This document shows, piece after piece, positions 1 through 64,000 of a stretch of 64,000 nt of DNA (positions within the stretch are counted from its first letter, which is position 1; each line of letters starts with the position of its first letter). Origin of the DNA: Candidatus Manganitrophus morganii. Its GTDB lineage: Bacteria > Nitrospirota > Nitrospiria > SBBL01 > Manganitrophaceae. The DNA lies in assembly GCA_021651055.1 (NCBI GenBank), contig JAJHOH010000001.1, forward strand, positions 1,116,001 to 1,180,000, written 5' to 3'. Under the pieces are notes generated by a model. The model was not told the DNA's origin, searched no databases, and saw only the letters and a list, made by a program, of their open reading frames with translations. The position numbers and the translations under genes are program-made.

Positions 1-2
1 AC

Positions 3-3000
3 ATCAAAAACCTGGTCGCGGTCGTGAATCACACCAATAACACCCGGATGCGGATCACACAACTCTATGTCGTCGTCAGCTACGGCCCGGTCCGTTTGCA
101 AAACTCCATCGAGGCCGGCTACATCAGCGACGGGGTCAGCCCAAACCTCGGAAATACGACAACGTCATTTAAATTCAAAACGGTTTATTATCAGGTGAAT
201 AACGTCGCTCCCGCCGCAGGCAACCCCAAGATCCATCTCGACGGCAATGCCACCGGCGTCGCCATGACCCTCGACGCAACGGCCGCCGCGGCCCTCCGCG
301 ACGGCGACTACGCCAACGGTGAACAATACATCCACACCGCCACCCTTGCGCAGGGAACCCATAATTACTACTTTTCCGCCACCGATGGAACCAACACCGC
401 CCGGCTGCCGGCCGGCACGGCGACCTACAGCGGCCCCGATGTCGCCCTCAACGGCGCCGCCCCGAACCTGGCCCCATCCGGAAAAGCGACGATCGTGGCC
501 TCTACCGGATGGACCTTCTGCAACGCGACCCCGACTTGCAGCACCAACGGTACCAGCACCTACGCCAATACCGTCGCGCTTGACACCAATGATGGGGACA
601 CCTCCTTTGCCAGAAGCACCGTCAACGGCGACCGGCTCTATATGGAGCTCGACGATCCGGCCGCCCTTTCCGACGCCCTTACGATTACCTCCATTCAGTT
701 GTTTGCCGTCGCCCGGGATACCTCCAGCTCGACGACCACCGGGTTTGATTTCGGTTTGCGGCTCGGCAGCGACGATTACCTCTCGGGAACAACCCAAGTC
801 CCCCCTAATGCTTATGGAACGGCTATCGCCGGCGCCATCTATACCACCCATCCGGCGACCGGAGAAAACTGGAGCTGGAACGACATCAAAGGGATGAGAG
901 CGGTCATCGTGCATCAGACCAACTCCAATGAAATCCGAGTGACACAACTTTATCTGACCGTCAGCTACTCCCCGATCCGGCTCACCTATTCAACCGATCC
1001 CAGGTACTTTGACGACGGGGTCGACCCGAACGGGGGGATTACGACGACGCAATTCAAGTACCGGATTGTTTATACGCAAGCGTACGGCCTCGCCCCCGCA
1101 GCGGGCTATCCCAAAGTTCACATCGACGGCAGCGTCGGCGGCGTCGCCATGACCCTCGATACGGAAGCCCCCGCAGAGCTGCAAGATGGGGATTATACCA
1201 ACGGCGAGCAGTATCTCTCTACCACGACGCTGGGTGCACAGGGAACGCCGCACGACTACTATTTCGACGTCTCGGACGGCACGAATACCGTGCGAACGCC
1301 CCTCTCCGGAACCTTGATCGGCCCGGTCGTCTCCGCCAACGCGCCGACCCTCTCTTTTGCAAGCCAGACGGGATATGCCCTTACGTCGGCAGGCACCGGC
1401 ACCCTGACAACCTCGGGAACCAGCACCGTCACCGGAACAGGCACGAGCTTCACGACCCAACTCCAGGTCGGCACCACCATCACTTCAGCCAGCGGACAGA
1501 CGCGAACAGTCACCGCCATCACAAACAATACCAGTCTCACGGTCGATACCCCCTTCTCCCCCAATCTCTCCGGGGTCGCGTTCACCTATTCCGTCTGGTC
1601 GGGCACCGGCACCTTAACGACCTCGGGGACAACAACCGTCACCGGCAGCGGGACCAGCTTCACCACCCAGCTCCAGGTTGGAAGCACGATCACCGCCTCC
1701 GGCCAAACCCGGACGGTGACGGCCATCGCGAGCAATACTTCATTAACCGTCGATATGGCTTTTTCTCCCAATCTCTCCGCGGCTTCATTCACATTCGCGA
1801 ACGATCTCCCGCTCAGGGGGGTGGAGCCGAACAGCGGAACGGTCAATTCTCAGTTCACTTATAAAATTATTTACACAGACGCCGATAACAATCCCCCGGT
1901 GACCGGTTACCCCCGGCTCCTCCTCGATTACAATACGGTCGTCCATGCCATGTCGCTCGACACCGGCGCCGCGGCGAGCCTGCGGGATGGAAACTACACG
2001 AACGGCGAGCAATATACCGTGACCGTGTATCTCGACTATCCCGGCACCCACGCCTATTCCTTCGATGCGACCGACGGTGTCACGGCGGTCTTCTGGCCGC
2101 TCGACGGCGACGGCTTCCTGGCCCCCTCCGTCACCGATTCGGTCAGCTCCGGGATCGTCATTTATCCGGCAAGCCGGAACTCACAGACTTCGGGATTCAC
2201 CTTCTTGGGGACCGATCAGGATCCTTCCACCGCGCTGGATCCCGGCTACGGCGGGAATGGAACCCTCTCGAACGCCTTGTCCTCGACGACGGTCACCGGG
2301 GTCGGAAGCAATTTCTCCGCCATGAGCGTGGGGAGCATTCTCACCGCCGGTTCCCCCCACCAGAAACGGAGGGTTACCGCCATTGCGAACGACACCTCGC
2401 TGACCACCGACACCGCTTTTTCCCCCAATTTAAGCAGTGCCCCCTGGCGCTATGACGGAGATGTCTCCTACGCGCGAGGAACCCGAAACACCCACAGGCT
2501 CTACATGAACATGGACGACGTCAGCCGAGGCACATCGGCGATTACTTCGGTTCAATTCTTTGCCATCATCCGGGACAATGGGACCGACGATGTGGACTTC
2601 TCGGTCGGGCTCCAGGTCGGCGGGACCGACTACATGACCAGCTACGACACCCCCGGAACCAGCACTTACACGACCTACGCCGGCGCCCTCCACAACACGA
2701 ATCCCAAGACCGGCACGACCTGGACGTGGGACGACATCGAGAGCCTCCTCGGCGTGGTCAAGCATCACGAGGGTTGCAGCCGCTCCTCAAACTGCAGAGA
2801 AATCCGGGTCACGCAAATGTATATCCAGGTCAATTACAACAGCCTTCCGACCCTCTCCTACTCGCCGGAAGGGGGATACTTCGGCACCGACGGCATCGAT
2901 CCCGACGGATGGAACCCGAACCATATTTTCACCTATAAGGTCGTCTATGCCAGCGGATCGAACTTCGCCCCCACCTCGCTAAAGGTCTTCATCGACGGCG

Positions 3001-4562
3001 ACGGCGGGCACGAGATGATCCACGACGGCGAATTCATCACCAACGATCCGTTGCGGAACGGCGACTACACCGACGGAGAGCAATTCTATTACAGCACCGC
3101 GGTGAATGGGCTGGCGGTCGGGCCGCACAATTATTACTTCCTCGCCAACGACGGGAGCAATACCTATCGTCTCCCGACCAGCGGAACCCTCTCCGGACCG
3201 AACGTCTCCGTCAACGAGCCGTTCCTTCAGTTCTCATCGGAGAGCGGGTACGGAACCGATGGGATCAACCCCAATAACGGCGAGAGCGGATCGACACAAT
3301 TTACGTATAAAGTGATCTACACCCACCCCGACAACAACCGCCCGCTGTATGTAAAAGTTCATATCGATGGCGCTCAGGAGGGATCGCTCGCCGTCGACAG
3401 CAGCGCCGCGGCGGCGCTCAAAGACGGCAACTATATCAACGGGGAGCAATACAGCTACACCACAAACTCCGGCGTTGGAAGCCACACGTATCTCTTCGAG
3501 GCGGCCGACGGGGCAAAGCAGGTCTTCTTGCCGGTCGTCCCCTCTTTGGGCCTTCTCTCCGGTCCGACGGTGACCGATCTTATCGCCCCGAATGCGGTGA
3601 CCAATCTGGCCATCAGCACGCGCACCCCCACCTCGACGACATTAACTTGGACCGCGCCGGGAGACGCCGGAACCGGTACCGGCTGTCCGTGCGGAACCGT
3701 CGCCTCTTACAATATCCGTTATTCGACCCTGAAGATCGTTGATGACGCCGCCACCCCGGGAGCCGGAGAGATCCGATTCTCGGATGCAACGGCGGCAAAC
3801 GTCTCCCTGACGCCGCAAGCGGCCGGCACGACGGAAACCGTGACCGTCACGGGACTGAATCCGAATACCCCTTATTACTTTGCGATGAAAAGCACCGACG
3901 CGAAACCGTGGACTTCCGCGATGTCCAACGTGGTCAACGCATCGGCCAATCCGCCGGTTCCGTCAACGAATCTGATGAGCAGCTGGAACATGGTCTCCGT
4001 TCCGATGACCCCGAGCCCGGCCGACGTGGCGACCGTTTTCGGATCGAGCGTCGGGATTCCCGTCAATATCAGAAAATGGGTCTCGACCGGAACAACCAGC
4101 CAAACCGGATCGTTCGCCACCCTCTCTGCCACCGATACGGTACAAGCGGGGATCGGGTATTTCCTCGAATCCCCCGACACCACACGGTTCCTGAACCCGG
4201 CCGGGTCGGCCAATGCGGCCGCCACCTTCTCGATCCCGCTGATGCAAGGGTATAACATCATTGGAAATCCATACACGAAAGATATCGCGCTCGATGCCAC
4301 CTGCGTGAGTCGGAACGGCGGGAGTGGAACCTGCACTTCCTCGGTCAACGATGCCAATTTCAAATCCTACGCCAATGCGGCCGCCGCGGGATGGGTTGGA
4401 AATGCCCTTTATCGATGGGACGGCGCCGCTTACACGTTCCGGACTTACAATGATCCCGATCCTGCGATGAAGGCGACCCTCCAGCTCTGGCAGGGATACT
4501 GGCTGCAGGTGACCGACGCAAATGCGGCGAATACATATAGCCTCATTGTTGTGAAGCCGTAA
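3..4562 (+). CDS. Giant modular secreted/surface protein, 5' end cut off
   Basis: The reading frame is open from base 3, and its first codons match later internal repeats (I..L..V.......R.TQLY..VSY), so the gene starts upstream of the window; the GTG at 24 is not a real start. At least 1,519 residues remain. Ig-like modules with a Y..DGV.PN start and a DGDY.NGEQY motif recur near bases 118-440, 1003-1330, 1810-2130, 2865-3210 and 3235-3560. Beta-sandwich modules (D..TSFAR...RLYM) lie near 440-975 and 2130-2850. A short GTLTTSG..TVTG.GTSF module occurs three times (about 1390-1600, 1606-1800, 2259-2440). A fibronectin III domain (about 3585-3945) precedes a C-terminal domain beginning SSWNMVSVP and ending in GYWLQV. 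This build fits an extracellular adhesin or cell-surface protein; the ligand is unknown. It heads a row of exported proteins. Confidence 0.85.
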   Translation: MKNLVAVVNHTNNTRMRITQLYVVVSYGPVRLQNSIEAGYISDGVSPNLGNTTTSFKFKTVYYQVNNVAPAAGNPKIHLDGNATGVAMTLDATAAAALRDGDYANGEQYIHTATLAQGTHNYYFSATDGTNTARLPAGTATYSGPDVALNGAAPNLAPSGKATIVASTGWTFCNATPTCSTNGTSTYANTVALDTNDGDTSFARSTVNGDRLYMELDDPAALSDALTITSIQLFAVARDTSSSTTTGFDFGLRLGSDDYLSGTTQVPPNAYGTAIAGAIYTTHPATGENWSWNDIKGMRAVIVHQTNSNEIRVTQLYLTVSYSPIRLTYSTDPRYFDDGVDPNGGITTTQFKYRIVYTQAYGLAPAAGYPKVHIDGSVGGVAMTLDTEAPAELQDGDYTNGEQYLSTTTLGAQGTPHDYYFDVSDGTNTVRTPLSGTLIGPVVSANAPTLSFASQTGYALTSAGTGTLTTSGTSTVTGTGTSFTTQLQVGTTITSASGQTRTVTAITNNTSLTVDTPFSPNLSGVAFTYSVWSGTGTLTTSGTTTVTGSGTSFTTQLQVGSTITASGQTRTVTAIASNTSLTVDMAFSPNLSAASFTFANDLPLRGVEPNSGTVNSQFTYKIIYTDADNNPPVTGYPRLLLDYNTVVHAMSLDTGAAASLRDGNYTNGEQYTVTVYLDYPGTHAYSFDATDGVTAVFWPLDGDGFLAPSVTDSVSSGIVIYPASRNSQTSGFTFLGTDQDPSTALDPGYGGNGTLSNALSSTTVTGVGSNFSAMSVGSILTAGSPHQKRRVTAIANDTSLTTDTAFSPNLSSAPWRYDGDVSYARGTRNTHRLYMNMDDVSRGTSAITSVQFFAIIRDNGTDDVDFSVGLQVGGTDYMTSYDTPGTSTYTTYAGALHNTNPKTGTTWTWDDIESLLGVVKHHEGCSRSSNCREIRVTQMYIQVNYNSLPTLSYSPEGGYFGTDGIDPDGWNPNHIFTYKVVYASGSNFAPTSLKVFIDGDGGHEMIHDGEFITNDPLRNGDYTDGEQFYYSTAVNGLAVGPHNYYFLANDGSNTYRLPTSGTLSGPNVSVNEPFLQFSSESGYGTDGINPNNGESGSTQFTYKVIYTHPDNNRPLYVKVHIDGAQEGSLAVDSSAAAALKDGNYINGEQYSYTTNSGVGSHTYLFEAADGAKQVFLPVVPSLGLLSGPTVTDLIAPNAVTNLAISTRTPTSTTLTWTAPGDAGTGTGCPCGTVASYNIRYSTLKIVDDAATPGAGEIRFSDATAANVSLTPQAAGTTETVTVTGLNPNTPYYFAMKSTDAKPWTSAMSNVVNASANPPVPSTNLMSSWNMVSVPMTPSPADVATVFGSSVGIPVNIRKWVSTGTTSQTGSFATLSATDTVQAGIGYFLESPDTTRFLNPAGSANAAATFSIPLMQGYNIIGNPYTKDIALDATCVSRNGGSGTCTSSVNDANFKSYANAAAAGWVGNALYRWDGAAYTFRTYNDPDPAMKATLQLWQGYWLQVTDANAANTYSLIVVKP

Positions 4563-4577
4563 ACCAAGGGGAAATCG

Positions 4578-5411
4578 ATGAAACGATTCTTCTCAATTCT
4601 AATGATCTTGATCGGCACGATGGGAACCGCCTCCATCGGCTGGGCCCTCGATTGGTATATGGTCCTCAATTTCTCGATTCCCGATCCCTTCGCAACAAAC
4701 GGAGCCCTTCAAAGCAGACTGATCCTGGGTGTCAATCCCGCTGCCGACGACAACTTCAATCATCAGTGGGACACGATCGCCTTCCCGACCGGCCCCCTCC
4801 AGGCGACCTTTCCTCATCCGGAATATCCGAGCCACCCCGACTACATCGCCGGAAGCGAATGGCTCTGGCAAGATATCCGGAGCAACGACCAGCCGTCTCA
4901 CACATGGAATATCGATGTCTCCTCGGATCGCGCCGGAGCCAATATTATCCTCTCTTGGACGTTCAAAACCGCCGACAATCTCTGCCAACGCCCGGTCGTT
5001 CGATTGATCGATGCCACCCGCGGCGTAACGACCGAGATCTCGCCCGGCGGCGGCTCGTATGCTTTTCCGAATGGGGACCAGCCGACGCGGCTGGTGGTCG
5101 ACTTTACGGAAGGAGCCTCCGCGCCTCCTCCCCCGCCGCCGACGAATCTCTGGAGTCCGCGACAGGGAAAAGAGAGCATCCTTCTTTCGTGGTCCGGTCT
5201 CATCGAGTCGGATCTCCTCGGGTATCATCTCTTTCGCCGCGCCTCCGGCCAAACGGCCTACACCCAGATCACGTCGCAGCCGGTGACCTCGCTGAGCTTT
5301 CTGGACGGGAACCTCTCTCCGGGAGAGACCTACTTTTACAAAGTGACGGCGGTAAACCCCGACGGCTGCTCCAGCGGAGACTCCAATGAAATTTCGGTCG
5401 CCTTAAATTGA
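4578..5411 (+). CDS. Exported protein with C-terminal fibronectin III domain
   Basis: 277 residues. An N-terminal signal peptide (KRFF, then a hydrophobic stretch ending at GWA, about residues 1-23) marks it as exported. The first 165 residues are a W-rich beta domain I do not recognise. A proline run (APPPPPPT, about residues 176-184) links to a fibronectin III-like domain (residues about 185-277) with LLSWSG, YHLFRR and GETYFYKVTAVN signatures. AAGGGGAAAT precedes the ATG. It begins 15 bp after the giant modular gene and is probably co-transcribed, so it may be a surface partner of that protein. Confidence 0.8.
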   Translation: MKRFFSILMILIGTMGTASIGWALDWYMVLNFSIPDPFATNGALQSRLILGVNPAADDNFNHQWDTIAFPTGPLQATFPHPEYPSHPDYIAGSEWLWQDIRSNDQPSHTWNIDVSSDRAGANIILSWTFKTADNLCQRPVVRLIDATRGVTTEISPGGGSYAFPNGDQPTRLVVDFTEGASAPPPPPPTNLWSPRQGKESILLSWSGLIESDLLGYHLFRRASGQTAYTQITSQPVTSLSFLDGNLSPGETYFYKVTAVNPDGCSSGDSNEISVALN

Positions 5412-5462
5412 CAAAATCGCCGACCGGTGGTTTAGTGGTTTAGAAGGAAGGTAAGGAGGTTT

Positions 5463-6317
5463 ATGAAACCGATTCTTCTTATTTCAATCCTCTTTTTTCT
5501 CGCCGTTCCGGATTTTACCTGGGGGGCCGGAAATCAGGTCAGCAAGACCCTCACCCTCAATACCGGGATGGGGGTCAACAACAACGGCAACAAGAATCTC
5601 TCCACCAGCGACGCCAATGGAGTGGCTTGTGCAGGGACGAGTGCCACGAACTGCGAGTTTGGGCCTTTCCCAGATACCAGCGATCCTTTCAACCCCAACG
5701 ACGACTGCTCCCCTTCCTCCTTCGGCGATTTCTGCTCCTCTCAATTTGATCCCGATCTCCCCGGCGGATTCAATCTGATCGACAACCGCTTTGGAAGGGG
5801 CGCCCCTTGTGGTCCGAACGATACGAGCGGCCCTCCTTTCCCTTACCCTTGCCAGGGGAAAGGATCGGTCTTCCAAATCATCCCCCTTGGAATCGACGAT
5901 CCCAATTCCCCCACGGTCCTTTTGAGCCCCCCCAGCCTGGGAGGGGTCGGGCAGCCGTTTTATCAATTCCGTTCCGATACGTTCGGCACCCTCAGGGTCC
6001 ATCATATCGAATATGGTTGGGATTTCGATGAGGATAACGAGCAGTCGATGAATATCTTCTTTACCGTCGATTCCGTCACCGACGCCAATGGTCAGATGGT
6101 CGGAAACGCCGTCGGCACCTTCAGAATGACCATGGATGACAACCAAGATTCCAACTGCACCCTGACCACAAGCAGCGTCGCTTCAGAGGGACGGTTTGAA
6201 TCGGGGATGACCGGGGTGATTACCTGCGTCGATCGGGGCGGAAACCTCTGTCAGGGCTCCCAATTCAATCCGGGAATGTTCGCCGTATCAGGCAGCTCAT
6301 GGAACCAATGTCCTTAA
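5463..6317 (+). CDS. Exported protein of unknown function
   Basis: 284 residues with a clear signal peptide (MKPILLIS, hydrophobic core, TWGA, about residues 1-22). The mature part is rich in Asn, Gly, Asp and Pro. It has scattered cysteines (CAGTSATNC, CSPSSFGDFC, CGPNDT, CQGKGS, C-terminal NQCP) that could form disulfides after export. No catalytic motif is visible. TAAGGAGG sits 5-11 bases before the ATG, a strong ribosome site. It lies 51 bp after the fibronectin III gene and 14 bp before the next exported gene, so the group reads as one secretion-destined operon. Function is unknown. Confidence 0.75.
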   Translation: MKPILLISILFFLAVPDFTWGAGNQVSKTLTLNTGMGVNNNGNKNLSTSDANGVACAGTSATNCEFGPFPDTSDPFNPNDDCSPSSFGDFCSSQFDPDLPGGFNLIDNRFGRGAPCGPNDTSGPPFPYPCQGKGSVFQIIPLGIDDPNSPTVLLSPPSLGGVGQPFYQFRSDTFGTLRVHHIEYGWDFDEDNEQSMNIFFTVDSVTDANGQMVGNAVGTFRMTMDDNQDSNCTLTTSSVASEGRFESGMTGVITCVDRGGNLCQGSQFNPGMFAVSGSSWNQCP

Positions 6318-6331
6318 TTTTTGGAATAACG

Positions 6332-7306
6332 ATGTCACGGATCAATTATTTATCCATTCTCTTTTTGGGCTTGGCCTTTTTCGGAATTCTTTTACTTTCC
6401 CCGGCGGAGAGCCGCGCCGATTGCGTCGTCACCGGCGGAGCCGGCCCGGAGGAGAGCGCGACCAAAACAGAATGCACCGGTCTTTTTTCCAACCCGCAGT
6501 GCCCCAATTGTCCCGGCTATAGCCCGGCTTTGATGCTTCGGCATATCGATCCCTCCCTCTGCCCCGTCGGTCCCTGTGTCGGCCCCTACTTCAACCGCTC
6601 CGGCCCCGGGGCATTGACCGATAATATGTTTGGGATCGTCTCTTCGGACGACCCCGGGCCCGATACGGTCCTAGGAACGGGTGACGATCGAGCCACCTAT
6701 AAATGCGGACGGACGGTCAGCTCGACGGCGAATAACTTGGCCGGCCTCAACTGCGGCGATATCCGCTTCGACCCGCAAAGCCAGGGAATGTCGGTCCCCA
6801 CAGGGGGCAATTCCCTTCTTCCCTTCACCAGCTCCTTCCCGACCGAAGCCGATTTCTGCGCGGAGGGAGGGACCGACTGTCTCTCCGCCGGAAGCCAAGT
6901 GTCCGACCTGCATATGGGCTACCTGGCGGAAAACATCTTCCACTGGGCCTCCTGCGCCAGCGCCTCCGGGCCTCCCGCTCCTCCCGGCTGCACCACCAGC
7001 GATCAGCGGGAGCGCCAGGTGGTCAATTATATCTTGGGCGGATCGGGGACCCTCGACGCGCCCGGGGCCGGCGATCAACTGATGGATATCACCAGCAGCT
7101 GGCAGACAAACAACGCCAGCCCGACCGCCTTCGATGCTCCTAAGGTCGATTGGACCCAGTATGTCTTTTCTCCAGGCGCCTATCCGTCCCAAGGCGACAT
7201 GGAGCAAAACGACAGCGGAACGCTTCAATACAGCGGGAATAACTCGGTTCTCCCTTCTGTGACCTACTCTTCGGGACCACTGGGACTCGCCTCTACCTCG
7301 CCTTAG
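6332..7306 (+). CDS. Exported Cys-rich protein of unknown function
   Basis: 324 residues from the ATG at 6332. An in-frame ATG at 6299 would overlap the upstream gene and push the signal peptide inward, so 6332 is preferred. The signal peptide runs from MSRINYL through a hydrophobic core to ESRAD. The mature protein has many Cys pairs (PQCPNCPGY, CPVGPC, CAEGGTDC, CASASG..PPGC), pointing to a disulfide-bonded extracellular fold. Asp/Gly-rich loops (DDPGPDTVLGTGDDRA) could bind calcium. It is the last gene of the exported-protein row; the next gene has its own promoter. No function is recognised. Confidence 0.75.
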   Translation: MSRINYLSILFLGLAFFGILLLSPAESRADCVVTGGAGPEESATKTECTGLFSNPQCPNCPGYSPALMLRHIDPSLCPVGPCVGPYFNRSGPGALTDNMFGIVSSDDPGPDTVLGTGDDRATYKCGRTVSSTANNLAGLNCGDIRFDPQSQGMSVPTGGNSLLPFTSSFPTEADFCAEGGTDCLSAGSQVSDLHMGYLAENIFHWASCASASGPPAPPGCTTSDQRERQVVNYILGGSGTLDAPGAGDQLMDITSSWQTNNASPTAFDAPKVDWTQYVFSPGAYPSQGDMEQNDSGTLQYSGNNSVLPSVTYSSGPLGLASTSP

Positions 7307-7525
7307 AAATCAGGCCGTTTTTTCATCCCCATCAATCTTAAGAACCTCAGGAATCTACCGGCCCAAATCGGTCTACTTATATTCTCTATATGCTACCGGC
7401 CTACCTCCGGTCACCTTTGGACATCATTGACTAGAATAAATAATTGACATTATTACACCTGAGTAATATTATTTGACCGTTTTTATCTCAAAAAAAGACA
7501 GAAAGAATCATCCAGGGGAGGTCCA
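7307..7525 (+). promoter_or_regulatory. Intergenic region with sigma-70 promoter for the delta-60 repeat gene
   Basis: TTGACA at 7444-7449 and TATTAT at 7467-7472 are separated by exactly 17 bases. This is a near-consensus sigma-70 promoter about 55 bases upstream of the next ATG. An inverted repeat TTAC-N6-GTAA lies in the spacer and could be an operator. The preceding 130 bases hold no recognisable gene. Confidence 0.75.
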
Positions 7526-9193
7526 ATGAATAAGATAATGGTATATCTGGTCGTCATCGGATTACTATCGGGTGGATTTTTTGAAAATAAAGCAGAAGCC
7601 GCTCCTGGAGATTTGGACGAGAGCTTCGGTGTGGGAGGAAAAGTCACCGAGTTGACCGACCCACCCTGTGACGGAGATACCGCCCTCGCAATCCAACCGG
7701 ATGGAAAGATCTTAGTCGCCGGAAATTGTTTTCCATTTGGTTTTACGGTGGCGCAATACCTCGCAAACGGGACTTTGGACCCTGATTTTGGTATCGGCGG
7801 CTTTACGCAAGGCGTCCTAGGCGAAAAGTCTGTCGCGCATTCTGTTGCAGTTCTACCGGACGGCAAGATCCTCGCCGGCGGAGTTGCACGAATCGAAGAG
7901 GACGGAAGAAATGATAATGATAACGCTTTGGTCCGCTATCTTCAGGACGGAAGTCTGGATACCAGCTTCGGGACGGGCGGGTTTATCACGGACGGTCTGC
8001 CCCACGCCGACGTCCCATTTCAGGCCGCTGACGCGCTTCACCAGATTCTGGTTCTACCGGACGGGAAGATCTTAGCGGGAGGGGTGACTAACGCGGCCAG
8101 CAATGACGATAATGTATGGTTGGGTCGCTATCATTCCGACGGAACACTGGATGAGAGCTTCGGATCGGGCGGGAAGGTCATCTCAGAACGATTAGGGGGT
8201 AATAACCACCAACCCCCTCACCCCTTTGGCATCCAATCCGACGGAAAAATCATTATAATCGGATATATCACAACCAGCACCAACGATTTTGGCCTTGAGC
8301 GCTACAACAACGATGGCACCATAGACTTAACATTCGGAGCAGATGGTCTGGTAACCACCGATTTTGGAGGAACCACGGATTCAAATAATGGCGTATCTAT
8401 TCAACCTGATGACAAGATCTTGGTCGGTGGAGAATCCGCCTCTCGTCTTGCGCTTGCAAGGTATAATTCTGATGGAACGCTGGATACAGGGTTCGGTTTT
8501 GGAGGACTGGTGGCCCTGCAAATTGGCGACCGAGGAAGCCGTCTCCACGCGATGATCGCTCAACCCGACGGCAAGATTCTTGCTGCTGGCTTTGGTGATC
8601 CGAGAACCGGTGAACCGGTACAAAACCTCGATTTTGCTCTCATACGCTTCAATAATGACGGCACGCCCGACTTAAACTTCGGCGAGAACGGTATGGTCTT
8701 TACCGATCTGGGGTTCAGGGAGCGTGCCTATTCCATCGCAATTCAGAATGATCGGAAAATTGTGCTGCATGGCGAAAGCAATCCGAACGGCGGAAGCGGT
8801 TTTTTTCTGACTCGGTATCTCGGCGATGAAGAGGTGCCTCAGCACCAATTCTACGGTTTTCTACCTCCGCTCACAGCGGACGGTCGAACGGTGTTCAAGT
8901 TGGGAAGTGTGATTCCGGTGAAATTCCAGCTATTCGATGAAAATAGTTTACCAGTATCGACCGCAATCGCACACCTCTCGCTGCAAAAGATTTCGGGTAC
9001 AGAACCGGTCGGCGATCCGATCGATGCTTCCTCGGTTTCCAATGCCGACACCGGAAATCAATTCAGGTACAGTGATGATCAATATATCTATAATTTAGAT
9101 ACCAAGCCGCTCTCGTCAGGAACATGGCAATTGCGGGCCATGCTCGATGATGGCTCAACCCATACGATACAAATCGATCTAAAGTCAAAATAA
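7526..9193 (+). CDS. Secreted delta-60 repeat protein with C-terminal PxKF domain
   Basis: 555 residues. The signal peptide covers about residues 1-27 (to AEA). Residues about 28-430 hold at least seven delta-60 repeats, each with a DGSLDTSFG.GG or NPDFGIGG-type turn followed by Q.DGKIL..G. This pattern builds a beta-propeller-like extracellular domain. Residues about 440-555 form a PxKF domain (FYGFLPPL, then GSVIPVKFQL), common at the C-terminus of such secreted proteins. AGGGGAGGT at 7513-7521 sets the ATG, and a strong promoter lies at 7444-7472. The biochemical role of delta-60 proteins is not established; a surface or structural role is likely. Confidence 0.9.
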   Translation: MNKIMVYLVVIGLLSGGFFENKAEAAPGDLDESFGVGGKVTELTDPPCDGDTALAIQPDGKILVAGNCFPFGFTVAQYLANGTLDPDFGIGGFTQGVLGEKSVAHSVAVLPDGKILAGGVARIEEDGRNDNDNALVRYLQDGSLDTSFGTGGFITDGLPHADVPFQAADALHQILVLPDGKILAGGVTNAASNDDNVWLGRYHSDGTLDESFGSGGKVISERLGGNNHQPPHPFGIQSDGKIIIIGYITTSTNDFGLERYNNDGTIDLTFGADGLVTTDFGGTTDSNNGVSIQPDDKILVGGESASRLALARYNSDGTLDTGFGFGGLVALQIGDRGSRLHAMIAQPDGKILAAGFGDPRTGEPVQNLDFALIRFNNDGTPDLNFGENGMVFTDLGFRERAYSIAIQNDRKIVLHGESNPNGGSGFFLTRYLGDEEVPQHQFYGFLPPLTADGRTVFKLGSVIPVKFQLFDENSLPVSTAIAHLSLQKISGTEPVGDPIDASSVSNADTGNQFRYSDDQYIYNLDTKPLSSGTWQLRAMLDDGSTHTIQIDLKSK

Positions 9194-9205
9194 ACTCCTC
9201 GCTTT

Positions 9206-9238
9206 GAGCGGGAGAGGCCTCGGCTCCCTCTCCCGCTC
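9206..9238 (+). terminator. Hairpin terminator after the delta-60 gene
   Basis: GAGCGGGAGAGG (9206-9217) pairs perfectly with CCTCTCCCGCTC (9227-9238) around a 9-base loop, 13 bases after the stop codon. The following T run is weak. It sits between convergent genes and may act on both strands. Confidence 0.6.
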
Positions 9239-9349
9239 TATTCTGCTCGTCTGGCCTAATAAAACACGGCTTACTTAAGTAACCTCTCATATCCGGACGA
9301 TGCTCGTAGTGCTGGCACTACTTTGTTTGCAAAGACGTCTGGTTTTCCA

Positions 9350-10153
9350 TTAAATCCCCTCTAAAGGAATCAGTCGCATCAATCGTCCGATCACCCACAA
9401 AACCCGATAGAGAACGATCGGAACGACGACCAAGAGGCCCATCGTGAAGAGGGCCCTCCCCCATTCCGATCGTATTTTGAAAATCCTTCCGGTCAGTATT
9501 TTATAAACGATATGGAGAAGTGCGCTCATCCCTAAAAAAGGAAGGAGAGTGTATATCAGGGAGAGCAGGTGGAGAAGCGTTTCGGAAAAACTCGCACCCA
9601 GCCCATTGTGAAAGAGAGCATCTACAAGATAGGGAAGCCAAGCGGCCGTCATCATCGAATAGACGAAAAGGGGAAACACTATCCAGATAAAATGATAAGG
9701 ATAAATCCCAAAAATCGTCGTATCGGAATAGTATTCCCGCTGCATCCGTTCGCCGACGTTCCCGCAATAGGAGGAGAACAAGATCGTGAGGGGGACGGCC
9801 GCAAGGGAGACGGCTCCGGAAGCGAGGGTCCCGGTAAAAAGAGAAACGAAAAAAATCTCGATCCACACAATCGTGATCGGGATGGCGCTCTTCGCGGCGA
9901 CCACCCCGCCCCGGCGCTTTACGATCGCACCGGCCAGAACGGCCGCGATCGATGTCGCCAGGAGGCTCAGGAGAAGAAAAGGAAGGCGCCTAAAATCCCA
10001 TTGGGGAGTTTCAAAGTACGGATCGGGCAATAAAGGGGACAGAGAAGAACGAAAGTTCAGGTGAAAGAGCTCGGGAAGCGCATTATAAAATGCAATGAGG
10101 ATACAGAATAAATAGGCATTGAATGCAACAAAGGCCGCGATCTTCCTCTGCAT
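9350..10153 (-). CDS. Polytopic membrane protein of unknown function
   Basis: 267 residues with about six predicted membrane helices (residues about 6-28, 58-80, 90-125, 150-175, 190-215, 235-258). The helices are linked by short basic loops such as KRRGG and RIFKIRSEWG. I see no transport signature or catalytic motif; its general look is that of Yip1-like or DUF-type inner-membrane proteins, but I cannot assign it. A well-formed promoter lies 71-99 bases upstream. It stands alone and converges with the delta-60 gene. Confidence 0.7.
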   Translation of the reverse strand: MQRKIAAFVAFNAYLFCILIAFYNALPELFHLNFRSSLSPLLPDPYFETPQWDFRRLPFLLLSLLATSIAAVLAGAIVKRRGGVVAAKSAIPITIVWIEIFFVSLFTGTLASGAVSLAAVPLTILFSSYCGNVGERMQREYYSDTTIFGIYPYHFIWIVFPLFVYSMMTAAWLPYLVDALFHNGLGASFSETLLHLLSLIYTLLPFLGMSALLHIVYKILTGRIFKIRSEWGRALFTMGLLVVVPIVLYRVLWVIGRLMRLIPLEGI

Positions 10154-10223
10154 TTTGTCTCAGGGCCGTCTCTTTAAACACATGTGGGTCGCAGAAGGGG
10201 TCCTTCTTCACCCCCGGTTCTCC

Positions 10224-10252
10224 TATATAGTCCAGTCGAATGAGGAAGTCAA
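10224..10252 (-). promoter_or_regulatory. Sigma-70 promoter for the membrane protein gene
   Basis: On the minus strand TTGACT (10252-10247) and TATATA (10229-10224) are 17 bases apart. The start codon of the membrane protein lies about 70 bases downstream. Confidence 0.7.
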
Positions 10253-10268
10253 CCGCTCTCCAAGACAG

Positions 10269-11108
10269 CTACTTAGACGCCCCCCGCGCCGGCTCCTGCG
10301 CGCGGCGCGGCATCGGCAGGTACTCCACCGAGGGCTGCCGCCGGACCGGCTGCGGATAGAGGCTCATCAGCTGCAAGATCTCAGGGGGCATCTCCGAGCG
10401 GACATGGAGGCCGAGCCGTTGGGCCTCCTCAAATCGAATCGGATAGTCATGGGTCCATGTCCCCGTGGAAAGGAGGCCGGCCAGCTCGGCCGACTTGTCC
10501 GGCGGCAGGGTGCGCAGCAGCAGTTCGCCGACGCTCTCGCGAACCTGGTTGATCGCCTTTTCACCGATGTCGGCGAAAATGAGGGTATTGTCGTCCACCT
10601 CGGAGATCGGTTTTTTTGCGACCACCTTCAGCAGGGAGGCGGCGGGATATTGCCCGAGCTGCGGATCGACCGGCCCGAGCACCGCGTCGCGCGCCATTAC
10701 GATTTCATCGGCGGCAAGGGCGATGAGCGTCCCCCCCGACATGGCATAATGCGGCACGAAGACCGTCACCCTCCCCTTCCGATGGCGCACGGCATGGGCG
10801 ATCTGGAGCGCGGCCAAAACCAGTCCGCCCGGGGTATGCAATACGATGTCGATCGGCACCTCCGGATCGGTCAGCTCGCAGGCGCGCAAGATATCCTCGG
10901 AATCGTTAATGTCGATATACCGCATGATCGGAAAGCCGAGCACATTCATCGTCTCCTGCCGGTGGACCAGCAGGATAACGCGCGAGCCGCGCTTGTGCTC
11001 GATCTGCGCGATGAGCCGCCGGCGCGAGCCTTCAAGAAGGCGTTGCTGCAGGACCGGCTGGAGCGCCGTGAAGATGAAGAAGAAAAAAAAGAGATCGCCG
11101 ACTCCCAT
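10269..11108 (-). CDS. SDH-type ClpP-fold membrane-anchored serine proteinase
   Basis: 279 residues. An N-terminal hydrophobic anchor (residues about 5-20) is followed by a Clp/crotonase-fold domain. Strand-helix signatures include IDIVLHTPGG (oxyanion region), and the nucleophile is likely Ser124 in YAMSGGTLIALAADEIVM, followed by GPVDPQLGQ. This pattern belongs to the serine dehydrogenase proteinase family (PF01972), relatives of SppA and ClpP acting at the membrane. TAGGAGGAAACC precedes the ATG. It starts 17 bp after the rhomboid stop codon, so two membrane-linked proteases form an operon. The substrate is unknown; membrane-protein quality control is a reasonable inference. Confidence 0.88.
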   Translation of the reverse strand: MGVGDLFFFFFIFTALQPVLQQRLLEGSRRRLIAQIEHKRGSRVILLVHRQETMNVLGFPIMRYIDINDSEDILRACELTDPEVPIDIVLHTPGGLVLAALQIAHAVRHRKGRVTVFVPHYAMSGGTLIALAADEIVMARDAVLGPVDPQLGQYPAASLLKVVAKKPISEVDDNTLIFADIGEKAINQVRESVGELLLRTLPPDKSAELAGLLSTGTWTHDYPIRFEEAQRLGLHVRSEMPPEILQLMSLYPQPVRRQPSVEYLPMPRRAQEPARGASK

Positions 11109-11125
11109 GGTTTCCTCCTAATCGG

Positions 11126-11863
11126 TTAACGGGCCCAGGCCCCTTCGATGCCGACCTCGTCCCGCTCGAATCGCCGGGGACCGTCGCGCGGACGAAGGAT
11201 GAAGAGCCGATAAAGCAACATCCCCGAAACAAAGCCGCCGACGTGCGCCCACCAAGCCACCCCCCCCACGTCTGCGGCGGCAAGCGTTGAGAGGGTCCCG
11301 CTGAAGAGCTGGCTGAGCCCCCAGAACAAAAGATAAACCCCCGCCGGCAGCTCGAAAAAGAACGGAAAGAAGAAAACCGGGAAGATCGCGATGATGCGGG
11401 CGTGCGGGAACAAGATGAAATAGGCCCCCAGCACCCCTGCAATGGCCCCCGAAGCGCCGACCGTCGGGACAATGGAATCGATGTTCGTGAGCCAGTGGGT
11501 CAACCCCGCCGCAAGGCCGGTCAGCAGGTAGAAGGTCAAAAAGCGAGCGTGTCCCATTCGATCTTCGACATTGTCGCCGAAGATCCAAAGGGTCCACATG
11601 TTGCCGATCAGGTGCAGCCATCCCCCGTGCAGGAACATGCTCGTCAGAAAAGGGAGGTACTCGTCGGGAGGGAGCCCGACCGTCCGCGCCCACTCGGGAT
11701 GGCTGTAGCGGGCGGGAACGAGGCCGAACCAATAAAAGAGCTGTTCGACGCCGATCGGGCCCAGGCTGAGCTCATAAAAAAAGACGGCCGTGTTGAGGGC
11801 AATCAGCGACCAAGTGACGACAGGGGTACTCCTGCTTGGGATGGTATCGCGAATCGGAATCAT
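11126..11863 (-). CDS. Rhomboid-family intramembrane serine protease
   Basis: 245 residues from the ATG at 11863, preceded by AGGAAGCC; a TTG at 11902 would add 13 unlikely residues. The protein opens with MIPIRDTIPSR, typical of rhomboid homologs, and has six to seven membrane helices. The signatures are HGGWLHLIGNMWTLW (oxyanion His/Asn), the nucleophile Ser138 in GASGAIAGVLGAY and His207 in WWAHVGGF, giving a complete Ser-His dyad. Rhomboids cut membrane proteins inside the bilayer. It is transcribed ahead of the ClpP-fold proteinase. Confidence 0.93.
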   Translation of the reverse strand: MIPIRDTIPSRSTPVVTWSLIALNTAVFFYELSLGPIGVEQLFYWFGLVPARYSHPEWARTVGLPPDEYLPFLTSMFLHGGWLHLIGNMWTLWIFGDNVEDRMGHARFLTFYLLTGLAAGLTHWLTNIDSIVPTVGASGAIAGVLGAYFILFPHARIIAIFPVFFFPFFFELPAGVYLLFWGLSQLFSGTLSTLAAADVGGVAWWAHVGGFVSGMLLYRLFILRPRDGPRRFERDEVGIEGAWAR

Positions 11864-11957
11864 GTTTTTCGGCTTCCTGGCAGACGAAATCACGGGCAAC
11901 AATTTGTCAACGTTACCTATGCGTTTCGTAAGACGTTATTTCTCGACTTCTTCCTCC

Positions 11958-11987
11958 TGTATAGCCGGGTCGTACAAATCAAGTCAA
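11958..11987 (-). promoter_or_regulatory. Sigma-70 promoter for the rhomboid/SDH operon
   Basis: TTGACT (11987-11982) and TATACA (11963-11958) on the minus strand are spaced 18 bases apart, about 95 bases before the rhomboid ATG. Confidence 0.6.
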
Positions 11988-12155
11988 CATCCCCTTTCCG
12001 AGCAAGACGATTCTTCCTCCGCTTGGCGCAGGGAGATACACCCTGCATTGTGAGGATTCTCCCCCTCTTCCAAAGGGTTATAGACACATGTTCAAGGCCG
12101 GGGCTAGGATGGGAACATGCGCCGGAGGCTTTTAACCGGAAAAGGAACCGCTGTT

Positions 12156-12337
12156 ATGAGCAGTGTGGATGAGAACCTGAGGTGATTCGGCGCGCCGACC
12201 GCGCCTGGAACGCAAGGGACTGGAGCACTTTTGAGCAGCTTCATATGGTTGAAAAGATGTTCTATTACGACAGCCTGAGCGTCATGACACAACTCGGTCT
12301 CGTCCAAATCCCCGGAGGCGGAGCGAGGACGGCGTAA
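12156..12337 (+). pseudogene. Decayed SnoaL-like gene: frameshift plus internal deletion
   Basis: An ATG at 12156 starts MSSVDENLR and then meets TGA. One extra base after CTGAGG would join it to the next frame, which reads VIRRADRAWNARDWSTFEQLH. That is the typical first helix of a SnoaL-like/NTF2-fold protein. This is followed directly by KMFYYDSLSVMTQLGLV, the typical last strand and tail of the same family, up to the TAA at 12335. The roughly 70-80 central residues that carry the cavity are missing. An intact SnoaL-like gene starts 20 bp further on, so this is probably a dead tandem neighbour. Confidence 0.7.
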
Positions 12338-12357
12338 GGACCTTGTGGAGTGAAGAG

Positions 12358-12753
12358 ATGACTCAATCATTAGAAGCAAAAGAAACAAACAAAAAAGTCG
12401 TCCGGGAATTTTATGATCTCGCCTTCAATCAAAAGAAGCCCGAGGAAGCGGTCGCAAAATACATGGGCCCCTACTACCGGCAGCACAATCCGATGGCGCC
12501 GGACGGCCCGGACGCGTTTATCGCCTTTGTCCGCGAATTTACAAAAGCCTTTCCTTCTCTGCGGGTCAATTTCAAAAGAGAGATCGCCGAAGGGGATCGG
12601 GTGGCGCTCCACAGCCATATGGTCCGAAAGCCGGACGACCGCGGCATGGCGGTGGCTGATATTTTCCGGCTGGAAAACGGAAAGGTCGTCGAGCATTGGG
12701 ACGTGATCCAAGAGGTTCCGGAGAAATCGGCGAACAACAACACCATGTTTTAG
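12358..12753 (+). CDS. SnoaL-like (NTF2-fold) protein
   Basis: 131 residues from the ATG at 12358, with GGAG 7-11 bases upstream; a TTG at 12343 is less likely. The fold signatures are NKKVVREFYDLAFNQK, YYRQHNP, the DRVALHSHMV strand and DIFRLENGKVVEHWDV. These are typical of the predicted SnoaL-like aldol-condensation-type family (COG4922). Such proteins are small dimeric cone-shaped barrels; substrates are mostly unknown. It follows a decayed relative and precedes a dinucleotide-binding reductase by 24 bp, so the two may be co-transcribed. Confidence 0.85.
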   Translation: MTQSLEAKETNKKVVREFYDLAFNQKKPEEAVAKYMGPYYRQHNPMAPDGPDAFIAFVREFTKAFPSLRVNFKREIAEGDRVALHSHMVRKPDDRGMAVADIFRLENGKVVEHWDVIQEVPEKSANNNTMF

Positions 12754-12777
12754 CCAAGGAAGCGGAGGGAGAAATCA

Positions 12778-13359
12778 ATGAAACCGAAAATCGGAATTAT
12801 CGGAAATGGAAATGTCGGAAGCGCGCTGAAGCGAGGGTTGGAGCGTGCAGGGTACTCGGTCAGAAACGTGGGGAAAGATCCAAACGGGGTCCGGGAGACC
12901 GCTGCCTGGGGAGAGGTCGTTATCCTCGCCGTCCCGTTTGATGCCGTTGATGATTCGTTGCGTGAGATGGGAGAAAGTGTCAACGGAAAAACGCTCCTCG
13001 ATGTGACGAATGCCATCACTCCCGATTATCAGCTTGCGCTCGGCTGCACGACCAGCGGTGCGGAGGAGATTCAAAAGAAAGCCCCCGGCGCGAAGGTGAT
13101 CAAATCATTCAATACCGCTTTTGCCGGCCATATGGATACCGGACGGGTGAAGAACGAGCCGATCTCCCTTTTTGTCGCGGGGGATGAAGGGGAATCGAAG
13201 GCAACGGTTCTTCAAATGGGACGGGACATCGGCTTTGATGCCGTCGATGCCGGCCCGCTTCAGAACGCCCGCTGGCTGGAGACCCTCGGCTATTTTCATA
13301 TCCAGCTCGGCTACATGCTAAAAATGGGGACGGATGTAGAATTTAAGTTGATCCGGTAA
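12778..13359 (+). CDS. NADP/F420-type dinucleotide-binding oxidoreductase
   Basis: 193 residues. The N-terminus has the Rossmann motif [21 protein letters not shown], close to F420:NADP oxidoreductase-like proteins (PF03807). Further signatures are [21 protein letters not shown] and [14 protein letters not shown]. The C-terminal part has the helix [19 protein letters not shown] found in this family. It binds NAD(P) and probably reduces or oxidises a small cofactor or substrate; whether F420 is used cannot be told from sequence. The gene ends 100 bp before a glucose dehydrogenase. Confidence 0.85.
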
Positions 13360-13459
13360 CCAAAACGGTCCCTATTGTGATCGTCCCCTTCGATTGATTA
13401 AACTGGAAGGGAAGCCGACGTACATCAACGAGCCCCCAAATGAACTCCCAGAGCGAAAA

Positions 13460-14563
13460 ATGAAAGCGATTGCGGTTTATCCCGGAAAACCCAATTCAGC
13501 CCATCTGACTGAAGTGGCCCGGCCTGATATCGAAAGCATCCCGAACGGACGGGGCGTTCTCGTGAAAGTGCTCCGCGTCGGCGTCGACGGCACTGACCGA
13601 GAAATTAATGAAGCGCTCTACGGGACCCCGCCACCGGGGGAAGACTTTCTCATCCTCGGCCATGAAAGTTTTGGCCGTGTGGAGGCGGTCGGACCGAATG
13701 TCACCGGTCTGACGCCCGGCAGCTATGTCGTCTCCACCGTCCGCCGGCCGGGCCGCAGCCTTTACGATCAAATCGGCCTCTCCGACTTTACCACCGATGA
13801 AACTTATTATGAGCGCGGCATCAATCTCCTCCACGGGTATCTGGCCGAATATTACGTCGATGATATGGAGTACCTGATCGAAGTGCCTCCCGCCTTGAAA
13901 GAGATCGGGGTCTTGCTGGAGCCGAGCACCGTCATGGAAAAAGGATGGGCCCAGGCGAAGGAGATCCAGCACCGGCTGAAGATCTGGCAACCGCAACGGG
14001 CGGCAGTGCTGGGGGCCGGAACGATTGGGTTACTGGCGACGCTGATCCTCCGCCTCCGGGGCTTGGAGGTAACCACTTTTGCCCGCAGACAGAAGCCTTA
14101 TCTGAATGCCGACCTTGCCGAAGCGATCGGGGCCCGGTACCTCTCGACACAAGAGGTCTCTGTTGGCAACGCGGCGCGGCGGTACGGACCGTTCGATCTC
14201 ATCTTGGAAGCGACAGGACACGCTCCGATCGCCTTCGAGGCGATGGAAGCACTGGGAAAAAACGGGGTGCTGATTCTCTCCAGCGTCACCGGCGGAGAGG
14301 GTCGGAGCGAAGTCCCGGCCGATCAAATCAACTTGGGATTCGTGCTGGGAAACAAGGTCGCCGTCGGGACCGTTAGCGCCAACCGGGAGCACTTCGAGGC
14401 GGGGGTGCGCGATCTGGCCTATGCCGAGTCGGCCTATCCTGGGTGGCTCAAGCGTCTTCTGACCCATCCGGTGAAAGGGCTCGAAAATTACGAACGGTTG
14501 TTCCAACTCCTGAACGAAGGGAAAGAGGCCGTCAAAATTTACTGCGAAGTAGCCGACCTATAA
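13460..14563 (+). CDS. Glucose 1-dehydrogenase of the medium-chain (MDR) family, altered zinc sites
   Basis: 367 residues from ATG 13460 ([10 protein letters not shown]). A TTG at 13394 is in frame but its extra residues look non-coding. The GroES-like domain (about 1-170) has [15 protein letters not shown] and [11 protein letters not shown]. The Rossmann domain has [25 protein letters not shown] carries Asp where most family members have the catalytic-zinc Cys, as in haloarchaeal glucose dehydrogenase. The lobe that normally holds four structural-zinc cysteines (about residues 90-110) contains none. Its product would be gluconolactone. The next gene, a GH15 glucoamylase, begins immediately after its TAA, suggesting glucose release and oxidation are coupled. 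Confidence 0.85.
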
Positions 14564-16411
14564 ATGGGATATCAACCGATTGAAAACTACGGGCTGATCG
14601 GCGATATGCACACCGCGGCCCTTGTCGGCATGGATGGCTCCATCGACTGGTTCTGCTTTCCCCATTTCGACTCGCCCAGTGTTTTTGCCGCCATCTTAGA
14701 CGACCGGATCGGAGGGCGCTTCAAGATTGCGCCGGCCGACCCGACGGCAAACATGCAACCGAGACAATCGTACTGGCCCGACACCAATATCCTGGTGACC
14801 CGCTTTTACTCTCCGGACGGCGTCGGAGAGGTGACCGACTACATGCCGGTTGAGCCGGCCTGGGAAGGACATGGGAGCCACCAGCTCGTTCGCCGCGTCC
14901 GGGTCGTCCGTGGGACGATGGCCTTTCGAATGGAGTGCCGCCCCGCCTTCAACTATGCACGCGATGAACACCAAACCCATCTTCTCCCGGGGGGCGTCCG
15001 CTTCGAATCTCCTTCGCTCGCGCTCGGCTTGGCGACCTCCGTACCGCTTCGGCGGGATGGAAACGGCGTGACCGCCGCGTTTACGCTTCGGGAGGAAGAG
15101 AGCGTCACCTTTCTTCTGCAGGATACCGCGGAAGAACCGGGCTGCGGGGCCGGGCTCACCGAGGAAGCGGCAACCGCGCTTTTTAAAAAGACGGTCGACT
15201 ACTGGCGGCGCTGGCTCTCCAAGTGCACCTACAGCGGCCGGTGGCGTGAGATGGTGCATCGCTCGGCGCTGCTTCTGAAGCTGATGACCTTTCAGCCGAC
15301 CGGGGCGATCGTCGCCGCACCGACCTGTTCCCTGCCCGAAGTGGTGGGAGGGGGGCGAAATTGGGATTATCGTTACACCTGGATCCGGGATGCCGCCTTT
15401 ACCCTCTATGCCTTGATGCGGATCGGTCTTACGGAAGAGGCGACGGCATTCATGGGGTGGGTGGAGGCGCGCTGCAAAGAACTGAATCCCGACGGATCGC
15501 TTCAAATCATGTATGGAATCGACGGCCGGCACCATCTTACGGAGGAGCATCTCGGCCACCTTGAAGGATACCGGGGATCGCGCCCGGTCCGGATCGGCAA
15601 CGACGCCTACAATCATCTCCAGCTCGACATCTATGGGGAGCTGATGGACTCCGTTTATCTCTACAACAAATACGGCGCGCCGATCTCGTACGACTTCTGG
15701 CAGAGCTTGTGCCGGCTGATGGATTACCTGGGCAAGAATTGGGATCAGCCCGACGAGGGGATCTGGGAGGTCCGGAGCGGCCGGCGCCACTTTGTCTACT
15801 CGAAGCTGATGTGCTGGGTGGCGTTCGATCGGGCCCACCGGCTCTCCGAGAAGCGTTCTTTTCCGGCGGACCGCTTAAGATGGCTCTCCTGCCGCGATAC
15901 GATCTATCAGGAGATCATGACCCGGGGATGGGACGAGAAACGGGAGACGTTCGTTCAGTACTACGGCGGGCACTCTCTCGATGCGGCGACGCTGATGATG
16001 CCGCTGGTTTTCTTTACTTCTCCCGACGACCCCCGGATGCGGAAAACGCTCGATGCCGTCCTCAAATCACCCGATGAGGGGGGACTCGTCTCCAACAGCC
16101 TCGTTTACCGCTACAACGTTCGGGACCTGCCGGACGGATTCGACGATATCGAAGGAACCTTTAACATCTGCACCTTTTGGCTGGTGGAAGCGATGGCGCG
16201 GGCCGGCCGCTTCGATCCCCAAAAGCGAGACAGCGCCCGGCTGATCTTCGAGCAGATGCTCGGCTACGCCAATCACCTTGGCCTCTACGCCGAGGAGACC
16301 GGTCCCGTGGGGGAGGCGCTGGGGAACTTTCCGCAGGCGTTCACCCATCTCGCCCTGATCAGCGCCGCATTCAACCTCGACCGGGCGCTCGGAAGCGCCG
16401 ATCGAGCGTAG
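14564..16411 (+). CDS. Glycoside hydrolase family 15 (glucoamylase/trehalase-like)
   Basis: 615 residues. The N-terminal beta domain begins [17 protein letters not shown] and has [18 protein letters not shown], the standard opening of cytosolic bacterial GH15 proteins. The (alpha/alpha)6 catalytic barrel (about 210-605) shows [29 protein letters not shown] (likely general acid Glu) and [18 protein letters not shown] (likely general-base Glu just before). The family releases glucose from alpha-glucans or trehalose; sequence alone does not settle which. The ATG directly follows the TAA of the glucose dehydrogenase. The TAG stop lies inside a 28-bp palindromic repeat. Confidence 0.93.
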
Positions 16412-16435
16412 GGGCGTATTGCAATACGCCCCTAC
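16408..16435. repeat. Perfect 28-bp palindrome, GTAGGGGC family
   Basis: GTAGGGGCGTATTG is followed directly by its exact reverse complement CAATACGCCCCTAC. Bases 16409-16411 are also the TAG stop codon of the GH15 gene. Related elements occur at 21080, 32433, 48650 and 49593. The transcript could fold into a terminator-like stem. Confidence 0.9.
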
Positions 16436-16479
16436 AAAAGGTCACCGCGCGAATGTCTGTTCCCCCCCTTGAATCGGGA

Positions 16480-16509
16480 TTGAACTTTCTCCTCCAAAAA
16501 TGCTACGCT
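16480..16509 (+). promoter_or_regulatory. Probable sigma-70 promoter for the small coiled-coil gene
   Basis: TTGAAC (16480-16485) and TACGCT (16504-16509) are spaced 18 bases, about 36 bases before the ATG at 16546. Confidence 0.45.
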
Positions 16510-16545
16510 TGATTCTCGCACTTTGGATTGGAGTTGGAGGCGGAG

Positions 16546-16827
16546 ATGTCTATCAAAGAAAAACTGAGCGAAGCGATCGACGAATTGAATCAGGCATCCG
16601 CGGCGGTCGAGAAACAGACGCAGATGGATTCGGAAGAAGCAGCGGATACGGAATGGCGAATCAGCTGTCTTCAGACGATGGTGCGTTATCTCTTGGCGAA
16701 CTGCCGCGTGGAGAGCCTGCTTCGCGAGAGCCTGGGAGAGCGCGTTCGGACCCTCGAAAACGAGATGAAGTTCCTGCGCGAGCTCTCTGGACAACCCTTC
16801 GACCCCCCTTCCGATCTCCCTTCGTAG
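16546..16827 (+). CDS. Small helical protein of unknown function
   Basis: 93 residues from ATG 16546, with GGAGG at 16536-16540; a TTG at 16528 would absorb the ribosome site. The sequence is Glu/Leu/Arg-rich and predicted mainly helical (KLSEAIDELNQASAAVEK, then RVRTLENEMKFLREL), fitting a coiled coil. Two cysteines (SCLQ and NCRVE) are present. I recognise no family. It stands between the GH15 gene and a convergent acetyltransferase gene and seems to be transcribed on its own. Confidence 0.65.
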   Translation: MSIKEKLSEAIDELNQASAAVEKQTQMDSEEAADTEWRISCLQTMVRYLLANCRVESLLRESLGERVRTLENEMKFLRELSGQPFDPPSDLPS

Positions 16828-16861
16828 CTTCAGCGGACCCGCTTCAATCGGCGATGCCGGC

Positions 16862-17854
16862 TTAGGATGTCGGGACATCCAGGTTGAAGCGGTAACCCTT
16901 CACCGTCACGTCTCCAGACAGATGGAAGTCGAGTTCCGGAGCCCGCACAAACCCCATCTGCTCGTACATCCGCATCGCCACCTGCATCACATCGCTGGTA
17001 TGCAGCATCAGCGCCTGACTCCCCGACCGGCGCGCACGCCGGATGCACTCGTGCACAAGCGCCGCTCCGATGCCGAACCCGCGCGCCGCCGGCGCGACGG
17101 CCAATAAGCGCATCTCCGGCCACGCTCGCGTCATCGGGGGATTGTTCGGCGGAGAATAGACACTCCCGGCCGGGTACAATAGAATGGCGCCGACAATCAC
17201 ACCCTCGCGCTCCGCAACGATCTGCTCGGCCGGTTCTATATTCGCAAGGGTGGCCAATATGCCCTTCCGGTAGCCTTCCCAATGGACCGGCATCTGCGCC
17301 GCGTACTCCTGAAAAGCGGCCAGCGTCACCTCCCGGATCGCCTCCCGGTCGATCTTCTTTGCATCTCGAATGTGGAGTCTTTCGTCCTTCCGACCAACCC
17401 TCAAGTCCAGCATCATCGGCACATAAACGATCCCCGACTGGCTAACCGGTTCAGATTGCCTGACAAAACCGAGCTTTTCATACACGCCGACGGCCGCAAG
17501 GGAGGCGTTCACGGTGAACCGTCCCGGATTCCCGCCGGCGAGACTCGCCCCTTTGGCTGTTTCCCAGAGCGCCCTTGCGATGCCGTGGCCCTGAAAATCT
17601 TTCGACACGAAGAGATGGAAGAGATGGCCGTTCTCTTTCACCGCAACCGCGCCGATGATCTTCCCACCCTCTTCGGCGACGTGATAACGACAGCCGGACG
17701 CAATGTACTTCCGGATCGATGCGGTATCCATCTCTTCGAGCAGCCGCTTGGCCGCCGCTTCGATGAAGTCGGGCACAATGAATTCCTCCGCCAGCGCACG
17801 GACGAGGGCGCTGATCGCGGGGGCATCCTCCATGACGGCCGGTCGAATTTTCAT
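16862..17854 (-). CDS. Double-GNAT acetyltransferase
   Basis: 330 residues containing two GNAT domains in tandem. The first (about 1-150) has HLFVSKDFQGHGIARALWETA. The second (about 160-330) has MRLLAVAPAARGFGIGAALVHECIRRA. Both keep the acetyl-CoA pyrophosphate-binding pattern (Q/R-G-x-G-x-A/G). The N-terminus MKIRPAVMEDAPAISALVRAL is a standard GNAT start. The protein probably moves an acetyl group from acetyl-CoA to a small amine or protein N-terminus; the acceptor is unknown. It begins 9 bp after the SDR stop, so the two are co-transcribed. Confidence 0.88.
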   Translation of the reverse strand: MKIRPAVMEDAPAISALVRALAEEFIVPDFIEAAAKRLLEEMDTASIRKYIASGCRYHVAEEGGKIIGAVAVKENGHLFHLFVSKDFQGHGIARALWETAKGASLAGGNPGRFTVNASLAAVGVYEKLGFVRQSEPVSQSGIVYVPMMLDLRVGRKDERLHIRDAKKIDREAIREVTLAAFQEYAAQMPVHWEGYRKGILATLANIEPAEQIVAEREGVIVGAILLYPAGSVYSPPNNPPMTRAWPEMRLLAVAPAARGFGIGAALVHECIRRARRSGSQALMLHTSDVMQVAMRMYEQMGFVRAPELDFHLSGDVTVKGYRFNLDVPTS

Positions 17855-17863
17855 TCAACGCCC

Positions 17864-18763
17864 TCACGACCGGTTCGAAACGTTCTCCTCAAAATACCTC
17901 CCCCAGTCCGGCCGGCTTCCGTCGATGTCGGTGAAGCCGAACTCCCGCGCCAAGCCCCACGAGCTGAAGACCTTACCGGACTTCTTCGACACCTCGGGAT
18001 CGGAGGCCAACGCCGCCACGGCTCGGCCGACGTAGAACGGCGTCTCCGAGGCGATGAAGTGCCGGTCTTTCTTCGCCCCCTCCCGCCAGTTCGCCTCCGT
18101 CACGCCGAAGTGATCGAGCATCGCTTCGGACCGAAGAAAACCGGGGGTCACGGCAAGCGCCGTGATCCGATGCGGACGGAGCTCCTCCGACATCGCGTAG
18201 GCGAGCCGGATGACGGAGATTTTCACGAGATCATAAAAAAGATTGCCCCGATACGCAAAGTTGTCCCCGTCGGTGATTTCGACGACGAGCCCCTCCCCGC
18301 GCGCGATCATCAACGGCGCGGCGTAACGGCTCGTGATGATGTGAGAATGGACGGCGCGTTCCAACATTAAAAATCCTTTCTGCAAAGACAACTCCCAGAA
18401 CGGCTTCCCCCACTCGGTCAACGCGTCTCCCCCCCAGACATCGTTGACCAGCAGATCGAGCCGCCCCTGTTCGGTCCGGACCCGATCGAAGAGCGCTTTG
18501 ACTTGATCTTCGACCGTATGGTTAACCCGCGCCGGGATGCCGGCCCCGCCCCGCGCGGTCACCTTCTCGGCGGTCTCTTCAACCGTTTCCGGCCGGCCGG
18601 CCAAATCAAACTCCCCCCCTTCCCCTTGTTGCTTCACGTTCCGGCTGCTCCGGCCGGTGCAGTAGACGGTCGCCCCCGCTTCGCCCAACATGCAGGCAAT
18701 CCCCCTTCCCGCGCCCCGCGTGGCGCCCGCAACTACGGCCACTTTGCCTTCGAGTGTTTTCAT
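17864..18763 (-). CDS. Short-chain dehydrogenase/reductase (DHRS1-like)
   Basis: 299 residues. The cofactor motif GATRGAGRGIA is at residues 13-23, and GRSS follows strand 2, suggesting NADP(H) preference. LVNDVWGGD replaces the usual NNAG with a DHRS1-like sequence. The active-site Tyr-Lys pair is in YDLVKISVIRL, and EITDG stands where the catalytic Ser strand normally lies, so the Ser appears replaced. The C-terminal tail (WGRYFEENVSNRS) is longer than in classic SDRs. The substrate is unknown. It leads the double-GNAT gene and is divergent from the peroxiredoxin gene. Confidence 0.88.
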   Translation of the reverse strand: MKTLEGKVAVVAGATRGAGRGIACMLGEAGATVYCTGRSSRNVKQQGEGGEFDLAGRPETVEETAEKVTARGGAGIPARVNHTVEDQVKALFDRVRTEQGRLDLLVNDVWGGDALTEWGKPFWELSLQKGFLMLERAVHSHIITSRYAAPLMIARGEGLVVEITDGDNFAYRGNLFYDLVKISVIRLAYAMSEELRPHRITALAVTPGFLRSEAMLDHFGVTEANWREGAKKDRHFIASETPFYVGRAVAALASDPEVSKKSGKVFSSWGLAREFGFTDIDGSRPDWGRYFEENVSNRS

Positions 18764-18810
18764 TCAGACCCCATTGGGCGTGCAGCCGCGCCTGGGACAC
18801 TTCGCACCGA

Positions 18811-18839
18811 TTGTCCCTGAAGAGCCATCGGCGTAGAAT
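18811..18839 (+). promoter_or_regulatory. Sigma-70 promoter for the peroxiredoxin/DsbA-like pair
   Basis: TTGTCC (18811-18816) and TAGAAT (18834-18839) are 17 bases apart, about 60 bases upstream of the peroxiredoxin ATG. The ATG itself is served by AAAGGAGGA. Confidence 0.55.
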
Positions 18840-18899
18840 AAAATATATACAGAGAAGATAAAAAGGTCCAGATAAATTCAGGAAGCAAAGGAGGATACC

Positions 18900-19397
18900 A
18901 TGGCTTCTCTCTCTTATCCAAACAAACCGGCCGTCGATTTCACCTTGCCGAACGGCGAGGCGCAGCCGGTCAAGCTGAGCGGCTATCGCGGAAAAAATGT
19001 CGTCCTCTCGTTCTACCCGGCCGACTGGTCGCCCGTCTGCACCAGCGAGTTGTCGCTCATACAAGAGGTTCTCGACGACATCCGCGGCTACAACGCCGAA
19101 GTCCTGGGGGTCAGCGTCGACAACACCTACTCGCATCGCGCTTGGGCCGAGCGCCAGCACTTGACCTTTCCGTTGCTGAGCGATTTCTGGCCCCACGGCG
19201 AGGTCGCCCGCCAATATGAGGTCTTTCGCGAAAAAGACGGGATCAGCGAGCGCGCCCTTTTCTTTATCGACGAGACAGGGATGCTCCGCGAGTGCTGGGT
19301 TTCCGAAGATCCCGCGATCGCGCCCGGCTTGAACATCATTTTCGATGCGCTCGAACGGATCCAGGGAGCGCGCCCGAAGGAGGCCCGTTATGCTTAA
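18900..19397 (+). CDS. Peroxiredoxin (AhpC/TSA family)
   Basis: 165 residues with a thioredoxin fold. The peroxidatic cysteine is Cys47 in the motif FYPADWSPVCTSEL, with the helper Thr48 next to it and the usual conserved Arg in the EVFREKDGISERALFFID stretch. A second cysteine lies in MLRECWV, in the region where atypical or AhpE-like enzymes carry theirs. It reduces hydrogen or organic peroxides with thiols. The gene overlaps the following DsbA-like gene by 8 bases (ATGCTTAA), so their translation is coupled. Confidence 0.93.
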   Translation: MASLSYPNKPAVDFTLPNGEAQPVKLSGYRGKNVVLSFYPADWSPVCTSELSLIQEVLDDIRGYNAEVLGVSVDNTYSHRAWAERQHLTFPLLSDFWPHGEVARQYEVFREKDGISERALFFIDETGMLRECWVSEDPAIAPGLNIIFDALERIQGARPKEARYA

Positions 19398-19947
19398 CGA
19401 CCAAATACAAAAGACGCCGATCACCGACGACGATTGGATTCTCGGCCCGCCCGACGCGCCGGTCACCCTTCTCGAATACGGCGATTTCGAATGCCCTTAC
19501 TGCGGGATGGCCCATCCCGTGCTGCAAGCGCTCGCGGCCGACAACCCCGATACGGTCCGGCTCGTCTACCGGCATTTCCCGATCACGAACATTCACCCCC
19601 ACGCCCTGCCGGCGGCCGAGGCGGCCGAAGCGGCCGGCGCGCAAGGAAAATTCTGGGAGATGCACGACATGCTCTTCACCCATCAGGATCGGCTTGAAGA
19701 TGAGGACCTGCTCGACTATGCCGACGCGATCGGCCTCGATCTCCACCGCTTCGACCGGGAGATGAAGGCACATATGCATCGGGAAGAGGTCAAGCAGGAT
19801 TTCCGTCGGGGAATCCGAGACGGCGTCAACGGGACACCGACCCTCTTCATCAATCGCCTCCGCTACGACGGGCCCCGAGACTACGAATCGATGACGGCCG
19901 CGATCGCCGCCGTCAGAGCGGCGATGGACCGAAGACGCGCGGCGTAG
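19390..19947 (+). CDS. DsbA-like thioredoxin-fold oxidoreductase
   Basis: 185 residues from ATG 19390, preceded by AAGGAGG at 19378-19384. The motif is DFECPYCGMAHPVL with Cys35-Pro-Tyr-Cys38. The helical insertion and the cis-Pro loop (GVNGTPTLFINRLRY) are typical of the DsbA/thioredoxin_4 family. No signal peptide is visible, so this member is probably cytoplasmic. Translational overlap with the peroxiredoxin suggests it may act as its electron donor or in the same thiol-redox response. Confidence 0.9.
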   Translation: MLNDQIQKTPITDDDWILGPPDAPVTLLEYGDFECPYCGMAHPVLQALAADNPDTVRLVYRHFPITNIHPHALPAAEAAEAAGAQGKFWEMHDMLFTHQDRLEDEDLLDYADAIGLDLHRFDREMKAHMHREEVKQDFRRGIRDGVNGTPTLFINRLRYDGPRDYESMTAAIAAVRAAMDRRRAA

Positions 19948-19993
19948 CCGGAATGATCGGGCGCCGGCGTTCGGTAACGAGGCAAAAACAGAA

Positions 19994-20224
19994 TCAGATC
20001 GTACTCTTCCAAAGAAGCTGGAACTCCAACTCATTCTCCGCCCCCTCACGTTCGTGCTCGATGTTAAAAACGGCGTCGGCGGGGATGTGGAGTCGCTCGC
20101 CGGCGACTTGTATTGTGAAAGGCCGCTCCTTTTCCAAAGCGTCTGCCAAGCGGCGCAGCTTTTCTACAAACTGCCGGCGGGTGTAGGTGCGTTCCAAGTC
20201 TCGAGATTTACGTGGCGGCATCAC
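19994..20224 (-). CDS. Amphi-Trp domain protein
   Basis: 76 residues. It begins MMPPRKSRDLERTYTRRQFV, has LRRLADALEKERPFTIQVAGERLHIPADA, and ends ELEFQLLWKS. This matches the small amphi-Trp family named after its terminal amphipathic strand with Trp. Its molecular role is unknown to me. It is a monocistronic gene between the DsbA-like gene and the ExoD gene. Confidence 0.75.
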   Translation of the reverse strand: MMPPRKSRDLERTYTRRQFVEKLRRLADALEKERPFTIQVAGERLHIPADAVFNIEHEREGAENELEFQLLWKSTI

Positions 20225-20333
20225 TCAAACTCCTTCTCTCTTTTTCCGACAGGATTTTAGTTTTCGGCAGCGACTTCCCCGGCGCTCCGCATTGCCTCTG
20301 TACCGGAACCCGAGCCACGCAAATGATTTCGAA

Positions 20334-20924
20334 TCAGAGCAGGTGATAAACAGCCAATCCGAAGGTAGCGGCCGTGAAGACAAAAGCAAGCAGCGCCAGG
20401 AGCCCGTCGTCGGCGAGGAGCGATAGACCGAAGGCGGTGAGGGCCGCCCCGGCGCCGTTGGCGCTGAAGGGGACCAGCTCCATCGCCGGCATCGCGGCGG
20501 CGATGACGATGCAGCCGACCGCGATGGCGTAGATTCCGGCGCCTTGGGTGAAGATCGTAAGGCGCGACCGTAACAGGCGATCGACGAACCGCGCCGGGCG
20601 CCGCAGCCACCCGAGCGCCTTGCAGAGCTTGTTCCGCGCCACGGACCGTTTCAGCAGCCAGCGCGGCAGCCAAATATAGTTCCTGCGGAACAGCAACTGT
20701 CCCGCGGTCAACAATACAAACATCGCCATGATCGTCGGCACGCCCGGAATATCCCCGATCAGGGGCGCCAGGGTGATCAACCCCGCCACAAGCAGCAAGG
20801 GACCGAACGAACTCCGTCCCACCCTCTCCAAAATCGCCCCGAGAGAAACCCGATCCTCCTCCGCGGCCTTTTCGATCCGATCGAGCAGCTGCTCCAGATT
20901 CGTAAGTTTTCGATCTTTGCTCAT
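20334..20924 (-). CDS. exoD: ExoD-family membrane protein
   Basis: 196 residues. An N-terminal cytoplasmic helix (LTNLEQLLDRIEKAA) is followed by VSLGAILERVGRSSFGPLLLVAGLITLAPL, the signature of ExoD (exopolysaccharide synthesis). Four or five membrane helices follow, with GDIPGVPTIMAMFVLLTAGQLLF in the middle. ExoD was linked to exopolysaccharide production and alkali tolerance in rhizobia, but its activity is not known. No exopolysaccharide genes adjoin it here. Confidence 0.88.
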   Translation of the reverse strand: MSKDRKLTNLEQLLDRIEKAAEEDRVSLGAILERVGRSSFGPLLLVAGLITLAPLIGDIPGVPTIMAMFVLLTAGQLLFRRNYIWLPRWLLKRSVARNKLCKALGWLRRPARFVDRLLRSRLTIFTQGAGIYAIAVGCIVIAAAMPAMELVPFSANGAGAALTAFGLSLLADDGLLALLAFVFTAATFGLAVYHLL

Positions 20925-21079
20925 GCGTCCCGGAAATAAAGACGATTTAGGGTCAGGCGTGATCTTACATCAGTAAGTCCAGCGTAAGAGCGCATCGCTG
21001 GCTTCTATGTTAGCATTGATTTCCAGACGGGATCAATTCCAGGCGGGGTGAAGAGAGCCGCTGCGCAGGTCGGCAATTT

Positions 21080-21107
21080 GTAGGGGCGTATGGCAATACG
21101 CCCCTAC
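21080..21107. repeat. 28-bp near-perfect palindrome, GTAGGGGC family
   Basis: GTAGGGGCGTATGG faces CAATACGCCCCTAC with one central mismatch. It is almost identical to the copy at 16408-16435. It lies in the 268-bp gap between the ExoD start and the FKBP stop, where no gene is visible. Confidence 0.9.
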
Positions 21108-21192
21108 AAACGAACCGTACGACGCGCGAAGCGTGTTCATTAACGTCTAAAAAGGACTGTGGGGAACCGCTCCCCCAAATGGGACAGGGTCC

Positions 21193-21900
21193 TTATTGGG
21201 GTGTTTTACCCGCTTCCTCGATCGCGAGGAGTTCCACCTCGAAAATCAGCGTCGCGTTCGGCCCGATCGCCTGCCCGGCGCCGCGGGGACCGTAAGCAAG
21301 AGACGGGGGAACCACAAGCTGCCATTTCGAGCCGACCGGCATCAATTGCAGCGCCTCGGTCCAGCCGGGGATCACACCCTCCACCGGGAAACTGGCCGGT
21401 TCTCCACGCTTATGCGAGCTATCGAACTCGGTCCCGTCGATGAGGGTCCCTTTATAATTGGTCGTGACGGTATCGGTGGTTTTGGGTTTCTTTCCTGTGC
21501 CGGCGGTGATGATTTTGTACTGCAGGCCGCTTGGAAGGGTCACCACCCCCTTTTTTTTCTTATTCTCAGCCAGAAAGGCATTCCCTTCTTTCAGGTTTTT
21601 ATCCCCGACCACCTTTGCCTGCGCGGCCGCCTTGGCCTGCATCTCTTCCCGAAACGTCGACATGACCTTCTGGATTTCCTCGTCGGTCAGAAGATGTTTT
21701 CCGGAGGTCGCATCCTGGATCCCCTGCGACAACAGTTTCGGATCGACCTCGATCGATTGGTCTTTTAAATTTCTCCCGATATCCAATCCGATGCTGTAGC
21801 TGACTTTGTCCTTTTGCGTTTTAAGATCCGATTTATCGGCCGCGTAAACCGAAACGGACAGAAGTCCTAAACCAACAATTGCAATGAATCGAAATAACAT
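21193..21900 (-). CDS. Exported FKBP-type peptidyl-prolyl isomerase (FkpA/Mip-like)
   Basis: 235 residues. The signal peptide covers residues 1-20 (MLFRFIAIVGLGLLSVSVYA). An N-terminal helical dimerisation domain (KVSYSIGLDIGRNLKDQ and a KAAAQAKVVGDKNLKEGNAFL helix) is typical of Mip/FkpA/FklB. The C-terminal FKBP domain starts VTLPSGLQYKIITAGTG and shows VTTNYKGTLIDGTEFDSS, FPVEGVIPGWTEALQLMPVGS and PPSLAYGPRGAG. It acts in the periplasm as a folding catalyst and chaperone for envelope proteins. It is monocistronic. Confidence 0.93.
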   Translation of the reverse strand: MLFRFIAIVGLGLLSVSVYAADKSDLKTQKDKVSYSIGLDIGRNLKDQSIEVDPKLLSQGIQDATSGKHLLTDEEIQKVMSTFREEMQAKAAAQAKVVGDKNLKEGNAFLAENKKKKGVVTLPSGLQYKIITAGTGKKPKTTDTVTTNYKGTLIDGTEFDSSHKRGEPASFPVEGVIPGWTEALQLMPVGSKWQLVVPPSLAYGPRGAGQAIGPNATLIFEVELLAIEEAGKTPQ

Positions 21901-22092
21901 ACATGCTCCTTTGTTTGATCACTCACTGATCCGTATGGATCCTTCTCTCATTCGCGTTTGCCCTGCGACCGAATGCACCATCACGCCGCAAAAAACCCGG
22001 CCGCCGAATGCAAACAGCCGTTAAAATACACCTTTTGCGCGCAATTAACAATTCCCCCGGCCAAACCGCAAAATCGGGGCTCCGGCCGTTTG

Positions 22093-22812
22093 TTAGAATT
22101 TGTGGATCACGATGAAGTAGGAATAGGCAAGATCGGGTCTTTTGAACGGCGCTTGAAGGATCTCGCGGACGCAAAACGCCCCTTTTCCCCAAATCGAAAT
22201 GAGGTAGGGCATCTGCCGGAGATCGGCGCCAAACGGATCGAGCGAGGAGGCGCGGGACGGGGCATGACCGGAGCTATGCTCCAGGATGCAAAGCCCCCCC
22301 GGCTTGATACAAGACATCCAGGCGTTGATACATTTCTCCGGATCGTAACTGTGGTCAAACGAATTGCTATAGATGAAGTCGACGGCCCCCACCCATTCTT
22401 GCTTGACCTCATGGAAATCCCACTGGATGGTATTCGGGAACTGCGCCGCCGTGTCGGAGATTTCGGTCCCGATCACTTTACATTTGAGGCGCGCGCCGAA
22501 CCACGACTGTTCCAGGCCGCGTCGCGTTCCATGGCAAATACCGAATTGGGGCGTTCCGATCCGCTCGGCGATATAACGGGAGAGGAAGTCGATGTTTTCC
22601 TCTTGCACCCAAACGCGATCGATCTTTTTTTTGTTCCCCTCCGTCTGGATCTGCCGGTATTTCTCGTAGTCGAATTTTCCGTCTTCCGTGCGGTAATTGT
22701 ACAATGTGAAGCCATGATGGATTTCAGGCTCCATGTCCGCCTCCGGGGTAAACTTGGCGACCTTATAACCGAACGGCCTTAAGAAACCGTTGAGGACTCT
22801 CCTGACACTCAT
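22093..22812 (-). CDS. Class I SAM-dependent methyltransferase-like protein
   Basis: 239 residues. The Rossmann-like core begins at about residue 90: FGICHGTRRGLEQSWF stands in the SAM-binding position, followed by KVIGTEIS (acidic end of strand 2), IQWDFHE, VDFIYSNSFDHSYDPEKCI and PGGLCILEHSSG. This resembles methyltransferase-11/FkbM-like proteins. The SAM loop CHGTRRG is unusual but Gly-containing. The N-terminus (FLRPFGYKVAKF) resembles those near polysaccharide genes. The substrate is unknown. Confidence 0.75.
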   Translation of the reverse strand: MSVRRVLNGFLRPFGYKVAKFTPEADMEPEIHHGFTLYNYRTEDGKFDYEKYRQIQTEGNKKKIDRVWVQEENIDFLSRYIAERIGTPQFGICHGTRRGLEQSWFGARLKCKVIGTEISDTAAQFPNTIQWDFHEVKQEWVGAVDFIYSNSFDHSYDPEKCINAWMSCIKPGGLCILEHSSGHAPSRASSLDPFGADLRQMPYLISIWGKGAFCVREILQAPFKRPDLAYSYFIVIHKF

Positions 22813-22906
22813 TTAAACGCTCCTACCCTGTTCAAAGGGATTTCGTTCCGGCAACCGACCGTACAAGATGAAATGCCCCAAAAGACATTTTCCCCTCCGG
22901 TTGTTC

Positions 22907-22935
22907 TGTATAATCCAGTTTACCGATGATGTCAA
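22907..22935 (-). promoter_or_regulatory. Sigma-70 promoter for the methyltransferase gene
   Basis: TTGACA (22935-22930) and TATACA (22912-22907) on the minus strand are 17 bases apart. The ATG lies about 90 bases downstream. Confidence 0.7.
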
Positions 22936-23009
22936 CGACTTGTTTTCGGGAAGGATCCGGGTCGGATGTCGCAGAAAAAGTCCGATCGGAAAGGCAACGG
23001 ACTCGATTT

Positions 23010-24263
23010 TTAGTTCGGCAGTTCGTCCAGCCGCCGCCGGAGAAACCGCCGTTCCGGTTCCTGCTGCGTGAGGGAAAGGGCCCGTTCGTAGGAGGCGCGG
23101 GCTTCTTTCGTTTTCCCGAGCCGGCGGCAGAGGTCGGCGCGCGCCGAGTGCGCCAGGTGGTACTCCTCCAGTTCGCCGCTTGCCAGGAGAGCGTCGATGA
23201 GGGCAAGACCGGCCGACGGGCCGTCGCGCATCGCCACCGCCACGGCGCGGTTCAGCTCGATCACGGGGGAGGGCTCCACCCGCATCAACACGTCGTAGAG
23301 TCCGACGATCTGGGCCCAATCGGTCGCCGCGGCGGTCGGCGCCTCGGCATGGACCGCCGCGATCGCCGCTTGGAGCGTGTAGGGGCCGAACCGGCGCGAC
23401 GACAGGGCCCGCTCCACCAGCGCCGTCCCCTCCGCGATCTGATCCCGGCGCCAGAGCGAGCGGTCCTGGTTGTCGAGCAGGATCAAATCCCCTTCCGGGG
23501 AGGCGCGCGCGGCGCGCCGCGACTCCTGAATCAGCATCAGTCCCAGAAGCCCCATCGCCTCGGGCTCCGGCAGCAACTCGATGAGGAGCCTTCCGAGCCG
23601 GATCGCTTCAGCCGAAAGGTCGCGCCGCGTCAGCGAGCTCCCCGACGACGCCGAATAACCCTCGTTGAAAACGAGATAGATGACACGAAGGACGGCGTCG
23701 AGCCGGTCGGGAAGATCGCGCTGCGACGGCACCTGATAGGGAATGCCCGCGTCCTTGATTTTTCGCTTGGCCCGCACGATCCGCTGCGCCACCGTGGGAG
23801 GGGCGGTCAGGAAGGCGCGCGCGATCTCTTCCGTCGTGAGGCCGCAGACTTCGCGCAGCGTCAGCGCGATCCGGGCGTCGGGGGGGAGGGCGGGATGGCT
23901 GCAGGTGAAAATCAGGCGGAGGCGGTCGTCCTCGACACTTTCATTTTCCCATCCGGACGTATCACTCGCGGCGGCCTCCAGACTCCTGGCGATCTCCCCG
24001 AGCGACGCGTCGAACCGGGCGCGACGGCGCATCCCGTCGATCGCTTTGAAGCGGCCGGTCGAAATGAGCCACGCCGCCGGATTCTTTGGGACCCCCTCCT
24101 GCCGCCACTGCTCCACCGCCGCGGCGAAGGCGTCGTGCATCGCCTCCTCGGCCAGATCGAAGTCGCCGAGCAGCCGGATCAGGGTGGCGAGGACGCGGCG
24201 CGAGTCGGAGCGGTAAACACCGTCCACGACCTCGCGCATTTTTTCGGCTGCATCTTGACCCAT
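23010..24263 (-). CDS. ECF42-type RNA polymerase sigma factor with C-terminal extension
   Basis: 417 residues from ATG 24263; an open frame upstream is only the shadow of the RND gene. Region 2 (about 10-75: LIRLLGDFDLAEEAMHDAFA, AWLISTGRFKAIDGMRR) and region 4 (about 120-175: LTLREVCGLTTEEIARAFL, then VAQRIVRAKRKI) are complete. About 230 more residues form a helical TPR-like tail (LLIELLPEPEAMGLLGLMLI, YTLQAAIAAVHAEAP, LNRAVAVAM). This build belongs to the ECF42/SigI-like group, which sits beside DGPF (YCII-related) genes and has no anti-sigma factor. Four DGPF genes follow within 8 kb on the same strand. Confidence 0.9.
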   Translation of the reverse strand: MGQDAAEKMREVVDGVYRSDSRRVLATLIRLLGDFDLAEEAMHDAFAAAVEQWRQEGVPKNPAAWLISTGRFKAIDGMRRRARFDASLGEIARSLEAAASDTSGWENESVEDDRLRLIFTCSHPALPPDARIALTLREVCGLTTEEIARAFLTAPPTVAQRIVRAKRKIKDAGIPYQVPSQRDLPDRLDAVLRVIYLVFNEGYSASSGSSLTRRDLSAEAIRLGRLLIELLPEPEAMGLLGLMLIQESRRAARASPEGDLILLDNQDRSLWRRDQIAEGTALVERALSSRRFGPYTLQAAIAAVHAEAPTAAATDWAQIVGLYDVLMRVEPSPVIELNRAVAVAMRDGPSAGLALIDALLASGELEEYHLAHSARADLCRRLGKTKEARASYERALSLTQQEPERRFLRRRLDELPN

Positions 24264-24283
24264 CCAAATTCCAAACAGGCCGG

Positions 24284-27200
24284 TCAGGACTTCGCCGCCT
24301 CGACCGGTTGGAGCTGCGGTACGGCGGCGCGGTCGGCGTTGTGCTGCTTGGCCATCAGCATGTAGAGCGACGGCACCACGAAGAGGGTGAAGATCGTGCC
24401 GATGATCATCCCGCCGACCAGGACCAGGCCGATCGAATTGCGCGCCGCGGCGCCCGGACCGCTGACCAGCGTCAGCGGGAAGTGACCCGCGACGGTCGCC
24501 ACAGAGGTCATCAAGACGGGGCGCAAACGGGTCATCGCCGCTTCTTTGACGGCCGACCGCTTGTCGGCGCCCCCCTCTTGAAGCTTGTTGGCAAATTCGA
24601 CGATGAGGATGCCGTTTTTCGCCACCAGCCCGACGAGGGTCACCAGCCCGACCTGCGCGTAGATGTTCATCGTCGTGGTCCACCCGTCGGTCCAGTAGGG
24701 AAGATCGGGGTTGGGCATCTTCAGGACGGTGAAAATCAGCGCGCCGAACATCGCCAGCGGCACCGACCCCAGAAGGATCACCAGCGGGTCGCGGAACGAG
24801 TTGAACTGCACCGCGAGCACGAGGAAGATCAACAGAATCGCAAGTCCCAGCGCCGGAAGGAACTTCCCCCCTTCGGTGCGAAGCTGCCGAGACTCTCCGG
24901 TGTAGTTGATCGTGTAGCCGGGGGGCAAAATGTCGCGCGCGGCATTTTCGAGAACCTTCAGCCCTTCATCGAGCTGGGCGGTCATTCCGGAAAGCTTGAT
25001 CGCATTCATCTGCTGGAAGCGGTTGAGCGAGCGCGGCACCGTGCCGTCGCGGATGGTCGCGATCGCGCTCAGCGGAATGAGCCGGTTGTCCGGTCCGGTG
25101 ACGTAGATATCTTTCAGTTGATCGGGATTGAGCCGCTCGGCGCGCGCAATTTGCGGGATCACCTTGTAGGCCCGTCCCGCGATGTTGAAGCGGTTCACAT
25201 AGTTGCCGCCAAGCGCGGCGGCCAGATCGGCGCCGATCTGGGCGTTGTTCAGGCCGAGGGTTGCGACCTTCTGATGGTCGATGACGATTTCCGACTGCGG
25301 CTGGTCGTATTTCAGGTCGATCTCCGGCGGGAAATAAAAAAGGCCGCTTTCCATCGCTTTCATCTGAAGCTTCTGCGCCACTTCCAGCATCCGCTCCGGC
25401 TCGGCGGTCGACGCGATGATGAATTCGACCGGGAAGTTGCCGCCGCCCGGCAGCGCGGGGGGTCTGGCGGCGAATACCTGCAAGCCGGGAATGGCGGAGA
25501 GCTTGCCCTGCACCTCGGGCAAGATCTGCGAGATGGAACGATCGCGCTGCTCCCACGGTTTCACGACCATCCCGCTGAATCCGCCGACCCCCATCGCCGC
25601 GGCGAACGGATCCGAGGGGGACATGAGGATCTGAAAGGTCACATCCCGCTCGGGTGTCGAGAGAAACGCCTGCTCGGCGGCGCGGCCGAAATGGCTCTTC
25701 TGGTCCGCCGACGCGTTCGCCGCGTTGTTGATGATGCCGAACATGAACCCTTGGTCCTCCACTGGCGCCAGCTCTTTGGGTGAAAAGAGGTACATCGGGA
25801 CCGTCAGCAGGCTGAGGGCGATCCAGACGGTATAGACCGCGGGACGGGCCCGCATCGTCCGGTCGAGCATCCCCCCATACCCCTGGCGCAGACGGTCGAA
25901 GTGGTGATTGATCCAACCGGTGAAGCCGCGCTCTTCCCGGTCCGCACTGCGAAGCAGTTTCGCCGCCATCATCGGCGAGAGCGTCAGGGCTACGATGCCG
26001 GAAATCGTGACGGCCCCCGCGAGGGTGAGGGCGAATTCGCGAAAGAGCGCCCCCGTGAAACCCCCTTGCAGGCCGATCGGCGTGTAGACCGCGGCGAGGG
26101 TGATCGTCATGGCGATCACCGGCCCGATCAGCTCGCGCGCTCCGACCAGCGCCGCCTGGAACGGCGTGCGCCCTTCGCGCAGGTGGCGTTCGACATTCTC
26201 GACCACGACGATGGCGTCGTCCACGACCAGGCCGACCGACAGCACGATGGCGAGCAGCGTGAGCAGGTTGAGGGTGAAACCGAACGACTGCATTAGAAAG
26301 ACGCTGCCGATGAGAGAGACCGGGATGGCGAGGATCGGTACCAGCGCCGACCGGAAGGAGCCGAGAAAGAAAAAGATGACGAGCACGACGATGATCAACG
26401 TTTCGGTGAGGGTGCCGAGCACTTCGTGAATGGCGCTGCTGATGTACTCGGAAGCATCATAGGCGACGCTCCCCTGGAGACCTTTCGGCAAATCGCGCCG
26501 GATCGAATCGAGCTCCGCGCGGACCCGTTCGACCACGTCGATGGTGTTGGCGTGGGGGAGCGGAAAAATTCCGATGAAAATCGCCGTCTGTCCGGTAAAA
26601 CGGACCTCCGTGTCGTAGTCCTCCGCCCCCATCTCGACGTCGGCGACGTCCTGCAGCCGGACGATGGTATCGTTCTCCCGCCGGATGACGAGCTGTTTGA
26701 ACTCCTCCACTGTGTGCAAGTCGGTGTTGGCGGTCAGATTGACCTGAACGAACGCCCCTTTCGTATTGCCGACGGCGGCGAGAAAGTTATTCGCCGCCAG
26801 CGCGGCGCGAATCTGTGCGGGGCTGACGTTCAACGCCGCCATCTGCGCCGGCTTCAACCAGACCCGCATCGCGAAGGTGCGCGCGCCGATGATCTCCGCC
26901 TTCTGCACCCCCGCGAGCGAAGCGAGGCGGGGCTGAATCGCGCGCACCACGTAATCGGTGATTTCACTCTGCGTCAGGGCGTCGGACGCAAAGCTCAGGT
27001 AAGCGGCCGCGAACTCCGAGTCGGCCGACTGCACGCTGATGGAAGGGACCTCCGCCTCCGCGGGCAGCTCGTTTCGAACCTGATTCACCTTCGCGGTGAT
27101 GTCGGCGAGCGCGCGGGTGGGGTCGTAGTTGAGCTTCAGGCGGGCGGTGACGAGGGAGAGACCGAGGAGACTTCTCGATTCGACATAATCGATGCCGTCC

Positions 27201-27427
27201 GCGGAGGCGATCGAACGCTCGATCGCGGTGGTGATGAAACCGCGCACCACGTCGGCGCTCGCGCCGATGTAGACGGTCGCGATCGTCACCGAGGCGTTTT
27301 CGCTTCGGGGATATTGGCGGACGCTCAGCGTCTTCCAGGCTTGCAGGCCGGCGATGATGATCAGAACATTGACCACGATCGCCAGGACCGGACGGCGCAC
27401 AAAAATATCGGTAAAGGCTTTCATCAT
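24284..27427 (-). CDS. RND efflux pump inner-membrane transporter (HAE1 family)
   Basis: 1,047 residues, normal for AcrB/MexF-type pumps. It opens FTDIFVRRPVLAIVVNVLIIIAG. It has the paired periplasmic porter domains and 12 membrane helices. Proton-relay residues are seen in LAIVLSVGLVVDDAIVVVENVERH (two adjacent Asp in TM4), with the helix LVGLVAKNGILIVEFANKLQ in TM10. It exports lipophilic compounds driven by proton influx, as a trimer with the adaptor encoded 8 bp upstream. An outer-membrane channel gene is not present. The sigma factor follows 20 bp later. Confidence 0.95.
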   Translation of the reverse strand: MMKAFTDIFVRRPVLAIVVNVLIIIAGLQAWKTLSVRQYPRSENASVTIATVYIGASADVVRGFITTAIERSIASADGIDYVESRSLLGLSLVTARLKLNYDPTRALADITAKVNQVRNELPAEAEVPSISVQSADSEFAAAYLSFASDALTQSEITDYVVRAIQPRLASLAGVQKAEIIGARTFAMRVWLKPAQMAALNVSPAQIRAALAANNFLAAVGNTKGAFVQVNLTANTDLHTVEEFKQLVIRRENDTIVRLQDVADVEMGAEDYDTEVRFTGQTAIFIGIFPLPHANTIDVVERVRAELDSIRRDLPKGLQGSVAYDASEYISSAIHEVLGTLTETLIIVVLVIFFFLGSFRSALVPILAIPVSLIGSVFLMQSFGFTLNLLTLLAIVLSVGLVVDDAIVVVENVERHLREGRTPFQAALVGARELIGPVIAMTITLAAVYTPIGLQGGFTGALFREFALTLAGAVTISGIVALTLSPMMAAKLLRSADREERGFTGWINHHFDRLRQGYGGMLDRTMRARPAVYTVWIALSLLTVPMYLFSPKELAPVEDQGFMFGIINNAANASADQKSHFGRAAEQAFLSTPERDVTFQILMSPSDPFAAAMGVGGFSGMVVKPWEQRDRSISQILPEVQGKLSAIPGLQVFAARPPALPGGGNFPVEFIIASTAEPERMLEVAQKLQMKAMESGLFYFPPEIDLKYDQPQSEIVIDHQKVATLGLNNAQIGADLAAALGGNYVNRFNIAGRAYKVIPQIARAERLNPDQLKDIYVTGPDNRLIPLSAIATIRDGTVPRSLNRFQQMNAIKLSGMTAQLDEGLKVLENAARDILPPGYTINYTGESRQLRTEGGKFLPALGLAILLIFLVLAVQFNSFRDPLVILLGSVPLAMFGALIFTVLKMPNPDLPYWTDGWTTTMNIYAQVGLVTLVGLVAKNGILIVEFANKLQEGGADKRSAVKEAAMTRLRPVLMTSVATVAGHFPLTLVSGPGAAARNSIGLVLVGGMIIGTIFTLFVVPSLYMLMAKQHNADRAAVPQLQPVEAAKS

Positions 27428-27435
27428 GGGTCCTT

Positions 27436-28617
27436 TTAGCTGTTATCGGGCTTCGGCGTTAATGTGAAGGGGGGCGCCAGCGTGTTGTCGATGACCACCG
27501 CCATCCCCGGCCGAAGCTTGAAAACGCCGGTGGAGACGATTCTCTCGCCGATTTTGAGGCCTTCGGTCACAACAACAAAGTCCCCCTGTTGCGCGCCCAG
27601 GCGCACGAACTGCTGCCGGACAACGAGCGGTTTCGCTCCGCCCGGACCGGCGGGCCCCTCTTCAATGACAAAAACAGAGTCGCCGAAGGGAGCGTGAACC
27701 ACTGCGGTCGCCGGAATGAGCAACACCTTTTCCGACCGCGCGAGAATCATCTCGACCGAGACGAACATGCCGGGCCGCAGCCGGCCGCCGGGATTGGCCA
27801 ATGTCGCCTGGACCCGGACGTTTCTCGTCGCGGGATCGATCTCCGGATTCACCGCCGTGATCTTCCCCCCGAACGATTGCTTTGGAAAAGCGTCGGATGC
27901 CACGGCCACCTTCAGCCCTTCGACCGGATCGCTCAATTGCTGCTGCGGCAATGAGAAATCGACGTAAACCGGATCGAGGGAGTGAAGCGACACCACCGGG
28001 CTCCCTCTCTGGAGAAGCTGCCCGACGCTGATCTGCCGGATGCCGAGCTTGCCGGAGAAGGGGGCGCGCACCGTTTTCTTGGCGATGACCGCCCGGATGT
28101 TGTCCAATTGGGCATCGGCCTGCTTGAGGTTGCTGGCGGCCGAATCATACTGGGCCTGGGAGATCCCGTCGCTTTCGATAAGCTCTTTGGCACGTTTGAA
28201 GGAGAGGCGCGCCAATTCGGCCGCCGCTTCGGCCGAACGCAGCTGCGTCTGCTCGATATCAGCATCAAGCTGCGCCAGCAGATCACCGGCCTTGACCACG
28301 GCGCCCGCATCGAACGCGATCTCGCGGACGATCCCCTCGGCTTCGGCCCTAACCACCGTTCCCTGAACGGCCATGACCGTTCCGACCGAGGAAACGCGCG
28401 GCTGCCACTGCTCTTCACGCACCTCGGCGGCATTGACCCGCTCGGGCGGCATGACCTGTTGGGCGGCGGCGTCCCCCATCGCCTTGAACTGGAGCACCTT
28501 CATCCCGACGAGGCCGCCGGCGATTGGCAGGACAATCACCACTCCGAGAATGACCCAACGGAGTCTCTTCAGGCTCCCTTCCCGGTCGCCGCGCCCTCCG
28601 TTTCTTGTATCCTTCAT
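27436..28617 (-). CDS. RND efflux periplasmic adaptor (AcrA/MexE-like)
   Basis: 393 residues. A single N-terminal membrane helix (WVILGVVIVLPIAGGLVGM) is followed by the adaptor domains: barrel-sandwich lipoyl-like half-motifs (GTVVRAEAEGIVREIAFDAGAVVKAGDLLAQLD and RAPFSGKLGIRQISVGQLL), a short helical hairpin (LRSAEAAAELARLSFKRAKEL), a beta-barrel domain and a membrane-proximal domain. It bridges the RND pump to an outer-membrane channel encoded elsewhere. Confidence 0.93.
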   Translation of the reverse strand: MKDTRNGGRGDREGSLKRLRWVILGVVIVLPIAGGLVGMKVLQFKAMGDAAAQQVMPPERVNAAEVREEQWQPRVSSVGTVMAVQGTVVRAEAEGIVREIAFDAGAVVKAGDLLAQLDADIEQTQLRSAEAAAELARLSFKRAKELIESDGISQAQYDSAASNLKQADAQLDNIRAVIAKKTVRAPFSGKLGIRQISVGQLLQRGSPVVSLHSLDPVYVDFSLPQQQLSDPVEGLKVAVASDAFPKQSFGGKITAVNPEIDPATRNVRVQATLANPGGRLRPGMFVSVEMILARSEKVLLIPATAVVHAPFGDSVFVIEEGPAGPGGAKPLVVRQQFVRLGAQQGDFVVVTEGLKIGERIVSTGVFKLRPGMAVVIDNTLAPPFTLTPKPDNS

Positions 28618-28683
28618 CGATGTTCTCCTTTGCTTGTCGGCGTCGCCTCGCGTGAAGCCTGAACGCCGGGTCGCCCGCCGTGA

Positions 28684-29112
28684 TTACCGCTTCGGGGTGC
28701 GCTGTTCGGTCTGCGCGCGCAGGCGCTCCTCCGCCGCGCGGAGTTCTCCCGTGGGATCGCTGGGGGCGAAATCCTCGGTTTCGAACACCTGACGGATTTC
28801 GACCTCTCCCTCCTGGAAAGGGGCCCGCTTGAGCCATTCGATCGCCTCTTCCTTCGACTTCACCTGCCAGAGCCAGAAGCCGGCAACCAGCTCCTTCGTT
28901 TCGGCGAAAGGGCCGTCGATCACGGTCCGCTTGGCCCCGCTGAAGCGGACGCGCGCCCCCTTCGCGCTCGGCTGCAGTCCCTCCCCCGCCAGCATCACGC
29001 CGGCTTTGACCAGCTCCTCATTGTACTTTCCCATTTCGGTCAACAGGGTCTCGCTCGGCAAAACGCCGGCCTCGGACTCCTGGCTCGCTTTGACGATGAC
29101 CATGAATCGCAT
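28684..29112 (-). CDS. DGPF/YCII-related protein
   Basis: 142 residues. It starts RFMVIVKASQESEAG and carries the diagnostic VIDGPFAETKELVAGFWLWQ motif, then the long C-terminal extension (EIRQVFETEDFAP) of the larger DGPF subtype. YCII folds are small ferredoxin-like dimers; DGPF proteins have no settled activity. It lies between the efflux adaptor and the DUF1428 gene. A degenerate version of the cluster's ECF promoter lies upstream (29163-29190). Confidence 0.9.
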   Translation of the reverse strand: MRFMVIVKASQESEAGVLPSETLLTEMGKYNEELVKAGVMLAGEGLQPSAKGARVRFSGAKRTVIDGPFAETKELVAGFWLWQVKSKEEAIEWLKRAPFQEGEVEIRQVFETEDFAPSDPTGELRAAEERLRAQTEQRTPKR

Positions 29113-29162
29113 GTTCGTCTCTCCTTATCTCAAATGACGCTTTGATTGATTCCAGATTCTAC

Positions 29163-29190
29163 CATCATTCCGCAATGGCCGAAACCGATA
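29163..29190 (-). promoter_or_regulatory. Degenerate ECF42-type promoter candidate
   Basis: On the minus strand TTATCGGTTTCGGCC parallels TTGTCGATTTTGGCC of the site at 31458-31485, but the -10 part (ATGATG) does not match CGACTA. It could be a weak or decayed site. Confidence 0.3.
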
Positions 29191-29229
29191 ATTTCATTTT
29201 ACCCCAGGTCAATACACCCCTTCACCGGC

Positions 29230-29586
29230 TCAGAGGTCGACCAAGGCCTTGAATCCGCCGTAGGACATCCGCTTGACATCAAAAGGCATCGCCTTCGGGT
29301 CCATATGCAGGCGCGGGTCTTTCATCACTTTGGCGTTGACGCTGTCGCGATGCGCGCGCGACTTGTAGACGATCCACGCGAAGACCACCGTCTCACCCGG
29401 CTTGACTTTTACAAGGCGCGTGAACGGCACCCCCATCTGCACCTTCAGGTCGTCTCCAGCGCATTCCCGGTATTCCAGAGCGCCGTACTCCCGCCAGATT
29501 TTCCCCGCCTTCTGAGCGATCCGGCGGTAAGCTTGCAGGTTTTTCTTCTGGATCGGTATGACAAAACCGTCGACATACTTCGCCAT
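29230..29586 (-). CDS. DUF1428 family protein
   Basis: 118 residues from ATG 29586 (MAKYVDGFVIPIQKKNL). The family signatures are YRRIAQKAGKIWREYGALEYREC, VVFAWIVYKSRAHRDSVNAKVM and the C-terminal KRMSYGGFKALVDL. DUF1428 proteins are ferredoxin-fold dimers of unknown activity, often next to DGPF and VOC genes, as here. AAGGAGAAA precedes the ATG. Confidence 0.93.
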   Translation of the reverse strand: MAKYVDGFVIPIQKKNLQAYRRIAQKAGKIWREYGALEYRECAGDDLKVQMGVPFTRLVKVKPGETVVFAWIVYKSRAHRDSVNAKVMKDPRLHMDPKAMPFDVKRMSYGGFKALVDL

Positions 29587-29707
29587 ATGCGTTTCTCCTT
29601 CGTTTAAAAGTGAACGACCCCTTATCCGTTTCAATCCGGAGCATCTTCATCCGCAGAGGGAGGCCGCTTATTTGCGTCTTTCAAAGTTCAGCGCGCCGGT
29701 GGCCGAT

Positions 29708-30091
29708 TTATTTCTTCGCCTTTTCCCAAAGGGTCATGACGTTCCCCTCCGGATCGGCGAAATCGGCCATGAAGCCCCACTCTCCGGTGGCGTGTTTCGG
29801 CGTAACGACCTTCCCTCCCGCCTTCTCGATCGCCTTCAGCGTCTCATCGATCGAGCCGGTTTCCACGCCGAACGACGGCTGGTCGGTTTTGGATTTGCGT
29901 TGATAGAACCCGCCGTTGATCCCGCCCGGCTCGGTCGGGTTGTGCTCTTGATCGACCGGCGTCGTGTAGGCCATCGCCCCCTCGTCCCCCCAGAGCTCGA
30001 CTTTCCAGTCGAAGACCTTTTCATAAAATGCTTTGGCCTTCTTAAAATCCGAAGCGGGGATCTCGAAAAACACCACTTTATTCTTCGCCAT
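29708..30091 (-). CDS. VOC (glyoxalase-fold) family protein
   Basis: 127 residues from ATG 30091, served by GGAGGGAGAA. It begins KNKVVFFEIPASDFKKAKAF with FDWKVELW, then GGFYQR, a GGKVVTPKHATGEWGFMADF strand and DPEGNVMTLWEK. These are the two beta-alpha-beta-beta-beta units of the VOC fold. Metal ligands typical of glyoxalases are only partly present. The substrate is unknown. Confidence 0.9.
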   Translation of the reverse strand: MAKNKVVFFEIPASDFKKAKAFYEKVFDWKVELWGDEGAMAYTTPVDQEHNPTEPGGINGGFYQRKSKTDQPSFGVETGSIDETLKAIEKAGGKVVTPKHATGEWGFMADFADPEGNVMTLWEKAKK

Positions 30092-30132
30092 TTCTCTCCC
30101 TCCTTCATCCTTCATCGAATCGGTTACAGACG

Positions 30133-30489
30133 TTATTCCGTCGGCAGGCCCGGCATCTCGATCACCGGCCGGACCTCGACCGTCCCCTTGCGCACCATCG
30201 GAATCCGCTCGGCGATGCCGATCGCCTCGTCGAGATCCTTTGCGTCGACGAGGAAATAGCCGCCCAGCTGTTCGCGCGTTTCGGCGAACGGCCCATCGGT
30301 CACGAGACGTTTGCCGCTGCGGACCCGGACGCTGGTCGCCATCGAGATCGGATGCAACGGATTGGCGGACAGATATTGCCCCTTCGATTTCAAATCGTGC
30401 GCGAGTTGCGTCGATTCCTTGTAACACGCCTCCCGCTCGGTCTCGCTCAACGTTTTTTCCTCAAGGTAAATCAGCAACATGTATTTCAT
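30133..30489 (-). CDS. DGPF/YCII-related protein (short subtype)
   Basis: 118 residues. It begins MKYMLLIYLEEKTLSETERE and carries LVTDGPFAETREQLGGYFLVDAKDLDEAI, ending in the EVRPVIEMP strand. It belongs to the short DGPF subtype normally paired with ECF sigma factors. The ATG overlaps the TGA of the upstream VOC gene by 4 bases, so translation is coupled. Confidence 0.93.
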   Translation of the reverse strand: MKYMLLIYLEEKTLSETEREACYKESTQLAHDLKSKGQYLSANPLHPISMATSVRVRSGKRLVTDGPFAETREQLGGYFLVDAKDLDEAIGIAERIPMVRKGTVEVRPVIEMPGLPTE

Positions 30490-30908
30490 CTCGATCCCTC
30501 GTTAGCCTGGTTGATCGCGCTCGGCTCCATGAAGAACGGCTCCCAGATGTGGCCGTCCGGATCTTGAAACCCATGCGCGTACATAAAGCCGTGGTCTTGC
30601 GGCTCCTTGTAAGTCGTTCCCCCGGCGGCGACCGCCTTGCGGACGATTTCATCGACCTTCGCGCGGCTCTCCAATGATAAAGCGAGGAGCACCTCGGTGC
30701 TTTTGGTCGCATCGCAAACCGGTTTCGGCGTAAAGCTCTTAAACTTCTCTTCGGTCAAGAGCATCACGAAGTTCTCCTCGCTCACGATCATGCAGGTGGC
30801 CGTCTCGTCGGTGAATTGGGGGTTGAAGGTGAAGCCGAGCTTCGTAAAGAAATCGATCGACTTCTTGAGATCCTTGACCGGTAGATTCACGAAAATTTTC
30901 GTCGCCAT
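30486..30908 (-). CDS. VOC-family (glyoxalase-like) protein
   Basis: 140 residues from ATG 30908 (MATKIFVNLPVKDLKKSIDF). Further signatures are FFTKLGF, MIVSEENFVMLL, GGTTYKEPQDHGFMYAHGF and DPDGHIWEPFFME. It is a lactoylglutathione-lyase-like VOC protein with unknown substrate. A 4-base overlap couples it to the DGPF gene downstream, and a 35-bp gap separates it from the DGPF gene upstream. Confidence 0.92.
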   Translation of the reverse strand: MATKIFVNLPVKDLKKSIDFFTKLGFTFNPQFTDETATCMIVSEENFVMLLTEEKFKSFTPKPVCDATKSTEVLLALSLESRAKVDEIVRKAVAAGGTTYKEPQDHGFMYAHGFQDPDGHIWEPFFMEPSAINQANEGSR

Positions 30909-30943
30909 CTTCTCTCCTTTCGATGCCTCATCCATTTGATCAG

Positions 30944-31372
30944 TTACTTATTCTTGGAGAGATTCTCCTCTTTCCAAATTTCGCGATGGCGATCCACCGC
31001 CTCGCTCGGAGCGAAGTCCTCCAGCTCGAAGAACCGGCGAACCTCGATCTCCGTCTCCGCCCCTTCGCCGTGCGGGTTGGGGAAGCGCTTGGCCCATTCG
31101 ACCGCCTCTTCCCTCGATTTTACATTGATGATCGTGTAGCCGGCGATCATCTCCTTCGTTTCGGTAAAGGGGCCGTCGACCACGGTCCGTTTGTTTCCGG
31201 AATATTTAATTTTGAACCCCTTCGCGCTTGCCTGCAAGCCGGCGCCGTCGACCAGGACGCCGGCCTTCGCCAGCTCTTCGTGGTAGGTCGCCATCTCGGC
31301 GATGAGCTTCTCCTCCGGCATCACGCCGGCTTCCGAGTTTTTGCTCGCCTTGACGATGATCATGTATCGCAT
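30944..31372 (-). CDS. DGPF/YCII-related protein (long subtype)
   Basis: 142 residues from ATG 31372. The ATG at 31378 lies too close to AGAAGGAGA, while 31372 gives a normal spacing and the usual start MRYMIIVKAS. VVDGPFTETKEMIAGYTIINV and the C-terminal RRFFELEDFAPSEAV resemble the DGPF protein at 28684, so the two are likely paralogs. A TGTCGA-N16-CGACTA promoter stands about 85-115 bases upstream and probably drives this gene plus the VOC, DGPF, VOC and DUF1428 genes that follow. Confidence 0.92.
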   Translation of the reverse strand: MRYMIIVKASKNSEAGVMPEEKLIAEMATYHEELAKAGVLVDGAGLQASAKGFKIKYSGNKRTVVDGPFTETKEMIAGYTIINVKSREEAVEWAKRFPNPHGEGAETEIEVRRFFELEDFAPSEAVDRHREIWKEENLSKNK

Positions 31373-31457
31373 CTTCATTCTCCTTCTGGTTTAGAGTTTG
31401 AACCCGGCTTTTGGATGGTTCCAGCCGGAAGAAGCCACCGCTTCATGTTTCATTATC

Positions 31458-31485
31458 TAGTCGTTGGGCGGGGCCAAAATCGACA
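31458..31485 (-). promoter_or_regulatory. ECF42-like promoter upstream of DGPF operon
   Basis: On the minus strand TGTCGA (31485-31480) and CGACTA (31463-31458) are 16 bases apart, with TTTT following TGTCGA. The same arrangement recurs at 32332-32359 before another DGPF gene. TGTCGA in the -35 region and CGA in the -10 region are, from memory, the reported features of ECF42 promoters. Confidence 0.75.
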
Positions 31486-31502
31486 ATTTTCCCTCTTCTA
31501 AG

Positions 31503-31756
31503 TTATTTCAAGCTTTCCGCGAGTTTATCAAACGATTCGTTCCAGCCGGCCCCGGTCAAACCGGTCGGTGATTGGGTAGTGGGTCAGTTTGGGTTGAGCG
31601 GTTCCTTTTTGGTCGTCATTCCCGCGAAAGCGGGAATCCAGTGCTCTTAAACCTCTGGATGCCCGCTTCCGCGAGCATGACAAAATTTAAACTGACCCAC
31701 TACCGGTGATTGCAATGAAAGGAAGACTGGGCCGATCAAGTGCAATGTGGTATTAA
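31503..31756 (-). pseudogene. C-terminal remnant of a SRPBCC-like gene, split by a MITE
   Basis: On the minus strand, if the 138-bp insertion (31575-31712) is removed, codons read GPVFLSLQSPTGLTGAG and then WNESFDKLAESLK before TAA (31503-31505). GWNESFDKL plus a short tail is a typical C-terminal helix of AHSA1/SRPBCC proteins, which are frequent partners of DGPF genes. Upstream codons soon run into stops (for example near 31770), so the N-terminus is gone. The family call rests on about 30 residues. Confidence 0.5.
31575..31704. mobile_element. 130-bp MITE with 16-bp terminal inverted repeats and 8-bp target duplication
   Basis: GGTAGTGGGTCAGTTT (31575-31590) is the exact reverse complement of AAACTGACCCACTACC (31689-31704). 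Both ends are flanked by the direct repeat GGTGATTG (31567-31574 and 31705-31712). The interior is an imperfect fold-back: GTCATTCCCGCGAAAGCGGG against a later CCCGCTTCCGCGAGCATGAC. There is no coding capacity, so it would depend on a transposase elsewhere. Confidence 0.85.
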
Positions 31757-31835
31757 TCCCCCAGTGATTTTAACGATACGGCTAAAATACATAGGAGGAC
31801 CGCCCGCTGTCTAGTACAAAGATCATTCACTTCCC

Positions 31836-31919
31836 TCAAAAGGTCCCCTCGCTCAGATCGATCTCCGCTTCAAAGCGGACCGCGCCGCAGTGGCAGCTTC
31901 CGGTGTATTTCTTTTTCAT
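31836..31919 (-). pseudogene. N-terminal remnant of a GFA-family gene
   Basis: The ATG at 31919 overlaps the TGA of the DGPF gene by four bases (ATGA) and reads KKKYTGSCHCGAVRFEAEID followed by LSEGTF, then TGA. SCHCGAVRFEA is the diagnostic zinc-binding start of glutathione-dependent formaldehyde-activating (GFA) proteins. An intact member would continue with a second Cys pair (C.C..C), which is missing here because of the frame break. Confidence 0.75.
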
Positions 31920-32290
31920 TCTCGCGCTCCAAGCAACGTGTGGTTTGATTCGCCGATCGGCCGGACTTCGACGCTCCCCAGGCGCGCCGGCGGGATCTTC
32001 GAGGCGACCTGGATTGCTTCATTCAGATCCCTGGCATTGATGAGGACGAACCCGCCGAGCTGTTCCTTTGTTTCGGCGAAGGGTCCATCCATGATCGATA
32101 CCCTGCCCTTTCGGACCCGGACGGTGGTGGCGGACTGAATCGGTTCGAGCACTTGGCAGGCAATGGCGTGACCGCTCTTCTTGAGCTGCACATCGCAGAC
32201 CAGGCACTCCTCCATAAAGGCGTCCAGTTCGTTTTTGGACATTGCTTCCAGTTTCTTTTCATCGAAATAGATCAGGCAGATATATTTCAT
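31916..32290 (-). CDS. DGPF/YCII-related protein (short subtype)
   Basis: 124 residues from ATG 32290 (MKYICLIYFDEKKLEAM). It has SIMDGPFAETKEQLGGFVLINARDLNEAI and the EVRPIGES strand. An ECLVCDV segment adds two cysteines absent from its paralogs. Its own TGTCGA-N16-CGACTA promoter lies 42-69 bases upstream. It is coupled by ATGA to a dead GFA gene. Confidence 0.92.
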   Translation of the reverse strand: MKYICLIYFDEKKLEAMSKNELDAFMEECLVCDVQLKKSGHAIACQVLEPIQSATTVRVRKGRVSIMDGPFAETKEQLGGFVLINARDLNEAIQVASKIPPARLGSVEVRPIGESNHTLLGARE

Positions 32291-32331
32291 GGCTTGCTCC
32301 AAGTTGTGACGTATCGTCTATGAACATTCAA

Positions 32332-32359
32332 TAGTCGTCGGAGGGGCTGAAAATCGACA
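32332..32359 (-). promoter_or_regulatory. ECF42-like promoter upstream of DGPF gene
   Basis: TGTCGA (32359-32354), a 16-base spacer and CGACTA (32337-32332) on the minus strand. TTTT follows TGTCGA and a CCCC block lies mid-spacer, exactly as at 31458-31485. Confidence 0.75.
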
Positions 32360-32432
32360 AATGGGCTATGGTTGAGGGGATTTTTAAATGGATCATCGAA
32401 AAAGCTGGGGACTGTCAGGTCGGTTCGATCTG

Positions 32433-32511
32433 GTAGGGGCGGCCCCCTGTGGCCGCCCGCATTGATTGAATCTGGATGAAGACAAGGGCAGGCACGGAGG
32501 CCTGCCCCTAC
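32433..32511. repeat. Two-hairpin member of the GTAGGGGC repeat family
   Basis: The element starts GTAGGGGC and ends GCCCCTAC. The left stem pairs GGGCGGCC with GGCCGCCC, the right stem pairs GGGCAGGC with GCCTGCCC, and about 30 unpaired bases lie between. It sits between the cupin stop and the ECF promoter. Confidence 0.8.
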
Positions 32512-32546
32512 AAAGCTAAACTCCGAAATCTAGAGACTACTCTCCC

Positions 32547-33035
32547 TTATTCTTCCCCACTGTAATAATCCAACTCCTCGGCCCCCTCCGGCCGGACCAC
32601 CCTACGCTCGGGTGAGCGCACAAGCCACTTCTTGCTGTCCGGATAATGGGCCGACTCGCCAATCGGGTTATCCGCGACAACATAGAGAACCAGATCCTCA
32701 GCCCCGTTATTGATCAGTTGATGCGGCTGGTCCGGCTCGAAAAGAAAGGCATCGCCCGCTTCGATGGAAGTCATCCCCTCCTGATGCCGGACCTGTCCCG
32801 CGCCGGAGATCACATGATAAAACTCCCACTGCGCGCTGTGCGAGTGATAAGGAGAGTGGATCTTTCCCGGAGGAAGGCGGCACAACTCCACATCGAAGGG
32901 ATGCCGCTCCTTCAGGTCCATCGACGAAGGCTTTCGCCCCAACGCGACAGAGATCTCTTTGCTCGCCCCGCCGAATTTCCCTTTCGGCGACGACCAGGTC
33001 TCATCAGGAATATCTTTCAGATTCACCTTACGCAT
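32547..33035 (-). CDS. Cupin-domain protein
   Basis: 162 residues with a single beta-barrel. Motif 1 is SPYHSHSAQWEFYHVISGAG, with metal-type His residues and Glu. Motif 2 is GDAFLFEPDQPHQLINNG. The N-terminal (PDETWSSPKGKFGG) and C-terminal (GESAHYPDSKKW) extensions occur in a subgroup of uncharacterised bacterial cupins. It probably binds a divalent metal. It is the third gene of an operon with a VOC protein and a 2-oxoglutarate oxygenase, so a small-molecule oxidation role is plausible. Confidence 0.88.
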   Translation of the reverse strand: MRKVNLKDIPDETWSSPKGKFGGASKEISVALGRKPSSMDLKERHPFDVELCRLPPGKIHSPYHSHSAQWEFYHVISGAGQVRHQEGMTSIEAGDAFLFEPDQPHQLINNGAEDLVLYVVADNPIGESAHYPDSKKWLVRSPERRVVRPEGAEELDYYSGEE

Positions 33036-33057
33036 CGTTTCTCACCTAGTGTGAACG

Positions 33058-34038
33058 TTAAAGCACCTTCCGGCGCAGCTCCGGAAAAACCTTCGACACC
33101 TTGCTCAAGAGATAATCCCCATAGGTGCCGCGAAACGCGTGAACGCTGGTGCGGTCCCAACGCGCTTCTTTATTATCATTCACCACACCCGTTTCGATCG
33201 GCTTCACTTCCGCATTAAAATTGGGGTCGAAGAAGAACGGAAAAGACAAACGGTTCTGTCCCGCCGGATTCCACACCCGATGCGGGGTGGACAAATAGCG
33301 CCCCGCCGTCAGGCGGTCGAGCATGTCTCCGATATTGCAAACAAAAGCATTGGGGATCGGCGGCGCGTCGATCCATTGAGATTTTATTTTTACCTGCAAG
33401 CCGCCCGACAGATCTTGCTTGAGGATCGTCAGCAATCCATAGTCGGTATGCTCGCCGACCCCGTAGCCGGATTCCTCGGGGCTGCCTGAAGGGGCGGGAT
33501 AGTTGAAGATGCGGAACAGGACCAGCGGATCGGCCGTATAACGGTCGGCAAAATACGACTCCTCCAGACCGAGGCTGAGGGAGAGGCCGGCCATCAACGC
33601 ATGTCCAACCCGCGTCATGGCGGCCATATAGTCGAGAACGGTCTCTTTAAATTCCGGCCACCCGGACGGAAAGAGGTTGGGGCCGTGCAGCGGGGTGCCC
33701 GCTTTTACCAGGGGATGATCTTCCGGAAGCTCGGCCCCGAAATAAATCCCCTCTTTTAGATCAGGCCGGCCGGAGGTCAGCTCGCCGCCGACGGGGAAGT
33801 ATCCCCGCCAGGCCCGGCCTCCCCGCGCCATGCCGATTGCAAGCTTTGTCTTAAGATCCTGCGAAAAGAACTGCCGGCTGACCGCTTCCAGCCGCTGCTG
33901 CAGGGGTTCGTCTACCCCATGACCGACGATGTAAAAGAAGCCGAAGTCGCGGCACGCCCGGCCGATTTTCTCCGCGATAGCATGACGCGCTTCCGTTCCG
34001 GAAACCAACCCGGCGATATCGACGACAGGAATTTCCAT
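33058..34038 (-). CDS. 2-oxoglutarate/Fe(II) oxygenase, isopenicillin-N-synthase-like
   Basis: 326 residues. The N-terminal non-haem dioxygenase domain (VDIAGLVSG, FFYIVGHGVDE) and the C-terminal jelly-roll are complete. Iron ligands are His-x-Asp in GEHTDYGLLTIL and the distal His in LSTPHRVWNP. The co-substrate-binding R-x-S is in NRLSFPFFFDPN. Such enzymes hydroxylate or cyclise small molecules with O2. It starts 6 bp after the VOC stop and 22 bp before the cupin. Confidence 0.93.
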   Translation of the reverse strand: MEIPVVDIAGLVSGTEARHAIAEKIGRACRDFGFFYIVGHGVDEPLQQRLEAVSRQFFSQDLKTKLAIGMARGGRAWRGYFPVGGELTSGRPDLKEGIYFGAELPEDHPLVKAGTPLHGPNLFPSGWPEFKETVLDYMAAMTRVGHALMAGLSLSLGLEESYFADRYTADPLVLFRIFNYPAPSGSPEESGYGVGEHTDYGLLTILKQDLSGGLQVKIKSQWIDAPPIPNAFVCNIGDMLDRLTAGRYLSTPHRVWNPAGQNRLSFPFFFDPNFNAEVKPIETGVVNDNKEARWDRTSVHAFRGTYGDYLLSKVSKVFPELRRKVL

Positions 34039-34044
34039 CCAACC

Positions 34045-34467
34045 TCACTCTTTGACAACCCACTGGGGATTCCAGGCGATTTCCCACAGGTGCCCGTCCA
34101 AATCCTGGAAGTATCCGGCATACCCCCCCCAAAAGCGGTCGTGCGGCGGGTCGGTGATGTTGGCCCCCGCCCTTTCTGCCTGCTTTATGATCGCGTCTAC
34201 TTCCTGTTTGGAATTGACGATGTGGCCGATGGAGAATTCGGAGGGGCTGGCCGGCGTGACAGCGATTTTTGCATCCTTCGCCAACGAGGTCTTCGGCCAG
34301 AGCGCCAAGATGAGATCATCATTCATTTCAAAGAAAACCACCGCGCCATCCTCAAATTCGGTGCCGACGATCCCTTCCGTTTTTAGCCCCATTCCGTCAC
34401 GGTAAAAAGCCAAAGATTTTTCCAAATCGCGGACAGCCAGGGTAATGATTTTGATTCGTGGCTTCAT
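34045..34467 (-). CDS. VOC-family protein
   Basis: 140 residues. The fold signatures are IITLAVRDLEKSLAFYRDGMGL, VVFFEMNDDLILALWP, IKQAERAGANITDPPHDRFWGGYAGYF and DLDGHLWEIAWNPQW. It is glyoxalase/bleomycin-resistance-like; substrate unknown. It leads the three-gene VOC-oxygenase-cupin operon, which has a promoter at 34542-34571. Confidence 0.93.
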   Translation of the reverse strand: MKPRIKIITLAVRDLEKSLAFYRDGMGLKTEGIVGTEFEDGAVVFFEMNDDLILALWPKTSLAKDAKIAVTPASPSEFSIGHIVNSKQEVDAIIKQAERAGANITDPPHDRFWGGYAGYFQDLDGHLWEIAWNPQWVVKE

Positions 34468-34541
34468 CTTCTAGCCTCACTCATTCACAAGTAGGCATAA
34501 CTTATTTGGAAGCAGAGACCCTTTTTACGCTTCGCTACCCC

Positions 34542-34571
34542 TGTATATTCCAGTTCACTCATTCATGTCAA
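34542..34571 (-). promoter_or_regulatory. Sigma-70 promoter for the VOC-oxygenase-cupin operon
   Basis: TTGACA (34571-34566) and TATACA (34547-34542) on the minus strand are 18 bases apart, about 75 bases before the VOC ATG. Confidence 0.65.
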
Positions 34572-34616
34572 TGACCGATTACTGAGAGGGATTCAACTCC
34601 GCGGGTTGTGCTGCTT

Positions 34617-35330
34617 TCAATTTTTAACCGCTTGAGCGGCCTCTTTGCGGAGCTCGTCGCATTCGGTCGTTGTCGCTGTTTTGCGACAATGGCGATAGGC
34701 GTCATCGCTCGAAAGTTCTTCGAGGCGGGCCCGGATCGACGGCGGAAGACCCCCTTTATAACGTCCCAGCGCCTGCACCGCATACCACCGGCTGTCCCAC
34801 GCCGAATCGTTGAGACCCGAGGCCAAAGCTTGAAGGGAGTCAGAATCGACCACCAGAGGGGTGGCCGGTCCGGCCCAGATCTTCCACCGAAAGGTGAAAT
34901 CGGTCTCCCTGGTAAAAACGATGCGGTAGGGGGTCAGCTCATTTTCGGTGATACGGATATGCATACTCCCGGCATGGTCGTTCTCCAAAAAAGCATACGG
35001 CAACAACCGAATCGAATAGAGATGGACGCCCGGCTCCTGGGCGATCCAAAGCCGTTTTATTCTCACCGGGTTCTCGATCGACGCCTCGATTCTCACCCCC
35101 AACGGCTGCTGGCCGACAGGAACCTCTTTGCCATTCTCGATCCGGAAGATCCCCCACCCCGCGATACACTCGGTACAATAGAACTCCAGATAGCCCCGCG
35201 GGCTCTCGGGAGGGAGGTCGTCTTGGATCATCGCCTCGAACGGCGCGGCGCAGGCCGTCAGGAGCAGTGCGATTGCCAAGAAGAATCCCGCGCTAGAAGC
35301 GGTTCGGATTTGTCTCGCAATGGGCAACAT
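34617..35330 (-). CDS. Lipoprotein of unknown function
   Basis: 237 residues from ATG 35330; a GTG at 35339 is in frame. The N-terminus is basic, then hydrophobic, then has the lipobox LLTAC, so lipid attachment would be at that Cys. The mature part has a second Cys pair (FYCTECIAGWG) and a beta-rich centre (LYSIRLLPYAF, FTFRWKIWAG). The C-terminal helical part has a HEAT-like look (DSRWYAVQALGRYKGGLPPSIRARLEEL). I recognise no family. Neighbours give no functional clue. Confidence 0.7.
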   Translation of the reverse strand: MLPIARQIRTASSAGFFLAIALLLTACAAPFEAMIQDDLPPESPRGYLEFYCTECIAGWGIFRIENGKEVPVGQQPLGVRIEASIENPVRIKRLWIAQEPGVHLYSIRLLPYAFLENDHAGSMHIRITENELTPYRIVFTRETDFTFRWKIWAGPATPLVVDSDSLQALASGLNDSAWDSRWYAVQALGRYKGGLPPSIRARLEELSSDDAYRHCRKTATTTECDELRKEAAQAVKN

Positions 35331-35416
35331 TCCCCTCACCCCCTTCGGCGATCACCCGGAGTCCCAGGCTGTGCCCCATTGAAATAATCGCCGCCGCGAT
35401 TGCTATTCTCACAGGG

Positions 35417-36424
35417 TTAATGTAGGAGCACCAGCGCGACGGCGACCAGCGCGGCCGCCAATGCCGCGCCGGAGAGCCCGAGCGCCACAAGGAGGGTCGT
35501 CTGCCGTTGCGCCTCGATCTTTTGCCACACACTCAATGGATCGGAGGCGGCACCTCCCTCCTCGGTAAAAAGCGACTGCTGCATGATGGACCTGGCCGAG
35601 CGGACCGCTTCCGCGGCCGATTCGAAATGGCGCTGATGGATCTGTTTGCCGAGGTCCGCGCCCGGCTCGGCCGCCGCGGCGGAGGCGGCCTTAATAACGG
35701 CATTTTTGATATCGCCGCCGCTCAGTTCATAACGTTCTGCGAGGCGGCGGAAATCGACGTCGGGCGCCAGCGGGGTCTTCTTCGGATGAATCTGAAAATC
35801 CCAGATCCGCGCGCGCTCCTCCACCCCCGGCATTTCAAACAGCACATGGGTCCGGATGCGACGTTCGAAAGCGGGATCGAAATTGGCCGCAAGGTTGGTC
35901 GCGAAGATCACGATGCCGTTGAACGACTCCAGCTCGCGAAGGAGCACGTTTACCGTCAAATTCATCTCGCGGGAATGGGGCGTCGGGGCGCCGGCGGAGC
36001 GGCGGGTCGCGATGGCATCGGCCTCGTCGAAAAAGAGGACGGCATTCTGCTCCGCCGCCGCCTGAAAGGTCGCGACGATATTTTTCGGCGTCTGGCCCAC
36101 CCACATCGACTCCGCCTCGGCATAGTTGACGATCAGAAGCTTCAGGCCGAGCGCATGCGCGATCCCCTCGGCGCAGATCGTCTTCCCCGTCCCGGGCGGC
36201 CCCGCAAAGCTGAAGACCAAGCCGCGTCCCGCCGTATGGCGCTCCCCGAGACCCCAGCGGCCGAAAATCAGGGCGTGATTCCGAACTTGGGCCAGCGCCT
36301 GCTCCAGCGTGCGCCGGGTTTGAGGCGGAAGGACGACTTCTTCCAACGTGCGCCTCGGAAGAACGGTCTCGACGACACGCCGCGACCCGAGACCGGTTAA
36401 AAACGAAATCAGCGGATTACTCAT
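35417..36424 (-). CDS. AAA-family ATPase with C-terminal membrane helix
   Basis: 335 residues. Walker A is GPPGTGKT (about residues 75-82), Walker B is AVLFFDEADAIATRR, sensor 1 is IVIFATNLAANFD, and arginine fingers lie in FERRIRTHVLF. The lid domain has SGGDIKNAVIKAA. A hydrophobic helix at residues about 310-334 anchors the C-terminus in the membrane. It resembles Cdc48/FtsH-type classic AAA modules but has no protease domain. It probably remodels membrane-associated proteins. Confidence 0.85.
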   Translation of the reverse strand: MSNPLISFLTGLGSRRVVETVLPRRTLEEVVLPPQTRRTLEQALAQVRNHALIFGRWGLGERHTAGRGLVFSFAGPPGTGKTICAEGIAHALGLKLLIVNYAEAESMWVGQTPKNIVATFQAAAEQNAVLFFDEADAIATRRSAGAPTPHSREMNLTVNVLLRELESFNGIVIFATNLAANFDPAFERRIRTHVLFEMPGVEERARIWDFQIHPKKTPLAPDVDFRRLAERYELSGGDIKNAVIKAASAAAAEPGADLGKQIHQRHFESAAEAVRSARSIMQQSLFTEEGGAASDPLSVWQKIEAQRQTTLLVALGLSGAALAAALVAVALVLLH

Positions 36425-36467
36425 ATCGATTCCTTGTATCTTACCCGTGGTCCAATCACTGCCATAG

Positions 36468-36496
36468 TTGACCCGATTTCGGATCTCCGTTAAACT
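36468..36496 (+). promoter_or_regulatory. Sigma-70 promoter for the SGNH hydrolase gene
   Basis: TTGACC (36468-36473) and TAAACT (36491-36496) are spaced 17 bases, about 75 bases before the ATG. Confidence 0.6.
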
Positions 36497-36570
36497 TCTA
36501 TTCGTCCCGCTTCACCTTCGATGATCGACCCCGATTAAGATCGCGGCCCAATCCGACCCAAAATGAGTCG

Positions 36571-37683
36571 ATGAAACGGTTTCTAAACTTTTGCAAAAAC
36601 ATCGCGCTTGTCACCTTTCCGACAATGGTCGGTTTACTCGTCTTGCTGGAATTGCTCGCACGAACGGCCCTGCCGGTGAGCGACGTTCCCGATACTTTTT
36701 TTCACCCGACCCTTGGGAATCATTTTGTACCTAATCAAAGAGGGGTCATTACCAGAGGACCCGGCGGGGTTGAAAGGTCGGAGTATCGGATCAACACCAG
36801 CGGGTGGAATTCTCCCTATGACTATACAACAGATAAACAAGACGACGTTTTTAGAATCGCCGTCATCGGGGATTCTTATGTCGAGGCGTTTCAAGTCGAT
36901 TACCAACGGTCATTCCCATACCTGGCCGAAGCCAAATTAAATGCAAAAGCCGATAAACCCGTTTTCCAGACCTACAGCTTCGGACATTCCGGCGCAAATA
37001 TGGCCCACTACCTTCATGTTTTCAAAGAAGCCATTCGATATAAACCGGACATGGTGATTTTTAATCTCGTTCACAACGATCTCGATGAAGCATTATACGG
37101 CTATGGCAGAAAAGATAATTGGACCCTTACGAAAAGCGGAGATCAATTCGTTGAGGTGCCGCCCCATCCTGCATCCAATCTGAACCTGAAAAGAGCGGCA
37201 AGAAACTCCGCTTTGATTCGATTTATGGCGCTCAATCTGGAATTGCCGGCGAAAGTAAATTTGCTCAAACAACTCTTATACGGCGATGTAAGACAGTATG
37301 AAGCGAATGTCGATACAAACTCCGCCCTCCTATCGAACGATCGGTTGCTGAATGAACTGCTCGACCACCTCCTTCACGAAATTCAAAAACTTTCCGTGCT
37401 GCATCAGATAAAGGTTCTCGTCCTGATCGACGGCAACAGGCAGGCGATCTATGACAATCTCGATTCTAAGAGCACGAAAACATACCAAATAAATAGAGCG
37501 CTTTTAGAAACATGCAGGACGCTCTCCCTCCAAGCGGTAGACCTCACCGACCGATTCAGCGAGATTTGGGAAAAAGATCATAAAAAATTCAACTCCGAAA
37601 CCGATTACCACTGGAATCAATACGGACACGAAGTCGTCAGCGATGTCGTCCTTGAGGAAATTCTAAGGCAACATCCGCTTTGA
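36571..37683 (+). CDS. Membrane-anchored SGNH/GDSL-like hydrolase
   Basis: 370 residues. An N-terminal membrane helix (TFPTMVGLLVLLELLA) points the rest outside the cytoplasm. The nucleophile block is RIAVIGDSYVEAFQV, the glycine block YSFGHSGANMAHYL, the asparagine block IFNLVHNDLDEALYG, and the C-terminal Asp/His block DYHWNQYGHEVVSD. These residues suit an esterase or acetyl-transfer enzyme acting on sugars or envelope polymers. Base composition is clearly more AT-rich than its neighbours, a possible sign of later acquisition. Confidence 0.82.
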   Translation: MKRFLNFCKNIALVTFPTMVGLLVLLELLARTALPVSDVPDTFFHPTLGNHFVPNQRGVITRGPGGVERSEYRINTSGWNSPYDYTTDKQDDVFRIAVIGDSYVEAFQVDYQRSFPYLAEAKLNAKADKPVFQTYSFGHSGANMAHYLHVFKEAIRYKPDMVIFNLVHNDLDEALYGYGRKDNWTLTKSGDQFVEVPPHPASNLNLKRAARNSALIRFMALNLELPAKVNLLKQLLYGDVRQYEANVDTNSALLSNDRLLNELLDHLLHEIQKLSVLHQIKVLVLIDGNRQAIYDNLDSKSTKTYQINRALLETCRTLSLQAVDLTDRFSEIWEKDHKKFNSETDYHWNQYGHEVVSDVVLEEILRQHPL

Positions 37684-37730
37684 CGGCGAAACGATTTCCT
37701 CCAATCATTGCGCGTTCTCTTCCGTCCCCT

Positions 37731-39731
37731 TTACCCCTCCTCCGACAACACCCACGGCTCCAGAATCTCCTCCGAAACCGACTCGATGAATCGGGAAGGT
37801 TTCGTGAGAACGGCATGGCTGGCGCGATGAAAGACCCGGATCGGATAAGTAAGATAGAGCTGCTCCTTGGCGCGGGTGATGGCGACATACATCAGCCGGC
37901 GCTCCTCCTCCAGCTCCGCCTCATGGGTGAAGGAGTAGATCGACGGAAAATAACCGTCGAGCGCCCAGAGGATGAAGACCACCCGCCATTCGAGCCCCTT
38001 GGCCGAGTGGATCGTGGAGAGGACCAGCTTTTCTTGATCGCCGTCGGCCGGCGCCACGCCGACGATCGACGCGTCCGGCTCCAGGGCCAGGTCCGAGAGA
38101 AACCGGGAAAGATTCCGATACCGCTCTGAAATGAGCAGCAGGTGCTCCAGATCTTTCGTCCGCTTGGGGTGGTCGTCATATTTGTTTTTCATCAGCGGGA
38201 GATAATATTCCATCACCCGCTCGATCCGGCCGGTCATCGAATCGGACGACTCCGCCTGCAAGAGCGCCTCCAACAGACGCCCGATCGGCTCGGCCTGCGC
38301 GCCCCGCGCGAACCCCCGCAGCGACTCTCTCCCCTCCTGCTGCACCTTTGCGATCATCTTCTGACTGGTCCGCGGCCCGACCCCTGGAATCAAAAGAAGA
38401 AGCCGGTTCCAGCTCACGGCGTCGGAGGGATTGACCAGAATGCGAAGGTGGCTCATCAGATCCTTCACATGCGCCGTCTCCACCAGCTTGAAGCCCCCCC
38501 GCTTCTCGAAGGGGAGGCCGCGCCGGACGAGCTCGATCTCCAAATCGAACGAATGAAAACTCGATCGGAAGAGGACGGCGATCTCCGACAGCGGAATCCC
38601 CTCCTCCCGCAGCTCCAAGATCTTCTGGGCGACGAACCGCGACTGCTCCGACTCTTCCTGGGCCCGCACCAGCGCCGGCTTCATCCCTCCTTGCTTCCGG
38701 GTAAAGAGGCGCTTGGGATATTGCTGTTTTGATTCGGCGATCACGGTATTGGCCAGATCGAGGACCGCCTGGGTCGAGCGGTAGTTCTCTTCGAGCTTGT
38801 AAACCTGCGTTCCGGGAAAATACTGCGGGAACCGCAGAATGTTTTGGAAATCGGCCCCGCGAAAGGAGTAGATGCTCTGGGCGTCATCCCCCACCGCCAT
38901 CACCCGCCCGTCCCGGCCGAGAAGACGGACGATCTCCCCCTGGATCTTGTTGGTGTCTTGATATTCATCGGCCAAGAGATGTTTATACTGCTCGGCCAGC
39001 GCTTCTCGGATCGGCGCGTGCTCCGAAAGAAGCGCATAAAGATCGACGAGAAGATCGTCGTAATCGACCAGGTGGCGGTCGGTCTTGTATTTTTGGTAAC
39101 GTATAAAAAGGGAGCGGATCAGCTCGATCTGATCGGTAAAGTGCCGGTACTCCCCCTCAACGACTTCGTCAAGGGTCATCAGCTTGTTTTGAACCTTGCT
39201 GAAGAGATCGGAAAGGGTTCCCTTTTTCGGAAAGCGCTTCCCCTTCTCTGCGTTTTTTGGGGTCCCCAAAGAGCCTGCTCTTTGGGGTAAAAGCCCCATT
39301 TCGCCGCGGAGGAGCTGAATCACATCCTCGGCGTCGGAGCGATCGAGAATCGTGAACGAGGAGGAGAGGCCGAGCGCTTTGCCGTACCGGCGGAGGATGG
39401 CGGCGGCGACCGAATGGAAGGTGCCGCCGGAAACCCGCCGGCATCGCTCATCCAGCAATTCCGCCGCTCGTTTGAGCATCTCCTGCGCGGCGCGGCGGGT
39501 GAAGGTGAGCAGGAGGATCGATTCCGGTTTGACGCCGCAGTGGACCAGCCAGGCGAGTCGGTAAATCAAGGTCCGGGTCTTGCCGCTCCCCGCTCCGGCG
39601 ATCACCAAGGCGGGACCGTCGGGGGCGGTGGCGACTTGAAATTGCTGTTCATTGAGGGAAGATTGGTAGGCCGCCCGAAAGGAATCGAGCGCGGCCTGCT
39701 TCGGTGGCTCCCTCAAGATATACTTCTTCAT
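37731..39731 (-). CDS. UvrD/PcrA-type ATP-dependent DNA helicase
   Basis: 666 residues from ATG 39731 (MKKYILREPPKQ); longer frames upstream look non-coding. Motif I is VIAGAGSGKTRTLIYRLAWL, motif Ia LLLTFTRRAAQEM, motif II DEYQDTNKIQ, motif III MAVGDDAQSIYSFRGAD, motif IV YRSTQAVLDLAN, motif V TIHSAKGLEWRVVFI and motif VI RRLMYVAITRAKEQLYL. It unwinds DNA 3'-5' in repair or replication restart. About 13 extra residues between EMGL and KRFPKK coincide with a perfect inverted repeat (39264-39287). Confidence 0.95.
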   Translation of the reverse strand: MKKYILREPPKQAALDSFRAAYQSSLNEQQFQVATAPDGPALVIAGAGSGKTRTLIYRLAWLVHCGVKPESILLLTFTRRAAQEMLKRAAELLDERCRRVSGGTFHSVAAAILRRYGKALGLSSSFTILDRSDAEDVIQLLRGEMGLLPQRAGSLGTPKNAEKGKRFPKKGTLSDLFSKVQNKLMTLDEVVEGEYRHFTDQIELIRSLFIRYQKYKTDRHLVDYDDLLVDLYALLSEHAPIREALAEQYKHLLADEYQDTNKIQGEIVRLLGRDGRVMAVGDDAQSIYSFRGADFQNILRFPQYFPGTQVYKLEENYRSTQAVLDLANTVIAESKQQYPKRLFTRKQGGMKPALVRAQEESEQSRFVAQKILELREEGIPLSEIAVLFRSSFHSFDLEIELVRRGLPFEKRGGFKLVETAHVKDLMSHLRILVNPSDAVSWNRLLLLIPGVGPRTSQKMIAKVQQEGRESLRGFARGAQAEPIGRLLEALLQAESSDSMTGRIERVMEYYLPLMKNKYDDHPKRTKDLEHLLLISERYRNLSRFLSDLALEPDASIVGVAPADGDQEKLVLSTIHSAKGLEWRVVFILWALDGYFPSIYSFTHEAELEEERRLMYVAITRAKEQLYLTYPIRVFHRASHAVLTKPSRFIESVSEEILEPWVLSEEG
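39264..39287. repeat. Inverted repeat inside the helicase gene
   Basis: CCCCAAAGAG (39264-39273) and CTCTTTGGGG (39278-39287) are perfect inverted arms around CCTG. They lie within codons that form a family-atypical insertion (about residues PQRAGSLGTPKNA). Outer GGGG and CCCC runs (39259-39262, 39294-39297) extend the symmetry. Confidence 0.8.
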
Positions 39732-39971
39732 CCCCCGATTATAGGGGCCTTTATAGATGAGAGCAAGAAGGTGTTGCCGCCGCAGAAACCTCCGGCGGTG
39801 AACCGGTTTGCGATCTGTCATAGCGCCGCACGGGATCTCAAGCATATAATCATTGAATTTTATATTTGCTCTTTGCTATTATTTTCGCTTAATGTCTAAT
39901 GTGTCCTTTCTGAAAACGAATCAACTGAACTGGACGACTCAACCGCACCACGCGCCGGTGCGTCTCCAAGG

Positions 39972-41357
39972 ATGGGGGGGAACGTGCAAAAGATATTGGT
40001 GATCGACGACGATCCGTCCAACTGCGAGCTTTTGTCTCTCCACTTTCAGCATCAAAAATACGAGGTCCAAACCGCATTGACGGGACGCGAGGGTCTCGAC
40101 AAGGTAAAGACCTTCACTCCCCAAATCATTCTGCTCGACAACCGCCTCCCCGACATGACGGGGCTGTCGGTCCTCAAAGAGATCCGCTCCATCGACGACA
40201 ACACCTTCATCATTATCATGACCGCCTTTATCGATATGGACACGACGATCCAGGCGATGAAGTCGGGCGCGTTCGAATACATCAATAAGCCGATCAATAT
40301 CGATGAGCTGAACGCCGTCATCGGAAAGATCAAGGGGATCATCGCCCTGAAACGGTCACCGCTCGGACCGCTGTCGGACGAGTTCTCCTCGATGAAGATC
40401 GGCAACATCGTCGGGAAAACGCCGCAGATGCTCCAGATCTTCAAAACCATCGCCATCGCTTCGGAGAACAACGCGACCGTTCTGATCGAGGGGGAAAGCG
40501 GAACAGGGAAGGAACTGATCGCCCGCGCCATTCACTATCATGCCAACTACAACACCACTTTTCTCGGGATCAACTGCTCGGCGCTGGTCGAGACCCTTCT
40601 GGAAAGCGAGCTGTTCGGCCACGAAAAGGGATCTTTCACGGGGGCCATCCAAAAGAAGGAAGGAAAGTTTGAAATGGCCGAGGGAGGGACCCTCCTTCTC
40701 GACGAAATCGGCGATATGTCGATTCACCTTCAAGCGAAATTGCTCCGGGTGCTTCAAGAGCGGGAGTTCGAGCGGGTCGGGGGAAAAGAAAAAATAAAAG
40801 CAAACGTGCGGGTCATCGCGGCGACGAATAAGAACTTGGAAGAATTGATCAAAGTCGGCAAATTCAGGAAGGATCTCTATTATCGATTGAAGGTCATCAG
40901 CATCAAAGTTCCCCCGCTTCGAGAGCGGATGCAAGACATCCCCCCGCTCGTCCAGTATCTTCTCAACAAAATCAGCACCAATATGCATAAGAACATCAAC
41001 GGCGTCTCCCCCAAAGTCATGGATGTCTTGATGAACTATCCCTGGCCCGGCAATATCCGGGAGCTCGAAAATGTCCTCACCCGGGCGGTCGTCCTCACCC
41101 GGGGCAACGTGATTCTGGAAGAGTCCCTCTCGCTTCTCCCCCTTACCCAGCCACCGGCCTCCGCCCAGCCCAGAAATATCATTGCCTCTCTTTCCGAGAT
41201 TGAAAAGCTGCATATCCAAAACATTCTCGGTCACACCGGGGGACACAAAGGAAAAGCCTGCGAGATTTTAGGAATTTCAAGACCCGCCCTCGACCGAAAG
41301 ATCAAGAAATACCATCTCACCGAATTCTTCCGAAAGACCTTTACCGTAGAGTACTAA
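39972..41357 (+). CDS. Sigma-54-dependent response regulator (NtrC family)
   Basis: 461 residues. The receiver domain (about 1-125) has the acidic pair in VIDDDPSN, phosphoacceptor Asp56 in [10 protein letters not shown] and Lys in YINKPIN. The AAA+ domain (about 150-385) has Walker [14 protein letters not shown], the sigma-54 contact loop as GSFTGA rather than GAFTGA, Walker [13 protein letters not shown], and R-finger motifs near [16 protein letters not shown] Fis-type helix-turn-helix ends the protein ([22 protein letters not shown]). The cognate histidine kinase is not adjacent. A sigma-54-type promoter lies about 125 bp downstream, before the Crp/Fnr gene. Confidence 0.95.
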
Positions 41358-41481
41358 ACATTCCGTTCATTTTTTCAATTTGATTGAACGATCCATTACA
41401 CTCCCGCCATATATCCACACCTTATCCACAGAAAAGGTGTCATCCAGATGACCCTTTCTCCCCAAAATGCCTTTTTTTCTA

Positions 41482-41498
41482 CTGGCATTGATCTTGCT
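41482..41498 (+). promoter_or_regulatory. Sigma-54 promoter upstream of the Crp/Fnr gene
   Basis: CTGGCATTGATCTTGCT matches the consensus TGGCAC-N5-TTGC(A/T) with one change, and keeps the GG-N10-GC spacing (GG 41484-41485, GC 41496-41497). It is the best sigma-54 site in the window. Confidence 0.75.
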
Positions 41499-41631
41499 CC
41501 ATAGAATTACTAGTTTTTCACAAAAGTCTGGTTTCCTCACAATTTCCTGAACTTTAAAGCAATTCATTAGCTGAGGGTTGCCTGAACATAGGAAATGTTT
41601 TTCAGGTAGAACGCATATTTTTGCGCATATT

Positions 41632-42405
41632 ATGAAACCACTTTCATCTCAGGTAAATATGGAAAAGGCAGATTTGCTTCCATTTATTCAGAGCTGTGAC
41701 CCCTATTCGGTCCTATCCCATTATGAATTGGAAACAATTCATACCAAGTCAAAGATCCTTGTTTTTGAGAAGGGTAAGTCTATCTACCTCCCGGGGCATC
41801 CGAGCGATCAGGTTTATCTGGTCTATTCCGGGTCGATTCGGATCGCAACCCTGATGGAGAGTGGAAAAGAATTTACCTCATCCCTTTATCATGTCGGAGA
41901 AACCTTCGGCGAATTGAGCATGGCCGGGGAGATGGCACGCGTGGAAATGGCTGTGGCATACGAGAAATCGGTCCTTATCAGCCTCAAGACCGATCTATTA
42001 TCCGAACCGCTGAAGCAGAATCCCCTCTTCACGCTCGGCATCATGCGGTTGATCGGAACGAGGAGATGTGAATCGGAGAACCGGCTGCTTCAATTCTTTT
42101 ACGCGCCGGTTCATTCTCGGTTAGCCAAAGTGCTGATTCACTTCGCGACAAAACAAGCGAAATCTCCCGCCGCTCCTCCCTCTTCCATTCAGCTCCGACT
42201 GACTCATGAGATTCTGGCCAGCCTCGCGGGAACCACCCGGGAGACGACGACCATGATTCTCAACCGTTTCCAAAAATTGGGAATTATCCACAAGAGTAAA
42301 GGGAATATCCATATAAAGGATCTCCAATCATTGAAAACACTCAGCCTGAACCAAAGTTCACCGAAAGAACCGGAAAAGACGCTGACCTTAACGCATGCCG
42401 CATAA
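41632..42405 (+). CDS. Crp/Fnr-family transcription regulator
   Basis: 257 residues from ATG 41632; ATG 41659 (after AGGTAAAT) is also possible. The cyclic-nucleotide-binding-type beta-barrel runs about 20-150 (KGKSIYLPGHPSDQVYLVYSG, GETFGELSMAGE). The dimer helix is followed by a winged helix-turn-helix (LTHEILASLAGTTRETTTMILNRFQKLGII). There is no Fnr-type Cys cluster. A classic cAMP-binding RxS is not obvious, so the effector is unknown. It appears to be under sigma-54 control. Confidence 0.9.
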   Translation: MKPLSSQVNMEKADLLPFIQSCDPYSVLSHYELETIHTKSKILVFEKGKSIYLPGHPSDQVYLVYSGSIRIATLMESGKEFTSSLYHVGETFGELSMAGEMARVEMAVAYEKSVLISLKTDLLSEPLKQNPLFTLGIMRLIGTRRCESENRLLQFFYAPVHSRLAKVLIHFATKQAKSPAAPPSSIQLRLTHEILASLAGTTRETTTMILNRFQKLGIIHKSKGNIHIKDLQSLKTLSLNQSSPKEPEKTLTLTHAA

Positions 42406-42478
42406 GTCGGCTGTTTCGTAAACGCTATCGGGGCGGAATGGTTTGTCCTGTGACAACGCAAAGAAGGGAGGAATATTG

Positions 42479-43462
42479 ATGCGTGATGTAAATTCTGAGA
42501 AGGGAAATCTATGGGCGGTTGTATTGGCGGCGGGAGAAGGGACGCGGATGAACCAGTTCATTCGGTCATCGTATGGGCTTTGCTCGCCGAAGCAGTATAT
42601 CGCGTTTACCGGAAAGCGCTCCATGCTCCAGCATACGCTGGATCGGGTGGCGCAGTTGATCCCCCCCGAGCGCACCCGTATCGTGGTCAACCCAAGCCAT
42701 ATCAAGGAGATCCGCTCTCAGCTGTCGAGCCTGCCTGACCATTCCCTGGTTTTTCAGCCCTACAACCGTGAAACCGCCCCTGGCGCGCTGCTGCCGCTGA
42801 CCTATATCATCAAAGAAGATCCGGAGGCCCGGATCGCCTTCTTCCCCTCCGATCATTTTATCCAGGAGGAAGATCGTTTTATGCGCTACGTGGCCGCCGC
42901 CGATCAGGTTGTGCAGCGCCACCCGGATCAGATCGCGCTGCTCGGTATCCAACCCGAAGGCCCCGAGGTGGAATATGGCTGGATCGCTCCGGGCGATCCG
43001 CTGCCGAACGCCGACGAAATGGGCGCCCGGAAGGTCGGCCGTTTTCTGGAAAAACCGGACCGAGAAGCCGCGGTGGCCTTCTATGAAAGCGGCTATCTCT
43101 GGAACACCTTCGTCTCGGTGCTCAAAGCCTCCACTTTGATGGCCCTGACCCAGCGGTACCTGCACGGCATCTGGCAGCGCTTCGAGCGGATCAGGGGGTC
43201 AATCGGGACGGTCCATGAGCTCTCGACCATCGAACGGGAATACCGCACGATGGAGTCGGCGACCCTCTCGCGCGGAATTTTTGAGCGCTGTCCCGATCAG
43301 ATCGCCGTATTGGAAGTGAAGGAGGTCTTTTGGAGCGACTGGGGGAGCAGCCATCGGGTCCTCCAAACGCTTCAAAAGATCGGCAAGACCCCCTTTCAGG
43401 AAACGAAAGAGGTCGGACGGGAGGAAAGCTCCTACGCCGTGGCCGAAAGCAAAGCGGTTTAA
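42479..43462 (+). CDS. Sugar-phosphate nucleotidyltransferase (mannose-1-phosphate guanylyltransferase-like)
   Basis: 327 residues from ATG 42479, with AAGGGAGGA upstream. The nucleotide-binding motif is VVLAAGEGTRMNQF, followed by SPKQYIAFTGKRSMLQHTLDRV. Then FFPSDHFIQEEDRFM (metal-binding Asp), EYGWIAPGD, FLEKPDREAAVAF and LWNTFVSVLKA are typical of GDP-mannose pyrophosphorylases. The C-terminal WSDWGSSHRVLQTL also fits. It makes an activated sugar from NTP and sugar-1-phosphate; mannose is the best guess. It is shorter than bifunctional ManC, lacking the cupin isomerase part. Confidence 0.85.
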   Translation: MRDVNSEKGNLWAVVLAAGEGTRMNQFIRSSYGLCSPKQYIAFTGKRSMLQHTLDRVAQLIPPERTRIVVNPSHIKEIRSQLSSLPDHSLVFQPYNRETAPGALLPLTYIIKEDPEARIAFFPSDHFIQEEDRFMRYVAAADQVVQRHPDQIALLGIQPEGPEVEYGWIAPGDPLPNADEMGARKVGRFLEKPDREAAVAFYESGYLWNTFVSVLKASTLMALTQRYLHGIWQRFERIRGSIGTVHELSTIEREYRTMESATLSRGIFERCPDQIAVLEVKEVFWSDWGSSHRVLQTLQKIGKTPFQETKEVGREESSYAVAESKAV

Positions 43463-43576
43463 TCCGGATCGGAAATCCGTCAATCGTCCTTATTTAGCAT
43501 ACGAGGATGGCGTCTCTCTGAAGCCATCGAGGCAATCCCAAAGGGATCATACCCAACAGAGGAACGGGGTAGAGCC

Positions 43577-43939
43577 ATGATGAAAAAGAAGATCCTGGTC
43601 GTCAGCCAAGAGAACTATATTGGAGAGCTGCTTCGAGCCGAGTTGATGGAAGAGGGATACGAGGCCTCCCTCGCAGATACCAGCGAAAAAGCATTTTCTA
43701 AATATCGGCAAGACTTCCCGGACCTCGTGTTGATCGATACGGTCTTGTCGGACATCGACAGCGCCGATATCCTGCGGTGCTTTCGTGAAGGGAACGCCTC
43801 ACCGCCGGTCGTGATCTGGTCGGCCTACGACACCAGCAGCGATGAAAACCTCTGGTGGGTCTCGGAGGCCTATGTCATGAACACCGCCAGCTTCTTTAAG
43901 ATCAAAAAGAAGATCAGAGAGCTCTGCCCGTGCCATTAG
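43577..43939 (+). CDS. Stand-alone receiver domain with degenerate active site
   Basis: 120 residues with the CheY-like pattern. It starts KKILVVSQENYIGELLRAEL, where VVSQEN replaces the acidic pair VVDDE. Asp54 is kept in LVLIDTVLSDIDSAD, but the conserved Lys-Pro near the C-terminus is replaced by YVMNTAS. Metal binding and phosphorylation are therefore doubtful. It may be a scaffold or non-canonical receiver. Neighbouring genes encode a nucleotidyltransferase and two small Cys4 proteins. Confidence 0.82.
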   Translation: MMKKKILVVSQENYIGELLRAELMEEGYEASLADTSEKAFSKYRQDFPDLVLIDTVLSDIDSADILRCFREGNASPPVVIWSAYDTSSDENLWWVSEAYVMNTASFFKIKKKIRELCPCH

Positions 43940-43983
43940 GATGAGCCCCATTCTCATCGTACTGCGAAACCAAAGGAGGGAGG

Positions 43984-44196
43984 ATGAACATCAAACAAGC
44001 GAAAATCTGTTTGGATTGCGACGAAATCTACGATCGAGAAAACCCTTTCTGCCCGATGTGCAGCGGCCGGGTTGGATGGCTGCTCAGGGATTGGATCGGC
44101 ACCATCGGCAGGGAAAATCATGACAGATCATTTTCATATACAGATACAGAATCTTCATCGGATTACGGCTACATCAAAGCCTCTCTTTCTTATTAG
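43984..44196 (+). CDS. Small Cys4 (zinc-ribbon-like) protein
   Basis: 70 residues, ATG preceded by AAAGGAGGGAGG. ICLDCDEIYDRENPFCPMC gives two CxxC knuckles about 12 residues apart, a compact zinc ribbon. The tail (SYTDTESSSDYGYIK) is polar. I recognise no family. The spacing to the receiver gene upstream (44 bp) suggests co-transcription. Confidence 0.65.
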   Translation: MNIKQAKICLDCDEIYDRENPFCPMCSGRVGWLLRDWIGTIGRENHDRSFSYTDTESSSDYGYIKASLSY

Positions 44197-44314
44197 CGCT
44201 TATTCGCGCCAAGGGGCAATTCGATAAAACAGGTGCAAGGCCGCACTTTAGACCTGCCGGATATGGCAGGAATGACACTTAACGAATCTTGATCATCCAG
44301 CGAAGGAGGGGAGA

Positions 44315-44446
44315 ATGACTTGTAGGAAATGTGGAGGGTTGATGTACAAGGAAGTGATTTATACGCAACAAGGATCGCTTCTAGTGTTTCGTTGCATCCA
44401 CTGCGGTGAAATCATCGACCCGCTGATCGTCACCAATCGGAGATAA
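44315..44446 (+). CDS. 43-residue Cys4 zinc-ribbon-like protein
   Basis: ATG 44315 follows GAAGGAGGGGAG, a very strong ribosome site. The protein starts MTCRKCGGLMYKEVIY and has FRCIHCGEIIDPLIV near its end, so two CxxC pairs about 22 residues apart. It ends NRR and TAA at 44444-44446. A hairpin follows directly. The size is typical of small zinc ribbons that act as protein or RNA contacts; function unknown. Confidence 0.7.
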   Translation: MTCRKCGGLMYKEVIYTQQGSLLVFRCIHCGEIIDPLIVTNRR

Positions 44447-44460
44447 CCCCTTCAGAGAGC

Positions 44461-44480
44461 AACGGCCTGATCGGCCGTTT
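44461..44480 (+). terminator. Hairpin after the small Cys4 genes
   Basis: AACGGCC (44461-44467) pairs with GGCCGTT (44473-44479), 14 bases after the stop codon. The T run is short (TTT broken by C), so termination may be weak. Confidence 0.5.
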
Positions 44481-44981
44481 CTGCTCGAAGACCGAGAGAT
44501 TTATCTCGATGAACACAAATATTGAATTAATAACTTACTTTTGATCGAGCAAGCCATGCTGACATCCTTTCCTGAGAAGCGGTCCAGACAGCAAAGATCG
44601 ATCCGCGATTCGATCGCGCGGGCCTTCGTTCCCTGGCCTCCGTCGGAATCAAGATCCCTCTCCCGACGTCACGCCTCCAAAGGGAGGGTTTGGAAGGTCC
44701 TTCACTCTTTTATAAAGAAACCGACATTGAAAATAAATTGTATCCGTGCCCGGCCGACCGTCTCCACAAAACAAACGGATACATGATCTTGGAGAGACCC
44801 GTTCCGTGCCGAATCCACCTTGCGCGGAGCAGCCCCTTTCATCCGCGGCGAGAATTCGAGCGGCGCCGGCTTCGATCCGGCGCTCCCCTCGTCCGATCCA
44901 TTCCCCTCCATTGAAGCTCCCCGCAGCAAGCTGCGAGGAATGCGACGCGCGTGCGTGTTCAACACGCCACATACGTTCCCT

Positions 44982-45010
44982 GTAGAGACGTCCCGGCGGG
45001 ACGTCTCTAC
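44982..45010. repeat. 29-bp palindromic repeat, GTAGAGACG variant
   Basis: GTAGAGACGTCCCG and CGGGACGTCTCTAC are perfect inverted arms around one G. It resembles the GTAGGGGC family in layout (GTAG start, CTAC end) but has a different core. Confidence 0.85.
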
Positions 45011-45151
45011 CGCCATTGATCTTGTCTTTCCTATTGGCCCACCGGCAACTTCCAGAATCGATCCGACGAAGCGCCCCCGTCCGGCCCTCTCTACAAGGTC
45101 TCCACCCATTTGTGTTAGAATGGAGTCACACCAAAATTTAAAGGTGAATTT

Positions 45152-46114
45152 ATGGAAAATAAGGAAGATAAAGAGCTTTATTTTTATTTAAAGTTCACGC
45201 GCGAATATGAAGATCGCGTCTCCAAACTCCATCGCCAAGGTAAAATTTTGGGAGGGGTCTACTCGGGCAGAGGCCAGGAAGCGATCGTGGTCGGCGTCTG
45301 CTACGGATTGCGCCGGGAAGATATTATCTTTCCCCTGCATCGAGACATGGGGGCCTTTCTCGTCAAAGGGGTCGATCCCAATCGCCTCATGGCCCAGCTC
45401 TTCGGCAAGAAGACCGGACTTTCGAAGGGAAAAGATTCTTTTCTCCACGCCGGCGACCTGGAGCGGGGGGTTTTCGGGGCGACCAGCATGCTGGCCTCCA
45501 CTCTCCCGGTGGCCACCGGCGCCGCGTTGAAATTTAAAATAAAAAAAGAGCCCCACGTTGCCATTGCTTTCTTCGGGGAGGGAGCCAGCAGCCGGGGCGA
45601 CTTTCATGAAGCGCTCAACTTCGCGGGCATTCATAAATTGCCGGTCATCTATGTCTGTGAGAATAACTTCTACGCCTACTCCACCCCGCAGAACATGCAG
45701 ATGGCGGTGGAAGATGTCGCCATCCGCGCCGAAGGCTACGGCTTTAAAGGAGCGGTTTGCAGCGGGAACGACCTCCATGCCGTCATGAAGACCGCTCATG
45801 CCGCCATCGAGCGGGCGCGCCAGGGGGAGGGACCCACGCTGATCGAATGCAAAACCTATCGCTATCACGGCCACAGCGAACATGACCAACCCTTCTATCG
45901 GCCCCAAGATGAATTGATCGAATGGGAAAGCCGCGATCCGATCCAGCGCTTCGAGATCTACCTCGAAAAGAAGGGGTATAACGTCGATCAGATGAAGGCA
46001 GACACCGAGAGAGAGGTCAAAGAGATTACCGACGAGGCGGTCCGATTCGCCGAAGAGAGCCCCTGGCCGGAGGGGAAAGAGGCGCTTGAGGATCTTTATG
46101 CAAATCCATTTTAA
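45152..46114 (+). CDS. pdhA: 2-oxoacid (pyruvate-type) dehydrogenase E1 alpha subunit
   Basis: 320 residues. The thiamine-diphosphate motif spans GEGASSRGDFHEALNFAGIH to CENNFYAYST; it reads GEG rather than the usual GDG. HRDMGAFLVKGVD, GKDSFLHAG and TYRYHGHSEHD are typical of E1alpha chains. Together with E1beta it decarboxylates a 2-oxoacid, pyruvate or a branched-chain 2-oxoacid, and passes the acyl group to E2. Substrate choice is not clear from sequence. E1beta and E2 genes follow. Confidence 0.93.
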   Translation: MENKEDKELYFYLKFTREYEDRVSKLHRQGKILGGVYSGRGQEAIVVGVCYGLRREDIIFPLHRDMGAFLVKGVDPNRLMAQLFGKKTGLSKGKDSFLHAGDLERGVFGATSMLASTLPVATGAALKFKIKKEPHVAIAFFGEGASSRGDFHEALNFAGIHKLPVIYVCENNFYAYSTPQNMQMAVEDVAIRAEGYGFKGAVCSGNDLHAVMKTAHAAIERARQGEGPTLIECKTYRYHGHSEHDQPFYRPQDELIEWESRDPIQRFEIYLEKKGYNVDQMKADTEREVKEITDEAVRFAEESPWPEGKEALEDLYANPF

Positions 46115-46120
46115 ACACAT

Positions 46121-46191
46121 GAGGCGCGAGGCGTGAAGCGTAAAAGATTTATCCTTTGATCTGACCCCTTACGCCTCACCCTTCACGCCTC
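46121..46191. repeat. Imperfect inverted repeat between E1alpha and E1beta genes
   Basis: GAGGCGTGAAGCGTAA-type sequence (46121-46144) faces TTACGCCTCACCCTTCACGCCTC (46169-46191), described here by its ends. It would form a long stem in the mRNA, 6 bases after the E1alpha stop. It could lower read-through or stabilise the upstream transcript. Confidence 0.7.
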
Positions 46192-46210
46192 CCGTTGCTT
46201 AGGTTTTAAA

Positions 46211-47191
46211 ATGCCGACCACTTATATCAAAGCCATTCATGACGCGATGTTCGAGGAGATGAAGCGGGATGAAAATGTCTTCCTTTTGGGTGAAGATGTC
46301 GGAATCCTCGGCGGGGCGTTCAAAGCGACCGAAGGCTTGCTTCAGGAGTTCGGCCCGGAACGGGTGATCGACACGCCGATCGCCGAATCGCTCATTGTGG
46401 GCGCCGCCATCGGCGCGGCGGTCTCGGGAATGCGGCCGATCGCGGAGATGCAGTTCGCCGACTTTATTTCCTGTGCCTACGATCAGATTATCAACATGGC
46501 GGGAACCCTCCGGTACCGTCACGGCGGGCGCGCGCAGGTGCCGATGGTGATCCGGGGTCCTTCCGGAGCCGGGGTCCATGGCGGGCTTTTTCATTCTCAG
46601 AATCCCGAATCGTATTTCCTTCCCGTCCCCGGGCTGAAGATTGTCGCGCCGGCCACCGCCTACGATGCCAAAGGCCTTCTCAAGGCGGCGATCCGGGACA
46701 ACGATCCGGTCCTTTTCTTCGAGCACAAATATCTCTACCGAAGAATCCAGGAAGAGCTTCCGGAAGAAGACTACATCGTCCCCCTCGGCAAAGCGGCGGT
46801 CCGCTGCGAAGGATCGGAGATGACCTTTATCACCTACAGCGCCATGGTCCATCCTTCACTCGCGGCGGCGGAGCGACTGGAGAAGGAGGATGGGCTCAGC
46901 GTGGAGGTGATCGACTTGAGATCGCTCCGGCCGCTCGATTGGGACACGGTTTTCCAATCGGTCCGGAAGACGAGCAAGGTCGTCATTATCCATGAAGACC
47001 GGCGGACCGGCGGCATCGGCGGAGAGATCTCCGCCCGGCTTTCCGAAGAGTGCTTCGATGCGCTCGACGGCCCGATCATGCGGGTGACGTCGGAAGACAC
47101 CCATTATGCCTTCAGCCCCCCGCTGGAGGAGTTCATTCTGCCGAACGTCGACAAGATCGTCGCGAAGGCGAGGACGCTGGCGGCTTATTGA
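46211..47191 (+). CDS. pdhB: 2-oxoacid dehydrogenase E1 beta subunit
   Basis: 326 residues. TYIKAIHDAMFEEMKRDENVFLLGEDVG is the classic start. Then GPERVIDTPIAESLIVGAAIGAA, MQFADFISCAYDQIINMAGTLRY, GPSGAGVHGGLFHSQ and VEVIDLRSLRPLDWDTV follow, with VIIHEDRRTGGIGGEI near the C-terminus. It forms the alpha2beta2 E1 core with the upstream gene product. It ends 52 bp before the E2 start. Confidence 0.95.
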   Translation: MPTTYIKAIHDAMFEEMKRDENVFLLGEDVGILGGAFKATEGLLQEFGPERVIDTPIAESLIVGAAIGAAVSGMRPIAEMQFADFISCAYDQIINMAGTLRYRHGGRAQVPMVIRGPSGAGVHGGLFHSQNPESYFLPVPGLKIVAPATAYDAKGLLKAAIRDNDPVLFFEHKYLYRRIQEELPEEDYIVPLGKAAVRCEGSEMTFITYSAMVHPSLAAAERLEKEDGLSVEVIDLRSLRPLDWDTVFQSVRKTSKVVIIHEDRRTGGIGGEISARLSEECFDALDGPIMRVTSEDTHYAFSPPLEEFILPNVDKIVAKARTLAAY

Positions 47192-47243
47192 TTTTCTGAA
47201 GAGTCGGGACAGGAATGTCCCTCCCACATATTCAGAGGGAAAT

Positions 47244-48653
47244 ATGTCTACCAAAGTGATCATGCCTCAAATGGGAGAAAGTGTTGTCGAAGGGAAGGTC
47301 GCGAAGTGGCTGGTCCGGGAAGGGGAACAGGTCGAGACCGACCAGCCGATCGCGGAGATCTCGACCGATAAGGTCGACGTGGAAATCCCCTCTCCCGGCG
47401 CCGGAACCCTAACCAAAATCTACGTCCCCGAGGGAGAGACCGTTTCGATCGGGGCCGAGCTCGCCGTCATCGGAGACGGGAAAGAGGCGGAGCGGGAAGC
47501 GGCCAAGCCTCCGGAAGTGCAACGTCCTCCCGCCACGACGCCGGGGCGTCCCCCGGAGACGGAACGCCCGCCGACGACGGCCGCATCGGCCCGTCCCGCC
47601 CCGCCGCCGACGGCGCCTTCTCCGGAAAAACCGGCGGTAAAGTCAGACAAAGACGAAGCGAAACGGGACGGCGGCGACATCGGACGGATCTCCCCGCTCG
47701 TCCGAAAGCTGGCCGAGGAGCATCAGGTCGATCTCTCGCAAGTGCAAGGAACCGGTCTCAGCGGACGAATCACCAAGCAAGATATTCTCCGCTATGTCGG
47801 GGAGGAGGAAACCCAGCCGGCGGAGAAACAGCGCGCACTCGCTTCTCCGGTCCCCTCTCGCCCATCTCACGAGGGAGCCAAACCGGCGGCGCCGCTCCCC
47901 GCCGAAACGCTCCAGTTCAAAGAGTTCAAGATCCCGCGGTACGAGCCGAAAGAGGGAGATCAGGTGATCCCTTTCTCCCGCCTCCGGAAGATGATCGCCG
48001 AGCATATGGTCTACAGCAAGCGGACCGCGCCGCATGTCGCCACCGTGGCGGAGGTCGACATGGCGAAAGTCGTCCGGCTGCGAAAAGAGAAGAAGGGGTC
48101 GATCAAAGAGCAGACCGGTCAGGAGCTGACCTATCTCCCCTTCCTCATCGCGGCCGCGGTCCAGGCGATCCGGGAGCACCCGACCCTGAATGCCGCCGTC
48201 GCGGACGACAGCCTCATCATCCGGAAAGAGATTCACATGGGAATCGCCGTGGAGACCGAGAAGGGATTGATGGTTCCGGTCATCCGGCGGGCCCACGAGA
48301 TGTCGCTCGCCGGGCTCTCCCGGGCGGCGGCCGAGCTGGCGGAGAAGGCGCGCCGGGGAACGCTGAGTCCCGACGAGATCACCGGCGGATCGTTTACGAT
48401 CTCAAACCCCGGGAGGGAAGGGAACTTATTTGGTACGCCCATCATTTTTCAACCCCAGGTCGGGATTCTCCGGATGGGGGAGATCGTCAAGCGGCCGGTG
48501 GTGATCGAGGTCGACGGAAACGAGTCGATCGCCGTCCGGCCGATGATGTATCTCGCCCTCTCCTATGACCACCGGGTGATCGACGGCGCCACCGGAAACG
48601 CCTTTCTTCACCGGGTGAAAGAGATTTTGGAGGAAGGGAAATTTACACTGTAG
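47244..48653 (+). CDS. pdhC: 2-oxoacid dehydrogenase E2 (dihydrolipoamide acyltransferase)
   Basis: 469 residues from ATG 47244, with AGAGGGA upstream. A single lipoyl domain (1-75) carries the lipoylated Lys43 in EISTDKVDVEIPSP. A Pro/Ala-rich linker (about 85-145) leads to the E1/E3-binding domain (RISPLVRKLAEEHQVDLSQV). The catalytic domain (about 235-469) has SRLRKMIAEHMV and ends with SYDHRVIDGATGNAFL, containing the active-site His and Asp. No E3 gene is in the window. The TAG stop (48651-48653) lies inside a GTAGGGGC repeat. Confidence 0.95.
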   Translation: MSTKVIMPQMGESVVEGKVAKWLVREGEQVETDQPIAEISTDKVDVEIPSPGAGTLTKIYVPEGETVSIGAELAVIGDGKEAEREAAKPPEVQRPPATTPGRPPETERPPTTAASARPAPPPTAPSPEKPAVKSDKDEAKRDGGDIGRISPLVRKLAEEHQVDLSQVQGTGLSGRITKQDILRYVGEEETQPAEKQRALASPVPSRPSHEGAKPAAPLPAETLQFKEFKIPRYEPKEGDQVIPFSRLRKMIAEHMVYSKRTAPHVATVAEVDMAKVVRLRKEKKGSIKEQTGQELTYLPFLIAAAVQAIREHPTLNAAVADDSLIIRKEIHMGIAVETEKGLMVPVIRRAHEMSLAGLSRAAAELAEKARRGTLSPDEITGGSFTISNPGREGNLFGTPIIFQPQVGILRMGEIVKRPVVIEVDGNESIAVRPMMYLALSYDHRVIDGATGNAFLHRVKEILEEGKFTL

Positions 48654-48731
48654 GGGCGTGATTCATCACGCCCTGATTTTTCGCATACCCGATTTCTTGC
48701 ACAGATAGGGCGCAATGAATTGCGCCCCTAC
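48650..48731. repeat. Two-hairpin member of the GTAGGGGC repeat family
   Basis: Left stem GGGCGTGAT/ATCACGCCC, right stem GGGCGCAAT/ATTGCGCCC, outer ends GTAGGGGC and GCCCCTAC, with about 35 bases between the stems. Its first bases provide the E2 TAG stop codon. Confidence 0.85.
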
Positions 48732-48756
48732 AAAATCAAAAATCATGGAGACCCGA

Positions 48757-49596
48757 ATGCCGGAGCCGATCCTGCAAGTCCAACAGCTTAAGACCCACTT
48801 CTATCTGATGGAAGGGGTTGTTCCCGCCGTGGAAGAGGTGAGCTTCGATCTTCACCGGGGGGAAACCTTGGGATTGGTGGGAGAGAGCGGATCGGGAAAA
48901 AGCGTCACCGCCCTTTCGATTCTCCGGCTGGTTCCCGATCCGCCGGGGAAAATCGTCGGAGGGAAGATCCTCTTTGAAGGGAAAGACCTTCTGGCGCTTC
49001 CGGAAAAAGAGATGCGGAAGATCCGCGGGAATCGGATCTCGATGATCTTTCAAGAGCCGATGACCTCGCTCAATCCGGTCTTGACGATCGGCGAGCAGAT
49101 CGCGGAAGGAATCGTTCTTCATGAAAACGTCGGGAAAAAAGAGGCGATGAACCAAGCGGTGGAGATGCTCCGCAAGGTGGAGATCCCCGCCCCCGAGCGG
49201 CGGGTTCGGGAGTACCCGCATCAGCTCTCCGGCGGAATGAGGCAGCGGGTGATGATCGCGATGGCGCTCGCCCTGCGCCCCTCCATTTTGATCGCCGACG
49301 AGCCGACGACCGCGCTCGATGTGACGATCCAGCGGCAGATCCTCGACCTCATCGGTAAATTGCAAGAGGAGATCGGGATGGCCGTCTTGCTAATCACCCA
49401 TAATCTCGGTATCATCGCAGAGACGGCACAACGCGTGGTTGTGATGAAAGAAGGACGGGTGGTCGAGACCTCCGATGTCTTCTCACTCTTCGAAAAACCG
49501 CAGCATCCCTACACACGGCAGCTTCTGGCGGCGGTCCCCCGTCTGGGCGAAACAAAGAAATGGTCCAAAAAGAGAAAGGAATTTGCTTCAACGTAG
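48757..49596 (+). CDS. Oligopeptide/dipeptide ABC transporter ATPase, OppD/DppD-like
   Basis: 279 residues from ATG 48757, preceded by GGAG; earlier ATGs at 48745 and 48715 are in frame, but the latter sits inside the repeat. Walker A is [14 protein letters not shown]-loop [17 protein letters not shown], signature [17 protein letters not shown], Walker [14 protein letters not shown], then [10 protein letters not shown]. It powers import of peptides, or nickel/dipeptide-type substrates, with OppF. The usual C-terminal oligopeptide domain is short. Permease and binding-protein genes are not nearby. Its TAG stop lies in a GTAGGGGC repeat. Confidence 0.93.
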
Positions 49597-49687
49597 GGGC
49601 GAATCGTGCTTGCACTGTTCCACCGTGTTTGCACTGTTCCACTATGTATTCGTCCTAGATCCGGGCGATCACAAGGATCGCCCCTAC
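49593..49687. repeat. Two-hairpin GTAGGGGC repeat with internal duplication
   Basis: Outer ends are GTAGGGGC and GCCCCTAC. The left arm pairs GGGCGAAT with ATTCGTCC; its loop contains TTGCACTGTTCCACCGTG followed by a second TTGCACTGTTCCAC. The right stem is GGGCGATC/GATCGCCC. Bases 49594-49596 are the stop codon of the OppD-like gene. Confidence 0.85.
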
Positions 49688-49703
49688 AAACCCCACAAAA
49701 AAT

Positions 49704-50663
49704 ATGCTGCTCGAAGTCAAAAGACTTAAAAAATATTTCCCGATCTACAAGGGGGGATTGTTCAAACGGCAGGAAGGGGTTCACCCCGCCGTGGATGGGG
49801 TCGATTTGGTCCTCCGGAAAGGGGAAACCGTCGGCCTGGTCGGCGAAAGCGGCTCGGGCAAGAGCACGCTGGCCCGATCGATCCTCCGTCTGATCGAGCC
49901 GACCGCGGGAGAAGTCTACTTCAACGGGACAAATCTCTTGACCCTCCCGAAGGAAGAGATGCGCCGGATGCGGCAGAAACTCCAGATCATTTTCCAAGAT
50001 CCCTACGCCTCCCTCAATCCGAGGATGACCATCTTGGACATCGTCGCGGAACCGCTCGACATCCACTTCTCCATTTCACGGGAGGAGCGGCGGGAGCGGG
50101 TGTCGTCGATCCTCCAAAGGGTCGGGCTCGGGCCCTCCATTTTAAACCGCTACCCCCATGAATTCTCAGGGGGGCAGCGGCAGCGGATCGGGATCGCGCG
50201 GGCGATGATCCTCCACCCCGAGCTGGTGGTCGCGGATGAGCCGGTCTCCGCCCTCGACGTCTCGGTCCAGGCGCAGGTGATGGAGCTGCTCGCCGACCTT
50301 CAGGAGACCTTCGGCCTCTCTTATCTCTTCATCGCGCACGATCTCTCTTTGGTGGAGAGTTTCGCCGACCGGACCGCCGTCATGTATCTGGGGATCATCG
50401 TGGAGCTGGCCCCGAGCGAGGTCCTCTACAAACATCCCCTGCACCCTTACACCCGGGAGCTGCTCTCGGCCGTCCCGGTCCCCGATCCCCGCCTTCGGAA
50501 GAAACAAGAGCGGCCCGGCGCGCCGGGGACCCCCTTCAAATCCTATTGCGATCACCGCCAGGACGAATCGCCCCGATTGATTGAAGCGGGGCCGGAGCAT
50601 TTTGTCGCGTGCCATCTAAGGACCGCCGAGATGAATCGGCGGTCGAGAGAGGGACTTCATTGA
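49704..50663 (+). CDS. Oligopeptide/dipeptide ABC transporter ATPase, OppF/DppF-like
   Basis: 319 residues. It begins [18 protein letters not shown]. Walker A is [14 protein letters not shown]-loop [19 protein letters not shown], signature [15 protein letters not shown], Walker [14 protein letters not shown], then [11 protein letters not shown]. The oligopeptide C-terminal domain is present, with [21 protein letters not shown] and [15 protein letters not shown]. It pairs with the OppD-like ATPase upstream. The TGA overlaps the ATG of the next gene (TGATG), linking it to the sigma-54 activator. Confidence 0.93.
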
Positions 50664-51640
50664 TGATAGAAGAAAAGAACGATCGAATGGAAGGAGCATT
50701 ATCCATGAAAGAGATCATCGGTAAAAGCGAGCCGATGATGGAAGTCTTCAAGATGATCCGGCTCGCCGCGGAAACCGATCTCTCCGTCATGATCATCGGA
50801 GAGAGCGGCACGGGGAAAGAATTGGCCGCGCGCGCCATTCACAATGCCAGCATCCGCCGAAAGGGCCCCTTTATTCCGGTGAATATCGGCGCGTTGACCC
50901 CCGATCTTGTCTCAAACGAGCTCTTCGGCCACGAGCGGGGGGCCTTCACCGGAGCGCATGCGCAGACCTCGGGCGCTTTCGAGCGCGCCGACGGCGGGAC
51001 CCTCTTCCTCGATGAGATCGGGACGATGGATCAGAAAACGCAGGTCACCCTGCTGCGGGCGATCGAAGACAAAGCGTTCTACCGGGTGGGAGGAAAAGAT
51101 CTGATCCACGTCGAAGTCCGGATTCTCTGCGCCACGAACGAAGATCTACAAGCGGCCGTTCAGAAAGAGACCTTCCGAAAGGACCTCTACTTCCGTCTGG
51201 AGGGGTTCATCATCCGCCTGCCGTCGCTCCAAGAACGGAAGGAAGATATCCCGCTCCTGGCCCGGGAGTTCCTGCGCGAGTACAACGAGAAGTATAAAAA
51301 AAGTATTACCGAGTTTTCTACGGAGGCGCTCGACCTCTTCGTCAATTATCCCTGGCCGGGAAATGTCCGCGAGCTGAAGAACGTCATCCAGCGCGCGGTG
51401 TTGCTGACCCCCCGAAACGTCATCATTCCCGAGTACCTTCCCCGGCGTTTCCAGTTAAAGAGCGTTCCCAACAATAAAATCGTCTTCGACGTGGGGACCT
51501 CTCTCGGAGACGCGGAGAAGACCCTCATCATCCGCACGCTGAAAGACCGGAAGGGGAACAAAACGGCGACGGCGAAGATTCTCGGGATCAGCCGCAGGTC
51601 GCTTTATAATAAGATCCAGCAGTTGAATATCAAAGTCTGA
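50663..51640 (+). CDS. Receiver-less sigma-54 activator (PspF/ZraR-core type)
   Basis: 325 residues from ATG 50663. Only about 35 N-terminal residues precede the AAA+ domain, so there is no receiver or sensor domain. Walker A is [13 protein letters not shown], the sigma-54 loop is RGAFTGAHAQTSGAFE, Walker B GGTLFLDEIGTMD, and the domain ends NYPWPGNVRELKNVIQ. A Fis-type helix-turn-helix closes it (NKTATAKILGISRRSLYNKIQQL). Lacking a control domain, it may be constitutive or controlled by a partner protein. A sigma-54 promoter stands 180 bp downstream, before the pseudo-receiver and respiratory genes. Confidence 0.95.
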   Translation: MIEEKNDRMEGALSMKEIIGKSEPMMEVFKMIRLAAETDLSVMIIGESGTGKELAARAIHNASIRRKGPFIPVNIGALTPDLVSNELFGHERGAFTGAHAQTSGAFERADGGTLFLDEIGTMDQKTQVTLLRAIEDKAFYRVGGKDLIHVEVRILCATNEDLQAAVQKETFRKDLYFRLEGFIIRLPSLQERKEDIPLLAREFLREYNEKYKKSITEFSTEALDLFVNYPWPGNVRELKNVIQRAVLLTPRNVIIPEYLPRRFQLKSVPNNKIVFDVGTSLGDAEKTLIIRTLKDRKGNKTATAKILGISRRSLYNKIQQLNIKV

Positions 51641-51817
51641 GACCTTCTCCGCTCTGAAACACCCTTCTCATTTTCATGCGTAAATTCTACACCATCCTTC
51701 TGCATGGAAAGCGGGGATGAGCAGTTATTTCACGACTCGTTCAAAAGGATCATCCTTCTTACCTTCGTTTATCTTTCCGCTCCCCTTAAAATAGATCGGA
51801 AACCCCTCTGCCGGAAG

Positions 51818-51834
51818 GGGTACGGATATTGCTT
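51818..51834 (+). promoter_or_regulatory. Sigma-54 promoter before the pseudo-receiver/respiratory operon
   Basis: GGGTACGGATATTGCTT keeps the GG-N10-GC spacing (GG 51819-51820, GC 51831-51832) and the TTGCT -12 box. The -24 box differs from TGGCACG at two bases. The start would be near 51844, 28 bases before the ATG. Confidence 0.65.
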
Positions 51835-51871
51835 TTCCACAATCCCAATAGATTATTTGAGGAGAGGGGCC

Positions 51872-52246
51872 ATGCATCAAAAAAATCTGATGGTGTTGGA
51901 TCAGGGTTACGACGGGTTCGACCGGTTCACCTATCTCGGCGCAACCTATAATATCGTGCTTATTCACGAGGCGGCGGACGCCCTCTCTTTCATCAAGAGA
52001 CTTCCGGTCGATGTCGTTCTTTTGAAAGATCAGATGTCGGGGATGGACGCCCTGGAGTTTTTGATGAATCTGCAAGACCTTCGGCCGTCGGCGACGGCGG
52101 TGGTCCTCTGCAGAGAGCGCGTCCCCCTCGCCTTTCCGGAGATGCCGAACGTCTGCTTTTTAAAAGAGCCGATCAGCAGCGGTGAGCTCTATCAGTTCCT
52201 GACGGAATTGGAATCCTCTCCCCGACATTCGCAGCGCACCCATTAA
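51872..52246 (+). CDS. Pseudo-receiver domain protein
   Basis: 124 residues from ATG 51872, with GAGGAGAGGGG upstream. The CheY-like pattern is clear: MVLDQGYDG at the first strand, DVVLLKDQMSGMDALEFL at strand 3, VCFLKEPISSGELYQFL at the end. The phosphoacceptor position carries Lys (VLLK) instead of Asp, and only one acidic residue remains in the first-strand pocket, so phosphorylation is unlikely. The terminal KEP is kept. It is the first gene behind the sigma-54 promoter and lies 33 bp before the CydA-like gene. Confidence 0.85.
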   Translation: MHQKNLMVLDQGYDGFDRFTYLGATYNIVLIHEAADALSFIKRLPVDVVLLKDQMSGMDALEFLMNLQDLRPSATAVVLCRERVPLAFPEMPNVCFLKEPISSGELYQFLTELESSPRHSQRTH

Positions 52247-52279
52247 ACGGCGCGGGCGGCGCGGCAAGGAAGAAGCGCA

Positions 52280-53503
52280 ATGCCTGAAAGTGACCTTCTC
52301 CTTCCTCCGATTCAGTTCCCGATCCTCGGCAACAGCGGGGCGGTCGGATTATTCAGTCTGCTCCATATCGCCCTGGCCGGTCTCACGGCGGGGTTTATCG
52401 TCCTGGCTCCGGCGCTGGAATACCTCGGGATCAAAGACCCCTTCTACACCCGGCTCGGCCGGTCGCTGGTCCGGTTTGTCGCGGTGGTCTTTAGTGTCAG
52501 CGCCGTCTTCGCCGTCATTATGGTCGAGCTGTTCATCGGGCTTTTTCCGGTGTCGACGGTCTATATTTTTCAACGGTTCAAACCCGCCGTCTATATCGCG
52601 ATCGGCGTATTTCTGCTTCACATCTGGTTTTTCTATACCTATTGGTATCGATGGGAAAAAACAAGGGCCAAAAGCATCCGGCGGCATATCGCACTCGGCG
52701 CCGCCGCCGCCGTGTTGATTCTGATGTGGGGCGCGCTCCTCGACGGCATCGGCTCTTCGATGTTGACGCCGGGCGAGGGGGACATGGGGGGCCCGGGGAG
52801 ATCGGATTTTATCCGGCTCACCTTTCTGACGAACCCGACCTGGGCGCCGTTGGTGCTCCATCGATTTCTCGGCGTCCTGATCATTTCCTTCTATGCGATC
52901 GCCCTGTACGGCGGCTTGCAGCTGCTCTGGAGAAAACCCAAAGGGGAAGAAGAGGCCTATTATACGCGGGTCATGCACTTGGGGATGGTGATCGGAACCG
53001 GTCTGCTCCTGATTCAGCCGATCGCGGGGATGCTCTATTCGTTTCAGATCGGGCGGGCCAATCCGCGGGCCTACGAGCGGATTCTCTTCGAGCTGGAGTG
53101 GCTGCTGCGGATCCAGTTTCTCTTGATCGGACTTCTTTTCTACTTGAGCAACCAATTTTTTGCCCAGATCTCCTCCCATCCCCGGCGCTCCCGCGTTCTG
53201 ATCGGAGCGCTCCTTCTGGCGGCTTTCTTCATGGTCCTCGCCGCGCAGCAGGTCTGGATCCGGCGGGGGCTGACCCTGGTTCTGATTCTGATGACCTTCT
53301 ATCACCTCCGCCACGTTCCCCTCCGGGAAACGCCGCCGCACCCCCGGGGAGCGTGGCTGGCAATCTCGGTCGGCTTTTGCGCCGTGGCGACTTTTCTGGT
53401 GATGGGGGTGATTCGGGAGCAGGCCCGGCGGCCGTATACGGTGTATGGAGAGATCCATCTTGAAGATGAAAAACAACCGGCATCGGAGCTCGCACAACGA
53501 TGA
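52280..53503 (+). CDS. CydA-like membrane haem protein (cytochrome bd-like subunit I), divergent
   Basis: 407 residues with about nine membrane helices. His29 (FSLLHIALAG) sits where CydA has its first haem ligand, and His194 (LVLHRFLGV) where CydA has the second. The segment GVIREQARRPYTVYG parallels the E-x-GRQPW motif of CydA. The long quinol (Q) loop of canonical CydA is missing. No CxxCH motif is present, so no c-type haem. It shares the final MG-x2-RE-x-AR-x-PY-x2-YG pattern with the protein at 55187. It overlaps the Rieske gene by 4 bases (ATGA). Confidence 0.75.
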   Translation: MPESDLLLPPIQFPILGNSGAVGLFSLLHIALAGLTAGFIVLAPALEYLGIKDPFYTRLGRSLVRFVAVVFSVSAVFAVIMVELFIGLFPVSTVYIFQRFKPAVYIAIGVFLLHIWFFYTYWYRWEKTRAKSIRRHIALGAAAAVLILMWGALLDGIGSSMLTPGEGDMGGPGRSDFIRLTFLTNPTWAPLVLHRFLGVLIISFYAIALYGGLQLLWRKPKGEEEAYYTRVMHLGMVIGTGLLLIQPIAGMLYSFQIGRANPRAYERILFELEWLLRIQFLLIGLLFYLSNQFFAQISSHPRRSRVLIGALLLAAFFMVLAAQQVWIRRGLTLVLILMTFYHLRHVPLRETPPHPRGAWLAISVGFCAVATFLVMGVIREQARRPYTVYGEIHLEDEKQPASELAQR

Positions 53504-54045
53504 ATCAGACAACGGAAGAGCCGATCGGACGGCGGCATTTCATGGAACGGGCAATCCTGGGCATCTTCGGCGCTTTGGGCCTGATGCTCTCGGCGCCGAT
53601 CATCGGCTACATCCTCTCGCCGATTTTCCGCGTCCGGGAAGACCTCGCCCAATCGACGCGGTGGGCGCCGATCGCCTCCCTGGCGGAAATGGAGTCGATC
53701 GGAGATCTCCCCCGGATGTTTCAGGTCCCCTATTTTGTGAAAGAGGGATGGCGGACGCGGGAGACCTCGCGGCCGCTCTTCGCGGTGAAGAAAGGAGGAA
53801 AATTGGTCCTCTTCTCCTCTTTTTGCACCCATCTCGGCTGCCCGACCGGCTGGGACGAGGCGAAGCGGATGATTATCTGCCCCTGCCACGGCGGACTCTA
53901 CAACAACTTCGGGGAGGTGATCGGCGGCCCCCCGCCCCGGAACCTGGCGGAGCTTGAATACAAGGTGGAGAACGGGCTGGTCTATCTGAAAGACCCGGCG
54001 AACGTTTACGAAGTCGGATGGAAAGATCCGAGGAAGCAGGTGTGA
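53500..54045 (+). CDS. Rieske [2Fe-2S] protein of a bc/b6f-type complex
   Basis: 181 residues. An N-terminal twin-arginine motif (IGRRHFMERAIL) precedes one membrane helix (about 18-41), the usual Tat-dependent build. The cluster motifs are Cys109-Thr-His111-Leu-Gly-Cys114 and Cys127-Pro-Cys129-His130; Cys109, His111, Cys127 and His130 would bind the iron-sulfur centre. It takes electrons from quinol at the cytochrome b Qo site. It is translationally coupled to the CydA-like gene and is followed 7 bp later by cytochrome b. Confidence 0.95.
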   Translation: MNQTTEEPIGRRHFMERAILGIFGALGLMLSAPIIGYILSPIFRVREDLAQSTRWAPIASLAEMESIGDLPRMFQVPYFVKEGWRTRETSRPLFAVKKGGKLVLFSSFCTHLGCPTGWDEAKRMIICPCHGGLYNNFGEVIGGPPPRNLAELEYKVENGLVYLKDPANVYEVGWKDPRKQV

Positions 54046-54052
54046 GTTGCGG

Positions 54053-55168
54053 ATGAGACAATCGCTCCGGGATTGGTTCGACGAGCGGGTGGGGCTCGAT
54101 ATTTTCGAGCGGATGCTTCAGAAGCCGCTCCCGAAGCGGGGGGCCTGGTTTTATACGCTCGGGAGCGCCACCTTGTCTTTGATCACGATTCAGTTCGTCA
54201 CCGGCGCCTTCTTGATGTTCTACTACGTCCCCGACGGGGAATACGCCGAGCAGTCGATCCGGTACATCACGGAGCAGGTGAGCTACGGCTGGTATCTGCG
54301 GAGCATGCACCGATGGTCGGCGAACCTTCTCTTCATCGTGATCGGACTTCACATGTTCCGCGTCTTCGTGAGCGGCGCGTTCAAGCGGCCGCGGGAGATG
54401 ACATGGGTGATCGGGGCGTTGATCTTTTTGACGGTGATCGGCATCGGCTTGACCGGCGGGCTTTTGCCGTGGGACGACAACGCCCATTGGATCGGAACGG
54501 TCTTCGGGAACACCCTCTCCTACTTTCCCCTGGTCGGCCCCTTTCTTCGCAGCGCGCTCCTGGGGGGAGAACATGTCGGCACCCTCACGCTGACCCGGTT
54601 CTACGCCCTGCACGTTTGGGTTCTCCCGCTGGTCCTCGGAATTTTGATTACATTGCACCTCTACCTGATCCGGAAACACGGCCTCTTCGGGTCGGTCATC
54701 GAGTACCGCGATCAGATCGCGGCGCTGACGGCGAAGGGGGTCCCGCGGGAATCGATCATCGTGACGAAAATGACCCCCGACGAGACGGAGCCTTTTTATC
54801 CCGCCCAGGTTTTCCGGGACTCGATCGTCGCCTTCGGCCTGATCACCGCCGTTTCGCTTTTTTCGATTCTCTTCCCCTTCTCCCCTTACCGGGGCGAGGA
54901 GCCGCCGCCGACCGAGATCATTCCCCGGCCGGAGTGGTTTTTCTGGTCGGTGGACGAGTGGCTGATGTTCTTTCCGGGGCGGTTGATCCCGATCGGGCTG
55001 ATTCTCGTCACCCTCTTTTTTCTTTTTCTCCCCCTCGTTCCCTTTGTCGAGCGCCACCCGGAGGTCAGCCCCATCCGAAGGCCGGTCCCGACGATCATCG
55101 GAACGTGGGTCTATCTTTTTATCATCGTCCTCGCCCTGATGGCGGGGGCGCGGATTTTTAATTACTGA
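54053..55168 (+). CDS. Cytochrome b, full-length b6/subunit-IV-like fusion
   Basis: 371 residues from ATG 54053; a TTG at 54047 is also in frame. Haem ligands are His86 and His100 in helix 2 and His187 and His202 in helix 4. The spacings (13 and 14 intervening residues) follow the cytochrome b6 type. The Qo motif reads Pro293-Glu-Trp-Phe296 instead of PEWY. There is no cysteine anywhere, so no covalent c-type haem as in cytochrome b6. The C-terminal half supplies the subunit IV helices. It passes electrons from quinol to the Rieske centre and low-potential haems. Confidence 0.93.
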   Translation: MRQSLRDWFDERVGLDIFERMLQKPLPKRGAWFYTLGSATLSLITIQFVTGAFLMFYYVPDGEYAEQSIRYITEQVSYGWYLRSMHRWSANLLFIVIGLHMFRVFVSGAFKRPREMTWVIGALIFLTVIGIGLTGGLLPWDDNAHWIGTVFGNTLSYFPLVGPFLRSALLGGEHVGTLTLTRFYALHVWVLPLVLGILITLHLYLIRKHGLFGSVIEYRDQIAALTAKGVPRESIIVTKMTPDETEPFYPAQVFRDSIVAFGLITAVSLFSILFPFSPYRGEEPPPTEIIPRPEWFFWSVDEWLMFFPGRLIPIGLILVTLFFLFLPLVPFVERHPEVSPIRRPVPTIIGTWVYLFIIVLALMAGARIFNY

Positions 55169-55186
55169 CGCAACAGGAGGATCGCG

Positions 55187-56539
55187 ATGGAGGAGTCGTT
55201 GCTCGTAAGCCGATGGGCGATCGCGGTCACCGCGTCGCTTCACTCCCTCTTCGCCACCTTCATCGTCGGGGGGATGCTCTTGGGCGCCACGGCCGAATCG
55301 GTCGGGGTGCTCACCCGCGAGCCGCGCTACGAGCGGCTCTCCCATTCGATTGCCCGCACTCTGGTATTGATGAGCGCGACGGTGGCGTTTTTGGGGGTGG
55401 TCCTCGTTTTCTTGCTGACGATCCTCTGGCCGGCCTTCTGGACCCTTCTTTTTCGGATCATGTTCTGGCCGCTGATCTTCGAAGCATCGATGTTCTTGGG
55501 GGAGGCCGCCTGTCTCTATCCCTGGTATTACAGCTGGGGAAAGTGGCCGCGAAAAACCCATCTTTTTATCGCCTGGCTGGGGGCGACCTTCGGGGTGATC
55601 GCGATGGTGATGATCGACATCGTCGGCTCTTTCCTGCTGACCCCCGGCCCGGTCGAGCCGTTTCTCAAACGGGCCATCAACCCGACGATGGTCCAACTGA
55701 CCCTTCATCGCTTCGCCGGAAATCTGTCGTGGTTCGGCTTCGGCATCGCCGCGCTTTCGGCCATCCGTTATTTGCGGACGAAAGATCCGGAGGAGCGGGC
55801 CTATCATGAATGGGTCGGCGCCTTTTCGGTGATTGTCGGGTTCGGATTTCTTCTTCTGATGCCGATCATCGGGTTTTCCTATTTGAAAGCGGTCCGCTTC
55901 GCCTCCGAGGGGGCGTTCAGCCGGCTGATGCTCGGCGAGAAATCGTGGATCTTCGTTCTCCAGGTCCTCTTGATCAACGTTCTCTTTATCGCCGGAACCT
56001 GGTACATGTTCCGGATGGCCTATTTTCGATACAAAGAAAACCCCCATTTCAAGCGGTACCGGCTGATCACCTTCATCGTGATGGGAATCGCGGCGATCGT
56101 TTTCGTGATGCCCTACCAGGTGCGCTACATCCCCTTCGCCGAGTATTTCACCTCGGCCGAGGTGAATCCCCTGGGAAAGATGCAACCGCATAAATACATT
56201 GCGATGGGGGTCCTAATCGGATTGGGAATCCTCAACTACGGCTTTTATCTCAGCGCCCTGCGCTTCAAGTCGGAGTGGGGAGGAGGAGGCCGTTTCCCCC
56301 AAGCGCTTCTGATCGTCCTCGGACTCTTTACGATCTTCTCGATGATCAACATGGGTTATGCCCGGGAGAACGCGCGATATCCCTATCTGATCTACGGCAA
56401 AATGACGATGGAAGATGAAAGAGAGATCGGCTTGGGAGGGGGCCGTTCGATGCGCGAAGCTCTCGACCGTCAAAGAAAGAGCCCCGACGATCGGAATGAT
56501 CCGAACCCTCGGGGCTCTGAAGAAATGAGGAGACGCTGA
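55187..56539 (+). CDS. CydA-like membrane haem protein (cytochrome bd-like subunit I)
   Basis: 450 residues with about nine to ten membrane helices and a CAGGAGG ribosome site. His19 (TASLHSLFATF) matches the first haem ligand of CydA exactly in position, His174 (LTLHRFAGN) the second. Glu99 in PLIFEASMFLGEA aligns with a conserved helix-3 Glu of CydA. GYARENARYPYLIYG replaces the GRQPW block. The Q loop is absent. There is no CydB partner in the window. The stop codon abuts the stop of the convergent exported-protein gene without a gap. Confidence 0.82.
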   Translation: MEESLLVSRWAIAVTASLHSLFATFIVGGMLLGATAESVGVLTREPRYERLSHSIARTLVLMSATVAFLGVVLVFLLTILWPAFWTLLFRIMFWPLIFEASMFLGEAACLYPWYYSWGKWPRKTHLFIAWLGATFGVIAMVMIDIVGSFLLTPGPVEPFLKRAINPTMVQLTLHRFAGNLSWFGFGIAALSAIRYLRTKDPEERAYHEWVGAFSVIVGFGFLLLMPIIGFSYLKAVRFASEGAFSRLMLGEKSWIFVLQVLLINVLFIAGTWYMFRMAYFRYKENPHFKRYRLITFIVMGIAAIVFVMPYQVRYIPFAEYFTSAEVNPLGKMQPHKYIAMGVLIGLGILNYGFYLSALRFKSEWGGGGRFPQALLIVLGLFTIFSMINMGYARENARYPYLIYGKMTMEDEREIGLGGGRSMREALDRQRKSPDDRNDPNPRGSEEMRRR

Positions 56540-56992
56540 TTACCCGGCCGGCGGCTCCATCGGTCCCCCTTCCTCTTGCGGGGTCACCTCGACCGCGTTG
56601 AGGACCACGACCAGGTCGATCTGGTCCCCTTCTTCGATTTGATCCAGCTGGCCTCTCGCCCCTTCCTCGACGGTAAAGATATTCACCATCCCTTCCGGGG
56701 TCCGAACGGCAATCAATCCGGTCACCGGATCGATATCGAGCACTTCTCCCGAAACCGTTCCTCTCGTCGGGGTCATCGGCGTTCCGCCGGGGGCCATCCC
56801 TTCCTCAGATTCCATTCCCGGCTGCTCCGACTCCATCCCCGGATCGGGCTGTTGTTGATTCAAATCACGCCCCGGTTGACCCTGCTGCTCATCCGGCTGC
56901 GCCATTTGCGCAACGGTCGGAATCGGCCCCGTCGGAGCGAAGAGACCGATCATCATCAATCCAAGTAGCGCTAAAAACATTTTTTTCATCAT
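56540..56992 (-). CDS. Small exported protein, SGEV paralog 1
   Basis: 150 residues from ATG 56992 (AAGGAGAG upstream). A signal peptide (MMKKMFLALLGLMMIGLFAP) is followed by a Gln/Pro/Glu-rich low-complexity stretch. The small beta domain reads TVSGEVLDIDPVTGLIAVRTPEG and FTVEEGARGQLDQIEEGDQIDLVV. It is clearly paralogous to the next gene (57105). This OB-like strand pattern occurs in periplasmic DUF proteins; function unknown. Confidence 0.75.
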   Translation of the reverse strand: MMKKMFLALLGLMMIGLFAPTGPIPTVAQMAQPDEQQGQPGRDLNQQQPDPGMESEQPGMESEEGMAPGGTPMTPTRGTVSGEVLDIDPVTGLIAVRTPEGMVNIFTVEEGARGQLDQIEEGDQIDLVVVLNAVEVTPQEEGGPMEPPAG

Positions 56993-57017
56993 CCATCTCT
57001 CCTTATCGATCACTGCA

Positions 57018-57053
57018 AACCCCGGGGCCGCGTTACCGCGGGCCGCCGGGGTT
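57018..57053 (-). terminator. Hairpin between the exported paralogs
   Basis: AACCCCGG (57018-57025) and CCGGGGTT (57046-57053) are perfect inverted arms with GC-rich inner pairing (CCGCG/CGCGG-type). On the minus strand it follows the stop of the 57105 gene by about 50 bases and is trailed by TTTGC. Confidence 0.5.
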
Positions 57054-57104
57054 CGTTCAAAAAGATCATGCGCGTCGCCGATGATCGGAAAACAGCGACA
57101 CTGA

Positions 57105-57527
57105 TTATCGGGTCATCGGCGGCTGTTCCATCGATCCGCCTTGTGTTCCTTGTTGGGGGGTCGCGCGAAGGGTCATCACCAGATCGACCTGATCTCCTTT
57201 TTTGATCTGATTGAGCTGGCTTTTCGCCCCTTCCTCGACCGTGAATCGGTTGGTCACCCCTTCCTCCGTTTTAATCTCAATCGTCCCGGTCTGTTGATTG
57301 ATACTGACGACCTCGCCGGAGAGTTTTCCCTCCGTGAGGGTCACCCCGCCGCCACCGGGAGCCGCCCCTCTTCCCTCTTCAAATTCCGGATCGGACGGTT
57401 GCTGTTGATTGAGATCCCGCTCCGATTGTTGCGGATCGGGTTGCGTCATTTGCCCATGAGACACGATCGGTCCCATGACGAGCATTCCTATCAATAATCC
57501 AAATAGGACGAAAAATCCTTTTTTCAT
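57105..57527 (-). CDS. Small exported protein, SGEV paralog 2
   Basis: 140 residues from ATG 57527, placed 7 bases after GGGAGG; a GTG one codon earlier is too close. The signal peptide is followed by a Gln-rich stretch (SERDLNQQQ, also found in paralog 1 as GRDLNQQQ), then KLSGEVVSINQQTGTIEIKTEEG and FTVEEGAKSQLNQIKKGDQVDLVM. The duplication is old: the C-terminal domains match well but the middles differ. Function unknown. Confidence 0.75.
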   Translation of the reverse strand: MKKGFFVLFGLLIGMLVMGPIVSHGQMTQPDPQQSERDLNQQQPSDPEFEEGRGAAPGGGGVTLTEGKLSGEVVSINQQTGTIEIKTEEGVTNRFTVEEGAKSQLNQIKKGDQVDLVMTLRATPQQGTQGGSMEQPPMTR

Positions 57528-57593
57528 CACAATACCTCCCTTACTTACAAGTAAAAAACCCGAACGGCCTTTCCTACCGACCGACGGGTCCGG

Positions 57594-57929
57594 CTAAAAC
57601 AGTCGATACGGTTCGCTTTCTTGACGATCGGTCCGGGTCTGGCCTTGATTTCTGATCGGCGCGATCATTTCCGTCCGCAGACCGATAGGGGCCACCTCTT
57701 CCGAGAGCGTCCTCCCCTCTTGTCCAACAACCGGTTGACGCTCCGAAACGCTCCCGCGCTGCCGGGTCGCTCCGATCGCGCTTCGGCTCTCCTTCTGACC
57801 TTGCTGACCTTGCTTCTCTTGCTGCGCGTGCTGGACGTGAGCCAAGGCGGTAAGCGCCATGACCAAAAAGAAAGTGATGGCAAATAAAGTCCCAAAAGCG
57901 GGGAGATATTTCTTGATCATCCTCAACAT
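57594..57929 (-). CDS. Small exported protein of unknown function
   Basis: 111 residues from ATG 57929 (GGAG 8 bases before). One hydrophobic helix (FGTLFAITFFLVMALTALAH, about 12-31) may be a signal peptide or anchor. The rest is Gln/Arg-rich and without recognisable motif (EKQGQQGQKESRS). A sigma-54-like promoter lies about 95-110 bases upstream on the same strand. Confidence 0.55.
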   Translation of the reverse strand: MLRMIKKYLPAFGTLFAITFFLVMALTALAHVQHAQQEKQGQQGQKESRSAIGATRQRGSVSERQPVVGQEGRTLSEEVAPIGLRTEMIAPIRNQGQTRTDRQESEPYRLF

Positions 57930-58022
57930 TTTTCATCTCCATAGGATTCGCAATATACCGTGATCTGATTGAGCTTCGTCCAGAGGTGATATGCCTATTG
58001 ATCTCCATCAGCAAGACAAGGT

Positions 58023-58038
58023 AGCAAGAAAAGTGCCT
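58023..58038 (-). promoter_or_regulatory. Sigma-54 promoter, minus strand
   Basis: Read on the minus strand: AGGCACTTTTCTTGCT, matching TGGCAC-N5-TTGC(A/T) with one change and GG-N10-GC spacing. Confidence 0.6.
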
Positions 58039-58275
58039 TTTTAAAGGAGAACGGAGCACTCCTACTTGATTAAAAATGAATCGATCCGGGCGCCCCAACT
58101 TCCCTTTGTAAAAAGCTTGCACAGATGAACGAAGCGATCACAGGAGAACGGGGGTTTTTATACATTTCCAGATTACCATGTGGCGGATCTCCCGGAAGGG
58201 ATCAGACGCGTCTAGCGGGAACGCCCGAGCCTTCTCCTTTTGCATGGAGATCTTCCGGCTTTGGGATAACCTCCC

Positions 58276-58292
58276 CTGGTACAAATATTGCT
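58276..58292 (+). promoter_or_regulatory. Sigma-54 promoter before the BON/GAPDH operon
   Basis: CTGGTACAAATATTGCT has the GG-N10-GC spacing (GG 58278-58279, GC 58290-58291) and a perfect TTGCT. TGGTAC differs from TGGCAC at one base. The BON ATG lies about 90 bases downstream. Confidence 0.7.
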
Positions 58293-58379
58293 CCGCTATG
58301 AATTAGGATTTTTTAGCAGATCATCGGAAAACAAGGTCTCATCTGCGATGATCGAAATTTATTTCATCGGGAGCGAAGG

Positions 58380-58646
58380 ATGACACTGAAGAAAGAAGGG
58401 CTCCTCTCGACACACGATCAGGAGATTCGCGCGCGCATCTTAAACAGCCTGAAGCGCAGCGCCGTGATCGAATTCCCTCCCGACCTTCGGATCGTTGTCT
58501 CCGCCGGGGTGGTCCGTCTGGAAGGGTCTGTCCTCCTGCTCGCCGAAAAAGCGATGATCGAAGACACCGTCCGTTTTACCGAAGGGGTGTTGGCGGTCGA
58601 GAACGCGCTTCGGATCGTCCCCTGCTCCGCAAGGAGGGCTGCATGA
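58380..58646 (+). CDS. Small BON-domain-like protein
   Basis: 88 residues. DQEIRARILNSLKRS, then IVVSAGVVRLEGSVLLLAEKAMIEDTVRFTEGVLAVENAL follow the BON pattern (alpha-beta-beta-alpha-beta with a central Gly and V.L.G.V strand), described here in pieces. There is no signal peptide, so it is cytoplasmic. BON domains bind lipid or small ligands in other proteins. Its TGA overlaps the GAPDH ATG (ATGA). Confidence 0.75.
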   Translation: MTLKKEGLLSTHDQEIRARILNSLKRSAVIEFPPDLRIVVSAGVVRLEGSVLLLAEKAMIEDTVRFTEGVLAVENALRIVPCSARRAA

Positions 58647-59644
58647 GACGAATTGCAATCAACGGATTCGGCCGGATCGGCCGCGCCTTTTTGAGAATCG
58701 CCCTTCAAAGGGAGGATAACGATTTGGAGGTCGTCGCCGTGAACGACATCTCCGATCCGGAGAGCCTTGCCTACGCGTTTAAATACGATTCGGTTCACGG
58801 AAAATGGAAACATCCCTTCGAGGTGGAGCGGAACCATTTTGTCGCGGATGGGAAGAAAATTGCCGTGCTCAGCGAGGCCGATCCCTCCCGGCTTCCCTGG
58901 AAAGAGTGGGACGTGGAAGGGGTGGTTGAATGCTCCGGGAAATTTACGAACCGAGAGGGGGCCTTGAAACATCTGCAAGCCGGCGCGCGGAAGGTGCTTG
59001 TTTCCGCCCCCGCCCGCGACGCCGATCTGACGATCACAATGGGGGTCAACGAGGATCGCTACGACCCCCGGCGCCATCACATCGTGTCGAACGCCTCCTG
59101 CACGACCAACTGCATCGCCCCCGTCGCCAAGGTGCTCAACGACGCCTTTACGATCGAACATGCCCTGATGAACACGGTCCATGCCTATACTTCTTCCCAG
59201 GTACTCCTCGACCGCCCGAAGAAAAAAGACAAACGAAGAGGCCGGGCCGCGGCCCTTTCCCTCATCCCGACCACCACCGGCGCGGCGATCGCGGCGACCC
59301 AGGCCCTTCCGGAGCTGGCGGGGAAAATCAACGGGATGGCGATTCGCGCCCCGATCCCGGACGTTTCGATCCTCGATCTGGTCGCCCAGACGCGGGAGCC
59401 GGTCGATGTGGAGAAGATCGTCGGGGCCTTCCGGAAGGCGGAGCAGAACCCCCGCCTCGCCCCGATTTTGCAAGTTTCCGAAGAGGAACTGGTCTCGATC
59501 GACTACATCGGCTCCCCCTACTCCGCCGTGATCGACGCGCCGTCGACGATGGTCGTCGGCGAGCACCTGCTCCGGGTCCTGGCCTGGTACGACAACGAAT
59601 GGGGCTTCTCGAACCGTCTTGTCGATGTGACGAAACTTTTATAG
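58643..59644 (+). CDS. gap: Type I glyceraldehyde-3-phosphate dehydrogenase
   Basis: 333 residues. The Rossmann start is INGFGRIGRAFLR. The catalytic Cys153 is in SNASCTTNCIAP, and the base His lies in the following helix region. HAYTSSQVLLD, LIPTTTGAA and WYDNEWGFSNRLVDV are family signatures. It interconverts glyceraldehyde-3-phosphate and 1,3-bisphosphoglycerate. Loop RPKKKDKRRGRAAA is more basic than in the E. coli enzyme. Coupling to a BON gene and a sigma-54 promoter is unusual for a glycolytic gene; it may be a second, condition-specific copy. Confidence 0.95.
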   Translation: MRRIAINGFGRIGRAFLRIALQREDNDLEVVAVNDISDPESLAYAFKYDSVHGKWKHPFEVERNHFVADGKKIAVLSEADPSRLPWKEWDVEGVVECSGKFTNREGALKHLQAGARKVLVSAPARDADLTITMGVNEDRYDPRRHHIVSNASCTTNCIAPVAKVLNDAFTIEHALMNTVHAYTSSQVLLDRPKKKDKRRGRAAALSLIPTTTGAAIAATQALPELAGKINGMAIRAPIPDVSILDLVAQTREPVDVEKIVGAFRKAEQNPRLAPILQVSEEELVSIDYIGSPYSAVIDAPSTMVVGEHLLRVLAWYDNEWGFSNRLVDVTKLL

Positions 59645-59662
59645 CCCGAAGGAGAGAACGCG

Positions 59663-59854
59663 ATGACTCTGAAAGAGATGCCGAACACGAAGTGCAGGAA
59701 GAAAGAGCCCGAGCGAGAAACCTCCTGCCTCAATCGGGACGGGGGACGCTACTTCATCATCCACCGGGTCAGCCAGTTCGCAAAGCGAAACCCGAACAAA
59801 GAGATGCAGAAGCGGCTGAAGGAGGTCGATCGGCTGGAAAGATACAGGGGATGA
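59663..59854 (+). CDS. Small basic protein of unknown function
   Basis: 63 residues, ATG preceded by GAAGGAGAG, 18 bp after the GAPDH stop. It has two cysteines (KCRKKEPERETSC) and a basic helical end (QKRLKEVDRLERY). No family is recognised. A strong hairpin follows, so it is probably the last gene of the BON/GAPDH operon. Confidence 0.6.
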   Translation: MTLKEMPNTKCRKKEPERETSCLNRDGGRYFIIHRVSQFAKRNPNKEMQKRLKEVDRLERYRG

Positions 59855-59862
59855 TATACAGC

Positions 59863-59884
59863 GCCGGCCCGAAAGCGGGCCGGC
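59863..59884 (+). terminator. Terminator hairpin of the BON/GAPDH operon
   Basis: GCCGGCCCG (59863-59871) and CGGGCCGGC (59876-59884) form a perfect 9-bp stem with a 4-base loop, 8 bases after the stop codon. A T-rich run (GTTTTTG) appears 14 bases later. Confidence 0.65.
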
Positions 59885-60206
59885 CGCCGCCTCAAAGTTT
59901 TTGAACTCTCGGTATCGGAAGGACCCCTAGTCAACCCTTGCCGGAGAAGCGTTTGCAACATCCTTTGCGAGCATCCCCATCCGGATACATATCAGCCATT
60001 CCTTAAACAGACGCCACACCTTTGCAACCCTGCGACAGACTCTTCGCGCGAACGCCCTCCGTGAAGAACTCCCGCACTACGCTCTCGCTTGTCAAAGAAC
60101 TTTGTCACCTCAATGGCGGAGAGGTGATGGTTCGGCGCCCGTAGGCTGAATCACTCTAGCATTTCACGACGGTTGAGCCTCCCACATTGAGAATTCGATT
60201 CCTCCC
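59885..60206. other. Intergenic stretch without visible gene
   Basis: About 320 bp between the hairpin and the toxin-antitoxin promoter. I see no gene, strong repeat or structured RNA that I could support. Confidence 0.5.
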
Positions 60207-60247
60207 TTGACCTCCTGAAAAAGAGGTAATACAATGGAGATACATTG
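60207..60247 (+). promoter_or_regulatory. Promoter and probable operator of the toxin-antitoxin operon
   Basis: TTGACC (60207-60212) and TACAAT (60230-60235) are spaced 17 bases. An inverted repeat CAATG-N6-CATTG (60232-60247) overlaps the -10 box and the start site, a fitting place for autorepression by an AbrB-type antitoxin. Confidence 0.75.
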
Positions 60248-60273
60248 AATCAACCTTGTCTTGGAGGCTCAAT

Positions 60274-60501
60274 ATGATCAAACGTCTGACCAAACACGGC
60301 AACAGCCTGGCACTGGTGATCGACCGTCCGGTGCTCGACCTTTTGGAGATTGATGATCAAACCCCGCTCTCGGTGACGACCGACGGGAAGTGCCTGATTA
60401 TCGCTCCGGCTCCGGATGAAAAACGCCGTCAATCATTTCAGAACGCGCTGAAAAAGGTGAACAAACGTTATGGCCGCGCTCTTAAGAAATTGGCCGAGTG
60501 A
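60274..60501 (+). CDS. AbrB/MazE-type antitoxin
   Basis: 75 residues from ATG 60274 (TTGGAGGCTC upstream). The N-terminal swapped-hairpin DNA-binding domain reads IKRLTKHGNSLALVIDRPVL, then LLEIDDQTPLSVTTDGKCLII. The C-terminal helix (RRQSFQNALKKVNKRYGRAL) would bind and neutralise the toxin. It lies 3 bp before a Doc-type gene. Such antitoxins repress their own promoter with the toxin as co-repressor. Confidence 0.9.
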   Translation: MIKRLTKHGNSLALVIDRPVLDLLEIDDQTPLSVTTDGKCLIIAPAPDEKRRQSFQNALKKVNKRYGRALKKLAE

Positions 60502-60504
60502 AAA

Positions 60505-60900
60505 ATGGAGCCGATCTTTCTCACCTTGGAAGAGGCGATCGAAATCCATGCCGACCAGATCACCCATTACGGGGGAACCGCCGGCATCCGGGACATGATG
60601 CTCTTGCAATCGGCCGTGGCGATGCCCCAGGCCGGATTCGGAGATCAGTATCTCCATACAGATCTCTTCGAAATGGCGGCAGGCTACCTTTTCCATATCG
60701 TCCAAAACCATCCTTTTGTGGACGGCAACAAACGGGTCGGCGCGGCAGCGGCCCTGGTTTTTCTGGAACTCAATCAGGTCGATCTTAAAATCACCAATAC
60801 CGCTTTGGTCCAGCTTGTTCTCGATGTTGCACAGGGTCGGGCCGGCAAAGCAGCCGTCGCCGAGTTCTTCAGGAAAAAGCCCATACGGAATGAAGACTAA
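60505..60900 (+). CDS. Doc (death-on-curing) family Fic-fold toxin
   Basis: 131 residues. The Fic/Doc motif is complete: His69 in QNHPFVDGNKRVGAAAAL. It starts IFLTLEEAIEIHADQITHYGG and IRDMMLLQSAVAMPQAGFG, typical of Doc proteins. P1 Doc phosphorylates elongation factor Tu and stops translation; the same may hold here. It is the second gene of the operon with the AbrB-type antitoxin, rather than the Phd antitoxin of P1. Confidence 0.93.
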   Translation: MEPIFLTLEEAIEIHADQITHYGGTAGIRDMMLLQSAVAMPQAGFGDQYLHTDLFEMAAGYLFHIVQNHPFVDGNKRVGAAAALVFLELNQVDLKITNTALVQLVLDVAQGRAGKAAVAEFFRKKPIRNED

Positions 60901-61325
60901 TTTTTTTCTTTTTCCCCGATGCGGTTTTGCCACGGCATTGATCTTCCCCTTCTGATACTTTCCCGCCACCTTCCACGCCTCATTCTCCACCATCCGTCTC
61001 AATCGCGCCGGCGCGGTTATCTCCACCTGCGCCCCGGAGCGTCCGCTCATGGCAGGTCTCGGAGAGGGCGTCGGCGATCTGCCGAAGGGTCACCCGCCCG
61101 TTCGACTCCAGCAGCTTGAGAATCGTCATTGGCGGATCGGCTGATCGGCGCGCGGCATGCGGTCTTTACACAGAGGATGATGGGCAATGGCGGCATGGTA
61201 TCGAAACAGATTTAAAAAGGCACCGGAAATTCCTCCGGTCGGGAAGGCCTCCGCCTCGGTCGGCTTGAATCGTCTCTCCGGAAAATCTTACAATAAAGAA
61301 GAAGGTTCTTCGGAAGGAGTACTGC
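60901..61325. other. Intergenic stretch with possible eroded gene
   Basis: 425 bp. On the minus strand codons 61129-60980 read MTILKLLESNGRVTLRQIAD followed by ALSETCHERTLRG, which looks like a winged-helix start, but the frame closes after 49 codons. I treat it as an uncertain remnant. A promoter for the next gene is at 61265-61294. Confidence 0.35.
61265..61294 (+). promoter_or_regulatory. Probable sigma-70 promoter
   Basis: TTGAAT (61265-61270) and TACAAT (61289-61294) are 18 bases apart, about 30 bases before the ATG at 61326. Confidence 0.55.
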
Positions 61326-61661
61326 ATGAATGCATGGATGAAGATGAAGGAGGATATCGCCCGGGAGATGCGGGGGGAAATTCCCCGCGTCAAACGGCGG
61401 CCGGGATCGGTCTCCGAAAAAGCGGACCACTTGGCGCAGATCGGAAAGCTGCGCTACCAGATTTTTTTGTTCGAACAGAAGGCGGAGAAAAATTTCTCCG
61501 AGATCGGCGAGCGGATCTTCGAGCTCGCCGAGGCGAACGGCGCGAAGAACCCGGTCTCCGATCCGACGATCAAGAAAAAACTGGCGGATGCGAAAAAGAT
61601 CGAACGAAAGCTCAAATCACTCCATGATAAAATGGCCCAGCTCCGCGAAAGAGCCGCCTAA
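61326..61661 (+). CDS. Small coiled-coil protein of unknown function
   Basis: 111 residues, ATG preceded by GAAGGAGTACTGC. It is basic and helical throughout: WMKMKEDIAREMRGEI, then KLRYQIFLFEQKAEKNFSEI and KKKLADAKKIERKLKSLHDK suggest a long antiparallel coiled coil. No membrane segment or known motif is seen. It converges with the FAD oxidoreductase gene across a foldback repeat. Confidence 0.65.
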   Translation: MNAWMKMKEDIAREMRGEIPRVKRRPGSVSEKADHLAQIGKLRYQIFLFEQKAEKNFSEIGERIFELAEANGAKNPVSDPTIKKKLADAKKIERKLKSLHDKMAQLRERAA

Positions 61662-61665
61662 AAGC

Positions 61666-61760
61666 AGGGTGTAGCGTATAGGGTGTAGGGTGTAGGTTTA
61701 GGGTATAGGGAACCGCCCCCCTACACCCTACCCCCTGTACCACCCCACACCCTACACCCT
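61666..61760. repeat. Foldback repeat built from a GGGTGTA heptad
   Basis: Left arm (61666-61710) has repeated AGGGTGT and GGGTGTA units; right arm (61719-61760) has the complement CCCTACA/ACACCCT units. The stem is long but imperfect. It lies exactly between two convergent genes and could act as a two-way terminator. Confidence 0.75.
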
Positions 61761-61763
61761 CTC

Positions 61764-62969
61764 TTATATATGCAGCCCCTCCGGAAGGGGTGCGCCTCTC
61801 TCGAATCGATCCCCCGCAAGGGGGGCGAGATCGAGCGTCCGATAACGTCCTTCGACGATCAACTCCGCCAGCGCCTGGCCGGCGGCATACGACTGCATCA
61901 CCCCCCGGCCTGAAAAAGAATGGGCCTCGAAAACCCCCGCCAGGCCGGCCGCCGCGCCGATGATGGCGCTTTTGTCGGGGGAGACTTCATAGAGCCCGGC
62001 CCACCCGCTCACATACTTCAACTTTTCAAACCGGCTCCCCCGCTCCCAGAGCCGGGGCCAGATCTCCTGTAAAAAGAAGTCGTATCCCTCGTCCTCGAAA
62101 CGATACCCTTTCGGCTCGGTCGGAACCGAGTATCCCGCCAAAAGGTTATTCGCTTCGGCATGGAAATAAAGACCGGTCGTATCGACGATCATTCCGAAGG
62201 GGGTCAGATCGACCTCCCGGCTGTGGGCGACGGAGACCTGGCGCCGGACCGGAGCGGAAGGGATCTCTTTTCCATAAAGCCGGGCGAGCCGGGGCGCCCA
62301 CGGCCCGGCCGCGTTCACCACGATGCGCGCCGAGATCGTTTGGGTCGCGCTCCCCTCCGGGAGGGTCCCCTCTGTGAGGAACGGCGTCACCTCTTCCTGA
62401 GATCGGATCTCGCGCAGGAGGAGGCTGTCGATCCGCCCCTGCGCCATGGCAATCCGCTCCACGGCATGGCGGTCGATCCAGGCGACCCCCCGCTCCGACG
62501 CGACCCGGCGATAATGTAGTTTTAAGAGATTCGGGTTGATCAGGCCGTCGCGGGGGGAAAAGGTCGCCGCCGCCACCCCTTCCAGCCGATCGAGGAAAGG
62601 ATATCGGGCTTGAACCTCGGACGGGGTCCACTCCTCCACCGGAACCCCCAACCGCCGTTGCGCCGCCAGCCGCTCTGCGGCCCGCCGCCACTGCTCCGGA
62701 TTGTAGAGCCAGAGGTAACCTTTCTGTTGAAACCCGACCTCGGCCGCCACCGTCTCGTAATAGGCGATCGATCGCCTTCCCAATTCGATATTGATCGGCT
62801 GCTCCCAGGTGGCGCGGACCCCGCCGGCATTCCGCTCGGTCGAACCCCACGTCCCGGAGAGGTCGATATCGACCACGCCGATCCGACCGCCCCCCCGTTC
62901 CGAGAGGGCCATTGCAATGCTGCTCCCGATAATCCCGCCCCCCACGATCAAAATATCGAATGGCTCCAA
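61764..62969 (-). CDS. FAD-dependent oxidoreductase of the DAO family
   Basis: 401 residues. The FAD motif is [22 protein letters not shown], with the acidic end of strand 2 in [42 protein letters not shown] and [30 protein letters not shown] are typical of D-amino-acid oxidase/glycine oxidase/sarcosine oxidase relatives. It probably oxidises an amine with O2 or a quinone as acceptor; substrate unknown. It is monocistronic. Confidence 0.92.
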
Positions 62970-63422
62970 AGCGCTCTCCCGATGAATCAGATCTGCTTCC
63001 CGTCTTCGACCATTATATCCAAATTCGGTCGGATCACCAATCTCGGAGACGAATGATCAACGGTATTTGGGTGCTGTACTTGGGCACCGCACTTGCACAT
63101 TACAAGAGACCAATGTGTGCGGGAGTGCTTCAGATCACAAAAGAAAGAGCGCAGCGGCCGCTTCCATCGGCGGCCCCTCTCAGCGCGCGTCTGATTTCTG
63201 AACCGGGTTGTAAACGTTTCGCACTTTTTTTCATTTTGGCCCACTTGCACTCCTCCGGGAGAGCAGGGAAGCCCAAGGGGAGCCCCCCCACCGGATCCCC
63301 CCCAAGTCCGGCTGTTCGTTCAACGAACCCGGGGGGGTCTCTCCTTGCAAGTCTTAAACAAGAAATAAATCTTCTCCCTCACGGCTCCCGCCCAGCGCCT
63401 CACCAGTTCTGTCCTTCATCCC
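62970..63422. other. Long intergenic region with GC-rich potential RNA structure
   Basis: About 450 bp. Near 63282-63342, GAGCCCCCCCACCGG faces CCCGGGGGGGTCTC around an inner perfect hairpin GTTCGT-TCA-ACGAAC (63314-63328). An inverted repeat GCACATT.../AATGTGTGC lies at 63095-63120. A minus-strand open frame here lacks protein-like features. It might hold a structured leader or small RNA. Confidence 0.4.
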
Positions 63423-63450
63423 TTGACCTTTTAAAACGATCCGCTATAAT
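63423..63450 (+). promoter_or_regulatory. Sigma-70 promoter for the pseudopilin gene
   Basis: TTGACC (63423-63428) and TATAAT (63445-63450) are separated by 16 bases. AAGGAGG follows at 63503-63509. Confidence 0.75.
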
Positions 63451-63520
63451 CTCAATCGCATCGGATGGAAGCCGGTCCGGCGTCGGATCGGATTGAAAAC
63501 CCAAGGAGGCAAGGACCGCT

Positions 63521-64000
63521 CTGATTTCTTTTCTACACCCTGATCGTGAGCCGCGGAGGGGCCGTCAGGCCGGGTTCTCCCTGCTGGAGTTGATGATCAC
63601 CATGGTCATCATCTTCGTCCTTGCGATGATGGCGCTTCCCCTTTCAAAAAATATCTCCAAGCGGGCCAAAGAGACGGAGCTGAAACAACGCCTCCAAATC
63701 CTTCGGAAAGCAATCGACGATTTCAATCGCGACTGGAACCGGGACGGGGACAACCTTCTGGGGGAGCTCTGCAAGCGGAACAAACTCACCTGCAAAGAGG
63801 TGAGCAGCCCCTTCGGATACCCCAAGAAATTGGAGCTCCTCCTGGGAGTGGAGCTGACGGGAGAGGTCGAGACGACCACCCGGCGCTATCTCCGGAAGCC
63901 CTTTCCCGATCCGATGGCCGAATCGGGCGAGTGGGGATTGCGCTGTTATACCGATCCCCCCGATTCCGACACCTGGTGCGAAGAGGATGTCTACGACATC
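63521..64000 (+). CDS. Type II secretion/type IV pilus pseudopilin, 3' end cut off
   Basis: The frame is open from 63497 and runs off the window. The prepilin motif is RQAG-FSLLELMITMVIIFVL (bases 63563-63622): Gly before Phe is the peptidase cut site, Glu5 is present, and a hydrophobic helix follows. The mature part has Cys pairs (LCKRNKLTC, then LRCYT and WCEEDV), usual in GspG/GspH-like minor pseudopilins. No ATG, GTG or TTG lies between the AAGGAGG site and the leader in this frame; CTG 63521 or ATT 63524 fit the spacing, so the start is uncertain. It may belong to the machinery exporting the surface proteins. Confidence 0.82.
   Translation, partial: MISFLHPDREPRRGRQAGFSLLELMITMVIIFVLAMMALPLSKNISKRAKETELKQRLQILRKAIDDFNRDWNRDGDNLLGELCKRNKLTCKEVSSPFGYPKKLELLLGVELTGEVETTTRRYLRKPFPDPMAESGEWGLRCYTDPPDSDTWCEEDVYDI

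Follow-up and report, generated by a model that had tools for sequence, protein, structure and literature searches.

On balance, we favour the reading that five adjacent genes of Candidatus Manganitrophus morganii encode a hybrid terminal quinol:oxygen oxidoreductase free of cytochrome c, in which a Rieske/cytochrome b pair would feed two CydA-like proteins. The operon would be expressed from a sigma-54 promoter under an adjacent activator, with a pseudo-receiver encoded by its first gene as a regulatory partner. We infer the formation of a complex, the direction and route of the electrons, oxygen as the acceptor and the regulatory wiring from the lines of evidence set out below.

Gene content and layout of the cluster

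The stretch of DNA analysed, referred to here as the window, comprises the 64 kb between bases 1116001 and 1180000 of the single-contig, 4.29 Mb genome of Candidatus Manganitrophus morganii (GCA_021651055.1, JAJHOH010000001.1). All five operon genes were found as open reading frames where the original prediction had placed them, with domains assigned by Pfam, profile, fold or alignment (Table 1), and the ORF coordinates also bear out the spacing between them: 33 bp, an ATGA overlap, 7 bp, then 18 bp. The mechanical ORF of the pseudo-receiver opens at 51704, but likeness to its relatives begins at the ATG at 51872. Among named records the nearest is GAC4 (Candidatus Manganitrophus sp.), in which CydA-like 1 is 95% identical and which was the single locus returned when genome contigs were searched with this protein; a plasmid collection gave no match.

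Neither a c-type cytochrome nor CydB had been predicted here, and both absences were borne out. The CxxCH motif is absent from the six proteins encoded by the activator gene and the operon and from every reading frame of at least 100 codons in the 64 kb window, a scan that likewise returned no cytochrome c1 or f subunit, and none of the operon ORFs matches CydB in Pfam or NCBIfam. Convergent with the operon are genes for two related small secreted proteins, Q- and P-rich, which have a common C-terminal part and no Pfam match; a relative of these is still present in another genome of the genus, G183 (L052:9255-9758).

Table 1. Features of the cluster and its surroundings, in window coordinates.
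Feature	Position	Strand	Evidence or remark
Receiver-less sigma-54 activator	50609..51640	+	PF00158 1e-64, PF02954 3e-12
Conserved block TGCGTAAATTCT	51677-51688	+	Invariant in 5 genomes
Conserved block AGTTATTTCACGA	51723-51735	+	Invariant in 5 genomes
-24/-12 sigma-54-type promoter GGGTACGGATATTGCT	51818..51833	+	GGTA[C/T]GGATATTGCTT in 5/5 genomes
Pseudo-receiver, 124 aa	51872..52246	+	Weak receiver match in Pfam (5e-4, below cut-off); alignment
CydA-like 1 (CydA' partner)	52280..53503	+	Profile match, fold model, residues
Rieske iron-sulfur protein	53500..54045	+	PF00355 2e-9
Cytochrome b, full length	54053..55168	+	PF00033 7e-49
CydA-like 2 (putative catalytic CydA)	55187..56539	+	Pfam CydA 4e-22
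Two small secreted proteins	56540-57530	-	
Small ORF	57594-57929		
Sigma-54-like site AGGCACTTTTCTTGCT	58038-58023	-	93 bp before the small ORF
Second -24/-12 copy TGGTACAAATATTGCT	58277-58292	+	Conserved in four other genus genomes
BON-domain ORF	58380-58646	+	
gapA	58643-59644	+	

Two CydA paralogues without a quinol loop

The prediction of two divergent CydA-like proteins stands insofar as both models have the CydA fold when compared with E. coli bd-II (CydA-like 1: Z 31.6, 332 residues, rmsd 3.1; CydA-like 2: Z 29.1, 318 residues, rmsd 3.5). The two are not, however, independent oddities; they form an old paralogous pair of the CydAA' type and are full-length paralogues of each other (hhalign, 403 columns). 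As a single sequence, CydA-like 1 has no Pfam CydA match, while its profile matches bd oxidase 5doq (1e-8). When this protein was compared with two sequences from E. coli in hhalign, no match was confident, and its residue mapping is based on the G. thermodenitrificans profile match together with the fold.

By this mapping, CydA-like 1 retains H29, H194 and E380, equivalent to E. coli H19, H186 and E445, and both active-site glutamates are gone, with A107 and H114 in their places. H19, E99, E106 and H174 of CydA-like 2 correspond to E. coli H19, E99, E107 and H186, and its E394, in an RExAR motif, falls in the region of E. coli E445 and GRQPW (assigned by motif); all five residues are invariant in 20 homologues. 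With TM7 aligned by eye, the position of the haem b558 methionine (M393) is taken by an invariant Q279 in CydA-like 1, and by Q259 in CydA-like 2, whose homologues have Q or V. Since this methionine is found in neither protein, the haem at which electrons enter is uncertain.

The quinol site of classical bd enzymes is the loop between TM6 and TM7 (the Q-loop), which in E. coli is well over 100 residues long. This loop measures only ∼13 residues in the model of CydA-like 1 and ∼30 in that of CydA-like 2, so the canonical Q-loop is missing from both, and electrons would therefore have to arrive otherwise, most simply via the Rieske protein. Taken together, the pair is most naturally read as a heterodimer of the CydAA' type in which one subunit is catalytic and the other degenerate, and which would have no canonical quinol site. 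The operon thus differs from a quinol-oxidising cytochrome bd (qOR), which has the Q-loop site, the M393 ligand of b558 and CydB, in being without all three.

A sister pair behind alternative complex III

The same genome carries a second CydA pair at C1:1048.9-1051.5 kb, directly behind ActA, ActB1, ActB2, ActC, ActD and ActE, the genes of alternative complex III (ACIII); with the Act genes, the whole cluster spans 1048.9-1057.4 kb. At 15 further loci from the class, those with the best matches to CydA-like 1 and including one from the genus (in G183), the pair again lies behind Act genes, as far as the retrieved DNA extends. Because Act genes are directly upstream of every sampled pair of the ACIII type, the CydA pair is always found beside a quinol oxidiser. 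There are no ACIII genes directly upstream of the window pair, where Rieske/cytochrome b is present instead.

In the tree, CydA-like 1 of the window is sister to the ACIII-linked CydA 1, and CydA-like 2 to the ACIII-linked CydA 2 (supports 97-100). As the sister groups match, the CydA duplication predates the split of the two kinds of pair, and the two CydA proteins have moved as a unit while their quinol-oxidising partner differs. A CydAA' oxidase named OR-N5 comes after ACIII in Nitrospirales (PMC12342949), and the OR-N5 label used for the pair here is taken from that description rather than from reference OR-N5 sequences. The OR-N5 locus and the window share the same CydA paralogue pair (∼41-45% identical), in the same order and with an adjacent quinol-oxidising module; the front end of the former is ACIII with haem c subunits, whereas that of the latter is Rieske/cytochrome b, placed between the pair. 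A gene for a short-chain dehydrogenase adjoins an ACIII-linked CydA pair at L048:4789-5907.

Rieske protein, cytochrome b and the case for two enzymes

The Rieske protein has an N-terminal twin-arginine anchor, the ligands C109, H111, C127 and H130, and a C114/C129 disulfide. Cytochrome b carries all four haem histidines (88, 102, 189 and 204, numbered from the TTG at 54047) and a PEWF Qo motif, and has no cysteine and no cytochrome c domain. The Rieske ligands, the haem histidines and a full-length cytochrome b with a Qo motif are shared with the cytochrome b6f and bc1 complexes, from which the window set differs in being without cytochrome c1 or f, without the haem cn cysteine, and in reading PEWF, not PEWY. 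The window cytochrome b forms a deep branch of its own in the tree, and on this ground a descent of the Rieske/cytochrome b pair from the fused cytochrome b/c type, or from the pair flanked by CydA genes in Nitrospirota, was rejected.

A Rieske/cytochrome b pair between two CydA-like genes is a common layout in Nitrospirota, normally including cytochrome c genes. In families f5, f6 and f10, which account for most of the other loci inspected, the arrangement is cyt c - CydA-like - cyt c - Rieske - cytochrome b - CydA-like - cyt c; in family f12, a second CydA-like gene was not seen. This f5/f6/f10 type is the CIII_1 locus with bd-like_1 and bd-like_2 of Nitrospira, for which a complex III/IV supercomplex has been proposed (PMC6606698). 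Its core order, CydA-like - Rieske - cytochrome b - CydA-like, is that of the window, but its CydA proteins belong to other branches (25-31% identical), its cytochrome b falls in another clade, its Rieske protein is 310-320 aa long where that of the window is short, and cytochrome c genes lie in and around the cluster.

Such loci, together with the proposal that OR-N enzymes use cytochrome c as oxidases (PMC10839748), lend some weight to an alternative in which the window encodes two separable enzymes, with Rieske/cytochrome b reducing a c-type cytochrome, either soluble or membrane-bound, encoded elsewhere and the CydAA' oxidase drawing its electrons from that cytochrome. A c-type shuttle could serve, because many c-type cytochromes are encoded elsewhere in the genome and the similar Nitrospirota loci include them. 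We nevertheless regard this arrangement as rather unlikely, given that neither the operon nor the long frames of the 64 kb window encode a c-type cytochrome, and given the tight or overlapping genes, with Rieske/cytochrome b lying between the CydA-like genes in a layout kept across the genus.

Conservation within the genus and loss in one species

Six genomes of the genus were sampled, namely the window genome (G000), G183, G398, G399, G400 and G401 (the GAC4 record). Four of them (G000, G398, G400 and G401) carry the activator, pseudo-receiver, CydA-like 1, Rieske, cytochrome b and CydA-like 2 genes as a co-linear set; in G399 the contig begins within the pseudo-receiver and the activator sits on a separate contig. 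The comparison of gene order in related genomes that had been suggested with the original prediction therefore upheld a compact cluster of co-occurring genes, with the five-gene order kept in five of the six genomes. The gap between the pseudo-receiver and CydA-like 1 widens to at least 175 bp in relatives (∼175 bp in G400), a point against the favoured reading. Among intact copies the five proteins are 74-99% identical, and dN/dS across the genus is 0.06-0.20 for the operon and 0.10-0.18 for the pseudo-receiver. The conserved order and these ratios rule out a chance run of membrane ORFs. Among the genomes searched, the window-type CydA-like 1, pseudo-receiver and cytochrome b were found in this genus only.

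CydA-like 1, the Rieske protein and CydA-like 2 are split into overlapping frames in GAC4 (L062 / CP114561). These breaks are probably assembly indels, and were taken as such because the activator and pseudo-receiver are intact; gene decay was not adopted as a reading, the assembly looking indel-rich (completeness 86%).

The sixth genome, G183, is 99% complete. Its activator (94%) and pseudo-receiver (66-68%) are still there, as is the core of the promoter, while all that is left of CydA-like 1 is a frame-broken remnant of ∼214 residues. The other three oxidase genes (Rieske, cytochrome b and CydA-like 2) are missing, and the downstream secreted-protein and gapA genes come next on the same contig. 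In this species the regulatory head has outlived the oxidase, at least temporarily, and the loss of the oxidase genes means that the Rieske/cytochrome b/CydA-like complex is dispensable. The ACIII-linked CydA pair is intact in G183. A short ORF encoding one helix lies between its pseudo-receiver and the CydA-like 1 remnant (L052:8290-8450).

The regulatory head

The gene before the promoter does encode a sigma-54 activator without a receiver, as had been predicted: it comprises an AAA+ domain and a Fis-type HTH only, in PspF-like order, with Walker A at residue 64 and GAFTGA at residue 111. An orthologue is present in all six genus genomes (93-100% identity) and, within the order, is restricted to the genus, the next best homologues reaching at most 49%. 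The genome also contains rpoN.

The consensus score of GGGTACGGATATTGCT is ordinary, and was rejected as evidence by itself since there are seven sites of equal score in the 64 kb. The predicted sigma-54-type promoter instead draws its support from being kept in five genomes amid diverged sequence, and from its 15-base core GGTAYNNATATTGCT, which occurs three times in the 4.29 Mb genome, each time before a gene, and not once in a reversed control. Three blocks of the intergenic region are conserved in the five genomes, the -24/-12 element being one of them; a run of 13 invariant columns such as is seen here was reached in none of 20000 column shuffles. The region 51677..51735, which holds TGCGTAAATTCT and AGTTATTTCACGA, may contain the binding sites of the activator. 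The second -24/-12 copy, TGGTACAAATATTGCT, precedes the BON-domain ORF that overlaps gapA, and the third GGTAYNNATATTGCT copy (L122 / G000:C1:2691194-2691208, -) lies before a short-chain dehydrogenase gene. Counterparts of the separate sigma-54-like site AGGCACTTTTCTTGCT occur in the other genomes of the genus.

The pseudo-receiver is present as one copy in each of the six genomes. Across all aligned sequences from the genus, the position of the phospho-aspartate holds K (R in one species) and that of the conserved lysine holds E, and the second D of the acidic pocket is Q, in keeping with the claim that this domain cannot be phosphorylated in the normal way. The usual charge pair is reversed, and we would guess that this either locks the domain or lets it bind the activator. 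A literature search for pseudo-receivers linked with sigma-54 found nothing.

Proposed function and remaining alternatives

In the hybrid oxidoreductase that we favour, the Rieske/cytochrome b pair would oxidise quinol at the Qo site in a Q-cycle type split, the Rieske centre taking one electron while the other crosses cytochrome b. From the Rieske head the electron would go on to a haem of the CydA/CydA' heterodimer close to the periplasmic face, with neither cytochrome c1 or f nor a locus-encoded c-type shuttle in between, and oxygen would be reduced in the heterodimer, with CydA-like 2 as the catalytic subunit and CydA-like 1 as its degenerate partner. The complex would be a relative of the OR-N5 CydAA' oxidase with a different front end. 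A hybrid that connects quinol with bd-like haems independently of cytochrome c had been proposed, and is plausible in light of the CydA folds, the missing Q-loop and the absence of CxxCH. Expression would proceed from the sigma-54 promoter under the adjacent receiver-less activator, and the pseudo-receiver would most likely work as a protein partner that needs no phosphorylation, perhaps in a feedback on the activator.

More tentatively, these elements may combine in a single complex, a Q-cycle quinol oxidase without c-type haem in which the Rieske protein donates directly to a bd-type haem and the CydAA' core accepts a swappable front end, either ACIII or Rieske/cytochrome b, with the charge-reversed pseudo-receiver controlling the receiver-less sigma-54 activator. 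If true, Rieske-to-bd transfer would replace cytochrome c and a heme-copper oxidase, and Q-cycle coupling would be combined with a bd-like oxygen site in one respiratory complex. The occurrence of one CydAA' core with two quinol oxidisers that are unrelated to each other allows the modular evolution of respiratory chains to be tested directly, and bears on energy conservation in manganese-oxidising autotrophs with several redundant oxidases.

The original prediction had also allowed for a complex run backwards to reduce quinone. The relatives oxidise Mn(II) and, as autotrophs, depend on reverse electron flow (PMC9040806), and high-potential electrons derived from Mn(II) oxidation could in principle enter the bd-like haems and pass via Rieske/cytochrome b to quinone, feeding reverse electron transport. 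No positive evidence for this was obtained, and we consider it improbable: the locus is without a periplasmic electron-entry protein, CydA-like 2 shows no variation in its oxygen-site residues although a device working only in reverse would not need them, and ACIII, behind which the related CydAA' pair is encoded, oxidises quinol. Very unlikely, lastly, is an enzyme for protection or detoxification that would scavenge oxygen, nitric oxide or peroxide under stress rather than form a main respiratory branch; this would suit the same promoter type before the BON-domain and short-chain dehydrogenase genes and the loss of the oxidase genes in G183, but leaves the Q-cycle front end unexplained.

Relation to earlier reports

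Related gene sets in Nitrospirota had been anticipated, and beyond the similar layout in Nitrospira (PMC6606698) the window set fits TO_3, one of two bd-like complexes (TO_3 and TO_4) recorded as including components akin to complex III or ACIII and as confined to the freshwater Manganitrophus genus (PMC9040806). Matched by the description of its gene set, the window cluster is probably TO_3, with which it shares bd-like proteins, complex III-like components and a restriction to the freshwater genus; the ACIII-linked sister cluster fits TO_4. For TO_3 that paper cites Yu and Leadbetter, and its main text does not discuss the regulation of TO_3 ('sigma' and 'regulat' are absent). The gene set is therefore not new, having already been reported as TO_3. 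Measured against the papers open to searching, the present analysis adds that related CydAA' pairs stand with different front ends, maps the key residues of both proteins, and describes the regulatory head as well as the natural loss of the oxidase genes. Elsewhere in the genome, a cluster at L049 (G000:C1:3318000-3336000) that matches TO_2 (PMC9040806) contains two MrpD-like subunits, many c-type cytochromes, a Rieske/cytochrome b set and a CydA-like protein of 800 aa that carries a cytochrome c motif.
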